NCBI GenBank assembly: GCA_026929865.2
Contig: CM049414.1
Coordinates: 4,737,501 to 4,801,500 of the forward strand
Reading direction: 5' to 3'
DNA from: Hyperoplus lanceolatus
Lineage: Eukaryota; Chordata; Actinopteri; Uranoscopiformes; Ammodytidae
Length of the DNA: 64,000 nt
In this document: positions 1 to 64,000 of the stretch, one piece after another
Position numbering within the stretch: position 1 is the stretch's first letter
Layout of the letters: each line of letters starts with the position of its first letter
The notes under the pieces: generated by a model
The model's input: the letters and a program-made list of their open reading frames with translations, nothing else
What the model was told of the DNA's origin: nothing
Database searches by the model: none
Position numbers and translations under genes: made by a program

Positions 1-842
1 TCATTGAATTTTCATGTCTGGATCTTCTTATTTCTGATTCCCATCCAGCCATGTCAAACTGTGCTCAAGAGACACATACTAATTATCTGTCCAATATTAA
101 CTTTTTAATTTCATCCCAAGCATAAACCAAAGTATTTTTCGATTAATGGTTCTTAGTAGGCTACTGGATTTGCTTCTGTTGCTATGGTTACGGTTCTGCT
201 GTAATGGTCTAAGTGGATGCTGCAGTAGCTACATTAAAAAAAAAAAACACGTGTTGTTTGCAGTGTTAGCATTGTTGTTGTTGTTGGTGTTAGCTTGAAA
301 CTGACGCACAGATGATGATACACCAGCACATGTCATGCAAGGACGGGTTTTCTTGCAGCGGCTGTCTTAGTAAGCAGAATGTAACAGGGGGATCACACTT
401 GTTTTCATGTTCATTTACCCCCCCCCCCCTCCCCTCACCTCTTACATTTTCCCATGCAGCAACCAGATGGAGCGCAAGAGGAAACATGTAAAATGTCTTC
501 AAACAACAGGTAGCAACCCTAATACCGTTTGGTTTACACTAATCATTTTACACTTATGTGACATTTCATTTAGCTGACGCTTTTGTCCAACACGATTTCC
601 AATAAGTGCATTGACCATGAGGCCTACGAACCCAGAACAGCAAGAATCATGTCGGTGCATTAGTTTCAAATAAGCCAAATGACAAAGTGCTACATGTAAG
701 TGCAACATGTAATTGCAATTTAAAAAAAGATGGTTTTATCATTTTCTTATCCAAGCTGCTGTCTTGATGTCAATGGGGATGTCACATTTCACCATTTGGG
801 GGCCAGGAGAGCAAACAGTCAGGATTTTGTTGAGTTACTTGC
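1..842. other. Intergenic, no gene seen
   Basis: AT-rich sequence with a short A-run near 236-247 and a C-run near 420-430. The longest open frames are about 70 codons, match no family I know and have no convincing splice context. I see no repeat boundaries here. Confidence 0.5.
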
Positions 843-1241
843 TCTGCATTCCAAATCTTACTCTCTTTTTTTTATTCTAGATACTACATCTGGCCATAGA
901 AAAGAATCTAATTAGGATGCAGTAGGCATACAATTGGGACATTCTTTTACTTGTTTCTTTCATCATAACATTACGCCTTGATCTTGCCTCTTGCTTTGAT
1001 ATCCGTCTCATTCCCGCTGGTTGTTTTCATACAGCAAAGGTTGCGTCACTTCCGGTGCATACTGGATTGTTGGTCATAATCGCCCAAATAGGATGCTGTT
1101 TTCAACATAAAAAAATCTCAGCCTGATGTAGACGTCCGGGTATTTTAAAGCATACTAAATCTGACCACAGGAGATTGGGACATCCTGAATCTTTTTTGTA
1201 CCATACAAATACCCATAGATAGTATGGGTATTGGAACACAG
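843..1241 (+). mobile_element. MITE-like element, family 'CTGCRTTCC', copy 1
   Basis: About 400 bp, opening with CTGCATTCCAAATCT and closing with ATTGGAACACAG, the imperfect inverse. The interior (motifs such as AGGATGCAGTAGGC near 915 and CGCCCAAATAGGATGCTG near 1081) recurs in the copies at 10,692 and, inverted, 39,566. There is no coding capacity. A clear target-site duplication is not visible, so the superfamily is left open. Confidence 0.75.
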
Positions 1242-1378
1242 CCTAGGTCTCCCTCACAGTGAGGGAACAGCAAGCCAATTGGTGGATTCAGAGGCAAGTA
1301 CCAGTGTGTTGAAGCGGATGTGGCAGCCATCGCTAACTAGTGAAGGATGCAGAGGAGCGGTGAAGTGTGAGATAACTA

Positions 1379-2177
1379 TGGCCCAATCTAGATCCACCCC
1401 CTACACCCTATCCCAATCCACTATCCCTCCGTTTGCGCGTTCGCGGGGAGGGCCCGCCATATTGAGTGTCGTCCCAAACCATCGAGCCTCGAGTGTGAGT
1501 GGGTTATAAAGCCCTCGATCACCGAGTCTGCATCGATGTTGGCTCAGCCCTACGTTTGACACAGGTGTCTTTTCTTATTTATGACCGCCCTTGCAGTGCA
1601 TTATAATTTATGCACGCTAATTAACTGCCGCGATTCGCCAGTCGTAATGGCAGATTAACGTATCATGACAAATGGAATACATGCTTTAGCTGACTATTGT
1701 TCTTTTCCCTGGTTTTGTATGCTGTGCATGTAAACTAAAAGGATAATTAAACAGCGGATCAATCACCCACCCGTTTCTCCACTACAGACTGAGCTGGTAA
1801 AATTAAGAATATGCAGTTAGAAAATGTTTAACAACAAATAAATTATGCAGCCAAAAAAGCATGGGAGTGAGTTTGTTTTTATTCAACACTACATTTTACA
1901 TGCGTAGCCTATATATGAATGTAAAGAGTGTTTCAGGTCAAATATAAATGTGGTGGAATTCTATTTTAGGGTGAGTAATAAAGACTTAACAAACTAGTGT
2001 CTCTACGTTTCTTCCTGTTTCCGTCTGACAAAGGCGAGGGCTTGCCAAAGCCGCACCGTTGTTATACCCTCGCCCTTAATGATCGAGTGGCTCGTCACAG
2101 CCGCCACAGCGAGTGACACTCGCTCACGGAGTGGGAGTGCCTAGGGAGTGCCTAGGGAGTCATTTGGGATTGGGCCA
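1379..2177. mobile_element. Non-autonomous DNA element with TGGCCCAATC ends
   Basis: The left end reads TGGCCCAATC and the right end GATTGGGCCA, exact inverses, enclosing about 800 bp. Both subterminal regions are GC-rich and contain related words about CGAG/CTCG (for example near 1480-1530 and 2080-2130). No long frame is present. I could not find a convincing target-site duplication. The superfamily is unknown. Confidence 0.6.
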
Positions 2178-3248
2178 CACTGTGTAGGCTATGTAGCTTG
2201 AAGACCAGTCGAGGTGCATTCTGGATGGGCTGCAGAGGTCAGACCCGGGGGGAAGAGTAGAAGGTCAATGCATGCATTAAGTGGGTCTTCTGCTGCTAAA
2301 ACAGCGTTAAAGGTGCACTATGCAGTTTCAGAGGAGAGGGATTTGTTTACATTTGCAGACCCTGCAGTTAGTTACTCTTTTTTTACATGTAATTCTTCGT
2401 AGTGATCATTCTATCATCATATATTAAAACTAAATTATTTTAATGCATTGAAACCAAATCTAAGACTAGAATATATTTGTATAGCTAATGTTGGCCCTAC
2501 TGCTGTAAACAACAACAGTGAAACTTTAAACAGTGATCCAATTTTCCTAGGTTTAGTTAGCTTCTAACTATTTGTTGGCTGTCATGTCTTGACATTTCAG
2601 CAATTACCTTTTGGAATATCAAATTCAGTACATTTTTCTGGTTCTGTCAAGGTGCCTTTTTTTACTGTTTTTCTCTTTGGTGTATAGTTTTGCTGAAAGA
2701 CCATAATTAAGAATTTTGTCTTTCTATTTCTTGTTTTTTTTCTCTTTGGTTGCCTGTCATATCCCTCTCCCCCTTGCCCCTGTGGTTATTTCCACGCTGT
2801 GATGGAAGTCAAACATTGCAATTATATTTCTCATCAAGGTAATAAAAAATCTATTTGGACTGAAAGCTCTTTCCTCTATTAAAGAACCTATCTCGAGCCC
2901 AGTCATATATAAGGTACACAATGACAGAGGGTGCTTATCTTTAAAATTGCTTGCCACGGTTCAAGTTTGTTTGCTATCTGTTATTACACTGTGTGCTGAA
3001 GTCGAAAACGATAGAGTGTAATTTCGCCCAACCTGCTTAAATGACCGGAATTTTCCATTGAATATGAAATCATCTTCTTATCTGTGCTCGTAATGTAGCC
3101 GTGAAAAATCAAATCAGGGTCGTTCAACCTGACTGCTCCGAAAAGAAATGACTCGTACTGTAACCAGAAACTATGTCTCTAGCTTTCCTTTGAAATTATC
3201 TCACTTTACTCAGGTGGAACAATTGGGTATACTTTTGGATGTTATAAA
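2178..3248. other. Intergenic, repeat remnants only
   Basis: No gene is recognised. A start resembling other TTAAAGG-ended MITEs (TTAAAGGTGCACTATGC) occurs near 2307, but I could not find its partner end, so it is not called as an element. Confidence 0.4.
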
Positions 3249-3482
3249 ATGGTTAATGGACTTACATAGCACTTTCCCCTGGTTTTTCACAGACCCAAAG
3301 TGCTTTACATTGTTTTGTACACATCCACCCAATCACACACACACATTCATACACCGATAGCAGCAGGAACTACCACGCAGGGTGCAAGCTAACTATCGGG
3401 AGCAATCTAGGGTCTCTTGCCCTGGGACATTCAACATATAGCGGGGAACCACCGACCCTGCACTCTACAGCCACCACCTATA
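3249..3482 (-). repeat. Degenerate tRNA-headed SINE (minus strand)
   Basis: A worn copy of the SINE seen complete at 50,223-50,536 (+) and 25,342-25,635 (-). It shares the block ACCGATAGCAGCAG near 3351, the AGTGCTTTACATTGTTTTGT stretch near 3300 and the ACCGACCCTGCACTCTACAG block near 3450. The tRNA-like head, which would lie at the right end, is strongly decayed, so this is an old insertion. Confidence 0.7.
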
Positions 3483-6400
3483 AAAGCATAATGAATGCAG
3501 TATTTTCTCTTTGTCATCTCATTAAAAGTCTCCTCGGAAGATATACGCTCATGCTTCACCATGTCCTAATTTGTTGACTGTTTGCTTCAAGGAACACAAC
3601 ACCCTATAACAGGATCATATGGCTTTTTGCTGCATGACAGTGAACTTATTATCGGCGACATCGTTGCATTAGTTGACCCTATTACCACACTAAGCTCTGC
3701 TAATTTAAAACAAAAGTTTTGCCAGGCTCTAGTGTTGCTGTTGTTGTAAGCCGTTTAACAAGTCACCCATGCACCTCACAGAAGTGCAGTGACATTGTTA
3801 TAAATCTAGACGGTATTTACAATTTAAATTCAAAGCATTTGTGGTTTTTGCCTGATATTCGAATTATTTCCAGCTGAAATGTTTTTTTGCTCTGCGTCTA
3901 GTTTGGGGATGAGCCTGTATAATGTGTAGTGTGTTTCTCAGCGGATAGTGATACCAAAAAAAAAAAAAAAAAAAAAAAGCTGAAATATGTCCTGTACTTT
4001 ATGAAGAGATCATCAGTTTCTATACCGTTATTCACGATCCAGTCCCCCTAACTGTTTATAAAATGCAGAGACCTACAGAAAAAAAGAAAAAAAATGCAAT
4101 ATTCTCTGATCAAATGTCGATAGCAAAAGGCGGGGGAAAAGCTATAGAAGAAAAAAATGAATAATCAGCAACCTCAGCAAACAAGATGCGGAAAGTTGAA
4201 AGTTTATATCGATTGAGCGTACATATTTCAGATTGTAAACAGTCGGGGGGGGGGGGGTGTTCAAGGTATATGACACATGAGTACATCGCTATACGACAAA
4301 TCCTGCTGAATCCACCTGAATCCTTTCTACTGAGGCTGCAGTTTCCCTCACCCCCACCAGAGAACTATCACCAAACAGAGCCCTCTCTCTTTATCATCTC
4401 TCCATCACATGTAATCAAATTGACTCGAATGAAGGTTGTGTGCAATTCCGTACGGGTATTGACTTTGTGCTATCTAATGGAAATAAAAGCAAATATAGGT
4501 CTCATCTGTTGGCAATATTGATAGAAAATAAATCACTCATTGTGGTATAATAGCACAAAAAGTTAAGTGAACCTCCTGTGAATAAGCTTTAAATGGGTGG
4601 CTATAGAGACAGCAACACTATGATTGAGTGAGACCATAAAGAATGACATAGTGAATTTACTTTTTGGAGGCCATGCTTTATCCTCTTCCAGGCGCCAATT
4701 AATACGAATAAACTTCAGTCATTTCCCAGAGTGATTTTAGTTCAACACCAGTGTCTCTGATAAGGAATGTGAGCTGATAATAAATTGTGTCATATACACA
4801 GAGTTAGCATTCGTGTGGAAGCAACTGAAGTGTTGAAGGCTTCTCCCCACCATTAGGCTGGGTTTATGCATCGCACGTGCCGTATCGGTTCAGGCTTTGT
4901 TCCAGTGATTGGTTTTACTTGAGACGGATGACGGAGCACGGAAAAAATAACTCACTGTTTAACACTAAACACCATGGCTCTCATCTCTCGCTATGTCAAC
5001 TGAGCACCGCCGAAAAAGCCAATCATCATGGGCAAGTGAGCGAAATGAACAACTGCAGGTGCACAGAAGAGGCGATGATGAGATCTATTCATGCAACTTC
5101 TTAATTCAGTTAGACTTCTCTGTCCCTACTGCATGTAGATGAGTTTTCATCTATTTCATTGTAGATAGAGTTTCTGTTTACTGACAGCATGCCTCAGAAA
5201 TAGGTGTTTGAATGAAACTGGAAGTAACGTCTCAGGCTTTAAACGACTGCGACGGACTGAAAGAAAATCTCTATTATTCCGCTTCTTCAAAGGCAGCATC
5301 TCAAAGCTTGTGTTGTGCTGCACTCAAAATGTATTCACTTTCAAGGTCATTTTCCTCTTTTTCTGTTCTGATATTTCAAATACACTCCGACGCACAGGAC
5401 TCTTGCATAACCGATCCAAATGGTCTGGCTCTGAACAGTTCAAAACTCCATCAACACTCACCAAGAAGAACATATTTATAGTCTTACTACCAGTGCATGA
5501 ATGTTCTTGTTGCTTCCACTATGGTCATAGTAAAACATACAACACATAAGGTTTAATAGGATGGGCATGAAGTAACACCATTTTGAAAAAAAATTATGGG
5601 ATTTGCAAGACATTGTGCAATGAGAAATGTTATAAAACCAAGGAAGAAAAAAAAATCTAAATTCCTTCCAGTCAGTGGCAGTAAAGAGGCAAAGGTCAAC
5701 TAAGGGCGCACTCACACTAGGACCGCTGTTCGGTGCCCGAGCTCATTTGCATACTAAAGTCTAGAACGTTTGGCTAGTGTGACCACGCCATCCGTATTCC
5801 AGCACGGAACAGTCCCTTGGCCACGGCACACTTGGGAGAGGTGTGCCAGAGAGAACGGCACAGATGCTAATGAGATGACACGCACACAGGCACGGATACG
5901 CAACCTGAGCTGGATGACGTATTCCATGCGCGGCCCTTCTTCCCCACGATAATTGTAAACAATGGCGGCAGTATTCAGTCGGAGCCATGGTCGCAGCTAG
6001 CCTGGCTCCACCCGCCTACCTACATCCGTCCAAATTTAATTTTCCCGTCAGTCGTCAGCCTGGGGCAGGGTGGTATTAGTGGAATCTAGCTGAGGAAAAT
6101 TTCCGGCCATCCAATCAGCGAACAGAGCGAGTGGCTGAGAACGATGAGGTCGAAGTCGCGCTCCAGTTTCAGTTGAATGCTGCGTTCCCTTATACTTGGA
6201 ACTCGGAGATTTCCGAGTATAAAGGCTACAACCTTTCTCAACCAAATAACTAAACGTTAGACGGCTACAACGTTTCTCAACCAAATAACTAAACGTTAGG
6301 CTCTAACAAGTTACCGTTGCCAGGTACCGGTAGATCCATAGACTACAATATGTAGGGAAGTCGGAAATTTCCGAGTTCCCATTACAACTGGAACGCACTG

Positions 6401-6511
6401 TCAGAAGCCGGCTCATGATATACATCACGACCAAACGTGCGCGATTGGTTGGCTGATCCAGAGTGGCACTGGGCAGATCCAATAGTTTTAAACTTCAACA
6501 GACACCCGCCT
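3483..6511. other. Intergenic, no gene; possible MITE remnants
   Basis: No recognisable coding exon. Overlapping open frames near 5208-5549 look like chance. Near 6176-6402 the words TGCTGCGTTCCC and GGAACGCACTG face each other around matching blocks GAACTCGGAGATTTCC and GGAAATTTCCGAGTTCC, suggesting a decayed inverted-repeat element of about 230 bp. A segment from about 5995 starts TAGCCTGGCTCCACCCGCC, similar in its first bases to the hAT-like element at 14,319. Confidence 0.4.
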
Positions 6512-6591
6512 CCAAGTGAGTGAACGTTTGCCAAATAGAGCAGTTCCAGACCTTCTGTACAAATGAAATTGGCAAACGTTCACTCACTTGG
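6512..6591. repeat. Perfect 23-bp inverted repeat, 34-nt loop
   Basis: The arm at 6512-6534 (CCAAGTGAGTGAACGTTTGC then CAA) is the exact reverse complement of 6569-6591. A transcript from either strand would form a 23-bp uninterrupted stem with a 34-nt loop. Nothing in the surrounding sequence marks it as the end of a known element. Confidence 0.9.
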
Positions 6592-7728
6592 ACGCTAAGT
6601 GCGTCCTAAGGACTGACATTAATTGTTAGGGATCTTTCCACATCCACATCCTCTTGAGTTTCACGAAGAGGAACCTTCACAACACAGTTGAAGAGTCTGA
6701 ATGCATCATTAGAGGGGTTTGGACGGTTTATGGGCCTTAAAGGGAATGGGGAATTCAATTAAATGAAACGGTATTTGGAGGCTTTCTCTGCTGTGAACCC
6801 CAATCTGTCTTCAAACTTCTCTTTTGTTCCATTCAAAATTGAGGCTTTGATGTAGAGAGAAGCACATTCCCCCCCCACACCATTTTTCACCACCAACTGA
6901 GATGTCAGTGTCACCGATGCCATAGGACCCTGTCACCTCCGCAAAGGGGGGTTAATTAGGATGTACGTTGGGGGCTGACGAGGGTTCGTGCTGACTCGGC
7001 TGACGCGCCTAACATATGCTCATACATACTCTTAACTATGCCAGCTGGTGAAAGGAGATAACCGCCGGGCTGCTGTGACTCCATGCAGAATTGCACTGAT
7101 ATTAATGAGACTGTAACTCAGTATGGAAAAAATAAGGTTATAATAAAGTGTGTCAGTCTCACGGGGGCCTCTCATTTCATCTGCTGTAAAAAGAGTGCGT
7201 TCGAGGGAAACAAAGGGAAGAGCGCATATAGGAAATGTATTGGGGGGGGGGGGATCACATGTCTACTGCTGTGCTCTATGTTGGAATGTGTGCAAGATGC
7301 AATTAACGTGGACAAAGTTATAGCTAGTCAGGAACTATAGTAAAGCAATCTAGGTATATTCACTGGTTCAAGTTCACACATAGTATATAGAACACCTTCA
7401 CTAACCATTTATAGCATGTCGAACATTATCGTTTGAGTTAAGAGTCATAGCTCTAGTTAGCGGTGTTAGCTTAGTCTCTTGCTAATATTTTTAAGTTTAG
7501 TTTTTCTATCTAAAAATTCATGTGCCACATTTAAGTCACAGAATCCACTTTGTCGTTGCTGTTCTGGTCATGATGATAACAGACAGTTTATTTATTTTCA
7601 ACCAGTGACTGTGCTCTTTTCTGCCTCAGATTAATGTGACATCAGCGCAGCACCCTGTCAAAAAGAAAATGGGGAACTTTTCCTTAGGGACTGTTTGTTT
7701 GACAAGGAAAGAAAGGCAGAGTGGAGGT
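6592..7728. other. Intergenic, no gene seen
   Basis: I see no coding exon or element boundary. A run of G near 7240-7252 is the only notable simple sequence. Confidence 0.4.
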
Positions 7729-7739
7729 ACACACACACA

Positions 7740-7828
<89 letters not shown>

Positions 7829-7832
7829 ACAC
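7729..7832. repeat. (AC)n microsatellite
   Basis: About 50 AC units with a few A interruptions near both ends. The long frames across it are repeat translations, not genes. Confidence 0.97.
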
Positions 7833-7950
7833 TGGTAACACTCAACAAATGAAGCTGTCTTTGGATCTGAAAGGATTGGCTTTAATAGTCCTCAGATTCT
7901 GTTTGCTACTCCTTCACTGACTGCAACATTTACTGTAGGTTAGGATCAAA

Positions 7951-8878
<928 letters not shown>

Positions 8879-9305
8879 AACCCAGTCTAACAGTTAAACG
8901 TGTAATAGCTGGTCCACAGCGCAAAATGTAGGAGTTTCACAATGAAGGCCTTGCAATTGTGAATTAGCTACATTTGTTCCCCCTATTCATTTCTAATGGA
9001 CAGCGTACATGTCACATGACTTTCAAGTCCTCCCAGGCCGAAAAACGAAATCCAAGCTGTGACCGCTATTGCCACAACTTTTCTTCTGGCAATTTTTAAG
9101 ATGTATAAGCCATAAATTAGTTTTTGATAACATTTTTAGCGAGAAATGTCTGTCTTACTTTCACAATCTTCACTCAGTGAATATATGCAATGTAGTTTGA
9201 TGGTTATCACGAATATTATTCTGGACATGACTTTATTGTGAAACTCCTACATGTTTTCGTTGTGGACCAACGTAGCTTTTACACATTTAACTGTGAGACT
9301 GGGTT
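8879..9305. mobile_element. MITE with long terminal inverted repeats
   Basis: The left end AACCCAGTCTAACAGTTAAA and the right end TTTAACTGTGAGACTGGGTT are inverses. The similarity continues inward for roughly 70 bp, through TGGTCCACA / TGTGGACCA to TGTAGGAGTTTCACAAT / ATTGTGAAACTCCTACA. The 427-bp element has no coding capacity. The target duplication is unclear (TATAG-like words flank both ends), so the superfamily is not assigned. Confidence 0.85.
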
Positions 9306-10200
9306 GGTATATAGAGGGATGGGGGGAGAGCGGGCGCCATCTGTGTATGAATGGAACAGATATACGTGCTAACCATCTGTTAATCCATTGCCTTCTGTTT
9401 ACCTTTGGACAGTCCAAATATTAAATTGGGTCTGAAAATTATCTCTTCTGTACTGCTGCAGCATATATTTTCTGTCTTGCTGCTAGTAGTGCATGTAGCT
9501 GCTGATAATAGAAATGGAAGGATAAGTCTGCTGATATTGGATATTAATCTATTGTTCAGCAAATCCCTCGGAAACACCAAATACAACATCGGATTAATCC
9601 TTCTAACAAGTACTGTATTAATACACACCTCAACATATGTATTTCTTATAAACAATGAACATGATCACAAGTTTTAATTGGCTGATTTTGATGAAGTTTC
9701 AGTTCAGATAGAAGAGGACCCTGAATCAATGTGATTGGACAGATAACTTGTTTTAACTTTAAAATAAATTGTACGATATTCCTAAACACGAAAAAAACAA
9801 AAAACAATACGGAACATGTATAATTTAATTTTAATCACAGACCTTTACACTCGGATGTGACTCACATTTTGGTATTGCAAGTAACAAAGGAAGGTAGCCT
9901 ACCTTACCAAACTAGAATGATATGACTATGGCTTAATAATATCCTCAAAAAAAAGAGTGAAGGGGACTGTAATACAAGTAAAACACGTCTAAACAGGTAG
10001 AACACATGAGCCCTGGAACAGGTTTTAAAACACATGAGGCCTAGTACCAAAATGATCAGAGCAGAAAACTCTATATCCACGAGTTACACAAGAACACTTT
10101 CATCATGCAAAAGTGGCCTTGCAATTATACTACTCTGCACTGTTTATACGTAAATCACATCAATCATCATCAACCTTCACATTCTTGTCTGTTCTTTTTG

Positions 10201-10202
<2 letters not shown>
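9306..10202. other. Intergenic, no gene seen
   Basis: An open frame of 90 codons at 9405-9677 (+) is rich in hydrophobic residues, but AT-rich sequence produces such frames by chance. No homology is recognised. Confidence 0.4.
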
Positions 10203-10243
<41 letters not shown>

Positions 10244-10262
10244 GGGGGGGAAGGGGGGGGGG
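10203..10262. repeat. (GT)n followed by G-runs
   Basis: About 19 GT units followed directly by two long G tracts separated by AA. The G-runs could form a G-quadruplex on the + strand. Confidence 0.95.
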
Positions 10263-10691
10263 GTTTGCAATGTGTGCTGTCGCAGTGTTTGCAGAAGCAG
10301 TAGCAGGTATGGGCCAGGCTTGCTTGTACATGGCTTCAAACCAGCTTTACTGCTACTGCTGATAGTGTCCAACAGGGCTGGCATCCAAGACAAGTTTGTC
10401 CCATCCAAACAAGGTGATGTCCACAGCTTGTGGATTACAGAGGTCTGCTGATTTTCCAATGCAGCAACATTTCATCCATGGAGGTTGGTGTTGCACAATG
10501 CATGTGCAGTATCTTCAATGCTGGGGGGGAGAGGGGGGGGGGTTATGCTTTTGATGTCATATTGTTCCAAATGTTCAGAGATGCCGACTTCCTCTGGTTG
10601 TACAGAGCCAGGAAGAAAGGCCTTACTGACTATGTGATCTACACTTCAGTAGCTCCCTCATCTCTGAAGGCAGTGTAGCAGAACACCATTT

Positions 10692-11093
10692 CTGCGTTCC
10701 AAATCGCATACTCTTTCTTTTTTCTATTCTACATACTACATCTGACCATAAAAATAACCTAGTTAGGATGCAGTAGGCTTACTATTGGGACATACTTTTT
10801 CTTATTTATTTCATCATAACATTGTGCCTTGATTTTGCCTCTTGCTTTTACATCCGTCGCATCCCCGTTTGTTTTCATAGAGGCTCCGTTGATGTGAAGT
10901 CAATTCAGGTTCACATTGGATTATAGGTCAGAATCGCCCAAATAGGATGCTGTTTTCAACACTAAAAATCTTGGCCGGATGTAGTAGACATCCGGGTCTT
11001 TCTAACCATCCTACATTTGGCCACAATAATCTGGACATATTACATTTTTTTTCTACCATACTAAATAGTAGAAAATATGCGAACGGAACGCAG
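10692..11093 (+). mobile_element. MITE-like element, family 'CTGCRTTCC', copy 2
   Basis: This 402-bp copy opens with CTGCGTTCCAAATCGCATAC and ends with TATGCGAACGGAACGCAG, its inverse with a small insertion. The interior is colinear with the element at 843-1241. It is the best preserved of four copies in the window and has no coding capacity. Confidence 0.8.
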
Positions 11094-11215
11094 GGCATGT
11101 TCTACTCCCATGGTTTCGTCTGCTGTTTTATTGCCGTTGCCTCATATTCCCAAAATAAAAGACAAATGCCAGGTAGTTCAATGTTGGCCCGTTAACCCTA
11201 ATGTGCATCAGTATT

Positions 11216-12418
11216 TTTTTTTGTAAGCAAGTTTTTTTTATTGAATTTTCGCTTTGGTGCATGACAGTACAATGCATCAGAAACAGAGACATTTGTTATT
11301 ACTGGACACATTAAGAGTTTGCCGTAAAAAATAACTATATCAGTAAAAATCAACAGAAAAGAAGAACAGCTCTAGGGGCACGTTCATATTGGAGTGACTA
11401 GAACGGTTATCTAAGCAACCATTTAAAGCATCAGTACATTCCATCAACCTTGTTCATGTTACAGGTTTATCGGTTTATCGGTGATAAATGTCCAAAAACT
11501 ATCCCATGCTGGTGCTTTATCCTTGTTTATAGTGTTCAGCTTATTCAGCGTCTGTTCATATGAGGCTGTTTTTATCATGGCGTTAGCCCATTCTTTAAAT
11601 CCTGGAGTTGTAGCTGTTTTCCAGTGTTTAAGAATTGTCCTTGCAGCCACTGTAATGCCGACCGTGATGACAGACAACTCTTTACTTGACATGTGATGTA
11701 GTTGACTTCTGTCACCTAACAGGCAAAGTCATGGAGATACTGGTAGTTTTGTCCATTTGCCTAAGTACTCCAAAACAAATCTCCAAAAGGGCTTAACACA
11801 AAATAATATGTATGAATATGCAATGAGAAAATTATGTATTGTGTGTAATTGTCCGGAAGAATAATAATAAAATAAATAAATAAATAATATCATGGGTGAA
11901 TTTCCCTTTGGCTTCCCTTATGTACTTTTCATTGTCAGATGTCATTTTCAACCATGTATTGTCCTCCATTATACATCCTAAATCTCTCTCCCATATTGCT
12001 TTTAGGTTATGACAGTCAAAGCTAAGCAATTGGTTGGTTTACCTATTAAAATATAGAAGCTCGGTTGCACTCCCCAGGTAGTTTGAAGTAATCCATGATG
12101 TGGTACTGAATCTTGGGTAATACAGCTCCTAATTTGAAGGTACTTCCAAAAATGGTCTTTTTCTCTGAGCTTATATTTCCTCACTAAGTCTGAGTATGAT
12201 ATAAACACATCATCTTCAAATAGATCAGCAATGTTACATACACCAATATTTGCCACTTCTTCCAAAAATACAGATGTCTTTCCAAATCTAATCATAGAGT
12301 TATACCATAAGGAGGAATAGGATTGCTTACAATGTGACAATTTAAAAATGTTATGTATTTTAGTCCATATCTCTTTGGAGTGTGCCATGATAGGATTGGG
12401 TAAATTAAGCAAACACTG
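11216..12418 (-). mobile_element. 5'-truncated L1-type LINE fragment
   Basis: The minus strand encodes pieces of the C-terminal part of an L1 ORF2: a segment at 12,412-12,002 (with words such as LFEDDVFISYSDLVRKYKL and FWKYLQIRSCI), then 12,029-11,832, then 11,692-11,459. The pieces align in style and order with the tail of the fuller L1 at 31,472-37,292 (compare FFRFLQIRHFTQKLIPQFLY there). T-runs near 11,213-11,240 are the poly(A) end seen from the plus strand. Only the last 1.2 kb of the element is present, typical of incomplete reverse transcription, and the frame is broken. Confidence 0.85.
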
Positions 12419-12457
12419 GGAGTGTTACGGTTAGATACTGGACCCAAAATCAGACAG

Positions 12458-12660
12458 AGGGCGACTGTGGCTCAGGTGGTTAAGCGGGTTGGCCAACGAT
12501 CCAAGGGTTCGACCCGGCCACCTGTGTCATGGTTGTTGTGTCCTTAGGTAAGACACTTCACCCACCTTGCCTTGTGTGAATGTGTATGACTGCTGTATGT
12601 TTGAGGTGGTGGTCGGAGGGGCCGTTGGCGCTGAATGGCAGTCGCCCGGATGCTACATCC
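12458..12660 (+). repeat. tRNA-headed SINE, 3' end unclear
   Basis: The head starts at GGGCGACTGTGGCTCAGGTG and has tRNA-like promoter boxes: GTGGCTCAGGTGGTTAAGC (box A region) and GGGTTCGACCC (box B). The body word TAGGTAAGACACTTCACCCA is a relative of the body of the SINE at 50,223. The 3' part blends into unrelated sequence, so the right end is approximate. Confidence 0.75.
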
Positions 12661-13789
12661 ATATTATTTACTATTTATGGTGCCAATTTATTTTCAATAG
12701 CAACCCAGTCTAATGTATTATCTGTACTCCAGTGTATGGTTATTTTGGCCATTTCGAAAGAGATGTAATATGTTTTTTATAAATTATAATGCCTTTAAAA
12801 AAAATTAATGTATATGTTCCTGACCTGTTCACCTCATCATTACAAACTAATGAGCCTCTTGTGCTGAGCCCGTTTTAAGTGTGGGTCTATTTTTAGGCCG
12901 ATTTGTTGGGGATAAAAAGAATGCTTAAAATATCCCCACGCTTACTTTACAAAATGAAAATGCTCACAATGTTGGCAGGAGCAAAAAAAATCTGTTTAAA
13001 GACATCATGTCAATGTGAATTCCTGACCTGCAATGACTACCATGTTTGCTGTAATTCACAAAACATTTTGTGGAAAATACATCTATTTATGGATTTCATT
13101 TATGGTTGACCACCGCCCAGATTTAAAATACTGTCCGAAACAAGGAGCAATAATACATATGCCAAATATGCCAAAGCCTTGTAGAATTTTCCATTAAATA
13201 TACACACACAAACTGGTATACTTATAGCTATAACCAAAATACGAAGAGTCGGTTAGCCTCTATTTATAAAAGTTATTTCCGCAAAAATGTGCAATCAATA
13301 TCCATTTCTCTATTTTTCAAATCAGAGCACATCATTCTTTTCAAGTGGGAATTTTCTGTTATCCTGTGAGCTGGGAAATTGATTGCAACCCGCTGTGCTC
13401 CTGTGGGTCCATGTGTCTTCCTTGCATCGTCTCACAGTAATCTCACTTGTGCCATTAACCCTCAACTTGTTGGAGCAGCAGACCAGATCAAAGACCAAAC
13501 TACTTAGACAGTGCAATTGAAGTCATCACTTTCAAGTGATTAAACAGACCTAGGGAAAAAGGTTCCTTTTGGTTTGACACTCTTAATTCAGCCTGGAGAA
13601 TATAGAACACAAAAGGAACTGATCCGTGGCTTAATGTCCTTAAAGGGGATTATAACACCTGCCTGTCTGTAGGTGTGCTGCAGACAGAGTAGTAGAATAT
13701 TGCAGAGGGGCTGTGACTGCAATTAGGTAGCAAAACAGTTCAGAAAATACCATGCATTGGGCAGGAAAACGGAGCTGTTGCTAATTGGC
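12661..13789. other. Intergenic, no gene seen
   Basis: AT-rich; no exon, repeat end or RNA gene recognised. Confidence 0.4.
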
Positions 13790-14016
13790 AATAATGTGCA
13801 GTATTGGGCACTCCGTGGTGTAGTGGATAAAGCGCGTACCATATCGGCAACGGCCTTCGATGCAGTGGTCGCGGGTTCAAATCCGACCCGTGGACCTTTA
13901 CTTTAGGTCATCCCCCCTCTCTCTCTGTCTCCCCATTTCAACTCTGTACTATCTAATAAAGCTTGAAAAAAATGCCAAAAAATAATCAAAAAAAAATAAG
14001 TAATAATGTGCAGTAT
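13790..14016 (+). repeat. Complete tRNA-derived SINE with 15-bp target duplication
   Basis: A SINE at 13,805-14,001 is flanked by the perfect duplication AATAATGTGCAGTAT (13,790-13,804 and 14,002-14,016). The head GGGCACTCCGTGGTGTAGTG carries box A (TGGTGTAGTGGATAAAGC) and box B (GGGTTCAAATCC) of a pol III promoter. The body contains a CT-rich stretch, and the tail ends AATAAAGCTTG followed by A-rich sequence. The intact duplication points to a fairly recent insertion. The head is degenerate as a tRNA and no working tRNA is implied. Confidence 0.92.
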
Positions 14017-14310
14017 ATGTCTTTGTGAAAGCACCAATAAGATGGTAAAAGGTGAAGAGTTGCTGCTAAGGGGTGGAGCTGAAGTCCTCATTGTATGGGT
14101 AACGTAACACTGATATGAATGTTACTTGTGTTGTGGTGTGCTCATGTGGTGCTGAATGGAAGTGTTTGAGACCCTGTACGCCTGACCTTTCAGACGTCAG
14201 TGGAGTAGTCACACTGTCAAACAGTGAGTTCACAAAAAGCTTTTCACGATGCTCCCAAAAAATGACCAAGTGGTGCATCATGTGATCTTCAAGAGATCTT
14301 CTCAGTGATG

Positions 14311-14896
14311 GTTGTCACTAGCCTGGAAATCCAGACCCTGATATCTTGAACAATAGAGGGTCTGACCACGATCAATAGTAATTTCCAACTCAAGGGGCGG
14401 CTCCTACTCGCGCATTTCAAATGCCACTGCACGCAGTTGGATAGCACTACAACCAATCAGAGCGATGCACAAGGCGACGTAAGCCCCTTTCGTTTAGCGA
14501 ACAGCTGTTAAACTGTTAAATTAAACGTTTGCCGTTGTCGGTCGGCAAAATAGAACATTCCACTTACTTGCTAATGAAAGATTTGAGCCTCTTCCAAATC
14601 GTTGGACGGCAAAGCATCTCAAACTCACACAACATATCCGCAGCCATCTTTGATGTTTACTATCACGGCTTCGACGTCGCATGCACGTCACTGTCGTCAT
14701 CCGGTTACGTCCGCCCCAGAGTACCATACAAAGGGCTCTGGTGCGCCCATATTAGATAGAACCAATTGGAACCACCAGCCAGATTTCTGGCTTTCTTGAT
14801 AAAGCTTCAACGGAGCGTGTCCAGACCAACACGCGCAGCAAATTTAATTTGCCAGTGCCTAGTGGCAGGTCTGGGAATGCCAGGCTAGGTTGTCAC
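14311..14896. mobile_element. Non-autonomous hAT-like element with 8-bp target duplication
   Basis: A 570-bp element (14,319-14,888) is bounded by GTTGTCAC on both sides (14,311-14,318 and 14,889-14,896). The ends TAGCCTGGAAATCCAGACC and GGTCTGGGAATGCCAGGCTA are imperfect inverses of about 20 bp. An 8-bp duplication with short inverted repeats is the hallmark of the hAT superfamily. The interior frames (14,521-14,799) have no recognisable transposase, so it depends on another element's enzyme. Confidence 0.85.
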
Positions 14897-15179
14897 TTTA
14901 ACTTTTTCAGAATAGCCTCTTTGTTTATACATGCATTTTATTTATGTAATTTTAGGTTGCCTTTTGAATATCTGGCAGTGGACAACAGATGTAAACTAGC
15001 CTCTTAGGCTGACTCTGGCTCACTTACATTTTGACTGTTGATTAGTGCAATGTCCCTGAAATAAACCAATAAATGAATAAATAAATACAGAAAAGATCTC
15101 TCCCAGAGAAGTTACTTTCTCTCTCTTTGCCGCAGTTCAAAGAGCATCAGTTTTTTTCCATTGTGTCTGCAGGGAGGAT
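14897..15179. other. Intergenic; possible LINE/SINE tail
   Basis: Near 15,040-15,090 the words GTGCAATGTCCCTGAAATAA and repeated AATAAATA resemble the 3' tail of a retroposon. The body is too short to classify. Confidence 0.35.
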
Positions 15180-15352
15180 TGACTGTTCGATCCTAGGATC
15201 TGTTCACACCACTGTGAAGGTTAACCGCTGTGGGCTATGAATGCTTTTAAAGTGGAGCTGTCAACCGGAGGAACAACTCGTAACCGAGCGAGACTCAGTT
15301 CTGCAATTACTTTGGCTCTCTTGACGATTGGGAAAATGAGACTAGTGATGGC

Positions 15353-16051
15353 ATGGAGGCCATAGCGCAACAGCTGAAGGCAATCAATGGGAAAATTGAC
15401 TGCATGCAACAATCCGTGGAGAAGACGATTGAGGAGAAAATAAAGGGAATGAATATATCCCTGGAAAAACAATTAAATAGTCAAATTGACAGACTACGAA
15501 GTTCTTTAACTAAGCTGGCCGACGAAAACAGGGATGATTTGAAAGCAGAGATTGAGAAAAAATCTAAAGAGATTCAAGATAATATGGACTGTGAGATTGG
15601 TCAGCTGAGAACGAGAATTGAAAAAATGGAATCAAGCCTGCATTTGACTAAAATAAAGCAACCCAAATTTAACCCGGAGGTTTCCATCATGGTCACGGGG
15701 TTACCGTTCAGGGATGGAGAAATCGCTTTGGAGAGGGTGAAGTCGCTACTGTCGGACGGAATGCTGTGTGACCCGATGCCAGAGGTGGTGGCTGCGGAAC
15801 GTCTTCTGCCGAGGGGCCGTGGACCGGGGTTGATTAAAGTGGAGTTCGGCACGGTCCAAGACAAAGTTTCGGTTCTACGTCGGAAGCAGAAGTTAAAGGA
15901 AAGTGAAACATACGGCACAGTGTATCTGCGCTCAGCCAAATCTCATGCAGAGCGTTTAATTGATCTTAACTTCAGAACCATTCTGGCTGAGATGCCATCA
16001 GGAAAAGACTTTTTCGTGACTGGTAATGGACGAGTGATCAAGCGGGATTAG
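15353..16051 (+). CDS. LINE ORF1 protein, coiled coil plus RNA-binding-like domain
   Basis: An intact frame of 232 codons begins at the ATG in MEAIAQQLKAINGKIDCMQQ. Residues about 1-100 form a long, charged heptad-rich coiled coil (many E, K, I, L, ending IEKMESSLHLTK). Residues about 105-225 look like an RRM-type RNA-binding fold, starting VSIMVTGLPFRDGEIALERV and containing a basic stretch SVLRRKQKLKE. This arrangement is typical of LINE ORF1 proteins, which trimerise and coat the element's RNA. ORF2 follows about 90-150 bases downstream. No stop or frameshift interrupts this copy, unlike ORF2. Confidence 0.8.
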   Translation: MEAIAQQLKAINGKIDCMQQSVEKTIEEKIKGMNISLEKQLNSQIDRLRSSLTKLADENRDDLKAEIEKKSKEIQDNMDCEIGQLRTRIEKMESSLHLTKIKQPKFNPEVSIMVTGLPFRDGEIALERVKSLLSDGMLCDPMPEVVAAERLLPRGRGPGLIKVEFGTVQDKVSVLRRKQKLKESETYGTVYLRSAKSHAERLIDLNFRTILAEMPSGKDFFVTGNGRVIKRD

Positions 16052-17837
16052 GATAATGAAGCAAACTCGAGGAGGAGACCGAGGCAAGAGACGGAGCATA
16101 GACCTACCTGAAAAGATGCACCGACGCTGCAGCGGACAGGGGAAACACTTTCCCTTGTACATTGGAACATTAACGGATGGACTGTACGGAACTGTGAGTT
16201 AAGAACTGTTATTTTGAACTCTAACGAAACCCACTTAAAGGGACAGGACTCCATTGATTTAGAGGGCTATGTGTGGTTTGGCAATAACAGGGTTAAGCAC
16301 GTAAAGGCCCCTAAAGGTTCTGGGGGAGTGGGATTTTGTGTACGATCTGAGTTGTTAAAAATGTATAAAATCGAGGTTTTGGACAGAGAGATGCACGGAA
16401 TCCTTGGTTTACATTTTAAACATTTGCTGTCTGATAATTGTTTTGTTGTTTTCACATGTTATCTGCCCCCAGAAATGTCTCCTTGGGGAAGGGATGCATC
16501 AGGTTTTTTTGCTCATGCTGTATATGTAAGTGGAGATTTCAATAGTAGGGTGGGTAATGTGGATGACTACCTTAAAGAGATTGACGACGTTCCATTAAGA
16601 GTTGCACTTGATGAGTATCAACACAAACATGGTGAATCTTTAATTGAATTTCTAAGGGATTCTAAAATGTGTCTTATAAATGGGAGAATATGTCCGTTGG
16701 ACGATAATTATACTTCTGTGTCAATTAAAGGCAGTGGTAGATTATGTACTGGCAGCACATAATTGTTTAGAAAACTGTATTTCATTTAAAGTGCTAACGC
16801 CAAATCAATTAGTTGAAGCCACAGGTTGCATGGAGCTTATTGGGGAACACAGTAAATTACCTGATCATTCCTTATTAAATTTGACCTTTCATGTAGGGTG
16901 TGACATGTCCAAGTCTGATTCTATTGCCGAAGTGGAAAGTAAAATATATTATAAAAGACAGATATGTAGAACACTCCGAAATGATTTCCTTTGTTCAGAG
17001 TTGAGACGTTCAGCATTATTGGAGCTTTTGAATAGGTTGGAAGTATGTCACATAAACCAAAAAGAGCTGGACTGCTGGTATGAGGATTTATGCAAAGTAC
17101 TTTATAAGGAAATGGTAAAATACACACAGGATAAATATTCTACTCCAAAGTCAAAGAAAGCTCACAAAATAAGTAAACCTTACTGGAATAAAGAGTTACA
17201 AGACCTTTGGTATGACATGCACACTTCTGAGCGACTATTTTTAAAATGTAAGGGGAATAGAGCAGATAAACAGCACTTCTTAAATAACTTTAGGATGAGG
17301 CAACATGTATTTGATAAAAGATATCGGCTGTTTAAACGTAGATATGAAAGAGGTAAGGTTTTGCTTCTGGAACAGATTCAAACCTCCAATCCCCAAGGAT
17401 TCTGGAATGAGATTAATAAATTGGGACCTAGGCGGTCAAATAAAATTCCAATGGAGATATGGGGTGAAGATGGACACTTAGTAGATGATTGTGCACAGGT
17501 ACTTAACAAATGGGGAAAAGATTTTTCAGGATTATTTTCAAATGACACTGGAAGTTTTGTTGAACAATTCTATGCTAATGTCTGTGAAATAAAAAGTAGT
17601 CTAGAAGCAAAAATGCTTGGGGAAGAAATCCGAGATAATGAGGAGCTCAATGCAGAGATCTCTATATCGGAGGTCCAAAGAGTCATTAACATGGCTAAAC
17701 CCGGAAAAGCTACTGGTATAGAGGATCTTCCAAATGAAGTTTTGAAATCTCCCCAGTTGGTCCAAATGTTCCTAATATTATTTAAAAAATGTTTTGAAAC
17801 CAGTAAATTACCTTCGCTGTGGCAAAAATCTATTAAA

Positions 17838-19479
17838 AATCCTATGGTAACACTTTACAATAAGGTACACAAAATTGTAGTAGCTACTACATACCTACTA
17901 CATAGTTTTTTTTTTTGCGCTACCTATGTGTTAGGTAGCACAAAAAAAAAACCCTATGTGTTACCTACTACATAGTTTTTTTTTTTTCTACCTATGTGTT
18001 AGGTAGCACAAAAAAAAACCCTATGTGTTAGGTAGCACATAGGGGTTTTTTTTGTGCTACCTATGTGTTAGGTAGCACAAAAAAAAACCCTATGTGTTAC
18101 CTACTACATAGTTTTTTTTTTTTTGCGCTACCTATGTGTTAGGTAGCACAAAAAAAACCCTATGTGTTACCTACTACATAGTTTTTTTTTTTGCGCTACC
18201 TATGTGTTAGGTAGCACAAAAAAAAACCCTATGTGTTACCTACTACATAGTTTTTTTTTTTTTGCGCTACCTATGTGTTAGGTAGCACAAAAAAAAAACC
18301 CTATGTGTTACCTACTACATAGTTTTTTTTTTTGCGCTACCTATGTGTTAGGTAGCACAAAAAAAACCCTATGTGTTACCTACTACATAGTTTTTTTTTT
18401 GCGCTACCTATGTGTTAGGTAGCACAAAAAAAACCCTATGTGTTACCTACTACATAGTTTTTTTTTTTTTGCGCTACCTATGTGTTAGGTAGCACAAAAA
18501 AAAACCCTATGTGTTACCTACTATATAGTTTTTTTTTTTGTGCTACCTAACACATAGGTAGCGCAAAAAAAAAAACTATGTAGTAGGTAACACATAGGTT
18601 TTTTTTTGTGCTACCTAACACATAGGTAGCGCAAAAAAAAAAACTATGTAGTAGGTAACACATAGGGGTTTTTTTGTGCTAACTAACACATAGGTAGCGC
18701 AAAAAAAAAAACTATGTAGTAGGTAACACATAGGTTTTTTTTTGTGCTACCTAACACATAGGTAGCGCAAAAAAAAAAAACTATGTAGTAGGTAACACAT
18801 AGGGTTTTTTTTTTTGTGCTAACTAACACATAGGTAGCGCAAAAAAAAAAAACTATGTAGTAGACACATAGGGTTTTTTTTTTTGTGCTACCTAACACAT
18901 AGGTAGCACAAAAAAAAACCCTATGTGCTACCTAACACATAGGGGTTTTTTTTTGTGCTACCTAACACATAGGTAGCGAAAACAAAAACTATGTAGTAGG
19001 TAACACATAGGTTTTTTTTTTGTGCTACCTAACACATAGGTAGCGCAAAAAAAAAAAATGTAGTAGGTAACACAAAGGGGTTTTTTTTTTGTGCTAACTA
19101 ACACATAGGTAGCGCAAAAAAAAAAAATGTAGTAGGTAACACATAGGGTTTTTTTTTTGTGCTACCTAACACATAGGTAGCACAAAAAAAAAACCCTATG
19201 TGCTACCTAACACATAGGGTTTTTTTTTTTTGTGCTACCTAACACATAGGTAGCGCAAAAAAAAAAACTATGTAGTAGGTAACACATAGGGTTTTTTTTT
19301 TGTGCTACCTAACACATAGGTAGCACACAAAAAAAAAACCCTATGTGCTACCTAACACATAGGGGTTTTTTTTTTGTGCTACTTAACACATAGGTAGCGC
19401 AAAAAAAAAAACTATGTAGTAGGTATGTAGTAGCTACTACAATTTTGTGTACCTTATTGTAAAGTGTTACCAATCCTAT
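17838..19479. mobile_element. 1.6-kb fold-back element with opposed tandem arrays, inside the LINE
   Basis: The element spans 17,846-19,471 and is flanked by the direct repeat AATCCTAT (17,838-17,845 and 19,472-19,479). Removing one copy restores the LINE ORF2 frame (…KNPIPKSQKDD…). The ends GGTAACACTTTACAATAAGG and CCTTATTGTAAAGTGTTACC continue as near-perfect inverted repeats for about 60 bp up to CTACTACATAG. The interior is a unit of about 66-70 bp made of CTACTACATAG, a T tract (8-12), GCGCTACCTATGTGTTAGGT, AGCAC, an A tract (7-9) and CCCTATGTGTTAC. It occurs about nine times in one orientation to about 18,530, then about ten times inverted. No coding capacity. The 8-bp duplication suggests mobilisation by an hAT-type transposase. 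Confidence 0.92.
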
Positions 19480-20760
19480 TCCAAAATCCCAGAAGGATGA
19501 CCCTAGAGTGCCCCTTAATTACAGAGGTATCAGTCTAATGAGCACAGTCTATAAACTATACTCCACTCTGCTTAATGATAGGTTAACAACTTTTTTGGAG
19601 AAAGGAAACTTACTGGTTGAGGAACAGAATGGGTTCCGTAAGGAAAGGGCCTGTATTGATCATATTTACACAGTGTGTACAATAGTACGAAATAGATTGC
19701 ATGAGAATTGTTACATTGATTTTCAGAAAGCTTTTGACTAAATAAACAGAAACCTTCTTGCTTACAGGCTTATACAGAATGGTATAAATGGCAAATTTTA
19801 TCATGCAATCTGTTCCCTTTACAGTGCACCTGAGTCATGTGTGAGGGTGAATGAATTTCTTACAGACTGGTTTTTCACTTCCTCTGGTGTCAAGCAGGGA
19901 GATGCTTTATCGCCTACTCTCTTCGCTGTATATATAAATGATCTAGCCAATACAATTAAATCATTAGGATGTGGGGAACAGTTTGGAGGGGAAAACATTA
20001 GTGTACTTTTATATGCAGATGATATTATTTTGATGGCTGACTCAGAAGAAGATCTGCAAAGAATGCTCTCATGTGCAGAAGCTTGGTGCAGTAAATGGAG
20101 AATGACCATCAATGAAAAGAAAACAGAAATAATGCATTTTAGGAATCCTCGTTCTACTAGTACATTTCAATTTCATTTTGGAGAAAAAAAGCTGAACTAT
20201 ACAAAATGTTATAATACCTAGGATTATACCTGGATGAACATATGCATTTCACAAAGGGTACTACAGTTCTCTCTGAGTCAGCCAGCAGAGCTCTTGGTGG
20301 AGTTATAGGCAAAACTAAGATGCTGAAGGATATTGGTTTTTCTACATACACCAAACTTTTCCAGGCTTGTGTGTGTCCTGTGTTGGATTATGTGGCAGGG
20401 GTCTGGGGTTATAAAAACTTCCCCGGGAGTGAAAAAATCCAAAACAGGGCCATCCGATATTTTATGGGTGTTCATAAATTTGCACCAATACCAGCTACAA
20501 CTGGAGACATGGGGTGGGACTCCTGTAGGGAGCGTTGGAGTGTGTGTATTATGAGGTTGTGGAATAGGCTGTTGAGGATGGATGACAACAGAGTAGCCAA
20601 AAAGGTGTTTGAATGTGACATGCATAACATTGGAGGATGGGCAAGTGAGGTGTATGAATTATATGTGGGTCTGGGTTGTGGGGATGTCTTTACAGACAAA
20701 GTGTAAATTAATCTCAAAATAGGAAAATAATTGCTATCACTTGAAAAGAGAGAGACCTGT

Positions 20761-21275
20761 GCTGTGTCTGAAATCGCGCACTTCTTTACTTACACTTCCT
20801 TTTTTGAGTGCACTTTGCGCAAAACCGGAGAGTGTGCCAAAATGCAGTGCACTGTAAGTTCCTCGGTTGTGCACTCAAAACGGTCTAAAACTTGAGTGTG
20901 GAGCGATGGACACTTTCCACACTCAACAGCCGCCATCTTACCTACGTAGCGGAGAGGACGGGACACTCTAATCAAAATAGAGGAGCTTGAAGCAACTGTG
21001 GAGACGGACGCACTCTACAAAAGTTAAATTACACATTGTTTTTGTTTTTCCGCGATTTATGTTCCTGTTTTGGCTCTCGGTAACACAAGCAGAAAAAAAT
21101 ACCACAGAAGAAGAACCGTCAAAATGCAAAGTAATTTCCGTTAGGTGCGCGACGGCAGTTGGGACAGTACACTGTAGAAATGAGAGCACTGCGTCTATAA
21201 GTAAGTGTACTGTAGGGATAATAAAGTGCACTCAATGTAAGTGCACTTACCTAAGTGTGCGATTTCAGACACAGC
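20761..21275. mobile_element. MITE with CTGTGTCTGAAATCGC ends, inside the LINE
   Basis: The left end CTGTGTCTGAAATCGCGCAC is inverted at the right end as GTGTGCGATTTCAGACACAG (one small difference), enclosing about 515 bp of GC-richer sequence unrelated to the LINE. ORF2 homology stops just before it and resumes just after it at EVRGMPKLRTLCQ. The inverted similarity may include the outer GTG/CAC, so the edges are uncertain by about 3 bp. No target duplication was confirmed. The longest frame through it (20,987-21,700) fuses element and LINE sequence and is not a gene. Confidence 0.85.
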
Positions 21276-21872
21276 ACTGGATCTCTGAAGTGAGAGGTAT
21301 GCCTAAACTGCGTACTTTGTGTCAAATTAATCATCAATTTGGTACAGAGAACTATATTTTGTATAATTTGTCTAAAAGAAAGAGGTCCCTGTGTGCACAA
21401 ATTAGGTCAGGAATTCTCCCTTTACACATTGAGTCAGGCCGGTGGGTGGGCACTAGCGAGGAGAATAGGCTGTGTACTTTGTGTGAGCTTGAGGAAATTG
21501 AAAATGAAATTCATTTCATTTTTTATTGTCCGTTTTACCACGATTTGAGATTAAGTTTATTCAAGAAAGTCGATGTAAAAGAAGTTCATTATATGTGTGA
21601 TACTGATATGTTAGCTTGGCTGTTCCAATACAGAACTTTTTTAATTGCTGACTTTATTGAAAAGGCGTGGGCTAGGAGGAATATGTCTCTTTATGTTTAG
21701 TGTTTATTCGGTGCCGGATAATTTGTATTGTATTGTTTGTTTGTTTTCTGTTTCATGTTTGTACTACACGCTTTGTGTAGTTATAGCGGTGTCTTGTAAT
21801 CCTGTGTGGGATGGGCCACTTGTGTGGCATGACACGGAAATAAAAATATTATTCATTCATTCATTCATTCAA

Positions 21873-22567
21873 TACATTTCCAGGAAGGTGGTTTGGACTA
21901 TAATCAGTTGCAATTATTTCTCCTCAAAACACTGCAGGTATCTCAGGCCCCACAGCTGAACCAGAGCGTTATAAAAGATCACAACAATACAATGCAGAAT
22001 ACTGTTAGGTAACTACAGAACTGTAGGCTTGCTGGTAAATTAGACAGATATTTTGATACATGTACACAATTGTTTTTAAAAGCAGTCATTTCATAAAAGT
22101 TATCAATTTTTGTACTTTTACATATAAACCCTCCTAGCATATTTGCCTAAATCATATTTACTCTACTCTACTTTACTCTACATCTACTCTATTCTACATC
22201 TACTCTACTCTACATCTACTTTACCCTACTCTATAACCCTTAAAATATGACTTAGGCAATTATGCTATTAGCTCTCCTATTGTACTGGGGTCAATTTGAC
22301 CCCACAAGACAATTCTTTTTGCGTGAAAATATGTTTTTCATTCACCAAATGGTCTGAAAATGATAGGGGTTGTTCAGTACTATACTTTTGATGATTCAAT
22401 TAAATTTGAAGTGTTTTGATCAAATTATGGGTTTTCTATTTAATTTAATGACAACTGTTGAGCTCTGGGGTCAAAATGACCTCGCAGCACACAATGGTGC
22501 AATGGGGCAAAATGTCACACTATACTGCTTCTAACAGATGAAATACCCGCCCCCCTTCTTCTAACGG

Positions 22568-22570
<3 letters not shown>
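21873..22570. other. Intergenic, low-complexity stretches
   Basis: Contains an imperfect CTACTCTACAT-type tandem stretch at about 22,157-22,232. Facing words GGGGTCAATTTGACCCC (22,287) and GGGGTCAAAATGACC (22,467) may be the ends of a small decayed element. No gene. Confidence 0.4.
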
Positions 22571-22612
<42 letters not shown>

Positions 22613-22713
22613 ACCCACCCACACATGCACATACCTGTACGTGAGCACACACCCACGACGCACGCACGCACACACACACACACACACACACATATGAGCA
22701 TGAGCACAAACAC

Positions 22714-22770
<57 letters not shown>

Positions 22771-22800
22771 CACTCACCCCCCAAAAAAACACACACAGAC
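22571..22800. repeat. Compound (AC)n microsatellite
   Basis: Several AC arrays are separated by short unique words (CCCACCCACCC, ACGCACGC, ATATGAGCATGAGC). The interruptions suggest an older array that grew in pieces. Confidence 0.95.
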
Positions 22801-23347
22801 AGACCCAACACCTGTGCCTTTGATGTGTGGGGTCAAGCAATGGTTTAGAAAACAAAACAGATAGTTTCTCGCAGACTCTGCACCATTTCAAACCTTAGCA
22901 GCATGATCAGTAGGCAGCAGGCTTTACCTTAGAGGCTTGTGAGCTCATTTTGAACCAAGTTCAACAAAATGCAATGAAGTGAATCAGCAAAGATCAGTCC
23001 ATAACTACCTGCCTCGCATGCAACTGAGGGACAAATCGAGGGTGACTCACTTCTAAAAAGTTAATTTTCGAAAAGTTTTACGTGTTGTAATGTTGTGTTG
23101 TAATGTTTATTATGTCAGGTAATGAGTTAAGATACAGTTGAGTAAAAAACTGAAGTTAGTGATTATTTATACTTTTTGCCTTAGAAACAGTCAAACCAGG
23201 TGAGAACTGACCCCGCCTGGTTGGACTGTCTAAATCAGGGGTGGCCAACCAGTCAGAGACTAAGAGCCACATTTTTTACTGTGTTACTGCAAAGAGCCAC
23301 ATCGTACACACGGGTACACATGAACATCCCCCCATCCCTTCATCATA
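22801..23347. other. Intergenic, possible hAT-type end
   Basis: Near 23,238-23,300 the words GGGGTGGCCAACCAGTCAGA and AGAGCCACAT (twice) resemble ends of decayed hAT-type elements. No partner end was found and no gene is seen. Confidence 0.35.
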
Positions 23348-23362
23348 CACGCACACACACAC

Positions 23363-23393
<31 letters not shown>

Positions 23394-23394
23394 G
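23348..23394. repeat. (AC)n microsatellite
   Basis: About 23 AC units with two G substitutions, immediately left of a perfect hairpin. Confidence 0.95.
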
Positions 23395-23395
23395 A

Positions 23396-23430
23396 CCTCT
23401 GGTCAGTCAGATTTACTGACTGACCAGAGG
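23396..23430. repeat. Perfect 15-bp hairpin with 5-nt loop
   Basis: CCTCTGGTCAGTCAG (23,396-23,410) is the exact inverse of 23,416-23,430, around ATTTA. The next bases (GTCAGTCAGTAAAT, 23,429-23,442) invert the loop and second arm again, so the sequence zigzags as expected after template switching. Confidence 0.9.
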
Positions 23431-23520
23431 TCAGTCAGTAAATCCATCTGGTCCATCAAGACTCAAGAGTCACTCTCATCTCATCAGTCCATAAAACCTA
23501 TGAAAAATCTGTCTTCAGAT

Positions 23521-24113
23521 ATTACTTGGCCCAGTCTTGACGTTTCAACTTGTGTGTTTTGTTCAGTGGTGGTCGGGTTTCAGCCTTCCTTACCTTGGCC
23601 ATGTCTCTAAGCACTGAACACCTTGTACCTCCGCAGTTCTGGAATATGGCAGAACTGGAGGATAATGGGTTCCTGGTAGCTTCACGTTTGATTCTTCTCA
23701 AATCTTTGGCAGTTAATTTGCGTCTTTTTTTCTCAATACGTTTCTTGTGACCTTGTTGGCTATTTGCAACAAAACGTTTGATGGTTCTGTGCTCACGCCC
23801 CAATATCTTAGCAATTTCAAGAGTGCTGCATCCCTCTGAAAGACTTTTTACAATGTTTGACTTATCAGAGTCTGTTAAATCTCTTTTTTTAGCCCATTTT
23901 GCCTGAGAAAGAGAAACTGCCTAATAATTATGAACACCTTGATATAGAGTTGATCTCCTTAGGCCACACCCTCACTCATTACACAAATACACATCACCTG
24001 GTGTGCTTAAATCCAATAAGCACTTAGGTTTATACAGCTTGAAGTTGGGAAATATGCATAAAAACTATGATATGGCCAAAATCCTCACTTGCCTAATATT
24101 TGTGCACACAGTG
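23521..24113 (-). mobile_element. Truncated Tc1/mariner transposon (5' part, minus strand)
   Basis: The right edge ends …TGTGCACACAGTG next to TA (24,114-24,115), the classic Tc1/mariner end and target. Reading leftward on the minus strand, the sequence encodes the N-terminal helix-turn-helix part of a transposase: KRDLTDSDKSNIVKSLSEG, then CSTLEIAKILGREHRTIKRF, then a basic stretch KKRIEKKRRKLTAKDLRRIK. A start codon is not in clean frame with this protein (a slip near 23,895). Homology stops near 23,521, so the DDE catalytic half and the other inverted repeat are missing. Confidence 0.85.
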
Positions 24114-24242
24114 TATTATTCCTCTCTGCCAGAAATCATATTGACATTACTGACTTAAAAATATAGGATTAACAACACATTAATGAGTGAGGCATGGGTG
24201 ATTTTCGCCATGTACATGGACCACGGTACTGCACTTCCGAGT

Positions 24243-24709
24243 TTAAAGGTTCAGTAAGCGGAATGGTCAATTAAGCTAACTTCCTTTCAGTGACTGCAGT
24301 TAGCAGTCCCCTCCCTCGTCCCTACGTCACCACATTAATGCACTGCGGTCTTCAAGCAGTGAGTTATCTAGCATCATCTCAGATCCATAAGTGTGATAAA
24401 ACATGATAAAAAACAATTAAAACAGACATTGGGAAGGATGTATACCTGCTCCGCCATTGTAGGTGCATACACATTCACCCATCTGTCGCACTGCACGTGC
24501 ACCGGCAGTGAGACGGGTGTCGGTTTGTAGCGTTCTCTCTTCTGATTAGTTATCAGCAGTGGGATCCTGAAAAGTTTATTTGCCGATTACATGCGGAGCG
24601 AGTGACTGAAAGATCGGCTTTATGAAACGTGCACACTATATAAGTGATCACTGTAAAGAGCGATTAAACACTTATATTAACATAAATCAATCGCTTACTT
24701 CCCCTTTAA
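24243..24709. mobile_element. TTAAAGG-ended MITE, family with 58,099-58,451
   Basis: The left end TTAAAGGTTCAGTAAGCG and the right end CGCTTACTTCCCCTTTAA are imperfect inverses with TTAA at both tips. Interior blocks (GCTAACTTCCTTTCAGTGAC; AGCAGTCCCCTCCCTCGTCC) are shared with the copy in intron 7 of the FReD gene. There is no coding capacity. TTAA ends are a feature of piggyBac-type targets, but that assignment is an inference. Confidence 0.75.
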
Positions 24710-25341
24710 GTCAACACTGTGACCATGCTACCCATAACGCTTACTAGAATAGCAAATGTGTATTCATCAACCATTTAAGATACAGTAACGTTCACATGCC
24801 ACATCAAAACAATCATAAAAAGGTCAGTATCCCACCATAACACCAAGGATCTCAACATGCATTGGGACTGTACAGAAGGAAGATTGAGTATGAACCTCTG
24901 GAGTGTCATTTCTCCTTGGTCAGCCAGTTAACAACCACAGTATTGTTATGTCCCCCTTCTGCCCCAGACCGACCAACGTATCTGTTTCCTTATTCAGACA
25001 TGATTTTCACACTAATAACAGTATATCCTAAATGATCAAGTTACAATGTCAAAGTTTTTCTTTCCCCATTACAATGTGATATTGATATTTTTTTCTGTTT
25101 CATGTTTGATGACACATCCAGTTCTAGGAAATTGAAAAAGCGTTTTAATATTATGATCTGAACATGAAAATGCAGGGAAATAAAAGGAGCAGGAGTGCTT
25201 TAGAAGTCTTGCCTGAGTGCAGCAAAAGTGATGTGTTAAATATACATGTATAATAAAAGTAGTCAAAGTTGCATGTACAGTATAAATGTCAACTCGAAGA
25301 AATTAATTTAATTACTCTAAAAAGAGGTTGTAGGAATCTTG
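24710..25341. other. Intergenic, no gene seen
   Basis: AT-rich with no recognised exon or repeat boundary. Confidence 0.4.
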
Positions 25342-25635
25342 GTAAATGGTAAATGGACTTGTGTAGCGCTATATCTCCGTTTATCACAGACTCAAAGCGC
25401 TTTACATTGTTTTTTGTACACATTCACCCAGTCACACACACATTCATACACCGATAGCAGCAGCTACCACGCAGGGTAGGCTTAGCACTAGGGTGCTAAG
25501 CTAACTATCGGGAGCAATTCGGGGTTCAGTGTCTTGCCCAGGGACACTTCGACAGGTGGCGGGGAGACGGGGGATCGAACCTCCGACCCTGCACACCAGA
25601 GGCAAACTCCCTACCCACTTCGCCACTGCCGCCCC
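25342..25635 (-). repeat. tRNA-headed SINE (minus strand)
   Basis: Near-complete copy in reverse. The right end is the head: reverse-complemented, GGGGCGGCAGTGGCGAAGTG begins it, and GGTTCGATCCCC is the box B. The body includes TGTCCCTGGGCAAGACACTG and the 3' end is the CCATTTACCATTTACC repeat. It is closely similar to 50,223-50,536 on the other strand. Confidence 0.9.
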
Positions 25636-26566
25636 ATGACCCCCTTGAATGACAACACACTACATACTGTAGTACACATGCACACACACTAAAAAAACAT
25701 GCTGAGGCTGCACTAAAACATGCTACATTACACTCTTTGTGTTACATAATCCTCCCTTTTTCATATACACACACGGTTCCCACTACGGCTACTGCAGTGA
25801 AGGAAAAACCTACACTGTCTCTCACTAAAAACAAACATAGTGATATTCTGCAATCCTTCCTGACTCAGATTGGTTATCAGTTATAATTCTTTAAACCGTT
25901 ATCTGAGCAGCCATCATGCTGACAAATATATAACAGTATATAGGTTTGAGTCTGCAGGGAGAGGACAGAGATAGCCCAAACAGGTATTTTTTGGGCTTGT
26001 AATTGAATTACCCCTTATCATCTGGGCTGAAGTATAATCCTTGATTTAATTCCAGAATGCAATTTTCATTATCCTTGTCTCATGCCTGTTAAGCAGTGGT
26101 CACAGGTATTGGGGCTTTTCAGACAAGGAGGGAGCCGCTCAGTCTCATAACATTTTGAGGGAAGTGAAATGAGCAGTAACTCTGAAACTGGCTGACTGCA
26201 TACATTATGAGAATCCTTGTTTCCTTTGTGACATTTGATCTCTCCCATTGTGCCCACAGGCTAGACATTAAATATGTATTTGAGTGAGATTTTATGTCTA
26301 ATATATAATGGTGAATGGTGTCCTAAACAGCATAAAGTTGACCAGGCAAAACTTTGAAGGGTATACAGGAACCCACTGATTCTGATTGATATCTATTAGG
26401 CCACAAAAACAACATTTGATGATGATACAACATGCTACATGACAGCAGGTAAAAAATAATGAATTAGATTTACCGCTAGGGTTTGTTGAGCACTGTGTAA
26501 CCATAACTACAGCACACTGGATGGATTGCTGCTTTACCAATGGGGCTACATGCAATTATAAGTGTT
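25636..26566. other. Intergenic, no gene seen
   Basis: No coding exon, RNA gene or element boundary recognised. Confidence 0.4.
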
Positions 26567-26590
26567 GGGGGGGGGGGGGGGGGGGGGGGG
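26567..26590. repeat. Poly-G run
   Basis: 24 consecutive G on the + strand. Runs of this length are prone to assembly length errors. Confidence 0.95.
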
Positions 26591-26770
26591 CTACAACAAA
26601 CCAAATCTGCCCCACTGAGAAATGGAAAAATGTACTTACCACTTACGACTGCATAGAGAAATGTGCGGCTAACATGATACTTTTTGGCACTTGTCAGGTT
26701 AGGTTGTCATTTGAGGTGTCAAAGGATTACAAGCAGAGGAAAGACAGTGTATTGTAGTATGCATTAAGAC

Positions 26771-26779
26771 CCCCCCCCC

Positions 26780-26814
<35 letters not shown>
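26771..26814. repeat. C-run joined to (AC)n
   Basis: A run of about 12 C followed by about 16 AC units. The neighbouring minus-strand frame (26,699-27,169) is driven by this repeat and an E-rich stretch and is not a convincing gene. Confidence 0.95.
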
Positions 26815-26816
<2 letters not shown>

Positions 26817-27929
26817 CTGCTAGTGAACACTAAAAATATTGTGTCGTGAGCATGTTTCCCAGTGGACGTGCAGTCACTACAATTTGAGGCGTTGACAGCC
26901 ATTTCATGGAGGGATCTAACCTCTTCTTCCTCCTCCTCAACACTTCTCATGTGAATTATTAATAGGTCTGTCTCTGCCGCTCTCTTCCTCTTACTGTTAG
27001 AAGCAGCAGCTATTGTGAAATGACCCTGGCAAGAGTGAAAATCCTTTTGTGTGCATAAAAAAATAATAAGTAAAATATTCAGTAATTGAAGAAATTTGGA
27101 GTGACTTGGCAAGTGCAAATAATTGACTGTCATTACAAAGTTGCATATTTGGCAAATGCTAACTGACACCCGAAAGGCTATTTATTTCAATCCAGTTAAA
27201 AGCTTACTTCCGTGCTTCAGAGCTCAGTTATAATGTGAGATTTTCCTTTGTTACATAATATTCACAATCATTCTGTCAGCCTCTTCTGTTCTCTGCTTCT
27301 TGCTTTAGTAGGATGGGTTACGCTCCTCTTTTTTAAAAACATAAAGGATATGTGTTTGAGCGATTAAGAGATTAGATATAGTGTACATGTACAGTATGTA
27401 CTTTGCATGGTGGGTGATGGGTATGAAAATGAGGTAAATCTGCTATGAATCAGATCTCAACCCAGCTGAAGAGAAAGGAAAGACGGACCAAATGCTTGTA
27501 CTGAGACATTTGATGGTCGTTTTCCTTGGATTTGTCACTTAGTACATATCAAAGTATATACCTAATGTCTTAAACTGTATGTAAGCTGTCCTGACATGAC
27601 ACCTCAAAATGGCCCCTGGTTAGCTTACGCCCTCAGAACCTTTCCTCAACATCTTATCCAATCTGATATATATATTTTGGGTAAACACTGTTAGAGGGGC
27701 TGTGCATAATAAGTAAAAGGTGCCATTGTACGTATTAGATGCAACTCACTATCAACTTGTGTAATATTGGGCTGTATAATAAATAATAATAAATAAATAT
27801 TCTTAACGTGACCGGATTCTTGATCAGTTTTTCTTTCTGCACCTAAAGATGCATACAATATATCCACAGTTAAAACCTTTGATGCTCCCATTTGAAACAT
27901 AAAATAAAGTGATGTCATGCTTATCAAGC
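26815..27929. other. Intergenic, no gene seen
   Basis: AT-rich; no exon or element boundary identified. Confidence 0.4.
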
Positions 27930-29196
27930 TCATTGCCTCATGGGCTGGGCATGGCCGGTCCGGCGGGCCCGAGTGGCTGTACGGGCCGCCCCTCCGGGGG
28001 TTTCGGCCGTGGTTGCTCCTCGTGGCAGCGGTGCATTTGGCTATTTCCCTATTCTATACTGTCTATTCTCTATCTATGGCCCCGGTCCTCCTCGGGACTA
28101 GTGCCGCACTGGGGCGTGCTCTCTGGGGGCGGGGTGCTGGGGGCAGGCTCTGGGTCTGGGGGGCTGGCCCCGATTGTGTGTCGGTGGGGAACAGTAGAGT
28201 GTAAATCAATGTAATTTAATGTTAATTGTGTTCATATTGTTTAACATTGTTATAGCGTTATTATTAACAGCCTGAGGAGCTGCCTCGGTCTCGGTTTGTC
28301 TGGGCCTAAGTACCGGATGTCCTCCCACTGAAAAATTGTCCTGCCGACGCAAATTGCACAACTGATACCATTTCTCTAACATTTGTTCTCCTCTGTCTAT
28401 CTTCCATGATTGGCTGAGCGATGCCCCGGGGGTTCTCTCCCTCTGTCTACCATGCACTCTCCATGCTACTCGATTGACTCCGAGTTCTGTGCGGAATCAG
28501 CTGTCCTAGGAACGGATGCTCCCCGCCTGCTATTGCCTCACATCAGCACTGATTCACCGTCCATCAGGATAGTACTCTTTCTACTCGCTTGCTTGTTCAA
28601 TCTTTAAATTCATTTTTGCTTTGCTCATTAATTGCCAGTCTGTCCTCTTCCAGTTTTCCCTGGTCGTGACGAGATGGTGTGGATCTGGTCCCCCCTCTGG
28701 CAACATCTGAGAATGGACCATCAACGCTGAAGATGTTGCAGTGGTTAAGGACGCCACCTGGAGACGTGGGATGTAATCCCGGCGCTGGAAACCTTAGTTT
28801 TCCCTGGTGGTGACGAGACGGTGTGGATCCTCTGGCAGCATCTGAAGTCTTCCTGCATCCACACTATTCGCACTTTACTTTAGTATTGCCATGTAATCAC
28901 CTGGTCAATGATCAAATTCCTTCGTGATTTTCTCTACTTATGACATCTATTGCAGTATGTCCGTCCTGGGGGAGGGATCCCTTACTTTGTCGACTCTTCC
29001 TGAGATTTCTTCAATCTTTTTTAAATACCGGTAAAGGGTTTTTACTGGGAGTTTTTTCTCAGCCGAGCTAAGGGTGTAAGGGCAGGATATCATATTGTAT
29101 CATATTGTATCATATTGTATGAAATGTAAAGCCCACTGAGACAAATGTATTTGTGATTTTGGGCTATACAAATAAAACTGATTTGATTTGATTTGA
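27930..29196 (+). mobile_element. LINE-like 3' end with (TGATT)n tail
   Basis: The right end reads GGGCTATACAAATAAAACTG followed by GATTT repeats, the form of tail seen on fish non-LTR retrotransposons and the SINEs that use them. A short TCATATTGTA tandem repeat precedes it (about 29,087-29,120). Upstream is a strikingly GC-rich block (27,950-28,200) and an internal near-duplication of GGTGACGAGACGGTGTGGAT-like words (28,665 and 28,809). No reverse transcriptase is legible, so this is a 3' UTR fragment or a non-autonomous relative. The left edge is approximate. Confidence 0.55.
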
Positions 29197-29314
29197 ACCA
29201 GAACTCATTGCACATTTGACTTGATGAATAAGATATGAAAAGAATAACGACTATGGCGTCGACTGAGCAGACAGGACGTGACCTGGCTCGGTTAAGACCA
29301 GCTGTCCTAAGATA

Positions 29315-29690
29315 CAGTCCTGCTTGAAAGTATGTGAACCCCTTGAGCATTTTGGAATTGTATTTAACCATTATTAATTCATTTTTATGAATACCAGAAT
29401 TTTTTATATTAAATAACAGTTGTGTGTTTATAAATTCCACATTTTTCTTTTCCGGAAATCAATGTTAAAACAGATAAAACAAATGATTTGCCAACTTTTG
29501 TATGTGCAAAAGTTTGTGAACCCTGAGCTGCGTTACTTAAATGGAGCAGGTAAACACAATCAGGTGGGCCAAATCGAGTGATGAAATGGACCAATGTAAT
29601 GAGAGATCTTTAGGGAAGATATTGGGCGGCACCAGAAAAACAGAGATAAAACCAGGTCAGTTTAGGCTCTGTGTGTGGAGTAACAGTTTG
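29315..29690 (+). mobile_element. Tc1-like 5' fragment
   Basis: It starts CAGTCCTGCTTGAAAGTATG directly after TA (29,313-29,314), in the style of Tc1 inverted-repeat ends, and continues with AAAAGTTTGTGAACCCTGAG, a near repeat of the end motif near 29,508, as in Tc1 elements with inner direct repeats. No transposase and no right end are present; the right edge is approximate. Confidence 0.65.
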
Positions 29691-29693
29691 GAA

Positions 29694-29800
29694 TTAAAGG
29701 GATAGTTCAGTATCTTTTTAAATGGGGTTGTATGATGTACTTATACATAGTTAGTCCTTTACCTTACGGATATGGAGGTCAGCACAGTGTATGCTGCAGT
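29694..29800 (+). mobile_element. MITE fragment, relative of the outer element at 55,498
   Basis: TTAAAGGGATAGTTCAGTAT followed by TGGGGTTGTATGA and CATAGTTAGT matches, in reverse complement, the right end of the element at 55,498-55,953. The other end was not located here. Confidence 0.6.
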
Positions 29801-30729
29801 TTTAAATTAATGGCATCCCTATAGCTGCACTAGTGTTGAGTGCTGATCAAAAAAAAAGTGAAAATGCTAATACACCATTTTTTCTTGGCTGATGTTCTAA
29901 GCACATCTATGTCTAGCATAGCCTCACAGAGCCTTTATATGTCTGTGGACTTTTATTCTTTTTTTTTACTGTTCTGAAAATGTTATTATACAAATCGCCC
30001 GCATGATTTGTGTTGGTATTAGTAGCGACTTTGCGGTCATGAAGTCCACCTGAAATGATAAACCTTATTCCACTACAGGAAAGTCCATCAAATATCCCTC
30101 TTCTTTCTTCACCTTTAAATAACTTGTATAATCTTAATATAACTTTCATAATCAATTATGAATCCATGATTACTTGTTATACTGGTTAGAGTTTTGTCTG
30201 ATATTAACAGAAAAAAAATCATATTTTTTTTAAATACTTTATTTAAAAGATTGCCTTTTAACTTTGGCTCATATAATGAAAAATAAATCATTTATAGAAT
30301 TCAGTTTTAAAGCAGTAATTTCCTTGTAGGTCTCTTTGTTGCTATAGGAATGAGGATACCATGGTTAATAATCCTAATAGTTACAGTAAATAGAGCCTTC
30401 CAAATGACAGCACACATGCACGTATTCCTTTTTTCATTGTCATGCAAATGATACAGAACGCATTCAGTAGTAATTAAGCACACAAGGTGGGCGGAGATAA
30501 CTGTCACTTTAGAGTGGGAGTATGGGGTTTATGGTTTGCTGTATAGGCTACACGCTGAGGGATTATGGGGAAAAAAAATCACTGAAGAAGTCCCCAGCAG
30601 CCATTCTTGGTCTGGAGTTTTTCCATCCCCTTAGTGTGTTCTCTCTTTACCTTCATCTGTGCAGGAAGGAATCTCCCTTTACTCTTCACAAATGAGCATA
30701 CATTGTTGCCACGGTTACGTAGAAAGCTA
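29801..30729. other. Intergenic, no gene seen
   Basis: AT-rich; no exon or repeat boundary recognised. Confidence 0.4.
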
Positions 30730-30972
30730 CAGCTCTGGAAAAAAATTAAGAGACCACTCGAAAATGTTCAGTGTCTCTTGTCTTACTCTATAGAGGCATA
30801 CTGTATGTTTGAGTAAAATTAACATTTTGATTCAATAATATAAAGTACTTACAACATTGCTACCAAATTCGCAATACAAATATTGTCATTTAGAGCATTT
30901 CCATTAAGTAATGTAGAGATAAAGATTTGAGAAAAATCCAGACTGGTCTCTTAATTTTTTTTCCTGGGGCTG
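30730..30972. mobile_element. Tc1/mariner-type MITE
   Basis: 243 bp with ends CAGCTCTGGAAAAAAATTAA and TTAATTTTTTTTCCTGGGGC plus TG, imperfect inverses continuing through AGAGACCA / TGGTCTCT. TA dinucleotides at 30,728-30,729 and 30,973-30,974 are the target duplication expected for this superfamily. There is no coding capacity. Confidence 0.9.
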
Positions 30973-31453
30973 TATATGTTTCTCATTGGAACATTTGTCA
31001 GTTTATCTATTAGTCCATTTTTAGCCTGTTCATAGAGTAATTATGGATTACTTTTTATTTTCTGCTGATGGTTGTCCTATTGTCTATTTGTGCTGGGTCA
31101 CAGTGTTGCCCCTTGGTTTTTTCTATTTGCAACAAATCAAATGTCATGGTGGCTTATGATATGGCAGGCGGAACAGCAATAAACTCAACCGGACTGAACC
31201 AATGGCTTATCATATGATGTTGTTTTGCCTTTGGAGAAGGAAGGATGGAGAAGCCAACACACATCTCATTGAAATCATTTCTGGAGGTGCTGCATTAGAT
31301 AACATAAGTACAGACCCATTTGCACGAGTTACCCATGTGTTACGCTATATGCTCAGACTCATAAGTGACCCAAGTGTTTTGTGAACGCTGTATGATTCAT
31401 GCACTGTATAAAACAGGGTAATGTTGCCAGTTTCTCCTCATGCCTGTATACTT
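30973..31453. other. Intergenic, no gene seen
   Basis: No coding exon or element boundary recognised. Confidence 0.4.
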
Positions 31454-31701
31454 GACACATGTATCATTTATTCTTTCAAAGGTTTTTTTTATCAAATGTT
31501 AGTAACGAAATCCTAGCACAATGAATACAAATTTTTCCCCTTTTTTTCCCGAACATACCCCACCCACATCCCACCCTCACACCCAACAACACGGAATATA
31601 CACTACAAGAAACAGAAATAAACAATCAATATGAAGAAAAAAAGAAAAAAAAAACACATAAAGAAATAAAATTAAATCAAATAATAGAGGGGAGGAGGTA
31701 G

Positions 31702-34700
31702 CTACTCTTCTATAGTTATTGTTGGTTTTTTAAAATAATTTAGGAAGGGGCGCCAAATTCTGTCAAATTTATTCTCGGATCCCTGGGTAGTATAACGTAT
31801 TTTCTCTAAATTCATACATGCCATAATGTCTCGAATCCAATGTGAGTGGGAAGGAGGAGCAGGATCTTTCCACTTGAGTAGGATAGCCCTACGAGCAAGT
31901 AATGAGGTGAAGGCTAGTACCCTCAGCTTCACTTTAGGTAAGCCCGAATTTGGAGCAATGCCAAAAATTGCAGTGAAAGGGTTCGGCTTAATTTGATGCT
32001 GAAGTACTTCAGAAATTGTTTGAAAAACTGATGTCCAGAACTCAGTCAAGGTGGGACACAACCAGTACATGTGAAAGAGTGATGCCGGTGCGCTCTTACA
32101 ACTATCACAGGTCGGGTCTACATCGGGGAACATACGAGCTAATTTAGTTTTAGATATGTGGATACGATGTACTACTTTAAATTGCACAAGAGCATGTCGG
32201 GCGCACATGGAGGTAGAGTGTATCCGATCCAGGACTGAATCCCACATGTGATCTGTGAAGGCAGAACCTAGGTCCTGCTCTCACAGGGTTCTTATAGCTG
32301 CTAATGAGGGGCTATGCAACTTCGAAATAAGGTTGAAAAACACAGAAATTGAGCCTTTTAATGTGGGGTTTATAGAAAGAAACAAATCGACATGATTGGC
32401 TGGCGGTTTATAAAGGAATTGGGGAATTAACTTCTGCGTAAAATGCCTGATTTGCAGAAATCGGAAAAAATTAGTCTTTTCGATACCGAAGTGTTTTGTC
32501 AAGTGAGAAAAACTAGCAAATAGATCATTGATAAATAAATCACCGATGCATTTTAAGCCTTTTTTCTGCCAGATCTTGAATGCACCATCCACCGTTGAGG
32601 GAGTAAACAAATGATTAGCTGCAATTGGGCTGAAAAGTGAAAAATTCTGCATTCCAAAATTCTTCCTAAATTGGGTCCAGATTCGAAGGGAGTGCTTAAT
32701 CACGGGACTACTGTTGGGAATAGCCGAAGAGAGTGGAAGTGCGGCGCATAAGAGGGCAGATAGAGACAATGGGCTAATAGCGCTGGACTCCATTGTTACC
32801 CAGACTGGGGCTGAGCCGTCAAGGTGAAAATGCACCCAATACACTAAAGAACGGATATTAGCAGCCCAGTAATAGTATTGGAAATTAGGGAGGGCCATTC
32901 CACCTGTTTGTTTTGGTCTTTGAAGAAAAGCTTTCCGTAACCGAGGGTGTTTACCATTCCAAATATAATTTATCATTAAAGAGTCAAGGGCCTGAAAAAA
33001 GGATTTGGGGAGAAAGATGGGGAGACATTGGAATAGATATAGGAACTTTGGGAGTAATGTCATTTTAATTGAATTTATTCTACCTATAAGAGAGAAAGCC
33101 AGAGGAGACCACTTCGATAATATTTGCTTCGCCTGATCCAATAATTTGAGGAAGTTCGATTTAAATAGGTTTTTTAAATTTCTGGTAAAACATACCCCAA
33201 GGTAACTCAGATGGTCTGTCACCACTTTGAGTGGGAGAGCTGTTTAATCAAGTTTAAGAGCTTCTTTATTAATCGGAAAGAGTTCGCTCTTACTCAAGTT
33301 AAGTTTATAGCCAGAAAACTGACTAAAGACCTCCAACACAGAAAGTGCCTCCGGTAAAGAGGTGGCTGGCTTGGCGACAAACAAAAGTAAGTCATCGGCG
33401 TATAATGATACCTTATGTTCAATTCCTTCTCTCCATATCCCCTGAATCTGTTTGTTACTGCGAATGGCAATTGCAAGTGGTTCGATTGCAATAGCAAAAA
33501 GGAGCGGGCTCAAAGGACAACCCTGCCGGGTCCCACGGTGCAGATCAAAACTACTTGAGTAACGGCTGTTTGTTAATACTGAGGCAGAAGGGCATGCATA
33601 TAATAATTTAACCCACGAAGTGAAAACAGGACCCAAACCGAATTTTTCAAGGGTGAAAAACAAATAATTCCATTCTACTCTATCAAATGCTTTTTCAGCA
33701 TCCATAGAAGCGAGGCATTCTGATTCAATATTTCTGGGGGAATATAAAATGTTCATTAGCCGGCGGATATTATAAAATGATTGGCGTCCCTTTATAAACC
33801 CAGTTTGGTCGGGGGATATGATAGAGGGGAGAACATCCTCCAATCTGTGGGCGAGAATTTTAGCAAGTATCTTCACATCCGTATTTAATAGTGAAATTGG
33901 TCGGTATGATGCACAATCTAGAGGATCTTTATCCTTTTTTAACAACAGGGAAATACAGGCCTGGTAGAACGAAGGCGGGAGTTTACCTGAGTCAAATGAG
34001 TCTGAGAATACTGAACATAAAAAAGGCGACAATTCGGCTGAGAATTTCTTGAAAAATTCAGATGGAAGTCCGTCTGGACCAGGAGATTTGCCTGATTGCA
34101 TAGATGTTATTGCTGCAATAATTTCCTTCTGAGTAATAGGTGCCTCAAGGCTATGTCTCAGGTCTTGAGAAAGGGAAGGTATGTTTAGGTTACTGAAAAA
34201 GGTTTCCATCACCGTTGCGTCTACTGTACAATCAGAACTATACAAATTTGAATAGACTGTTTTGAACTTTTCGTTTATCAATTTCTGATCTGATGTTGTA
34301 CACCCACTGTCTGTCCGTATTCCAGGGATGAGTTGCTTCGCTCTAAATCCGCGCAGTTGATTGGCCAGGAGTTTACCAATCTTGTCACCATGCTCGTAAA
34401 AAGTACTTCTGCTCCTAAGCAACTGGTCAGCAACTTGACGGGAGGAAAGAAGGTTGAATTCTGTCTGAAGTTTTAAACGTTCTTTGTAAAGTTCAGATGA
34501 AGGTGAATTAGCATATTGTCTGTCTATGTTCAGAATCTGATCAGCTATTTCAGTTTGTTTCTGTTTTGTACATTTATTTTTGTATGCTGCAAATGATATA
34601 ATTTCACCTCTCAAATAGGCTTTCAGGGCTTCCCAAATTGTTGCATTGGACACATCTGGTGTTTTGTTTATACTCAAAAAAGTTTTAATATGTGTAGAGA

Positions 34701-35621
34701 TGTGTGAAAGAAAACTCTCATCTGTGAGCAACAATGGATCCAGTCTCCACTGCCTTCTTGTATACTCAACGTCAGAGAAAGCCAGTTGAAGGAGCAGAGG
34801 AGCGTGATCTGAAATCACAATACTTTCATAACTGCATGACTTTAGGTCTGACATCAATGAATTATCAACAAAAAAATAATCAATTCGGGTGTAAGTGTGG
34901 TGGACATGTGAAAAGAATGAATATTCTCTTCCTGTGGGGTATAAAAACCTGTATGGATCAGAGGGGCTATAATCAGCAAGAAATGATTTGATATAACCTG
35001 CAGATCTGCTAAGAGTGGCAGGTTTGGGGGAAGAGCGATCTAAGACTGGATCTAGAAAACAATTAAAATCCCCACCAAGAATAAGAGAATGGGAATTGAG
35101 ATCGGGGAGTTGAGAAAAAAATCTCTTAAAGAATTCTATATCATCGACGTTAGGCGCGTAGACGTTGGCCTAGATGACTGACTTATTGTAAAGTTTGCCT
35201 GAAACAATAATAAAACGTCCATTTTTATCTGATATAGGGCCAGTTTCACAGACATGGATTAAGCCTAGTCCTGGACTAAATGGAATTTTGAATGGAGATT
35301 GTCCATTGAAAGTACAATTTAGTCCAGAACTAGGCTTAATCCATGTCTGCGAAACCGGCCCATAATGTCTGATGACTCAAAAGGAATATTACTATCAATA
35401 AGGATAGCTGTGCCCCTGGCCTTAGCCCTGAAATTAGAATGAAAAAATGGTCCACGCCAGCATTTACTTAATCGCCCATGGTCAGAGTCATGTAAGTGGG
35501 TTTCTTGAAGGAAAACTATTCCAGCCCTGAGCCGTTTTAGGTGGGTTAAGACCTTACCCCTTTTCACTTTGTGATTTAGCCCCTTGACATTCCAACTAAT
35601 TAAATTAAGATTGCCCTTCAT
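31702..35621 (-). pseudogene. L1 ORF2 (endonuclease and reverse transcriptase), broken
   Basis: From the start MKGNLNLISWNVKGLNHKVK the frame runs through the endonuclease (IVFLQETHLHDSD; ANVYAPN; LILGGDFNCFLDP; TRIDYFFVDNSL; ISDHAPLLLQL). The reverse transcriptase follows (SGKSPGPDGLPSEFFKKF; YRPISLLNTDVKILAKILAH; QTGFIKGR; MDAEKAFDRVEW; GTRQGCPLSPLLFAIAIEPL; SLYADDLLLFVA), then a Cys-containing C-terminus (DVDPTCDSCKSAPASLFHMY). Stops interrupt at 35,170-35,172, 33,244-33,246 and 32,281-32,283, and a MITE lies in the endonuclease at 35,237-35,361. Apart from these the frame is continuous, so decay is slight. Confidence 0.92.
35234..35364. mobile_element. 125-bp MITE inside the L1 endonuclease
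   Basis: The element is 35,237-35,361 with ends GGGCCAGTTTCACAGACATG and CATGTCTGCGAAACCGGCCC. The inverted similarity runs about 44 bp per side (GATTAAGCCTAGTCCTGGAC / inverse). ATA flanks it on both sides (35,234-35,236 and 35,362-35,364), a 3-bp target duplication. Excising it with one ATA rejoins the ORF2 frame (SSDIISDKNGRF on the minus strand). A 3-bp duplication is compatible with PIF/Harbinger-type mobilisation, but that is inference. Confidence 0.92.
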
Positions 35622-36295
35622 CTAGCTCAGTTATAGTGAGAGTAAAAAGAGTTGCTCCGATAAGAAAAAGAGTAGCAAAATATAGAGGGAAAGAAAAACA
35701 CACAAAAAAAAGGAAAACACAAATAACTGAAAACAGAGCAGGTGATGGCTTATCAGCTAAACCCTCAGTTAACACCACCCCATCCCACCCAGAACCCACC
35801 CCATATATTGCTCTAAACAGCAAACCCCAAAAGACCCTTACTAGTCTCACAACAAACATTCCAAGCCTTAATTTTCTGACCTGTGCTAGCTTCCCACATA
35901 AGTCTTGTACAATTCACCCCATAACAGCTAGTAACACTATGAACAATCCAGCAAACTGTCAAAATGACAACACACTAAACGAACATACCATGCTCACCCA
36001 ACAGATTCGAAATACAAAAAAAAGAACAAGGCGTGAGTGGCAAAAAAATAAATAAAATAAAGAACAGACACGCTTATCCAGCCGTTTTAAAATAGAGATA
36101 CAAATAAAAAAAGCGAGTGAGCAAGACAATACGTCAAAATGACAAGCAACAAAAATGTCACGCTCGCCCAGCTGATTTACTCATTTTAAAAAAGGGAGAA
36201 AAAATGCGTGTAGTACCATCAGTCTGAGAGTTTGGCTGGGGATATGAAAAGAGCATTTGTCCACATTGTATACTCACAGCAGGCAATCGTATTTA

Positions 36296-37157
36296 CTACG
36301 GACTCACACCCAATGTAGATATGTAGTTAGATGCTTCAGAGACGGACCGCAACCACCTTCTCTCGCCGCTCTGGAGAGTAATGCGAAGCCTCGCAGGGAA
36401 GAGGAGAGAGGGACGGAGACCGCGCTGATAAAGCTCAGCCAAGACCTCCCTGTATTCAGCCCGCTGCTTCACGACCTCCGCGCTGTAATCCTCGTAGAAC
36501 CGGAGCTTGTGGCCGTGGTATTCCAGCTCGCCCTGTTTACGTGCCTCTCTCATGATCAAGTCTTTAGTCTGGTATCTGTGGAAGCGGATGATGACAGGTC
36601 ACCAGAGTCACTTGAGGCCGTCTATCACGCGGGCCCGGTTTGGGTGCCAGAGTGCGGTGAGCTCTGTCCAGCTCCGGGGGAGAAGGGAGAGTTTGATCAC
36701 CAAAAACCTCGACGAGAAGCTCGGAGAAAAAGGCGGTGGGGCGAGCACCCTCAAGTGACTCTGGTAAGCCCACAACACGTACATTCTGTCTCCTGCTTCT
36801 CCCTTCCAAATCCGATAGTTTAGATTTCAGCAACTTGTTATCTTCCTGCAGTGAGGAGCACGTAGCCTCAAGTTGCTCCAGGCGTCCGCAAACAGTTTCT
36901 GCATTCTCCTCGAGATCGGTTATACGTTTCCCCTGGCCTGAGACCACGGCCTGGATGTTGTCAAGCTTAGTGTCCATGCTGGCGAACGATGATTTAAACT
37001 CAGCGGCTATGGCTGCTCTATGCTGCTCAAGCAGATCCGGAATGGAAGCCATTGAGCTAGCATTAACATCAATGCTAAGTAACCACGCTGTCTGAGGACA
37101 TATCTGACTCTGCCGAATCTCTTTTTGCGTTTTTCTTTCCTCTAGGCCTTCCTCCAA
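36296..37157 (-). pseudogene. L1 ORF1 protein, one frame break
   Basis: The minus-strand frame from 37,157 contains MASIPDLLEQHRAAIAAEFK, a coiled coil (ITDLEENAETVCGRLEQLEA; LQEDNKLLKSKLSDLEGRSR), the RRM start RQNVRVVGLPESLEG and PPELDRAHRTLAPKPGPRD. It then leaves frame near 36,600. The expected C-terminal domain continues in another frame (VIIRFHRYQTKDLIMREARK; ELEYHGHKLRFYEDYSAEVV; LRPSLLFPARLRITL) to a stop at 36,296. At the break, 36,601-36,617 is an exact inverted copy of 36,749-36,765, which lies in the same ORF. The inverted insertion appears to be the cause. Confidence 0.88.
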
Positions 37158-37364
37158 AACAGTGCCAGTGTTACCGGCAACACAAGCACAACAAAATCGA
37201 TGAAAATAGGGTTTAATCAGTTAGGTCTGAAATAGTTAGTGGGAGCTAGAGAGCGATCGCACCTACCCCATGCTCTGTAACCCGGACGTCCCGACACATG
37301 TACCATTTATAATCTTGTGCAGACTGCCGACAGTATAAAGCACCCGCAAGTATACGTGGTAGTT

Positions 37365-37640
37365 AAATGTGGTTCTGGTGCGATTCTGGAGAATGATTGT
37401 TGTCAAAATCACTTTTTGTCAAAAATCTGTGAATATCTTCTCCAATCCGCTACCTGTATGTACAGTGTGTGCGCTGAAAATAAATTCCATTGTTAATACT
37501 GGCTCTGTAAACTGGTATTTAAACACAGCGACATGCCCGTTTACAGAGGCTAGGCTGCGTATTACCACTGGATTTTGTTTCGGCTTACAAACAGTACTTA
37601 TACGTAGGGGAGCTTTAGGAGATATTCACTGATTTCAACA
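37365..37640 (+). repeat. Partial copy of the repeat at 48,894-49,557
   Basis: Shared colinear words include TCTGGAGAATGATTGTTGTC / TTTGGAGAAGGATTCTTGTC, GTGAATATCT, CAGTGTGTGC(G/T)CTGAAA and ACAGAG(G/C)CTAGGCTG. No clear ends are visible in this copy. Confidence 0.6.
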
Positions 37641-38227
37641 AAAATTGTTGTCAAAAGGTATCTCAAACAGTGGAAATTCAAGTCGATTTTGGCCATTAAG
37701 CTTGAAATCTAAATACACTAACGCTCCCAGCTAAGACATTAAGCATTACAGCCAATCAAAGTTACTGTGATGTGAGTAAAAAGAAAATATACTGCAATGT
37801 CCACTCTCACAGAGCTATAACACTGTCAGATACAAACAACACACTGAGATGTAATAAGAAAAGATTTTAATACTGTTCTCTGTTTAATAATCTCCAACCT
37901 GTGTCAACACGACTATGCAATATTACATGGTCCACTATCGCTGGAAAAAGCATCTTATGAAGCAAACCAGTTCATGTTCAATGATCGTCATGTGTTCAAT
38001 CTAATAAATCCAATGTTATTACCTTGCAGTGCTTTGAGGTGAGGCTGTCTGGCTCCTGGGCTGTGGGGAAGCCAGTTAGGGATCATGACATTGTTGATGC
38101 CATAGCAACTCTTACAGATTGGTAAGGACATCTGTGTGCCAAGAGGTTTGGAAAAAAATGGAACTGAACTTGATCATGTTTCCTTTTGTCATTCTTAGAT
38201 GTCATTGTCTGCATGTTGAAATACTCC
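37641..38227. other. Intergenic, no gene seen
   Basis: No exon or element end recognised. Confidence 0.4.
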
Positions 38228-38508
38228 CTGCGTTCCAAATAACATACTTTTTCTTTTACTACACTACATACTAAAGTACAGAAGAGTTTTAGGGCCACAG
38301 CAGGAGAGAATACAAATCTGATAAGGATGATTTTTTTTCATTATGTCGAGAAATGTCAAGAATAAAGACCAATACTCTAAAGTACAATTGGAGTTGATGT
38401 GGCATCTAGGTATTTTCAGCATATTGCAATTGACATGTATGTATTGGGACATCCTATATATTTTTCTGGCATACTAAATAATAGGGAAGTATGGGGATCG
38501 GAACGTAG
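38228..38508. mobile_element. MITE-like element, family 'CTGCRTTCC', copy 3
   Basis: Ends CTGCGTTCCAAATAACATAC and GTATGGGGATCGGAACGTAG. The terminal regions (CTACACTACATACTAAAGTA; GGCATACTAAATAATAGGGA) match the family, but the interior is shorter (281 bp), so it is an internally deleted or divergent member. Confidence 0.65.
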
Positions 38509-39565
38509 GGACTGTTTCTGCTTGACCAAAAAAACACCCAGCTTGAAGCTCCCACGTACACATAAGTGGTTCTAACATTATCCTCTTTGACCGTCATTAA
38601 AACCTGACGTCGGGGAGCCATGGTGTTTGTCACCTGTCGCCAATGTCAAGCTAATTAGTAGGATGCTCAATGTCATGCTCCAGAGCCCTGCTGAGAACAG
38701 CCACAGCCGCTAATACAGCTGCTCTAATTCAGTGTGAAAGACACTGAAGTGTGATCAAATGTGTTTGATGTGTGATTAAGGCCTTTCTATTCCCAATCCA
38801 TACAATGAATTTGACACTTGATGTCATAACACTGTTCAAGTGTGAGTCATTGTCACGACATGGAACAAATCTAGAACGTAACAAGAAAATGGACATAACC
38901 TTGTCAATTGATTTCAATCTATACAGTCGCAATACAGAAACGCTACACTACACTACATGAATGTATTAATAACCTCAAGTCCAATATGCTTTCAAAAAAT
39001 CATGTCTATCAAAAGTTGTTTCTTTATTCTTATTATATATAAATTACTAACAAATTGTCCAGCACATTTGTAAACTAGTTTTCATTGTATTTGTGTGTCA
39101 TGAAAGCTGAGATTGATTTATCACCATAGATTATATGTTGAAGTAAGGAGAGGCTGGTGACCATGATTATTTTTATTTTTTAAAGTCATAAAACATGTTA
39201 AAGAAGTTAAACTGAGAACAAAATTCTCAAATAGGAGATTTTTCCAGATTAAATGTCTCCTGTCTTTCAATGCCCTTCCTTTGCCTCTTTCCCCCGCCTT
39301 TGGTGCGTCTGTGTTGTTGCGATGAAGGCGGCCTTATCTCTCTCTCAACAATGAGGACTGGAGCAAGCTACAGTATGGGCTGTGAAGAGTGAGTATGGAT
39401 AATGCAATTGACAGAAATTAAAATAAATCCCCTTTGACGTCATGGGCAGGGAGATAGAGGAGGAACGCAGAGGGACTCACACGTTCATAAAACATTCATT
39501 CGGCACGTCATCATCTTGCTGGAAGCAGAGACATGCCGTGAATAAGGATGTCAAAGACAGATCGG
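38509..39565. other. Intergenic, no gene seen
   Basis: No exon or element end recognised. Confidence 0.4.
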
Positions 39566-39912
39566 CTGCGTTCCAATATACTTTCTGCTATTTAGTATAG
39601 TAGAAAAAAGATTTAGGATGTCCCAATTCTTGTGGTCGATTTAGTATGCTTAAAAATACCCGGATGTCTACTAGATCCGGCACGGATTTTTGTGTGGAAA
39701 ACAGCATCCTTTTTGTGCGATTCTGACCCACAATCCAGTGCGCACCGGAAGTGACGTCACATCGACAGAGTCTCTGTATGAAAACCACCGGATATAAAGC
39801 AAGAGGCAAGATCAAGTCACAATGTTACGATGAAATACATGAGTAAAAGTATGTACCAAGTGTAGCACACTGCATCCTAACTAGATTCTTTTTAAGGTCA
39901 GATGTAGTATGT
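39566..39912 (-). mobile_element. MITE-like element, family 'CTGCRTTCC', copy 4 (reversed)
   Basis: It begins CTGCGTTCCAATATACTTTC and runs in the opposite orientation to copies 1 and 2: ATTTAGTATAGTAGAAAAAA, AACAGCATCCTTTTTGTGCG and GCAAGAGGCAAGATCAAG are reverse complements of their interiors. It fades after GATGTAGTATGTGAAG, so the final terminal repeat is missing. Confidence 0.75.
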
Positions 39913-41040
39913 GAAGGTGAATGTTACTGTATTAAGGCTGGAACATTTTGTTGGGCTGGCAGCATGTTTGAGTTAAGCTTGAGTTCAAAGGCATGACGCT
40001 AACAGGATTTAACAACAGGTCACTGGTATTTAGTGAGTCAGTTTGACCGCAGCTGTTTGACCCTTAAAGAGCCTGAGGTCTGGCATGAACCCTACAAATC
40101 AATATTATCCGTTGGTCCATCGATCCATCCAGGTGGTGCTAAAGAAAGGAAAAAAATTCTATGAATCAGAGAACAAGTTGTTATTCCTCAGGTTCCATTG
40201 GTGCTGTATTTTTTAGCTACGCTAGCTGCTAGCACCGATGCCATGGGGATGTCAATGTAGGCTGTTGGTTGGTCAGTCCACCACTTTGGTCCAGACTGAA
40301 ACATCTAAACAACTATTGCAATTACATTTTGTACAGCTTTACTGTAAAATATACTACATGAAAGTAAAACACATACATGATTCCCATATTATGGATTCTA
40401 CAGACTTAGATCATCTCTTAATTTTTAATCTAGCGCCACCATAAGGTCAACATCTGTGGTTCTTCTGAGTAAAATTTAGTAAAAAATTTAGTTAATACCT
40501 GCAAAATGAAAAGCACTCCCACTAGCCTCAGTTGTAGCCTACTTTCTGTGAAGTTCAAAATATCTAGCGCATGTTGAAATGCCCAAACTTAGATGGTGAA
40601 AATTGAGTATGTTAACTTGTTTAAAGTTAGCATTTTGTCCAAAGCTCTAAGCCCATAGTATAAAGCCCCACAGAGCTGTTTTCCTTTTGGCTTTGCGAGC
40701 TGCTTTCTATCTCTCTATTAGATGACCGTTCTTCCCCTGTTGCTCTTGATTTGCACCCTTCCACAGAACTACCAAGAAAGAACCGAATAACTGTCTGAGG
40801 CTTTTTTTCAAATTCAACTGCCAAACTTTAAAAATTTATTTTGGCTTGACAAAATGTTTTATGCTTTGGTGTGTGCAAGAAAAAAACTACACGGAAAGAA
40901 TATGACGGTCAGTAAACATCTGGTATATGGGTGAAAACAGTTGGAGGACTGCTATCAGTCAAAAATCAAACGTGTTTATTCACTCAAATGAAGTCCTTCA
41001 GCGGTTAATGGAGTTTGACAGAAGGCCTCTATGATAAACT
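39913..41040. other. Intergenic, no gene seen
   Basis: No exon or element boundary recognised. Confidence 0.4.
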
Positions 41041-41577
41041 CTATCTATTATCTAGCCACAGGCTGGCTGTCCTTGTCAGCTCGCGGGCTTCTTTACTGGT
41101 ACACCTTCATTTACAAAGCAATTACTGGACTACTCCCCTCATATCTCTGCACATACCTCACTTTTAAATCAAATCCATCATACAGTTTACACTCTCTGGA
41201 CTTTCTTTCCACCTCTGTCCCCAGAACTCGTACTGAGTTTGGGAAGAGGGCTTTTTCATGTACTCTGCTCCCTCCGCCTGGAACACTTTACAAAAAACAC
41301 TCAAATTACAAGAACTCATCACTATGAATGATTTTGGAGAATTTTGGAGTGTGTCAATGTTTCACTGAGTAGCACTTTATCATTGTCTGAAACTGTTCTT
41401 CTTTTTCACCCACTGAAATGTATGTATTTGTCTCTGTTTTCTCATGTCTGTGCTTTCTTCTTGTCTTGTATTGTATTAATTCTAGCTGCTGCCATTTTGG
41501 CCAGGCCTTGCTCGGAAAAGAGGTCATTTGACCTCAAGCAATTTTGCCTGGTTAAATAAAGGTAGAAAAAGAAAAAA
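41041..41577 (+). mobile_element. L2-like LINE 3' end, 5'-truncated
   Basis: The first 290 bp encode the C-terminal tail of a LINE ORF2 of L2/CR1 style: FIYKAITGLLPSYLCTYLTF, then PRTRTEFGKRAFSCTLLPPP. A 3' UTR follows, ending GCCTGGTTAAATAAAGGTAG and A-rich sequence, the usual end of fish L2-type elements (CCATTTTGGCCAGGCCTTGC precedes it). Everything upstream is missing, as expected from incomplete reverse transcription. Confidence 0.8.
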
Positions 41578-42169
41578 AAAATTGTTTCTTTCCTCAGAGA
41601 TATGTCAAGTGCTTTGAGTTATAATGAGTGAGAGAAACGAATGAAAAGTACAGTATGAGGTAGAAATGTATCTCATAATTAAGTATATGCCAATATTAAA
41701 TCCACTTGATGCACTGAAGGGACAATAATTGCAAAAAAAAAAAAATTCAGACATAAGCCCCGGCCATTTCCGGCTTCATATCCGAATACAGATACATACA
41801 GATTATTTTGTTGGTTGAACAGATACAGATAATGACGTCTACGCTGAAAGCAGAGTTACTGTGGTGTCTGACCACCGAGACGATACCTTGATTGCGTCGT
41901 TGGTCTTAAATTTAATTTCAAGTGGCATTAAAAAGGTCTTAAAAAGTCTTAAATTCAACTTGCATTAAGCTGTAGGAACCATGTAATGCCAACAATGACT
42001 CTCACATTACCTTTGAGGACAGGTCTTCTACTCCATGGGATTTTATTCCATCCTCCTATTAAGTTGAGTGCTTTGACTTGTAGGCTATCTCTATATTTAT
42101 TTGGTCCCTGCACTATTCATTCATGCAGGGATTATGTCTTTTCTGAGGTCCAGTTTTTTACACACAAAC
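41578..42169. other. Intergenic, no gene seen
   Basis: No exon or repeat boundary recognised. Confidence 0.4.
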
Positions 42170-42185
42170 ACACACATGCATGCCC

Positions 42186-42279
<94 letters not shown>

Positions 42280-42282
42280 ACA
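42170..42282. repeat. (AC)n microsatellite
   Basis: A core of about 40 uninterrupted AC units preceded by degenerate AC-rich words. Confidence 0.95.
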
Positions 42283-42758
42283 AATCAGAGGAGTAGGGAA
42301 GGAGGGATGGAGCAGCAAGGAGCTTTGCTGGGTTCAGGATGTACCTGTCACCATCATGTTCACCAACAACAGTTAAGCTTTAACTCAAACAAATGTCCGG
42401 CTGACACACAGCGCTCTGATTTCCTGCTCTGTAAAGGGTGTTTTTGATATTACAATACAAATGATTTATATGCATCGTTTGCATTGAAAGTTGCTCAAAT
42501 CAATACATACATCTATATTAACAACCGATCACATGTTTTGTCAAATATATCATCAAAATATCAAGATCGAAATGCTTCAAACAAATACCAGACAGTTTTA
42601 TGGCTTTAGAATTATTACATGACAAAGCTGTCAATCAGCAATTAATGTTATTGCTAAGACGCTGATTGTAACAGCTATATATCAAATCCTTGTATTGCTG
42701 TGTATGGCATACAGTACGTTTTGGAGTCCACTGTGCTCATGAAAATAAAGCCCACGAG

Positions 42759-43075
42759 TACTGTAACATCAGAAAACACATGCAAGAAGACAAAACGCAA
42801 GCAAATTAAGAAAACATCTTCATCAATCTGACAACACATGCCTAAGTGTCCTCTGGAAACACTTACAGGAGCACTTCCGTTGTGTTTCAGCCTATTTGCA
42901 GCGTTTTTCCAATGTGTTTTGTTGTGAACTTTGCTGCGCGTTTTTCCAATGTGTTGTGTTGTGGTCTTTGCTGCATGTTTTCTAAATGCTGCACATGTGT
43001 TGTCAGATTGATGAAGATGTTTTCTTAATTTGCTTGCGTTTTGTCTTCTTGCATGTGTTTTCTGATGTTGCAGTG
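42759..43075. mobile_element. MITE with ~80-bp near-perfect terminal inverted repeats
   Basis: The left arm (from ACTGTAACATCAGAAAACAC to TCTGACAACACATG, about 42,759-42,841) is mirrored by the right arm (CATGTGTTGTCAGA to GTGTTTTCTGATGTTGCAGT, about 42,989-43,075) with very few differences. The middle holds imperfect direct repeats of GCGTTTTTCCAATGTGTT (42,901 and 42,938). The word GAGT flanks both outer ends, a possible 4-bp target duplication. No coding capacity. Such well-preserved arms suggest a young copy. Confidence 0.9.
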
Positions 43076-43618
43076 AGTTCTCAGGGCCACCGCACACGAG
43101 GGATGTGAGAGTGAATCAAAACAGGGAAGTAGTTGGCCAAATAAAATCCAAAAGACGCTTAAAGCTTAAGAGAGAAAATGCAAATTCACCACAAGCAACC
43201 CCTTTAACGTGCATACACGTTATGTATGCTATACACTGCACTAATCGGATTTGATATAGCATTTCGATCTTGATATTGTGATGATATATTTCACGAGACA
43301 TTGCATTGTAGATAAATGAATGAGCTCAATGCACAGTGCATTCTGTATAAATAGTCTGCCTTACCTGAGTTAACTTACTTCTTTACATTGTGGTGTGGAA
43401 GTGTAGGTGAGAGCTCCCTTCAGGCAACCTTGACAGAGGCAGGGGTGTGCCTGATAATATATGCCGACACATCGGTGACATGGCAAATGAGAGCAGGTGA
43501 TGTTTCTGGAGTGGACTTTCTGCAGTGGAAAGTGAAGCCTTCTGGGATTTCTTATAAATCATTCATAGAGGTGATGGAGGAGAATATAATGCTGAAAAAA
43601 TATCATGGATGCCTTGTT

Positions 43619-43626
<8 letters not shown>
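43076..43626. other. Intergenic, no gene seen
   Basis: A 90-codon open frame at 43,388-43,660 has no recognised domain and runs into the following AT repeat. I do not call it a gene. Confidence 0.4.
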
Positions 43627-43649
<23 letters not shown>

Positions 43650-43650
43650 T
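43627..43650. repeat. (TA)n microsatellite
   Basis: About 12 uninterrupted TA units. Confidence 0.95.
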
Positions 43651-44061
43651 ATTTATTTAATTGAAATAAAATGAAGGTAGATAGAAAGATGTCACATTTA
43701 AGGCTGGCTTTTTGTCTTGGATTTTTCAACTCTCCTGCTACAATCAAACTCTGACAGAATTATGTTACCAAGGACTTGACTTGCTATGTGTGTACCCTTT
43801 AATCACAGAAGATGATATATGAGGCTGTTATCACCGAAGATGAGGCATGACCCTCTGAGTTAGCCTGAGCCACCTCTTTGAGCTGTTACTGCTTTTACTT
43901 TAGTTCAAGTATATAGTATGTTCCTGTATAGTGCATTCAGGTTATTGGGTAGAAATGACATATGACTCCAAGGAGAGTGCAGTAATGGATAGGACAGAGC
44001 AGTGTCTGTCCAAATGATTTACAGCCCAAAAGTTCTAGGCTACACCTTTAAATCTACCGCT
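43651..44061. other. Intergenic, no gene seen
   Basis: No exon or repeat boundary recognised. Confidence 0.4.
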
Positions 44062-44188
44062 GTTTGTGTGTCTGTGTGTGTGTGTGTGTGTGTGTCTAGT
44101 GAGTGTGCATTTGTCTGTGTGTGTTGTGTGTGTGTGTGTGAGCGTGCGTGTTTGTGTGTGTGTGTGTGTGTGTGTTTGTTTGTTTGTG
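44062..44188. repeat. Compound (GT)n microsatellite
   Basis: Three GT blocks separated by CTAGTGAGTGTGCATTTGTC and AGCGTGCGTGTT-type interruptions. Confidence 0.95.
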
Positions 44189-46062
44189 TGCAGTATAGGG
44201 GAGACAGAAATTTGATGGATACCATTGCATCATCATGGTGTGCTCAAGATATACCCGTCTCAGTAACTTTTGCAGAGTGGCGATGCATACTGATTGGAAT
44301 TGATAGAAACTGATCCTCCAGTGCCTTGCCTTGCAGCATTCAGTGCATCACAAACAGCTGAGATGTCTTGTGTGGTGTTAGTGTGTGGGGAATTGTAGCA
44401 TAAAAGGACAGTATTGGAAAGATGTAGATTTACCGTGTGTGTCAACAACAATTGATCCATCTGCCAACTATCACCTGGCCTGATTTCTTGATTGTGTGTC
44501 TAAATTGACAAAAGCATCTTCCTCTGTGATTGTGTTATAAAAAAGAAAGAACAGTTTGTTTCTCCTGCCATAAAATATATGGGTCAAAATGTAGTGACTT
44601 ATCAGGAATCCCCTCGGATTTAGCTGTTAATTAAATTTGACTTTTGGCATCAGGTATCACAGTTTAATTAGCTATTAGATTTATGCAGATGCAAAAAAAA
44701 TCTAAATTAAAAGGACATTCACTGCATGCAAAATTAGAGGACTTTTTTTGGTCATTTTACAGGTCTGTTAGGTTTCTTCATTTCATGGACATTCGCTCCT
44801 TAGTTACACACGACTGGTCCCTACAATGCTGGCAGTCAGCCCCTCAACCGAAGGTCCTGCATTGCTAATCAAGAGACCGAGAGCCGGGTAAATCAATTTG
44901 AACTCCATGTTATGCTTGTGAGCTCTAATCAATGTGTGTAAAGGAGAGAAAGGAGGCGAAACAAGTTCCACCCTCATTCCCCCTCCTTCTCAAACCCTCC
45001 CCGCCCGTCTGTCCTGCATGCCCCATGCACTGTCCCATCACTCAGCCTCTTGCTTTTAGCTCCATGTCAATATGTCAGTGGAAAAAGCCACTTAACATCA
45101 TGACAAATGTTATTCTGCCTTTTTTTCGCATAATGAATAATTCAGCAAGATGACCGTTTTCTTAAAATGCAGAGTTTTATTTTCATTAGTAAGATGAAGT
45201 GAATTTCAAAAGGCTGCATCATCAGAATGAGGTCAAAATGATTAGATTGCCTTTGCAGCAGCTGGCTTCATTTTTTGAGTAAAAGGTCCCTCGATAAAAA
45301 AGGAGGTAAAGGGCTAGGATGACATGTCAGAAAGAAACCACAAATGTCCCTGAAAGCAAAGGCAGTGTTGTTTTAAAAAAAAATCTGAATTACATTTATT
45401 TTTACAAATATGAAGTTGAATAATGTGAGGTTTAAATCATAAGCAAAATAACACACTCATGTTCATTCCATGATGCTAATGAGTTCTTCTGTTATCAACT
45501 TGGTCTGGTATAGCCAGTAGCTTATGCTAGCTAATGTTAGCAATCTTTAGATAACTCCTACTGCATAAGTGACAATTATATTATAGCTACCAGTTATAGC
45601 CACAATGATCGTACTAAAAATGCCTAAAGGTTAGTTTAAAGCAGGTGTGATTTCTAATTAAGTTTTAAAAAACAAACACAAATCAACAGCTATTGATCAT
45701 GAGCAGAGGCCTGCAGGTCTCTGTTCCTGGGAACAGTCAGAGGTAAAACCAATTCATCAAACACAACATTCAAGAAACACTGTGTAGCAGTTATATTTGT
45801 ATTCATCATGGTAACTCAGTGAGTGCATTGATTAAGTGATGTATGATAAATGTCTGCACTGGGGTCAAATGAATCATTAAGTCTCTCTCCGCACAGTTAG
45901 CAATAGAAAGAACTGAACATGTGAAGTATACTAAAACTTTTTTTTCAGGAGATGATTTGCCGAAAAAAAGGAGGAAAGAATAGATGTCCATTCTTCCTTC
46001 AAACTTTGTAATGAATATAACACTAATTATATACATATGTTTTGGAATAACTTGGCATCTCT
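44189..46062. other. Intergenic, no gene seen
   Basis: No coding exon, RNA gene or element boundary recognised. Confidence 0.4.
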
Positions 46063-46305
46063 TTAAAGGTGCTACGAGGAACTTTTGAATATTTCTGAAA
46101 CAGTCAATTTTTTCCTTTGATGATCATAAATTACATGTGACTAGACCATCAGTGCAAATAATGCTATTTTTAGTTATTCTTAATGCCTTTGTCATGGATA
46201 CGCTTACCCAGGAACTACAGCCGGCGTAGTAAAAACACTACAGCTTTTGTCCAAAGGGGGGTGCAAGAAAGAACCCAAACTGAAAGTTCCTCGGAGCACC
46301 TTTAA
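46063..46305. mobile_element. TTTAAAGGTGC-ended MITE, copy 1
   Basis: Ends TTTAAAGGTGCTACGAGGAA and TTCCTCGGAGCACCTTTAAA are inverses over about 20 bp. The interior (ACATGTGACTAGACCATCAG; GCAAATAATGCTATTTTTA) matches, in reverse, the copy in intron 3 of the FReD gene at 56,289-56,520. 243 bp, no coding capacity. Confidence 0.88.
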
Positions 46306-47943
46306 ATGCATTACATTTCTAGCCATGGGGTGCCAGATTACAAACCCATCTGGTTAGCCAACGGTTAGCAGACTTTCTCTTGATTCATTCTGCTCTATTT
46401 GTTACTTGAAGTTACTTTTTCAGGCTTCAATGCCCTCTGTTACCCACAGCACATTATATTACCTTCTTGCTTTGTAATTCATTGGAGTTATTTGTTGTTT
46501 GCATCATTTCTCTGGAGCAGCTCAGAGGGGAATCTCATTATCATGGCTGTCAAGGCCAGCAGGTAATTAAGTTGAGACATTGTGCCACCATGTGGCCTCG
46601 ACCGCGCGGTTTCTCCCACATGCATTCAGCAGGAACCATCAGGCACAGCCATACAGTCTATGGGCACAACGGCAAAAAAACTACACGAAAAAATACACCT
46701 GAGAGTTTAGATGTGGAATTCAGTTTGTATGGGTTCACAAGTAAAACACACTGCCCTGTCTTCTGCATTATGTGCTGTATCATTTGAGAGCAGGATACTG
46801 TTTGTATCTGTATAGGGCCTCTTCAAGGGCAGAGTGCAGTGTGTGAGTGTTGTCTCAGGCACTGTTGAAAATGACATAATAATACATATTTTTTTATTTG
46901 ACAGGGTACTGATTAGCTGTGACATGATATTTGTGTAAAAACAAATAATTTAGCTTTCTTCATCAGCAGTTTTTTTCTTTTTGTTTACAAGAATGAGACC
47001 ATGTGCGTCGAGCCACAGTCAGGGGCATGGAGATGTGAAGAGCGGCTTGGCTTCTGTAATAGGATCAACACCCTTTGCAAGTCCCACTCCCATCAGCCCT
47101 CATTACCACTGGCTTTGAGAAGGATTATTCTGCCTGTTGGTGATGCTTATTCACTGTAGCCGCTGTTGTCGTTTTATGCTGATTCATGACATACAGTATA
47201 TATACTTCTGAGCCATGAGTCTGTTCCTTCTCTATTTAAGTTTACAAAATGTGACCCTCTAACTTCTATGTTCTCCATGACATCTCTATCTCGTAATCAC
47301 ATTACATGTTTAGGAAAATGTAAAAGAAAAAGAAAAATATGAATTTACAAAATATTTAACAATGAAATTTAATTTAGAACCTGTTGCCAGTATTTGAGGT
47401 AATTGATGAAGGCAAAAAAAAAAAAAATAGCTTTTTGCTTTTAAAAAAAAATGTTTACCAATCATTTTATTTCTCTGTTTATCTCCCTCACTCTATCCCT
47501 CAGCCAGTGTGAATCCTCTTAGAGGTGGATTATGGGACTAAGATGTCTGCACTGAGAGAGAGAGGGAGAGAGACACAGAGATACAGAGAGAGAATGGTCA
47601 TGAGCGTGAGGCACACAGAGTGAAAAAGCAGAAGAGAAGGACTAGAAGAAAATGGAGAGGACCCCTCGGCCTGAAGTGGGCAGGGACTGGGGTAGGATAT
47701 GGTCTTTAACTGGGGTGAGTACAGCGCAGTACATCTACTAGTGCTACAAGTTCTCTTACTCTATAGTAAAAGTAACAAAGAAAATCTATTTGCTGCCAAG
47801 GACAATATCACGTTGTATGTTACCTGAGCATGGGAGAGACTTAGGAACTTCAATCTTTAAAAACTTTTATTTTTCTTTATAATGAAGTTTAAAAACCTCA
47901 GCTTGGCTTCGAGAGCGGGTGACGCATGCAAGTTTGTCTGTTT
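46306..47943. other. Intergenic, no gene seen
   Basis: A GA-rich stretch lies near 47,555-47,593. No exon is recognised; any 5' non-coding exon or promoter of the downstream FReD gene would be expected near the end of this stretch or after it, but I cannot place one. Confidence 0.4.
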
Positions 47944-48125
<182 letters not shown>

Positions 48126-48676
48126 CTGGCGTGTGCTTGTACAACCATTTTTGTGAGAAACCAAGTTGATTATAGACCTCAGGAGTGAGGATATTTTTGG
48201 AAGTGGAGGACATTTTGTCTGCTCATCACTTTGGGACAGACCCTCAAATGGCTGTTTGAGGTTCAAGACTATGTTTTACATTTTTTTGTTAGAAATAGGT
48301 TTAGGTTAGTGTGAGTGTAGTAGTTGGGGTAATTAGTTTTGATGGCAAGGGGCTAGGGAAGGCATTTTGTGTGTGTTTGTTTGCGTGTTGAGTTATTGAG
48401 GACAGGCTACAGTAATGTGATAGACTGATGGGATCACCTAGCTCCTAATTGGTCTCACTATCCTAAGTAAGTGTATGTTCTATTAGTTTCACTGAGACAA
48501 AGCACATGACTTGTGTGTCTTGATGGCTCTATTCTAGGAGCATAATACAGTAACGCCTTCATGTGTCCCCATGTAGGAAGAGCCAGCACTGCCTCACATG
48601 GTGAAGCACACACCCCCTTGTCCTATTCCCGCTCTCACTGACAAGGCAGGAGCAGAATAACTGGACGGCAGCAGTG

Positions 48677-48823
48677 ATGTCTCTGCGTGTCTTGAACAAG
48701 CCTCCCGGGTGCTGGGTGTGCTCGGCTCTCTGTCTCCTCATTGTGTTGCATCCAGAGGTCAAAGCATACAACCTGAACACTACCACTGGGGGTGGAACCC
48801 AGTGTGGGGAGTACAGTAACCAG
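48677..48823 (+). CDS. FReD gene exon 1 (signal peptide)
   Basis: Start ATG at 48,677; 49 codons from [12 protein letters not shown] to CGEYSNQ, with donor CAG|GTATTT, phase 0. This ATG is chosen because it begins a good signal peptide and the frame joins exon 2. Confidence 0.85.
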
Positions 48824-51800
48824 GTATTTACTGTGTAAACATACCTGAAAAAAACAGGCCTTCACTTTCCCTCCAGGGATGTGTCGGCTGTTTTTAAAGG
48901 TGGTTTCGCTGATTTTGGAGAAGGATTCTTGTCAAATCACTTGTCAAAAAGAAAAATGAGTGAATATCTCCATACGATCTGCTATATAATGTGCAGTGTG
49001 TGCTCTGAAATAAAATACAGTGTTACACAGCCTAAACTAGTATGTCAACAAATGGTATGTCAACAAAAGGGCCCGCACCATAGCTAGCAACATGCCTGTT
49101 CACAGAGCCTAGGCTGTGTATTTACACTGGATATTTACTAGTGCAAACATACTATGTACAGGTAGCGCAAACATAGCATGTACAGGTAGCCATTCATGCA
49201 AGAGATATTCACTGATTTTGGGGTCAAACTCAGCGAATCTGATCTGCTACCTGAAAAAAAAAGTTGTATGCTCATATACACCCGAAGGCTCCTAAATGGC
49301 TATGTTTACAAAGTGGCTCAGTGCAAGGCTGGGTCAGGGCCCTTTGGCGTTGGTTTCTGACACAAAAGGTCACCTTTTTAAACTTGCCTTGCCTTTAGCG
49401 ATTTTATCAGATGCAGAGGGCTTATCCAATGGGACAGATTTGCACCGTCTTTCAGCACCTGGGGTCTCGATGGCTGGAGCACTCGCTCTGAATGTCAAAT
49501 ATCGCCATGGTTAGTTAAAATATCAGTGTCCGCTGAAACCGTATGCCCCACCTTTAAGTGTACCTTTTGGAAAATCAGTATAAATGTTTTTGTTGACATG
49601 CATTCATGGATGTATCTTTTAAGCCAATCCAGTGAATTAAATGCCTGAAAAATCCAGTTATCAAGGTAAAAAAGGTATTGTTTCGCAAGGTTGCACATTG
49701 GCCATATACACTCTGGGGTTTCACAGGGATAGCGACGCCACATTGACAAAAGTTCAAATAGTTGAGGAATATATCAAGATCCATAGCATGGAAATATGGC
49801 ACATCCCTAATTGTAAATGAAAGAAAACAAGATGCTTTCCTTTCTATTTTTATGACTGGTATCTGACCTGAGTCTACCAGCTCTGTTTAGCTCTTTGAGC
49901 TAAATGCTTATGACCATGCTAACATGCTGATTCTGAGCAGAATGAAAGTTTATAATGGTCACCATCTTAATTAATTGTGTTAGCACTTAGCATTCTAACA
50001 TTTGCTAATAAACACTAAACACAAAGCCCACCGAGGCCTGTGGGAATGTCAATAGATTTGCAGAAAAGTGTTTGTGAACCAAAGTGTTGGACAAATGAAA
50101 GTTTTGACCTGCTGAAGGTTCTAGAGGTTGAGGGAAAAACAAAGTGATTACAAATCATCCTGAGGAGGAACATGAATTCCTGCCCCAGAAAGGCAATACA
50201 AAGGTGTTCACTGACAACACACATAGTTTGGGGCGGCAGTGGCGAAGTGGGTAGGAAGTTCGCCTCTGGTGTGCAGGGTCGGAGGTTCGATCCCCCGTCT
50301 CCCCGCCACATGTCGAAGTGTCCCTGGGCAAGACACTGAACCCCGAATTGCTCCCGATAGTTAGCTTAGTTAGCTTAGTACCCTAGTGCTAAGCCTACCC
50401 TGCGTGGTAGCTGCTGCTATCGGTGTATGAATGTGTGTGTGACTGGGTGAATGTGTACAAAAACAATGTAAAGCGCTTTGGGTCTGTGATAAACGGAGAT
50501 ATAGCGCTATACAAGTCCATTTACCATTTACCAACATAGTGTTGATTGAGGACATTGGAGGAAATGTCAGAGGACAACCATAGTGTTCATAATCATTGAA
50601 GGCTGAGGTTATAATGAAAGTACAGTATACTTAGCTTTTAAAGCTGTAATATGCGACATTTGACTAACGTTGTTGTTTTACTAGTGGCCGTAAATGTTAC
50701 TGCAGGCGCTCCTGGACCACAGTTTCTTTTCAAAATAGAACATACAGTGGAGGAAATAAGTATTTGATCCCTCACCGATTTTGTTTGCCCACTTACAAAG
50801 AAATGAGCGGTCTATCATTTTAAAGCTAGGTTTATTTTAACAGTGATAGACAGAATATCAAAAAGAAAATCCAGAAAATCACATTAAAAAAATATATAAA
50901 TTATCTTGCATTTCATTGAGTGAAATAAGTATTTGATCCCCTACCAATTATAACGAATTCTGGCTCCCACAGATTAGTCCTCGTGCTTTAAAAAAGTATT
51001 CCTAATCTCAACTAGTTTCCTGTATAAAACACACCTGTCTCAACTTGTTACCTGTATAAAAGACACCTGTCCACATGATCAATATCAAACTCCAACATCT
51101 CCATCATGGGCAAGACCAAAGAGCTGTCTAAGGACATCAGGGACAAGATTGTATACCTGCACAAGGCCGGAATAGACTATAAGACCATTGGTGAGAAGCT
51201 GGGTGAGAAGGAGACAACTGTTGGTGCGATTATTCAAAAATTAAAGAAACACAAAATGACCATCAATCTCCCTTAGTCTGGGGCTCCATGCAAGATCTCA
51301 CCTCGTGGGGTATCTGTGATCATGAGAAAGGTGAAGGATCAGCCCAGATCTGCACAGGAGGAGCTTGTTTATGATCCCAAGGCAGCTGGGACCACAGTCA
51401 CCAAGAAAACCATTGGTAACACACTATGCCGTAATGGATTGAAATCCTGTAGTGCCCGTAAGGTCCCCCTGCTGAAGAAGGGACATGTACAGAACCGTCT
51501 GAAGTTTGCCGATGAACACCTGAACGACTCAGAGAATGCTTGGGAGAAGGTGATGTGGTCAGATTAAAACAAAATCAAGTTCTTTGGTATCATAGTGACT
51601 CGCCATGCTTGGAGGAAGAGGAATTCTGACTATGACCCCAAGAACACAGTCATAATGCTTCAACCTACAAGCATGCAGGTTGAAGCATTATGCTTTTGGG
51701 GTGTTTCTCTTCTAAGTGGACAGGTGGACTTCACTGCATCGAGGGAACTATGGATGGGGCCATGTACCATGAAATACTAAGTGACAACCACTTTCTCTCA

Positions 51801-54800
51801 GCCAGGTCCGTAAAAATGGCTCGTGGATGGGTCTTCCAGCACGTCAATGACCCTAATACAGCAAAGGCAACAAGGGAGTGGCTCAAGAAGAAGCACATTA
51901 AGGTCATAGAGTGGCCTAGCCAGTCTCCGGACCTTAATCAAATAGATCTGTGGAGGGAACTGAAGCTCAAGCGACAGCCTCGAAACCTTAAAGATTAGGA
52001 GAGGATCTGCAAAGAGGAGTGGTCCAAATATCCTCCTGAGATGTGTGCAAACCTGGTCATCAACTACAAGACACGTCTGACCTCTGTACTTGCCAACAAG
52101 GGCTTCTCCACCAAGTACTAAGCAATGTTTTGATAGGGGATCAAATACTTATTTCACTCAATGAAATTCAAAATAGTTTCTATCTTTTTCTTAATGTGAT
52201 ATTCTGGATTTTCTTTTTGATATTCTGTCTATCACTGTTAAAATAAACCTAGCATTAAAATTATAGACCGTTCATTTCATTGTAAGTGGGCAAACTTACA
52301 AAATCAGTGAGGGATCAAATACTTATTTCCTCCACTCACTGTAAGGCATTGATGAAAAGACTTTAAAAGATATTTTCTATAAGATATGAGGAAATTGGAA
52401 GTTGTTCTTCATGAAATCACCCCCATCTAACTAGTTGATGGAGAATGGGATGTGTCGGCTGGTGGCCACACTGCCTCAGCTGGACGAGCAGAAGTGCCCG
52501 GACATGTTCCGCTGTACGGACGAGGTCTCCTACTGGCTGAGTGAGAACCAGGAGAGGAAGCAGCAGATGGTGGCCTTGAAGGAGACCATCTCTGAGCTGC
52601 AGGAGGAGCTGAGGAACCACCGCCACCGCATCAGAATCCTGGAGCTGCAGGTGAGAGTAGGTTCCATATGGACTTAGCCGCCCTGGGTCAACCATCAGCT
52701 AGCAATCCTTTCAACCGCTTTGAGGAGCAGTGTGTGTGACAACAACGTGACTGCTCCTTTTGACAGGCCTTTTCTTTAGACATATGGCTACACACATGAG
52801 AATGTGTGCGCTGTTCAATATAACATTTCAGAGCCAGACCTTTAAAAATAGATGTACTTCTTTTTTCTTCTGCCCAGGGCCTTTTGGTTGAAAGAAAGTC
52901 TGGAGCTAGAAGTAAATATATAATCAAACAAGCTGTGGACGTGGTTAGATTTGTATACATGTACTTTCTTTCTATTGATCTGAAAGAAAGGAGTTAACTT
53001 TGAAGAAACATTGTGTGTTTGCAGCAATACTATGCCGTTTCTGTATTTGTGGTACAAGACAGAACATAGTTGTGTTGGCCTATACAGTTCTGCACCGTAA
53101 CGTGCTCACGGACGTATTAGAACGTGGTGCTTGGTCATCAAGCTGGCTTCCACCTCAGCATGTCCTTGACCCTAGTCATTATCGGGATTAGCCTGCTATA
53201 CTCTTCCACGTGTTGCCTCATGCGTATCAGGCAGTCAGCCTATTCAAGCTCTCTCTCTCTCTCTCAGCTGGCCTGGTCAGTAGCTAAAGGTGGACGGTGG
53301 CAAGGGTCCATGTGCCGTGTGTGTTGTAGCCTAAATGAGAACAGGGCAGAGGGTAAGGGGCTGCAGGGTTTTGTGGTAATGGGAGTTAGCGTTATCCAGG
53401 CTGGAAATAGAATGCATACTGAGGTACTTTACTTTACGTTTTAGAGAGGGCATGAACTTTTTGTGCTAAGGGCAGAAGGAGTCGTTGCATGTTAGGAGTT
53501 GTTATGCGTGCAGAGAGAGAAACTAGAAACGGAAGTTGCTGGAGAGTTTACAGTTTTTGCCTAATGCTTACACACTAATAGTGGTTGCTAGGCCCAAAGC
53601 ATCACAACCTCTAACTTTGGTGACCATGCCCTAAACACAAGCACCAACCCTACTAACACAATAAGTGCTTTGCACTGTGTTTGAAATTCTGCAACACTAC
53701 ACACTGTTTTACATAAGATACATTGGTCAAAAATGAAATCACCTGCAATCCTTGGGAAAACACATCTATTTAAAATACAAAACACAACTAAAATTGGAAA
53801 AACACACAGACTCACACACATGAAAAATAAAAAATAAAGCTAATATAATACCAATCAGTGTGAGCCTTAGCGTTACAAATAGACTTCAGGTGAGCTCAGC
53901 TGCTTTGTGAGACAGTAAGAGTCAGGGGAAGAGGACAAGAGAGAGCGGCAGGAGGACGAGGACAAAGAAGGCAACAGATGGAGACATGGTCACTATAGTG
54001 GACCATATTATAGATCATGGCCTAACAATATAGGAGCCTGGGCAGAGAGTCCAGCCCAACAACACAGTAGCTCCATAATTAGGACATTTAGACTGGATAT
54101 CAGGAATATTTTTGCTGTTGCTTCTCAAAGGATGACATTGCATGTGATGTCGATGAGGCGATGTAGCCAGACACAAACGGGAGGCGGTATCCAAAGGATT
54201 CATAATCCACTCGCCCCATTCCTTACAACACTTCTTTTTTTTACTGTAATTGTTTCAGAGTTCATAGTGACACACTGAATTGCTTGTTGAACTGCGATCC
54301 TACCTATTTGTTGTGTTTTTCTTTTGTTGGCCAAAACCATGAAATTGCAATATAAACTTGTTTTCTTTTCTAATTGAAAATATAGTGGATCAATCTTTCC
54401 AAAAAATTCTGCAAAAGTTCGGATACTTCAAGGCGATATTTCCCCCGTTGCTTGGCAAGGGAGGACATTGCCTGTGACGTGGATGAGGTGATGTGGCCAG
54501 ATGCCAACAGGAGACAGGATTCATAGCCTAAATGTCTTCCAATCATTCCCCTACAACACTATGTTTTGTAGAACATTCTAGTGGTACCATTTATTTTTTT
54601 ACTTTTGCAAAAACCTGAAATGGCTAAATAAAATAAAAAATCTAAAGCGTTTACATTTTGTTTTCATGTGTCTAGATCAACTGTAGTGGATCAATCTTTC
54701 ACAAAAAATATCTGTATGAGACTTTTAAAGTCAAAAACCATCCAAAGTACTGAATACAGCTGTGTTCTGCATAAAGCCCATCTGTGTGTTGTTGCTGCTA

Positions 54801-57772
54801 GGAAAGAGTCATTCAAAGGTGCATGTGTGTATTGTTTTGATGCTAAAAACAGTTTTGAAATGGGATTGTTAGGTTTTGTTTCAAGAGTTTCATTTTGCCG
54901 TATAAGTTAAAAGTTTATCTCCATGTGCTTTGTGCTATTCGGCCTGTGTGTTAAGTTTTGACACAGTGGGCCAAAGTCTGCAACATGTGTGTAAGCATTC
55001 GGCAAAAACTGTAAGCTGGGTCTGGGTCCTGCTATACCCTGTTTTTTTTAATGTTGCAAAATGTGTTCATTTTTAATAACAGCATACAAGTGCATTTGAA
55101 GAGAACATTTACAATTGTAATAAATAGGGCATTTGAACATGTAGCCTACCTAATGTTTCGAGTCGTGTATTCAAGTCGAATATTAGCCTATCTGCTAATC
55201 TGCACGGCAACATAGCCAAAAACTGCTACTTTTCTATAAATTACTGAACATTTGCTAATGCTTTTGCTATTTTACATCAGTGATCCCTGTTTTTAGCTTA
55301 TTAAAATACATTATTATAACACATCCATAATGTAATTTGTAACTGACAGAAGCATTACTATGCATTGATTTAAAAAAAGAAGAAGTTTATACTGTGTACA
55401 AAGTTGTTTTGGGACATTTTGTTGAGGAAAGAAGTGAACGGGTAACCACTAAAGATGGGTCAAATCAATGCTATTAAAATTTAATTTCAGTATAAAGTTG
55501 AGTATTATAAGTGGGGTTGTATGAAGGAGCTACTAATGCATTATGTCTGTCTGTTACCTTATGAACAGACGATCAGCACAGCCATTTTAAGGAGTTTGGG
55601 GGAGACGTCACTGTAGCTGACATCACAGTAAGAGAAATGTAGGGTGAGACCATAAAACACTCTTTCTGCCTTTTCTCAGGCTAGGATGATCCGATTTCAA
55701 TTTTTTTTTGCACATTTATACTTCATAGGATCTTCGAGTTCAATACACCTTCATATTCCAACCGGTGAAGTAGGCCTTTAATGCTTACCTATAAAAAAAG
55801 AAATATCCATTCAATGTTAAATTTTGGATTTTTTCCACTGCTGAGGTCTCCCCCAAAGTCCTTTAAATGACTGCGCTGATCTCCATAAGGTAACACACTA
55901 ACTATGCATAAATGCCTCATACAACCCCACTTCAAAAATACTGAACTATCCCATAAATTGCGAGATACAGCTCAATTTAAAACAGGAAAAAGTGTTCCAC
56001 TCAGGAAAAATAATGTGATTAAAGTGTTTCTTACACAGACCTCAGTCGTTTCCTGTGTTTTTTTTTAACGTGTGCGTGCTTGTCCATTGGGTCTTTACAT
56101 GTGTGGTGTCAGAGTGAAGAGAGGAACCACTTGAATATCTCCTTGGAGCAGCGTTTTCATGAATTGGAGGTTCACTTTGCTGAATCCACCACCCTTCTGC
56201 ACCTACAGGGCACACTGATCCTAGATCTGCAGGTAAAGCCATTAGAAGTTGTGCTATTTCACATGCAGTATTTAAGGCATTCATTTATTTAAAGGTGCAC
56301 CAAGGAACTTTAATTGTATTGCAACCCCTTTGGACAAAAGTGTTTTTACATAGCCAACTGTTGTTCCTGAGTGAGCGAACCCATGACAAATGAGGACAAC
56401 ATTATAAAAATAGCATTATTTGCACTGATGGTCTTGTTTGCTGTTACATGTCATTTATGATCGTCAGAGTAAAGATGAGAATGTTTCGGAAACATAAAAA
56501 AGTTCCTCGTAGCACCTTCAAGGAACAAAACCCCCAAATGTATGTTTTTGTTGTTGATAGCTTCCTTTTTTTCTCTGTTTAGAATGAACTCCATAATGTG
56601 ACAGTTACGTTGGATAATGTGAAACAAGGCCCAGGGTGCTCCATTAACATTGCGCATCCCAACCCACTGATGAGTGCTCAGGAAGCTCTGCACCAAGGTA
56701 GGCCTACAATACACCCCCTCACAAACATACACTACATGCTGTCCTACATACCATGGTCTCCCAGCAGAGGGCGCCAAACTCCGACCGTTCATTTACTCTA
56801 TCAGTATCCTCTCTCCCATGTTGTTCCCTCAGAGGTCCAGCATGTGGGGAACTGTCCAATAGACTGTGCTTCCATCTACTACAATGGAGTAAGAAGGTCA
56901 GGTCTCTACACCATAGTGCCATCCCACGCCGGCATGGCCGTGGAGGTCTACTGCGACATGGACACGGATGGTGAGTTACACACTCAGGGCACACAAGGGT
57001 AGAAAAAGCTGGCTTAAGCTTTCAACTGAAGGTTCAGAGTTTCAATCTATTGTGTTTGCAGGCAAGCAAACTCTGCTTTGGTGTGGTTGTGACTCCAAGT
57101 AGTCTAACCCACTCCAGATTTACTGTTGTGTGCAATGGACTAGTATTCCCTTCTTTGACCAAATGGGAGCTAGTAGGATAACCCTTTACACATCACACAT
57201 GGCATACGCTTTCCCCCCATTCCGGTGTAATTGTTATTTTTTACCTCAGGTGGCGGCTGGACGGTGATCCAGCGGCGAGTTGACGGCTCGGTGAGCTTTG
57301 ACCGTAACTGGAGGGACTACAGGGAGGGCTTCGGTGACCTGTACTCAGAGTTCTGGCTGGGCAACAATCACATCCATGACCTGAGCACCCAGGGAGACTA
57401 CAGCCTGCGCATCGACCTGGAGGACTGGAGCAACCAGCACAAGCACGCCCTCTACCAGAGCTTCAGGTCCGGTGGCACACAAAAAACCCTGGAGGTCATG
57501 CCTATGTTCCCACAGGCCTATGTTTTAGGTTCAGGCATCACAGCTGGGTGGTTAGGGTTAGGGTTAGGGTTAGGGAACAGGGAGAGGTTAGACCAGTAAT
57601 GAAACACAACCAATAAAACAAACAGACACACCATTCTCTATTATACAGTAGTTTGATTACCTAAAAATGTGGGACCAACGGGCTGTGGGAACATAAACAC
57701 GCTCCCCAAAAACCACCACCATGCATTAACACGCACAGCCATCTGTCTCTCTTGCATGATTTCTTACTCTTC

Positions 57773-57827
<55 letters not shown>

Positions 57828-58622
57828 TGTCTGCAGTGTAGAGGATGAGGAGCACCAGTACCGTCTCCATGTGTCAGGCTTCAGTGGGTCGGTGCGTGAC
57901 TCTTTCAGCTGGTACCACAACAAGCAGGGCTTCAGCACGCCAGACAGCGGGAACATCTGCGCCGAGATCTCCCACGGCGGATGGTGGTACAACCAGTGCT
58001 TCTACTCCAACCTTAACGGCGTCTACTACAGGGTAAGTGTACATGGATAGCCCCCCACCATTCTCCTCACTTCAGCCTTTTCAAAGCAATGCGGGTGCTA
58101 AAGGTTCAGTAAGTGATATGGTCCTTTTTAGCTAACTTCCTGTCAGTGACTAGTGGTTAGCAGTCCCCTCCCTCGTCCCTATGTCACCACCACATGAACA
58201 CGCAGCCGTCTTCGTCAGATAGTGCCGCGATGGAGAGCAACCAGTCATCGTTCACGGGGCACAGAGACCCGCCCTCCTGATTGGATAAAATGAGCAGGAT
58301 ACTCAAAATTTTAACTGGCAATTACTACATAGCTGAATGCCTAGGAGACCCATTTTACGAACTGCGCATACTGTTTAAGTGATTGCTATATGATTATAGA
58401 GAGATTTTAAATGTTTATTAACAAAAAAATTATCACTTACTTCTCCTTTAACTAACTCTCCATCTAAACCTACAGGGAGGCCATTATACCCCTAGAGGCA
58501 GAGGGCCGCTGGGTCCCGACGGGATGGTTTGGTACTCCTGGAGAGACTCTGACTATTACTCCCTACGCAAAGTCACCATGATGATCAGACCACACAGCTT
58601 CAGGACACGTCTGTCACCCTGA
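48677..58622 (+). CDS. Secreted angiopoietin-like/fibrinogen-like protein (8 coding exons)
   Basis: Exons 48677-48823, 52435-52650, 56113-56232, 56583-56697, 56833-56970, 57250-57466, 57837-58032 and 58476-58622 join to 1,296 bp encoding 431 residues. Residues 1-30 are a signal peptide ([19 protein letters not shown]). About 80-200 is a charged coiled coil with Cys at the front ([13 protein letters not shown]). About 207-424 is a fibrinogen-related domain with [52 protein letters not shown] and a [10 protein letters not shown] end. Likely disulfides are C211-C240 and C359-C372. NXS/T sequons occur at N34, N129 and N166. The usual acidic calcium loop between FST and the third Cys is shortened ([12 protein letters not shown]). 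The architecture is that of angiopoietin-like and fibrinogen-like extracellular ligands, which oligomerise through the stalk. The ortholog is not identified; ANGPTL1/2/6-type relatives look closest at the C-terminus. Confidence 0.9.
48894..49557 (+). mobile_element. TTAAAGGTGG-ended repeat in intron 1
   Basis: It opens TTAAAGGTGGTTTCGC and closes GCCCCACCTTTAA, short imperfect inverses. A partial relative lies at 37,365-37,640. Inside, GCAAACATA(C/G)(T/C)ATGTACAGGTAGC-like words repeat near 49,143 and 49,167. No coding capacity. Confidence 0.6.
50223..50536 (+). repeat. tRNA-headed SINE in intron 1 (plus strand)
   Basis: A complete copy: head GGGGCGGCAGTGGCGAAGTG with box A (TGGCGAAGTGGGT) and box B (GGTTCGATCCC), body TGTCCCTGGGCAAGACACTG, conserved 3' block AAGCGCTTTGGGTCTGTGAT and end CCATTTACCATTTACCA. 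ACATAGT occurs just left and just right, a likely target duplication. It is the reference for the copies at 3,249 and 25,342. Confidence 0.92.
50743..52343 (+). mobile_element. Full-length but inactive Tc1-type transposon in intron 1
   Basis: The element (50,745-52,341, 1,597 bp) starts CAGTGGAGGAAATAAGTATT and ends mirrored as AATACTTATTTCCTCCACTC plus ACTG, with TA on both sides. The inverted repeats are about 200 bp long, and the motif ATAAGTATTTGATCCC recurs at their inner ends (near 50,925 and, inverted, 52,138), the IR/DR layout used by many Tc1 elements. One transposase gene lies inside (51,106-52,121). The right tip has an extra CACT-like duplication compared with the left. Confidence 0.93.
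51106..52121 (+). pseudogene. Tc1 transposase, broken
   Basis: It starts [20 protein letters not shown], with the paired-like helix-turn-helix ([20 protein letters not shown]). It continues through [20 protein letters not shown] and [20 protein letters not shown] to [20 protein letters not shown] (catalytic region) and ends [17 protein letters not shown]. The family is the DDE transposase of about 340 residues that cuts and pastes the element. Stops lie at 51,274-51,276, 51,565-51,567 and near 51,996, and the frame changes around 51,651-51,692, where a perfect 16-bp inverted duplication sits. Inactive. Confidence 0.9.
52435..52650 (+). CDS. FReD gene exon 2 (start of coiled coil)
   Basis: Acceptor CTAACTAG|TTG, donor CAG|GTGAGA, 72 codons, phase 0 on both sides. 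Contains [20 protein letters not shown] and the helical [21 protein letters not shown] start at the internal MENGM is conceivable but would lack the signal peptide. Confidence 0.88.
53549..55013. mobile_element. 1.46-kb mariner-superfamily relic in intron 2
   Basis: Ends CAGTTTTTGCCTAATGCTTA (53,551) and TAAGCATTCGGCAAAAACTG (to 55,011) are inverses with one mismatch and are flanked by TA. Inside are decayed transposase words: a frame-broken RRYFPRCLA-like stretch near 54,435, and DIACDVDEV followed by [11 protein letters not shown] near 54,466-54,520. Part of this 3' region is duplicated: the segment at about 54,125-54,420 (GATGACATTGCATGTGATGT…) resembles about 54,460-54,710. The coding part is far too decayed to act. 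Confidence 0.82.
55498..55953. mobile_element. MITE in intron 2 with a second MITE nested in it
   Basis: Outer ends AGTTGAGTATTATAAGTGGG and CCCACTTCAAAAATACTGAA face each other with GGTTGTATGA / TCATACAACC inside. The inner part, about 55,636-55,781, is a fragment of another family (see 59,692-60,004), sharing GAGACCATAAAACACT and CTGCCTTTTCTCAGGCTAGG and ending GGTGAAGTAGGCCTTTAA. The right end of the outer element is shared with 29,694. Confidence 0.72.
56113..56232 (+). CDS. FReD gene exon 3 (coiled coil)
   Basis: Acceptor TGTCAG|AGT, donor CAG|GTAAAG, 40 codons: [20 protein letters not shown] then [20 protein letters not shown]. Heptad-like Leu/Ile spacing and a potential N-glycosylation site (NIS). 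Confidence 0.88.
56289..56520. mobile_element. TTTAAAGGTGC-ended MITE, copy 2, in intron 3
   Basis: Opens TTAAAGGTGCACCAAGGAAC and ends AAGTTCCTCGTAGCACCTT. The interior (GCATTATTTGCACTGATGGT; TGTCATTTATGATCGTCAGA) is the reverse complement of 46,063-46,305. Confidence 0.85.
56583..56697 (+). CDS. FReD gene exon 4 (end of stalk)
   Basis: Acceptor TGTTTAG|AAT, donor CAAG|GTAGGC, 115 bp, ending in phase 1. Encodes [20 protein letters not shown] then [18 protein letters not shown]. Confidence 0.88.
56833..56970 (+). CDS. FReD gene exon 5 (FReD start)
   Basis: Acceptor CCCTCAG|AGG, donor GATG|GTGAGT, 138 bp. Encodes [20 protein letters not shown] then [20 protein letters not shown], the N-terminal FReD subdomain with the first disulfide pair. 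Confidence 0.92.
57250..57466 (+). CDS. FReD gene exon 6 (FReD core)
   Basis: Acceptor ACCTCAG|GTGG; 217 bp encoding [20 protein letters not shown] to [12 protein letters not shown]. The donor TTCAG|GTCCGG is weak (no A/G at +3, no G at +5) but is the only site that keeps frame with exon 7. If ignored, translation runs 45 codons into the intron (starting [20 protein letters not shown]) and stops at 57,597-57,599. Confidence 0.88.
57552..57575 (+). repeat. (TTAGGG)4 telomere-like repeat in intron 6
   Basis: Four perfect head-to-tail copies of the vertebrate telomere hexamer, GGTTAG register, between GGGTG and AACAGG. It could form a G-quadruplex in the nascent transcript. Confidence 0.93.
57776..57824. 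repeat. (GT)n microsatellite in intron 6
   Basis: About 24 GT units ending 12 bp before the exon 7 acceptor (GTCTGCAG|T). In the transcript this UG-rich block takes the place of most of the polypyrimidine tract, so its length may affect exon 7 splicing. Confidence 0.93.
57837..58032 (+). CDS. FReD gene exon 7 (FReD P-domain)
   Basis: Acceptor TCTGCAG|TGT, donor AGG|GTAAGT, 196 bp. Encodes [40 protein letters not shown] and [15 protein letters not shown]. The calcium-loop region is short compared with typical FReDs. Confidence 0.92.
58099..58451. mobile_element. TTAAAGG-ended MITE in intron 7
   Basis: Opens TAAAGGTTCAGTAAGTGATA and ends ATCACTTACTTCTCCTTTAA, inverses of each other. Shares GCTAACTTCCTGTCAGTGAC and TAGCAGTCCCCTCCCTCGTC with the copy at 24,243-24,709. 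It ends about 25 bp before the exon 8 acceptor. Confidence 0.8.
58476..58622 (+). CDS. FReD gene exon 8 (C-terminus)
   Basis: Acceptor CCTACAG|GGA; 48 codons and TGA at 58,620-58,622. Encodes [20 protein letters not shown] then [20 protein letters not shown] and SFRTRLSP. Confidence 0.92.
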   Translation, partial: GGHYTPRGRGPLGPDGMVWYSWRDSDYYSLRKVTMMIRPHSFRTRLSP

Positions 58623-59415
58623 CCCACCACGCCAGTTGTCATTGTCAGGACAATGGGGGGAAAGAAATCCCACCAATGGGGGATCACACTGGCATCTAAC
58701 TGGGAGACTGTATTGATGAGAACTTCCTGTGACCTATTTCCAGTCAGAGTACGTCAAAGAAGGAAGTGGATGTCAATTATGTGGAGAGAGAGTTACCCGG
58801 AAATGGCATCTCTCTCTCTCTCTTCTGCTAATTCCGCACCACTGTTTTTCTCAAAAACTGGATTTTTTTTGTTGTGCTTCGTGTTTTTTCGAAACACAAA
58901 CTTAATACTTCTTCTGTCTTTTTGGGGACAAGGACATTTTTCATTCAGTCGTCGGGGGGAAGTGAGATCTTCCTCCATTTTGTACTTCTATTTTGTATCT
59001 TTTAGTTTGATACTTTGTGACACACTTTTAGCCATCCAGCCAAAAAAGAAAAAGGTGCATTGGTAGGATGTGTTGACTGAGGAGTGAAGGGGCTGGTCTT
59101 CTGGCAGGCAGATGACAAGAGACTGTTTATTGACTCCTCCTCCGCATATGGCGTGTGCTCATTGCATATGTATGATTATGTTTCTGAATTGCAAGACAAG
59201 TATTATTTTAATCCATTGTGTAATATTGTATTGAAACAAAAAGGGCTTTTTAATATTGTAACTCAAACAAGTCAGGACATTAAGAACATTGAATTACATT
59301 AGATATAACCCTTAGCCCTTTGATTTGATGAAGTGCTACTGCCTCACAGTATAGGCTGTTTGAGGAGTGTGTATAAAGACATACTGTACAATAAATTGTA
59401 AAAATAATGTGACAA
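58623..59415 (+). other. Likely 3' UTR of the FReD gene
   Basis: After the stop there is no other exon, and a perfect AATAAA lies at 59,390-59,395 followed by A/T-rich sequence. Cleavage would be expected about 15-25 bases on. This is inferred from one signal only. Confidence 0.5.
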
Positions 59416-59691
59416 AAATGCCATAGTATTACATGAACAGCAAGAGGTTCAAGCTCTGCCAGAACACTGTTTGCAACTGGGAATGTGAGGCAATAATAGT
59501 TAACGCTTATATAGTACACGTTACCGTTTTTTTCTGGGCACTCTTTCAAGTGTTACTTACATTCAAATGACTTCACGCATCGGTTTCCTCAGACCTTTAG
59601 TCTCCTTGCAGGGTTGTGTCAATATAGCAAGCATGTGTTGTAAGCCAACATCATGTATCCAGGTCACTATACTGTAAACTCTTTTATAACC

Positions 59692-60004
59692 TTAAAGGAA
59701 TACTTCACCCATACGGAACCGGCGTTCTATCATTATAAAATCGCTATTATAATATAAAGAATTAGGTTTTTCTTCCCTCAGTCTTCCCTTGGCCCAGCTC
59801 CTGCTAATCATAACCCTACATTTTACCATGTGTGATGTCACGCATGGGAAAATGTAGGGTTAAACAGTGAGACCATAAAACACTTTTTCTGCCTTTTCTC
59901 AGGCTAGGATGAACCGATTTCTAAAATGTTTGCACATTTATACTACATAGGATCTTAAAGTTCAACAAGCCTTTCATATGTCCACCGGTGAAGTAGGTCT
60001 TTAA
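59692..60004. mobile_element. TTAAAGG-ended MITE with an inner hairpin
   Basis: Opens TTAAAGGAATACTTCACCCA and ends CCACCGGTGAAGTAGGTCTT plus TAAA. Inside, AACCCTACATTTTACCATG (59,812) is inverted as CATGGGAAAATGTAGGGTT (to 59,862), making a strong hairpin around a TGATGTCACG loop. A fragment of the same family is nested at 55,636-55,781. Confidence 0.78.
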
Positions 60005-60556
<552 letters not shown>

Positions 60557-61154
60557 CAAGGAAACTAACAAAGAGTACAAATCATTGTTTAATAAATCAA
60601 ACAGCATTTCTGCTTCTCTTTGAGTTACACTGTATTGCAAATAGTCCTATACATAAAACAGCATCTCAATAATAAGAAGCACCTGATAGGTCACATAGAA
60701 TATTTTATATATCTATGTATATATATAAATGTTTATATATGTATATTTTTCATGTATCAAGTGATAAGAAAACAGAGTGAACGAGATTAGAGGCTGATTG
60801 AAAAATTGGGCAGCAGTGAAAAAGCGAAAAAAAAGAAAGAAGGCAAAACTGCATATGTGACATAATCCATGGCTCTATCCCCCAAACTGTTGTGGTATGG
60901 TTTCTTAAGAGTTAACAATCACTGGTACACCTTCATATAAAAACACCATTATCTGGTACTATACAAGTACTATTCATTGAGGACAGGGAGAGGGTAAACC
61001 TGTTTGGCCTGGTCTAAAGGGAGGGCTTGATTCATAACTGTCTTGAAATAACTCGAGCATCGTTTTTCCCACATTTGTTTTTCCTCCTCTACTGAAATGT
61101 AAACTGCAGTGTCATTGTACGCAGGCTGTGGGACACACACTAGGGTCCACCATT

Positions 61155-64000
<2,846 letters not shown>

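Follow-up and report, generated by a model that had tools for sequence, protein, structure and literature searches.

Element boundaries and insertion site

The 64-kb window (the whole stretch of DNA that was analyzed) contains a 1626 bp element composed of two opposed arrays of tandem units, closed at either end by identical inverted tips and flanked on both sides by the 8-bp direct repeat AATCCTAT. It lies within a broken LINE (non-LTR retroelement), fragments of which span about 15.3–21.7 kb of the window. Scans for ends, for open reading frames and for inverted ends place the principal features as follows.

15284–21700, plus strand: broken LINE holding the element (outer limits approximate)
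17838–17845, plus strand: target-site duplication, left copy, AATCCTAT
17846–19471, no strand assigned: whole element, 1626 bp
17846–17905, plus strand: left tip, 60 bp
17846–17933, plus strand: perfect terminal inverted repeat, left arm, 88 bp (partner 19384–19471)
19384–19471, minus strand: perfect terminal inverted repeat, right arm, 88 bp (partner 17846–17933)
19412–19471, minus strand: right tip, 60 of 60 bp identical to the left tip
19472–19479, plus strand: target-site duplication, right copy, AATCCTAT

The 8-bp direct repeat noted in a preliminary description of this DNA is exact, and the terminal inverted repeats, given there as near-perfect over about 60 bp, are better than that, with perfect inversion continuing to 88 bp. 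Comparison of the two ends shows a single mismatch in the first 109 positions (at position 89) and a register shift from position 110; the first T tract marks the inner limit of the 60-bp tips. A 16-bp perfect palindrome, TGTAGTAGCTACTACA, is present in both arms (17876–17891 in the left tip); it may be a binding site, or else a remnant left by an earlier fold-back.

We scanned the whole window for inverted ends that match exactly over 10 bp, lie no more than 4 kb apart and are bounded by exact 7–9-bp direct repeats of more than two letters. All 24 pairs recovered fall within the element, the full element being one of them, and there is no such pair elsewhere in the window. The 20-bp tip, allowing up to three mismatches, matches the window only at the two element ends and has no match in 100 shuffles. 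The element has no ORF of its own of at least 120 amino acids (one LINE frame enters its left end) and encodes no transposase.

The host LINE contains a reverse transcriptase match (Pfam RVT_1, 19742–20218, 2.8e-22) with its own stop directly after the AFD motif. By eye, its first frame has a coiled-coil look and an endonuclease-like stretch, with no Pfam match above the cut-off. Removal of exactly 1634 bp, retaining one copy of the 8-bp repeat, restores the reverse transcriptase frame: the joined flanks (17400–19741) form one frame whose sole stop is the last codon, the LINE's own, reading ...LPSLWQKSIKNPIPKSQKDDPRVPLNYRGISL... over the site and then on to the LINE stop after AFD. If the join is moved by 1 or 2 bases, even the best frame contains 4 or 8 stops. 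The translation of the joined flanks can be aligned with a second LINE (33247–35169, minus strand) over 240 columns (E 1e-16, 28% identity), and residue 149, where the flanks meet, is free of gaps. We used this alignment in place of the RVT_1 profile, which fails as proof across the join by two residues; it starts at residue 151 of the joined reading, two residues to the right, the left LINE flank alone gives no Pfam match, and the profile thus neither supports nor contradicts the join. Since the frame is restored by exact removal, the ends and the 8-bp duplication are exact and the element is younger than the LINE, which gives support for ends, duplication and insertion that is independent of the terminal repeats.

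The second LINE as a whole occupies 31702–35169 (minus strand), has long open frames with RVT_1 (2.2e-38) and Exo_endo_phos (8e-06) matches, and is L1-like by our reading. Elsewhere in the window a helix-turn-helix fragment (23525–23920, minus strand; HTH_38, 1.5e-06) probably derives from a Tc1-like transposase, and two open stretches (56583–57599, plus strand) correspond to consecutive parts of a fibrinogen C-terminal domain and are probably host-gene exons; a short GGTTAG repeat lies at 57550–57575 within this region. Long CA repeats are also present; taken with the Tc1-like fragment, the two LINEs and the fibrinogen-domain gene, they point to a fish or another vertebrate as the probable host.

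Anatomy of the repeat arrays

Collapsing A or T runs of at least 5 bases resolves the element into 45 blocks (two tips, 22 cores and 21 linkers) separated by 44 tracts of 5–13 bases, in agreement with the variable homopolymer tracts reported earlier throughout the units. The left arm reads tip, T11, core GCGCTACCTATGTGTTAGGTAGCAC, A10, linker CCCTATGTGTTACCTACTACATAG, T12, repeated for 9 units, and the right arm is this order reversed, for 13 units. As assembled there are thus 9 cores in one direction and 13 in the other; the former number was already given in the preliminary description (about nine) and the latter had been underestimated (about ten).

17906–18528, plus strand: left array, 9 units, nearly uniform
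18505–18564, no strand assigned: turning point, a left-type linker (variant CTACTATATAG) and an 11-T tract leading into a right-type core
18540–19411, minus strand: right array, 13 units, variable

Each core is a stem, CTACCTA/TAGGTAG, with a 5-base loop, and in the predicted fold of one unit pairing continues outward through the T and A tracts. This small inverted word, previously attributed to every unit, is intact in 18 of the 22 cores and differs by one base in the other four (18676, 18816, 19091 and 19376). The ~69-bp unit consists of two diverged half-units of ~34 bp that alternate and face in opposite directions, and we therefore read the half-unit as the true repeat: h1 is CTACATAG-T-GCGCTACCTA and h2 is ACACATAGGG-T-GTGCTACCTA, and h1 adjoins both tips. 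Fold-back elements are recognized by a target-site duplication at a real insertion, which here comprises AATCCTAT and the restored frame, and by long inverted repeats containing tandem repeats, which here are the 9 and 13 opposed units; dispersed copies in the host are a further mark of the class.

One DNA strand of the element is predicted to fold at -833.8 kcal/mol and to form 771 pairs, of which 662 bridge at least 80 bases; eight mononucleotide shuffles give -133 to -145 kcal/mol and four equally long stretches from elsewhere in the window give -173 to -208 kcal/mol. On these predictions a cruciform, or a long double-stranded RNA from read-through, is possible.

The two arms differ in composition as well as in length. 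Left units L4–L8 are alike after tract collapse, and the right arm contains an imperfect higher-order repeat in which a four-unit order (palindromic linker, perfect core, GTTAG core, CC linker) occurs twice.

18989–19267, minus strand: higher-order repeat copy A, units R3–R6 counted from the right tip (boundaries from block order)
18712–18988, minus strand: higher-order repeat copy B, units R7–R10, same order, not identical

Counted strictly, so that a difference of a single C is enough to define a new type, and with the final right unit consisting of only a core, the left arm has 4 whole-unit types and the right arm 11, with none common to both. The canonical core accounts for 7 of 9 left and 5 of 13 right cores, and the canonical linker for 7 of 9 left and 2 of 12 right linkers; their presence in both arms argues against complete separation. 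To a large extent each arm has changed on its own, whereas the tips match at 60 of 60 positions. The higher-order repeat and the variable A/T tracts support the earlier proposal that the arms grow by unequal exchange or slippage. The companion proposal, that the tips are kept by selection for transposase binding, is consistent with tip identity, but in a single copy recent insertion or gene conversion could also account for that identity.

These differences also bear on whether the opposed arrays might be a fold-back artefact of sequencing or assembly. Near-palindromic arrays are hard to assemble, and the unit number, which is that of the assembly, is uncertain. However, such an artefact would duplicate one arm and its flank exactly, whereas the arms here differ in number (9 and 13 units) and make-up, and a single reading frame continues from one flank to the other across the target duplication. 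On these grounds we reject the artefact and regard it as very improbable.

Overwritten half-units

At four places a half-unit appears to be replaced by its inverted neighbor.

18019–18078, plus strand: half-unit overwritten by inverted neighbor (palindromic linker, T8, perfect-stem core)
18885–18945, minus strand: half-unit overwritten by inverted neighbor
19159–19219, minus strand: half-unit overwritten by inverted neighbor
19302–19365, minus strand: half-unit overwritten by inverted neighbor

Four of the 21 linkers (18019, 18919, 19194 and 19339) are palindromic, corresponding to CCCTATGTGTTAGGTAGCACATAGGG or its reverse complement with or without one C or G, and a perfect GTGC/GCAC stem is found in only four of the 22 cores (18054, 18885, 19159 and 19302, the last with an extra AC). 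Each of the four palindromic linkers adjoins one of the four perfect-stem cores. The intervening A/T tracts measure 8, 9, 10 and 10 bases, and ordinary h1 tracts 10–13 bases (n=17, leaving out an interrupted 5-base tract at 18984). Since the units are related to one another, the corresponding statistics (Mann-Whitney p 0.001 and 1/C(22,4)) serve for description only. At these four places the whole of h1 is replaced by an inverted copy of the neighboring h2, which is the signature of palindrome-templated strand switching; homogenization of inverted-repeat arms by template switching is among the mutation mechanisms described (in the part of PMC8604942 relied on here). Between one and four events are represented, as the right-arm cases may have arisen by duplication of one event; all four cases may go back to just one or two events.

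Terminal words within the arrays

The element's terminal 8-mer, GGTAACAC, recurs in 16 of the 21 linkers, eight on each strand, such that with the two ends it occurs nine times per strand in the element, compared with six times on both strands of the rest of the window. The degenerate form GGTARCRC is present 31 and 29 times on the two strands of the element and seven times on both strands elsewhere. Chance sharing is not negligible: 51 of 5000 dinucleotide-shuffled units contain the terminal 8-mer, i.e. about 1%, before allowing for hindsight, and the wider k-mer sharing between tip and unit is a weak signal: among 2000 shuffled tips, 85 reach the observed count for 6-mers, 96 for 7-mers and 217 for 8-mers.

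With statistics this modest, the arrays may nonetheless be putative transposase-binding arrays as in Galileo. In the account of Galileo-G cited here, two of four repeats bind its transposase domain (PMC3688188); the third and fourth are without a binding site, which counts against this step. The Tetris repeats are described as having 37 bp in common with the outermost domain (PMC4079207, in part).

A competing explanation is that the element is a plain MITE in which a palindromic minisatellite expanded by chance, the arrays being neutral passengers with no role in transposition. Replication slippage alone yields variation in homopolymers and unit number, a higher-order repeat and differing arms, internal tandem repeats are known in MITEs (PMC12628747, in the portion cited), and the improbability of finding the terminal 8-mer in the units by chance is only moderate. 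It is harder to reconcile with the terminal 8-mer standing in 16 of 21 linkers, or with the symmetrical placement of the arrays, both tips bordering one type of half-unit in like orientation; internal repeats of Galileo, as reported in the cited part of PMC3688188, do bind transposase. We consider this a serious competitor, if somewhat short of an even chance.

We think it probable that the element is a fold-back (FB-like) DNA transposon that is non-autonomous and moves by cut and paste, its arrays behaving as set out below. The target-site duplication, identical tips, empty-site test and opposed arrays bear out its initial description as a fold-back element. Transposase supplied in trans would cut at the tips. 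Since hairpins can form in every unit, a strand undergoing replication or repair would slip and switch template inside the arrays, altering homopolymer lengths and causing units to be gained and lost in each arm separately; template switching would also overwrite a half-unit with the inverted copy of its neighbor. More speculatively, the GGTA(A/G)C(A/G)C words, which match the terminal 8-mer exactly or nearly, would act as secondary transposase-binding sites, and dense arrays of them may have helped the element to compete for the enzyme.

A further step, which we think unlikely but worth stating, is that the array renews itself, with some 60 putative GGTARCRC binding words in alternating orientation kept alike by strand switching of the hairpin half-units. 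If true, the palindromic unit would be a built-in homogenizing device by which a transposon's parasite retains many good binding sites.

Superfamily affiliation

An 8-bp duplication had suggested a hAT element, and the duplication length does fit; the tip and the letters of the duplication do not. The hAT terminus consensus is YARNG and Ac duplications follow nTnnnnAn. Here the tip starts GGTAACAC, i.e. with GG and not with a CAG-type terminus, and AATCCTAT has neither the T at position 2 of the Ac pattern nor the central TA of the Buster pattern nnnTAnnn, both of them weak arguments from one insertion. Where described, the hAT element Mar has CAG(G/A)GGTAGGC ends with nnnTAnnn duplications, and terminal inverted repeats of 5–27 bp are stated for hAT (PMC3517528, in part), as against the perfect 88 bp here. 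Membership of hAT is accordingly doubtful.

Merlin elements are described as having terminal 5′-GG, terminal inverted repeats of 24–462 bp, and 8- or 9-bp duplications (PMC8101967, in the part relied on), and the GG end, the 88-bp repeats and the 8-bp duplication agree with all three. These features are not specific to Merlin, however; P elements also make 8-bp duplications and Galileo makes 7-bp ones (from the cited portion of PMC4168063), and no transposase associated with the element's tips was found in the 64-kb window. We hold a Merlin affiliation only tentatively, below even chances. The visible features fit Merlin better than hAT, and since there is no transposase this is a preference, not an assignment; Merlin is characterized by an IS1016-type DDE transposase, the P superfamily by a P-type enzyme with a THAP domain, and hAT by a transposase of its own. 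An 8-bp duplication does not single out hAT.

Relationship to known elements

Fold-back elements that contain tandem repeats are already known, among them Tetris, Galileo, Tm1, Foldback4, and TU of sea urchin, a fold-back element with 8-bp duplications. The tips of the present element may resemble those of abundant fish MITEs. Tip strings have no match in open full text, and shorter strings retrieve only an unrelated paper; the family, which the preliminary description suggested may be undescribed, may already be named in Repbase or Dfam. The 64-kb window holds no second copy and no relatives in the rest of its sequence (best E 0.3 among the best 30 matches listed), and the sequence contains no Rfam family at the gathering threshold. 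The tip 20-mer has no match in viral_contigs or genome_contigs. A tip 17-mer and a degenerate core occur at 5 and 5 loci in viral_contigs, but when tip and unit are compared with these 10 loci by local BLAST, the best 15 matches cover at most 18 bp of the tip and 23 bp of the unit, and we take them as chance and not as relatives. That the element represents a mobile family is inferred from one insertion of one copy.

The comparisons that follow are with the systems as they appear in the cited parts of each source. Tetris/DAIBAM of Drosophila virilis is likewise non-autonomous, with long terminal inverted repeats made of an outermost domain and tandem repeats, a unit number that varies between alleles, and 8–10 bp duplications; unlike our element it has ~220-bp units, not termed palindromic in that account, a middle domain, terminal inverted repeats of up to 1,735 bp, and a placement in Mutator by its authors (PMC4079207). 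Galileo (P superfamily, Drosophila) has long, internally repetitive terminal inverted repeats with arms unequal in repeat number (PMC3573991), and some of its repeats bind the transposase THAP domain (PMC3688188), as ours may. It differs in having transposase-bearing relatives and, in D. willistoni, ~140-bp repeats (PMC3573991, PMC3688188, PMC4168063), as well as a 7-bp duplication (PMC4168063); this likeness is one of description.

Tm1 of root-knot nematodes (Mutator/Foldback) has composite terminal inverted repeats with a short repeat in varying number and includes MITE-like members, but its motif is ~14 bp, its duplication most commonly 9 bp, and its 7-bp terminal motifs asymmetric (PMC3169594, in part). 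Foldback4 of Drosophila melanogaster is also a non-autonomous fold-back element, comparable in size (627–2266 bp) and palindromic over much of its length, although "palindromic" there denotes long inverted ends and not a hairpin in each unit (PMC2955051, as far as cited). The Xenopus MITEs Xstir and miDNA4 are short and non-autonomous with internal repeats that vary in number, and are not described in the cited portion as two opposed arrays of hairpin units (PMC12628747). Merlin elements have 5′-GG ends and 8- or 9-bp duplications, and one family carries a 163-bp tandem repeat of 4 or 3 units (PMC8101967, in part); the present element has no transposase, and it is likened to them by features, not homology.

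The unusual feature is the unit, a hairpin in its own right in which two half-units alternate and show visible overwriting of one by the other. Among the fold-back papers listed, judged mainly by title and abstract, none presents an element made up of such half-units. It is a standing question why the ends of some transposons are long and internally repeated. With a hairpin unit composed of two traceable half-unit types, the traces of slippage, of unequal exchange and of template switching can be told apart within one element, and a family of such copies would allow these processes to be counted and compared with transposase binding.
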